DNA of 6,386 bases from Deltaproteobacteria bacterium RBG_13_61_14 (lineage in GTDB: Bacteria > RBG-13-61-14): positions 1-6,386 of the forward strand of contig MGQK01000088.1 of NCBI GenBank assembly GCA_001797815.1, in the 5' to 3' direction. The translations under genes were made by a program, and so were the position numbers. Shown piece after piece: positions 1-6,386 of this stretch (the first letter of the stretch is position 1; every line of letters starts with the position of its first letter). The notes beneath the pieces are model-generated. The model saw nothing but the letters and a program-made list of their open reading frames with translations. It did no database searches and was not told the DNA's origin.

Positions 1-245
1 AAGAGGTCTTTGAGAACCTGGAGCAGGCCATTGCCGCGAATCCCGGTTACCTCGAGAACTATCTCTACCTCGCGGATTTGTATGATGCTATGAAACGGAA
101 AAACCAAGCTTTGGACACCTTGGCCAAGGTTCTGCAAACGTCGCCCGAGGTTTTTCCCTCCGAGCGCGCCCAGAACCGCTATGCCCAGAAGCAAGCCGGC
201 GAGCGCTGGAAGCAATGGACTCGCAAGGAGTATCCCGCGCGATGA
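1..245 (+). CDS. TPR-like protein, C-terminal fragment
   Basis: This is the last 80 codons of a gene that begins upstream of the window; the frame is open from base 3 to a TGA at 243-245. The stretch AIAANPGYLENYLYLADLYD followed by AMKRKNQALDTLAKVLQTSP (residues about 9-48 of the fragment) has the paired-helix spacing of a tetratricopeptide repeat. The tail is basic and rich in Gln, Lys and Arg (SERAQNRYAQKQAGERWKQW) and ends in KEYPAR. TPR proteins mediate protein-protein contacts, and no specific partner can be read here. The final TPR-like helix pair plus the NRYAQKQA tail loosely resembles the end of TRAP-transporter T-component (TatT) proteins, but that is only a suggestion. The stop codon overlaps the next gene's start as ATGA (242-245), so the two genes are probably co-translated. 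It is partial because of the window edge, not because of visible damage. Confidence 0.75.
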   Translation, partial: EVFENLEQAIAANPGYLENYLYLADLYDAMKRKNQALDTLAKVLQTSPEVFPSERAQNRYAQKQAGERWKQWTRKEYPAR

Positions 246-1114
246 AAACCTTCTTTATGGCCCGCGCCTTCTTGAAAACGCCCGGGACCTTCCTGGTCCT
301 GGGGCTGGGTCTGGCCCTGACTCTCCCGGGCCCGGGGAGGGCCCACGAGATCCACAAGGCGGCCAAGCGGGGCGACCTGGCCGCGGTCCAGAAGTTCCTG
401 GACAAGAATCCCAAACTGGTCAAGGCCAAAGACATTCAAAGCGCCACGCCACTGCACAAGGCCGCGGAGGAAGGTCATCTGGAGGTCGTCGCCTTGCTGC
501 TTGATCGGGGCGCCCGCGTCAACGCCGTGGCTTTGGTGGACGGCGCCCCTCTGCACGTGGCCAAAGACGCCCAGATTGCCAGGCTCCTGCTGGACCGGGG
601 CGCGAACCTCAATTTTAAAGATAAGAAGGTAGGAGATTCCGCCTTGCACAGCGCCGCCTGGAGAGGCCATCCCGACGTCTGCGCCCTGCTCATTGAAAAG
701 GGCCTGGACGTCAACCTCAAGAACCGGCTGGGTTACACGCCCCTGCACTCGGCCGCCGCCTTCGGCCGCACCGAGACAGCCGAGGTCTTGATCGCTAAAG
801 GAGCCGACCTGAACGCCCGGAACCTCGACGGCTGGACCCCGTTGCATTTGGCCGCGGGCCTGGGCCAAAAAGAAATGGCGGCGCTGCTGATTGACCGGGG
901 CGCGGACCCGAACCTCAAGGACAAGTTCTATGGCGCGACGCCGTTGCACTGGGCCGCGGGGCTCGGCCGCCAAGAGATGGTCGAGATTCTGGTGGCCAAG
1001 GGCGCCGAGGTGAACGCCCGCAACCGGGAAGGCCAGACTCCGTTCCGGCTGGCGCTGGACATCAGCCGCTCCGATATCGCCAACTTCCTCCGCCAACACG
1101 GCGGCACCGAATAA
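242..1114 (+). CDS. Secreted/periplasmic ankyrin-repeat protein
   Basis: The product is 290 residues. I chose the ATG at 242 because it forms an ATGA overlap with the upstream stop and has AAGGAG at 225-230, 11 nt ahead; an in-frame upstream start at 215 lies deep inside the previous gene. Residues 1-34 look like a signal peptide: basic start, hydrophobic core FLVLGLGLALTL, then a possible cleavage after GRA (34/35). The rest is essentially all ankyrin repeats, about eight, starting near residues 35, 66, 99, 130, 163, 195, 229 and 262, with TPLH and GADxN signatures. Repeat 3 (GAPLHVAKDAQIARLLL) is about three residues short in its first helix. Repeats 6 and 7 are close copies (AAGLGQKEM versus AAGLGRQEM). 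Repeat 8 has lost TPLH (TPFRLA) and looks like a C-terminal cap. Ankyrin repeats are protein-binding scaffolds; the ligand is unknown. Export implies a role in the periplasm or outside the cell. Confidence 0.9.
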   Translation: MKTFFMARAFLKTPGTFLVLGLGLALTLPGPGRAHEIHKAAKRGDLAAVQKFLDKNPKLVKAKDIQSATPLHKAAEEGHLEVVALLLDRGARVNAVALVDGAPLHVAKDAQIARLLLDRGANLNFKDKKVGDSALHSAAWRGHPDVCALLIEKGLDVNLKNRLGYTPLHSAAAFGRTETAEVLIAKGADLNARNLDGWTPLHLAAGLGQKEMAALLIDRGADPNLKDKFYGATPLHWAAGLGRQEMVEILVAKGAEVNARNREGQTPFRLALDISRSDIANFLRQHGGTE

Positions 1115-1150
1115 CCTGAACCCGTTCCAAGGCGAAGGATGGGGTCAGGT
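1114..1150 (+). terminator. Stem-loop at the ankyrin gene stop (terminator-like or REP-like)
   Basis: ACCTGAACCC (1114-1123) and GGGGTCAGGT (1141-1150) are inverted copies with one mismatch in ten. Inside them, 1124-1127 can pair with 1137-1140 using two G-U pairs, leaving a nine-base loop. The left arm begins in the last base of the TAA stop (1112-1114), so the hairpin lies exactly at the 3' end of the ankyrin mRNA. What follows (CTTCAAATAAAGTTT) is only weakly U-rich, so intrinsic termination is possible but not convincing. The string GGGGTCAGGTCTTC resembles words I remember near IS200-like/REP-associated transposases in other genomes, which is an unverified recollection. Confidence 0.45.
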
Positions 1151-1216
1151 CTTCAAATAAAGTTTAAGAGCCGGGCAGCCAGGTGTGTTAGCGGTTGATC
1201 GGCCGGGAGAGGTGGT

Positions 1217-1238
1217 CCCCAGGGCGGAAAACCTGGGG
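1217..1238. other. GC-rich perfect hairpin bordering the 21-bp repeats
   Basis: CCCCAGG (1217-1223) and CCTGGGG (1232-1238) are perfect inverted copies separated by the eight-base loop GCGGAAAA. The right arm overlaps the start of the first 21-bp repeat unit. No T-run follows on either strand, so a simple intrinsic terminator is unlikely. It could be a structural element of the repeat locus or a chance palindrome in GC-rich DNA. Confidence 0.45.
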
Positions 1239-1317
1239 TGGTTGCCGCGTTGGATGGGGTGGTTGCCGCGCAGAATGGGGTGATTGCTGTGCAGAATGGG
1301 GTGGTTGGCGTGCAGAA
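1234..1317. repeat. Tandem array, four 21-bp units
   Basis: Four head-to-tail 21-bp units begin at 1234, 1255, 1276 and 1297, each starting TGGGGTG, with a partial fifth copy (TGGGG) at 1318. Against unit 2, unit 1 differs at three bases near its 3' end (TTGGA for CAGAA), unit 3 at three and unit 4 at two. The divergence is moderate and graded, as in an old minisatellite. As the unit is a multiple of three, every reading frame through it gives a heptapeptide repeat (for example GVVAAQN on the plus strand from a GTG at 1238). I see no suitable ribosome-binding site, so coding is not supported. Confidence 0.9.
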
Positions 1318-1340
1318 TGGGGGGACGTTTGAAGAGGGTA

Positions 1341-1368
1341 TTTCGTATGTCGTATGTAGTATTTCGGG
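1341..1368. repeat. Heptamer micro-repeat (TTTCGTA type), four units
   Basis: TTTCGTA, TGTCGTA, TGTAGTA and TTTCGGG occupy 1341-1347, 1348-1354, 1355-1361 and 1362-1368. The 7-bp period is exact and each unit differs from its neighbour by one to three bases. A purine run (AGAGAAGAAGAAGAAA) follows at once. No function can be assigned; it is one member of a series of short-period repeats in this interval. Confidence 0.75.
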
Positions 1369-1498
1369 AAAGAGAAGAAGAAGAAACCAAGAGAAATTTC
1401 GCCAGGTTAAGTTGGTTCCCGGGTAGTCGGAGCGGAGAATCAAAGGATTCGGAAGGGCCGATGGCAGGAATGGGGGAGCGTTTTGGGGGCGCTGGGCC

Positions 1499-1522
1499 AA
1501 AAAAGCCTTGAGAAATTCAAGG
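1499..1522 (-). terminator. Candidate weak intrinsic terminator for the minus-strand operon
   Basis: Read on the minus strand, CCTTGA (1522-1517), a five-base loop and TCAAGG (1511-1506) form a 6-bp stem, followed after one C by six Ts (1504-1499). This is the geometry of a rho-independent terminator, in the right orientation for the two signalling genes whose last stop is at 1766, about 240 bases upstream. The stem is short and half AT, so efficiency would be low. It could also be chance in a repeat-rich interval. Confidence 0.4.
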
Positions 1523-1550
1523 GTTAGCATATTGAACAGTAGTTTTATTT

Positions 1551-1578
1551 CACCCTTCATCCTTCACCCTTCATCCTT
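1551..1578. repeat. Exact 14-bp tandem duplication with 7-bp sub-period
   Basis: CACCCTTCATCCTT occurs twice in direct succession (1551-1564 and 1565-1578) without a mismatch. Each copy consists of two near-identical heptamers (CACCCTT and CATCCTT), so the base period is seven, as in the 1341-1368 array although the sequence is unrelated. An AT-rich stretch (TATATATGTATAAATG) follows. Confidence 0.85.
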
Positions 1579-1626
1579 CTCTATATATGTATAAATGTTG
1601 CAGTTTTTGAAGACAGTTCCCGGTTT

Positions 1627-1670
1627 ACAGTGGACAGTGCTTATTCGTGTCCCTTCGTGTCTTTTCGTGG
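1627..1670. repeat. Two adjacent word repeats: ACAGTGG x2 and a TTCGTGT decamer x3
   Basis: ACAGTGG (1627-1633) is followed directly by ACAGTGC (1634-1640), a 7-bp period. Immediately after, TTCGTGT recurs every ten bases at 1644, 1654 and 1664 (the last ending GG), giving three decamer units, then ATAATTTC. The two repeat families abut without a spacer of more than three bases. Confidence 0.75.
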
Positions 1671-1698
1671 ATAATTTCTTTGTCTTCCCACTTTTTGA

Positions 1699-1714
1699 GC
1701 CTTAGTGCCTTAGT
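1699..1714. repeat. Exact 8-bp tandem duplication GCCTTAGT
   Basis: GCCTTAGT is repeated without change at 1699-1706 and 1707-1714, followed by GGTTATT. It is short, and taken alone it could be coincidence. Its position within a run of similar word repeats makes a common origin more likely. Confidence 0.6.
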
Positions 1715-1736
1715 GGTTATTCCTTCCCTTCCTCCC

Positions 1737-1757
1737 CTGTGCGCTCTGTGCCTGTGG
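1737..1757. repeat. CTGTGC word repeat near the kinase 3' end
   Basis: CTGTGC (1737-1742), CTGTGC (1746-1751) and CTGTGG (1752-1757) form an imperfect short repeat preceded by a pyrimidine tract (TTCCTTCCCTTCCTCCCC, 1720-1737). It ends nine bases before the kinase stop codon and is the last member of the micro-repeat series. Confidence 0.5.
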
Positions 1758-1765
1758 GGTGAGTT

Positions 1766-3163
1766 TCAGCAAGAATTCCCTGCCGGAGGATAAGGGTTTG
1801 AATCGGCAAGAAATGCGCTTGGAGGTTGCGCGGAGACGGAGAGTCGGTGGATCGGCAGCCGGACGGTGAAGGTCGCGCCCTGCCCGGGCTCGCTTTGCGC
1901 CTCGATGGCGCCCTGGTGCTCTCGGACAATGCCGTAGGAGATGCTCAGGCCCAGGCCGGTGCCCTGGCCCACCTCCTTGGTGGTAAAGAAAGGATCAAAG
2001 ATGCGCGGTAATATTTCCGGCGCAATGCCCGGGCCGTTGTCCTGGATGGCCACCGCCACCCGGTCGCCTTGGCGCGAGGTGCGCACCCGGATCCAACCCG
2101 GACCGGCCAGGGCCTGGCCGGCGTTGAGGAGCAGGTTGATGAACACCTGGCTGAGCAGCCGAGGGGAGCCCATGATCTTGGGCAGGTCGCCGTATTCCCG
2201 GATCACCTGCGCCCGGTCTTTTAATGCCGGCCTGGTCAGGGTCAACGCCGTCTCCAGGATTTCATGCAAGTCGCACTCCTGCTCTTCCTCGGCGCAGGGA
2301 TGGCTGAACTGGCGCAAATCCCGGACAATGGCGACCGCCCGCTCCACCCCCTCGGTGGTTTCCCGGACGATCATCTCGCAGTCCGCCAGGATGTAATCCA
2401 GGTCCAGATCCTGCGCCTCCGCCTCCAGCGAAGCCGCCACCTCACGCGCCGGCAAGTCCGAAGATTTCCCCAGCGCCGACATCCCGGCCCGCGCCGCTCC
2501 CAAGAACCTGGTGACCACCTCACTGTATTCCTTGATCCGGCCCAGGTTGCTCTTGGCAAAGGCCAGCGGGTTGTTGATCTCGTGGGCCATCCCCGCGCTA
2601 AGCTGCCCCAGCGAAGCCAGCTTTTCCGATTGGATCATAAGCCGCTGCATCCGGTGAAGCTCTTCAATGTAGTCCGAAAGCTCGCGCGTGCGCTCCTGGA
2701 CCTTTTCTTCCAGGCTCAGGTTCTGCGACTCCAATTCCCGCTGGTAAATCCGATTTTCCTCCTCCAGCCGGCGCTTCTCCCGCTGCAAACTGCTCTTCTC
2801 CGCCCCTCGGGCCACGGTATGGACCAGGTGATCGGGCTGGACCGGCTTCACCAGAAAATCATAAGCGCCCTCCTGGATCGCGTGAATGGCCGACTCCAGG
2901 GAGGGATCACCGGTAATCATCACCACCGGCGCCTCGATGCCCATTCCCCGCATCATTTTCAAAAACTCGATGCCGCTCCGGCCCGGCAGCAAGATGTCGG
3001 CCACGATCACCTCGAACTCTTCCCGCGCCAGCCGCTCCTCGGCCTCCTCGGCCGAGGCCGCGGTCTCGACCGCAAAGCCGGCCTTGGACAAAAAAGCCTG
3101 GAGCACCCGCGCCACCGCCGGCTCGTCATCAATGACCAGAACTCGACCCCGGCTGGTTTCCAT
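1766..3163 (-). CDS. Receiver-histidine kinase (REC-HisKA-HATPase), cytoplasmic
   Basis: A 465-residue soluble signalling kinase without membrane segments. Residues 6-120 are a receiver domain: acidic pair D12-D13, phospho-acceptor D56 (VADILLPG), T84 and K106 (FLVKP). A coiled coil spans about 122-180. The dimerisation/phosphotransfer helix carries MAHEINNPL with the phosphorylated H194. The ATPase domain has the N box (NLLLNAGQAL, N347), G1 (DNGPGI, D375), F box (IFDPFFTTK, 388-396) and G2 (GTGLGLS, 401-407). All catalytic motifs are intact. The N-box and DHp style resembles NtrB-like kinases common in deltaproteobacterial-type genomes. A 25-residue Pro/Ser-rich tail after LPIHR (440) is non-conserved in appearance. 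The ATG at 3163 lies one base after the upstream stop (TGA-C-ATG), with GAGG at 3173-3176, so translational coupling is likely. Its output regulator is not in the window; the receiver may accept phosphate from another kinase or feed back. Confidence 0.93.
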   Translation of the reverse strand: METSRGRVLVIDDEPAVARVLQAFLSKAGFAVETAASAEEAEERLAREEFEVIVADILLPGRSGIEFLKMMRGMGIEAPVVMITGDPSLESAIHAIQEGAYDFLVKPVQPDHLVHTVARGAEKSSLQREKRRLEEENRIYQRELESQNLSLEEKVQERTRELSDYIEELHRMQRLMIQSEKLASLGQLSAGMAHEINNPLAFAKSNLGRIKEYSEVVTRFLGAARAGMSALGKSSDLPAREVAASLEAEAQDLDLDYILADCEMIVRETTEGVERAVAIVRDLRQFSHPCAEEEQECDLHEILETALTLTRPALKDRAQVIREYGDLPKIMGSPRLLSQVFINLLLNAGQALAGPGWIRVRTSRQGDRVAVAIQDNGPGIAPEILPRIFDPFFTTKEVGQGTGLGLSISYGIVREHQGAIEAQSEPGQGATFTVRLPIHRLSVSAQPPSAFLADSNPYPPAGNSC

Positions 3164-3164
3164 G

Positions 3165-4586
3165 TCAGGCCGCCTCGGCCCGCCCTTCCACCTCCGGCGT
3201 TTCCGGCCGGGTCAGCCTTTCCTTGGCCAAGGTAAAATAGATCACCCCGCCCTGGTGCGGATGGTATTCCAGCCAAAGCCTGCCCCGAAAAGGTTCCAAA
3301 ACCCGTTGGGCCCGGGAAGAGACCGATTCGGACAGCTTCTTGACCCCGGCCTCTCTCGTGCCCTTGAGAAAAAACACCAGGCGGTCGCGGAGGTTGGCAT
3401 ACCCGATTTGCACCGTGCCCGCGGCCCGGATTCCCTCGGTCCCGGCCGCGGCGTGGATCAACTCGCGCCAGAGCCGCTCCATCGGAGCGGACGGCAGCCA
3501 CAAGGTGGGCAAGGGGCTCATAAAGCTCAGCCGGATCCCTTCCTGCTCCAGGCTCGGGGCCATCTTCCAGATCAGCTCCCGCAGGTTCACTTGCTCCACC
3601 GGGTCCTCTCCTTCCACCAGCTTGAATTCTTTTTCGATCTCCAAAAGCTGGGACAGCGCCTTCTCCGACTCGCGCAGCAGCCGGCGCAGCCGGCCCTGGT
3701 CTTCCGGCGCCAGACTTTCCCCCACCCGCTGCTCCAGGACCCGCGACATCTGCGCCAGATGCCGGATCAGAGGCTTCAAGGCGGACAGGGCCTGGCCCCA
3801 TTCCTTTTGCTCTTGCTCGCTCCTTTGCTCTTTTTCCCGAAACGCCTTCCGCCAGCGGCGCGTCCCGTCCGACACGCGCCGCCGAAACACGCTGTTCAGC
3901 CGGGACAACTGCACCTTGTGCCACTTCAGCTCTTTGGCCAGTCCTTCCAGCGTCCGGGAAATCGTCTCCCACTCGTCCTCGCTCTCCAGGGGCCGATGGA
4001 CCGGAGGGATCACCTCCGACACTTCCCGCGCGCGCCGAGAGAGCTGGCGCAAGGATTCCGCCCGCCGCCAGCCCAGGATCATCACCAGCACCAACCCGCA
4101 ACCCGCCGCCAGTAACCATGACCCCAGCTCCCCCAGACCTCCCTCGCGGAGCGCGGCCGGACCGCGGCTGACCCACAACCCGGCCTGCAAGAGATCTCCC
4201 GGCGCAGGGCCGGTCAATTGGACATCCACCAGGCGGGCGTCGAGTTCCCGGCAATAACGAGAGTTTATCCCCGTCAGCTTCGGCGGCGGGCAGCCGGCGC
4301 CCTCGGCTAAAGCCAGGGACCGATACCAGGTCACGTCCACCCGGTTTTCCTCGCGGCGGAGGCGAAGGTAAGCCACGCGATCATAGGCGTGATAGATGCC
4401 CTCGGCCAGACCGGGCGCCGACCCCCCTGCTTTCAACTCCTCCAGCAACGCCAACCCGGACCGCCGTGCCTCGGCTTCCTCTTGCTGCAGCCGCGCGCGC
4501 CACGAGCCCAGCCCGGCCGCGGCCAGCGCCAACACCAGGATGAAACCTTGGCCCCAGGCCAGCCGGGCCATCCAATTCCTTGTCAT
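3165..4586 (-). CDS. Membrane sensor pseudo-histidine kinase (degenerate catalytic core)
   Basis: A 473-residue protein starting at the ATG at 4586, which has AAGGAG five bases upstream; a GTG six bases earlier (4592) overlaps that site and is rejected. Membrane helices are at about residues 9-29 and 151-173, enclosing a probable periplasmic sensor of about 120 residues with two cysteines (C99 and C112). A HAMP-like linker (about 172-221, with EDEW), a charged coiled coil (about 222-265) and two DHp-like helices (about 266-325) follow. The C-terminal part (about 335-455) has the order of a kinase ATPase domain: VNLRELIWKMAPSLEQEGI, then RLWLEYHPHQGGVIYFTLAKE-like end strands. However, the H-box has no His-Glu pair or PL, the N-box asparagines are gone (WRELIHAAAG) and neither G box is present (VFFLKGTREAG stands in for G1). 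I infer a pseudokinase that senses and modulates the coupled downstream kinase. A divergent non-kinase sensor is the alternative. Confidence 0.75.
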   Translation of the reverse strand: MTRNWMARLAWGQGFILVLALAAAGLGSWRARLQQEEAEARRSGLALLEELKAGGSAPGLAEGIYHAYDRVAYLRLRREENRVDVTWYRSLALAEGAGCPPPKLTGINSRYCRELDARLVDVQLTGPAPGDLLQAGLWVSRGPAALREGGLGELGSWLLAAGCGLVLVMILGWRRAESLRQLSRRAREVSEVIPPVHRPLESEDEWETISRTLEGLAKELKWHKVQLSRLNSVFRRRVSDGTRRWRKAFREKEQRSEQEQKEWGQALSALKPLIRHLAQMSRVLEQRVGESLAPEDQGRLRRLLRESEKALSQLLEIEKEFKLVEGEDPVEQVNLRELIWKMAPSLEQEGIRLSFMSPLPTLWLPSAPMERLWRELIHAAAGTEGIRAAGTVQIGYANLRDRLVFFLKGTREAGVKKLSESVSSRAQRVLEPFRGRLWLEYHPHQGGVIYFTLAKERLTRPETPEVEGRAEAA

Positions 4587-4591
4587 CCGCA

Positions 4592-4597
4592 CTCCTT
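4592..4597 (-). promoter_or_regulatory. Shine-Dalgarno site that fixes the pseudokinase start
   Basis: On the minus strand AAGGAG is followed by TGCGG and then ATG at 4586-4584, an ideal five-base spacing. The alternative GTG start at 4592 would overlap this site by a base and leave no spacing, so the ATG is preferred. Confidence 0.75.
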
Positions 4598-4645
4598 CGA
4601 CCTTTCTTATCGGAGCTTGCGAGTGAAACTTTACCCTCTTTGGGG

Positions 4646-4674
4646 TTGTGGTCCGCGCCGCGCTATGGTAGATT
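4646..4674 (+). promoter_or_regulatory. Possible sigma-70-type promoter for lysA-dapF
   Basis: TTGTGG (4646-4651) and TAGATT (4669-4674) are separated by 17 bases and match the housekeeping consensus at three and four of six positions. The placement suits transcription starting near 4681, about 55 bases before the lysA ATG. The match is modest and the AT-rich patch (GATTAGATTAAG) makes several -10 registers possible. I saw no clear counterpart for the minus-strand operon. Confidence 0.3.
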
Positions 4675-4683
4675 AGATTAAGT

Positions 4684-4705
4684 TATCCTTACCCAGGGTG
4701 GGATA
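4684..4705. promoter_or_regulatory. Imperfect palindrome in the divergent intergenic region (operator candidate)
   Basis: TATCC (4684-4688) mirrors GGATA (4701-4705), and inside them ACCC (4691-4694) mirrors GGGT (4696-4699) around a central A, with TT on one side against G on the other. The 22-base element would lie at or just after the predicted lysA transcription start and between two divergent units. It could be a repressor site or a first leader hairpin. No known operator consensus is recognised. Confidence 0.35.
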
Positions 4706-4710
4706 GCCTT

Positions 4711-4736
4711 CGCGTTTTTACAACAGGAAGAACGCG
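4711..4736 (+). promoter_or_regulatory. lysA leader stem-loop covering the ribosome-binding site
   Basis: CGCGTTTTT (4711-4719) can pair with AAGAACGCG (4728-4736) as a nine-base stem with a single U-G pair, closing an eight-base loop (ACAACAGG, 4720-4727). The lysA Shine-Dalgarno sequence AGGAAG (4725-4730, seven bases before the ATG at 4738) is split between loop and 3' arm, and the stem ends one base before the start codon. Folding should hinder ribosome entry, so this is a plausible translational control element. It is not a lysine riboswitch, which is far longer. Confidence 0.5.
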
Positions 4737-4737
4737 C

Positions 4738-5997
4738 ATGCATCATTTTGAATATCAAAAAGGGATCCTCAGCGCGGAAAACGTGCCTTTGCCCCAGATT
4801 GCCCAGGCCGCGGGCACTCCGACTTACATCTATAGCCGGGCCACCTTGATCCGCCATTTCCGCGCCTTTGACGCGCCGCTCCTCGGCATCCCCCACCTGG
4901 TCTGCTGCTCGGTCAAGGCCTGCGATTCGCTGGCCGTGCTCAACCTCCTCGTCGGCCAAGGGGCCGGATTCGACATCGTAAGCGGGGGCGAGCTTTTCCG
5001 CTGCCTGGCCGCGGGCGCGGATCCGAAAAAGATCGTCTATTCCGGGGTAGGCAAAACCCCGGCGGAAATCCAGGCGGCGCTTGAGCAGGACATCCTCATG
5101 TTCAACGTGGAGAGCGAGCAGGAGCTGAAAAAGATCAACGAGATCGCGGGGACCCTGGGCAAAAAGGCCCGGATCTCCTTCCGGATCAACCCGGAGGTGG
5201 ACCCGCGCACGCACCCGTATATTTCCACCGGGCTCAGGGAGAACAAGTTCGGGATCGAGATCAGCCGCAGCCGCGATCTCTATCAAAAAAGCCGGCGCTT
5301 GCCCAACCTCGAGGTGGTAGGGGTGGACTGCCACATCGGCTCCCAGCTCACGTCCACGGCTCCCCTGGTGGAGGCTCTGACTAAGCTGGTGGAGTTGATC
5401 GCCCATTTGCGGGCCCTCGATTTCACCATCCGCTACCTCGACCTGGGCGGCGGGCTGGGCATCACTTACCACCGGGAGACGCCGCCCTTGCCCGACGAAT
5501 ACGCGCGCGAGCTCCTGGCCGTGGCCCAGGACCTGGACTGCACCTTCATCTTCGAGCCGGGCCGGGTGATCGTAGGCAATGCCGCGGTCCTTCTCACCCG
5601 CGTGCTTTACACCAAGGAGACCGACACCAAGAACTTTATCATCGTGGACGCGGGCATGAACGACTGCATCCGGCCCAGCTTCTACGGCGCCTATCACCAG
5701 ATCTGGCCGGTCGCGCAGATCCCGGTGGAGCGGGATTACGTCGCCGACGTGGTCGGCCCGATCTGCGAATCGGCCGATTACCTGGCCAAGGACCGGCCCA
5801 TGCCCCGGGTCAAACCCGGCGACCTCCTGGCCCTGATGAGCGCCGGTGCTTATTGCATGAGCATGGCCTCCAACTACAACGCGCGGCCGCGGCCGGCCGA
5901 GGTGATGGTTTCGGGAAGCCGCTTCGAGGTCATCCGCCGGCGCGAAACTTTCGAGGACCTGATCCGGGCGGAGACCATCCCCCGGTTTGGCTCGTGA
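4738..5997 (+). CDS. lysA: Diaminopimelate decarboxylase
   Basis: A complete 419-residue PLP enzyme, about the usual length, that decarboxylates meso-2,6-diaminopimelate to L-lysine in the cytoplasm, the last step of the DAP pathway. Residues about 30-280 form the alanine-racemase-like barrel: CCSVKACDSLAVL with the PLP lysine K60, GAGFDIVSGGE (75-85), HIGSQ (H199-Q203), the phosphate-binding GGGLGI (237-242) and EPGR (273-276). The C-terminal beta domain carries DAGMND (304-309), the catalytic cysteine in GPICESAD (C343) and AYCMSMASNYNARP (371-384), with Y372 and the SNYN motif. The CESAD cysteine separates it from ornithine/arginine decarboxylases only in combination with the others, but the pairing with dapF 49 bases downstream settles the role. 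The ATG at 4738 has AGGAAG seven bases upstream. A leader hairpin may control translation. Confidence 0.97.
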   Translation: MHHFEYQKGILSAENVPLPQIAQAAGTPTYIYSRATLIRHFRAFDAPLLGIPHLVCCSVKACDSLAVLNLLVGQGAGFDIVSGGELFRCLAAGADPKKIVYSGVGKTPAEIQAALEQDILMFNVESEQELKKINEIAGTLGKKARISFRINPEVDPRTHPYISTGLRENKFGIEISRSRDLYQKSRRLPNLEVVGVDCHIGSQLTSTAPLVEALTKLVELIAHLRALDFTIRYLDLGGGLGITYHRETPPLPDEYARELLAVAQDLDCTFIFEPGRVIVGNAAVLLTRVLYTKETDTKNFIIVDAGMNDCIRPSFYGAYHQIWPVAQIPVERDYVADVVGPICESADYLAKDRPMPRVKPGDLLALMSAGAYCMSMASNYNARPRPAEVMVSGSRFEVIRRRETFEDLIRAETIPRFGS

Positions 5998-6046
5998 GGC
6001 AGGGGCAGACCTCATCCCCGAAGGCGGGAGAAGAGAAAGAGCGGCC

Positions 6047-6386
6047 ATGAAACTCAATTTTTGGAAAATGCACGGCCTGGGCAACGACTTCGTGGTGCTC
6101 GATTCGCGGAAAAGCGGATACATCCCGGACGCCGCCACCGCGGCGCGCCTGTGCCGCCGGCGCTTCGGAGTCGGCGCCGACCAGGTGCTGGTCCTGCTCC
6201 GCTCCCGGCAGGCCGACTTCCGCCTGGTCATCCTCAACGCCGACGGCGGCGAAGTGGAGATGTGCGGCAACGGCATCCGCTGTCTGGCCCGGTTCCTGCG
6301 AATTCGCCGGATCAGCCGCAAGTCCCGATTCCGGATCGAGACCCTGGCCGGGATCATCGTGCCCGAGGTCAAGGGCGAGATGGTGC
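6047..6386 (+). CDS. dapF: Diaminopimelate epimerase, N-terminal part (cut by window end)
   Basis: The first 113 codons are visible of a family usually about 270-290 residues long. DapF converts LL- to meso-diaminopimelate without a cofactor, using two cysteines as base and acid; its product feeds LysA and peptidoglycan. Diagnostic motifs are KMHGLGNDFVVLD (7-19, N13), RRFGVGADQVL (38-48), LNADGGEVEM (63-72), the first catalytic cysteine C73 in CGNGIRCLARF, and IETLAGI (97-103). The usual GADG after the GVG motif reads GADQ, a small deviation. The second catalytic cysteine lies beyond the window. The start is the ATG at 6047; only a distant GGGAG (6026-6030) and a purine-rich stretch precede it, so efficient translation may depend on lysA upstream. 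The frame is open to the last base. Confidence 0.96.
   Translation, partial: MKLNFWKMHGLGNDFVVLDSRKSGYIPDAATAARLCRRRFGVGADQVLVLLRSRQADFRLVILNADGGEVEMCGNGIRCLARFLRIRRISRKSRFRIETLAGIIVPEVKGEMV

Follow-up and report, generated by a model that had tools for sequence, protein, structure and literature searches.

The window, by which we mean the whole 6,386-nucleotide stretch of DNA that was analyzed, carries two adjacent genes on its reverse strand. The upstream gene, read from an ATG at 4586 to a stop at 3165, encodes a membrane protein that we describe as a putative histidine-kinase-like pseudokinase (PK), and the downstream gene, read from an ATG at 3163 to a stop at 1766, encodes a REC-controlled histidine kinase (REC-kinase). 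A single base separates the TGA of PK from the ATG of its partner. PK has an alternative start, a GTG at 4592, but this codon overlaps AAGGAG, the ribosome-binding sequence at 4597-4592, so ATG 4586 is the likelier of the two. Divergent from the pair is lysA (4738, forward strand), followed by dapF; on the 3′ side of the pair lies non-coding DNA rich in dispersed repeats, beyond which comes an ankyrin-repeat gene in convergent orientation. The gene neighborhood in the window includes no response regulator gene adjoining the pair, and promoter and terminator scans of the window gave no result bearing on it. The end of the window, near 6387, coincides with a scaffold gap within dapF (six X residues). 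The features of the two genes are collected in Table 1.

Table 1. Features of the PK and REC-kinase genes, in window positions.
Feature	Position	Strand	Basis or remark
PK, putative membrane histidine-kinase-like pseudokinase, 473 aa	3165..4586	(-)	ORF, profiles, codon composition, fold model
Ribosome-binding sequence AAGGAG of PK	4592..4597	(-)	5 bases ahead of ATG 4586; sequence
PK transmembrane helix 1, about residues 9-27	4506..4562	(-)	hydropathy
PK predicted periplasmic domain, about residues 30-149 (~120 residues)	4140..4499	(-)	no family match
PK transmembrane helix 2, about residues 151-176	4059..4136	(-)	hydropathy
PK HAMP-like linker, about residues 176-223	3918..4061	(-)	alignment with Pfam HAMP of L026
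PK DHp-like region, about residues 257-330	3597..3818	(-)	phospho-acceptor His-Asp/Glu lost; alignment, profiles, model
PK CA-like (HATPase fold) region, about residues 331-456	3219..3596	(-)	N, G1, F, and G2 boxes lost
PK residues 410-425, 16 residues replacing ~36 of G1/F/lid/G2	3312..3359	(-)	profile alignment
REC-kinase, REC-controlled histidine kinase (REC-HisKA-HATPase), 465 aa	1766..3163	(-)	ORF, Pfam, motifs
REC domain, D56 and K106 intact	2813..3142	(-)	Pfam Response_reg E 7e-28; motifs
Helical linker, REC to DHp	2612..2812	(-)	K106 to H194 = 88 residues
HisKA (DHp), H194 in AHEINNP	2492..2611	(-)	Pfam, motifs
HATPase_c domain, all boxes intact	1850..2167	(-)	Pfam HATPase_c E 5e-28; motifs

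The layout of PK is that of a transmembrane sensor kinase, as an earlier sequence-only reading of this DNA had proposed: two transmembrane helices, a HAMP-like stretch, and a DHp-CA region were all found, and residues 144-230 align with the second transmembrane helix and HAMP of one intact kinase. Pfam returned no meaningful match for PK, even at E=10, and detected no PAS domain in it. For the periplasmic domain, no identifiable sensor fold emerged from Pfam or from the single-sequence model, which is poor there (pLDDT 52).

Several lines of evidence place the C-terminal half of PK among the histidine kinases. Searches with phmmer retrieved intact histidine kinases from several unrelated genomes, with E-values of 1e-4 to 3e-6 per genome, and their alignments to PK share one common register. 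A profile of six kinases gave PK 45.7 bits, a biased score in that the six had been picked by their similarity to PK; profiles of 186 and 217 kinases scored it at 21.5 and 19.4 bits, falling to 11.1 bits after one further round, and the best of 1000 shuffled PK sequences reached 3.8 bits. A phmmer comparison of PK with PDB sequences yielded chance matches only. An AlphaFold2 model built from the single sequence, without an alignment and hence not led by the intact relatives, reproduces, at modest confidence (pLDDT 61, pTM 0.45), a DHp-like hairpin together with strands and helices in the order typical of CA. When this model was compared with the PDB using Foldseek, all 50 of the 50 listed matches were histidine kinase structures, with E-values from 1.7e-6. 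VIA-align likewise superposed it on the CA domain of PhoQ (Z 12.4, 121 residues, 2.7 Å) and on DivL 4q20 (Z 11.2, 122 residues, 2.9 Å), coils and helical bundles that matched the N-terminal helices of PK being disregarded in the VIA list. Profiles, fold model, and PDB matches point to the DHp hairpin and CA (HATPase) fold of a HisKA-type kinase, and the C-terminal half of PK is, on these predictions, a histidine-kinase fold. An unrelated fold in this half was ruled out by the profile scores and fold matches.

Alignment with the intact relatives revealed the loss of six features from this fold: the phospho-acceptor His, N, G1, F, the lid, and G2. The H-box, SHDLKAPL in the relatives, reads SA-LKPLI in PK, so that the phospho-acceptor His is gone, and the residue at the acceptor position is not Tyr. 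The N box NLI.NA has become LIHAAAG, without its Asn, and KDNGIGI of G1 has become KGTREAG; from G1 through the F box, the lid, and GTGVGL, about 36 profile positions are covered by the 16 residues 410-425. The final CA strands, G(R/K)(L/I)W.E...G...YFTL, are retained. The sequence-only reading had reported the absence of His-Glu, the N-box Asn, and both glycine boxes; the alignment agrees and adds the F box and lid to the list. By the same alignment, PK would have neither the acceptor His and Glu/Asp nor the ATP boxes of an active kinase. A divergent yet working ATP site was ruled out, as most of the G1-to-G2 stretch is deleted, which goes beyond mere divergence. That reading had named two findings as counting against it, an unrelated C-terminal fold or intact divergent motifs, and neither was found by profiles, fold, or alignment. 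Since PK is missing its acceptor His, its ATP-binding Asn, and its lid, known chemistry makes both autokinase activity and the usual DHp phosphatase activity implausible for it.

These losses sit in an intact gene. The coding signal of PK is positive in frame throughout, degenerate region included (GC3 0.81), with a codon score per codon of 0.40 versus 0.47-0.48 for the neighbors, and neither a stop nor a frameshift interrupts its 473 codons. A wrong frame and a decayed gene were both ruled out by codon composition; as the composition is normal for coding DNA along the whole of PK, neither errors in the sequence nor obvious decay of the gene accounts for its losses. Kinase ancestry, lost catalytic residues, and an intact gene are together what characterizes a pseudokinase, as predicted here from alignment and model. 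The alignments show PK as a putatively dead kinase, with every catalytic motif lost.

The downstream partner is a soluble REC-DHp-CA protein in which Pfam found no further domains. The sequence-only reading had described a soluble REC-HisKA-HATPase gene with every motif intact one nucleotide downstream of PK, and Pfam and motif searches confirmed it: D56, T84, K106, H194, the N-box, DNGPGI, FDPFFTTK, and GTGLGL are all present. The same reading had credited REC-kinase with no sensor of its own, but this needs correcting, since REC is the input of such kinases, as in LvrB. LvrB of Leptospira is the prototype of the REC-controlled layout; REC phosphorylation is its input, whereupon the coiled coil of the linker forms and the CA domain is freed (PMC13269768). 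Its phosphate comes from the upstream kinase LvrA, which phosphorylates the REC of LvrB and so raises LvrB autokinase activity (PMC5863495; PMC13269768). A heptad-step preference of the REC-to-His linker has been reported (PMC13269768). The REC-Lys-to-DHp-His distance of 88 residues in REC-kinase fits a homologue series of 67/74/81/88/95, and such distances, taken modulo 7, fall into only two of the seven classes in 16 proteins, a small set of non-independent members drawn from this and related loci in which both marks were readable. Because the 88-residue spacing sits in this heptad series, the sequence suggests that coupling from REC to kinase has been kept. In LvrB itself, the alignment places 55 residues between K106 and H161, outside the class of 88 residues, and the register of REC-kinase relative to LvrB is thus ambiguous. 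Against the NCBIfam LvrB model NF047466, REC-kinase scored 108.3 bits, below the curated cut-off of 500, and it is therefore not an LvrB orthologue.

The arrangement of the pair was compared with that of other genomes. Among about 25 full-length REC-kinase loci from many phyla, some with cut or uninformative upstream regions, none had a degenerate kinase upstream of the REC-kinase. Where a kinase does stand upstream (L079, L080, L088, L092, L101, and others), its HisKA and HATPase_c score well in Pfam, and it is often a membrane-bound hybrid; at other loci a receiver protein or an unrelated product is encoded there. REC-kinases preceded by a sensor kinase are thus a recurring arrangement, and the apparently dead upstream member is the odd feature here. 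Two order relatives (G001 and G002) were found to have neither a relative of PK nor a close relative of REC-kinase. Upstream of lysA in G001, the pair is absent and other genes are present, which by eye resemble those for P-II and transporters; the G002 contig is readable for only about 900 bases upstream of lysA, which makes G001 the sole readable order relative at this position. No match was found when 84,980 species of GTDB r220 were scanned with six 8-residue PK patterns, a search that detects close relatives only, and the PK matches examined in 386 genomes were all intact kinases. Conserved adjacency, which the sequence-only reading had looked to in related genomes, was accordingly not found, either at the readable lysA locus of G001 or through a PK relative in G001, G002, or GTDB r220. 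The pair with its dead upstream member rests on one genome.

This distribution bears on whether PK has a function at all. It could be a recently inactivated LvrA-type kinase that is being lost, with REC-kinase driven by another kinase, as might be expected where neither PK nor the pair is conserved in the relatives examined and where intact kinases hold the same position in other genomes. Candidate drivers would also be at hand, as HATPase_c has about 30 further matches in the genome, and many of these are kinases in principle able to phosphorylate REC. A functionless relic, the chief skeptical reading, is nevertheless unlikely, we judge: six features have been lost, yet the frame stays free of stops and frameshifts, its codon signal remains normal even in the degenerate region, PK has a good start signal, and the 1-base junction to the partner gene has been kept.

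The pair resembles LvrA-LvrB in having an upstream kinase-type gene and a downstream REC-DHp-CA kinase in one operon, and REC-kinase resembles LvrB in having no other input or output domain and in keeping both the REC Asp and the DHp His. LvrA is a soluble, active double hybrid that phosphorylates LvrB, whereas PK spans the membrane and is without catalytic residues. A phosphorelay of the LvrA-LvrB type, with phosphate passing from the upstream kinase to the downstream REC, would be beyond PK, all of its catalytic motifs having apparently been lost.

Unlike PK, with its periplasmic segment, DivL of Caulobacter has PAS domains, and the DivL gene is not coupled to that of its partner kinase. That allosteric pseudokinases exist, as the sequence-only reading had noted, is borne out by DivL (PMC4211667), and FasC of group A Streptococcus has been proposed as another (PMC12675982). 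DivL binds DivK~P, a response regulator, and passes its state to CckA (PMC4211667). As predicted for PK, it has a kinase fold without kinase activity, and its proposed mode of signaling is through contact with a receiver and with a partner kinase (PMC4211667). In DivL, Tyr replaces His and weak ATP binding remains (PMC4211667), whereas PK has no aligned acceptor and its lid is deleted. A further parallel is the ChrS variant of Corynebacterium glutamicum, a pseudokinase with a frameshift in CA that boosts signaling via another kinase (PMC9491836). Like PK, it sits in the membrane and its CA domain has been destroyed, but it evolved in the laboratory, the paralogues ChrS and HrrS are close and hetero-dimerize, and no REC-kinase is involved (PMC9491836).

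FasB and FasC form a hetero-dimer from adjacent kinase genes (PMC12675982). As in the present pair, two kinase-like genes adjoin and one encodes a putative pseudokinase, the two acting together in the case of FasB-FasC (PMC12675982); unlike here, both Fas proteins have membrane-sensor N-termini and a response regulator gene lies in the operon (PMC12675982). PK might by the same token pair with REC-kinase through their DHp helices, in the manner of RetS-GacS or FasB-FasC, and modulate its autophosphorylation, for which FasBC offers a precedent among adjacent kinase genes (PMC12675982). The PK model does match the RetS/GacS structures 7n0e (Z 10.9, 176 residues, rmsd 8.6 Å) and 7z8n (Z 11.0, 200 residues, rmsd 9.2 Å), with scores no higher than those of many other kinases. 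FasC retains its DHp His, which its partner phosphorylates (PMC12675982), whereas the H-box His of PK is absent. Known hetero-dimers such as ChrS-HrrS unite related kinases, but the cores of PK and REC-kinase have no detectable pairwise similarity (E 0.54) and different nearest relatives, and for these two reasons we do not favor a DHp hetero-dimer and regard it as possible but unlikely. It is highly improbable that PK is instead a phosphotransfer station working through H276, like Spo0B or ChpT with their degenerate CA domains: H276 is predicted to lie in the first DHp-like helix, a few residues past the lost H-box, but it has no acidic neighbor or conserved context, no orthologue was found that shows it kept, and Spo0B and ChpT still have their His in place.

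We consider it the likeliest of the readings, at about even odds, that PK docks on the REC of its partner, holds the partner at the membrane, and passes on a periplasmic signal by contact. The pair would then be an LvrA-LvrB-like two-gene unit whose upstream membrane kinase lost catalysis and kept its DHp-CA shape along with its sensing parts, namely, the periplasmic domain, two transmembrane helices, and HAMP-like linker. The DHp-CA face of PK would dock on the REC of REC-kinase (or on its DHp), as DivL binds DivK~P, and would tether this soluble kinase at the membrane. REC is favored as the docking site because a receiver is what a DHp naturally docks with and because REC-kinase starts with one. 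A signal from outside could thereby reach REC-kinase through contact with PK, shifting the REC/coiled-coil switch without phosphorylation. Since PK appears catalytically dead, any phosphate used on D56 would have to come from another kinase, and the pair could combine two inputs. By analogy with the systems above, we infer that signaling would pass from neighbor to neighbor, from PK to REC-kinase.

The split system of the sequence-only reading, in which a pseudokinase senses through its periplasmic domain and controls its partner by hetero-oligomerization or direct contact, therefore stood in part: a kinase fold without motifs, encoded by a real gene one base before an intact kinase, speaks for it, whereas conserved adjacency was not found and a DHp hetero-dimer is not favored. 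The comparisons suggest that the pair is a variation on known kinase pairs in which the dead upstream member is the new part. A more specific version, that this is a pair of the LvrA-LvrB kind whose dead upstream kinase has been kept as a conformational membrane receptor, with REC as a docking port beside or instead of its role as a phosphate port, is possible but rather doubtful. Kinases under REC control are common, and the one that has been studied is activated when the kinase encoded next to it phosphorylates it; if contact signaling of the kind proposed here holds true, contact alone can suffice to drive kinases of this type. The pair would in that case also be a compact natural two-gene system for testing how histidine kinase pseudokinases signal, a question that also concerns DivL and CckA.

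Other REC-kinase loci showed further arrangements. In the same genome, L175 (G000:C21:53500-64000) comprises a kinase, a single receiver, a REC-kinase of 498 aa with all motifs, and then a membrane kinase, a cluster that forms an intact counterpart of the layout of the pair. Also in this genome, a 900-aa membrane kinase at L174 (G000:C76:42000-51000) overlaps the start of an 849-aa REC-kinase; a simple pattern for an H-box with Pro matched neither protein, perhaps only because their boxes are of the HDFNN type. In two genomes of one family (L073 and L074), the REC-kinase follows two genes, one for a small soluble HATPase_c protein whose boxes are intact and one for a receiver protein, and this three-gene arrangement is conserved.

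Two families of intergenic repeats were also noted in the window. At 1130-1400 lies a dispersed repeat in which the 21-base unit TGGGGTGGTTGCCGCGCAGAA occurs in tandem, in 4.2 copies; it has 41 matches in the genome, about two dozen of them at 83-95% identity across 110-270 bases. A second, short family, at 1540-1765, is marked by the phrases TTCACCCTTCATCC, TTCGTGTC.. / GCCTTAGTGCCTTAGTGG and has 49 genome matches.
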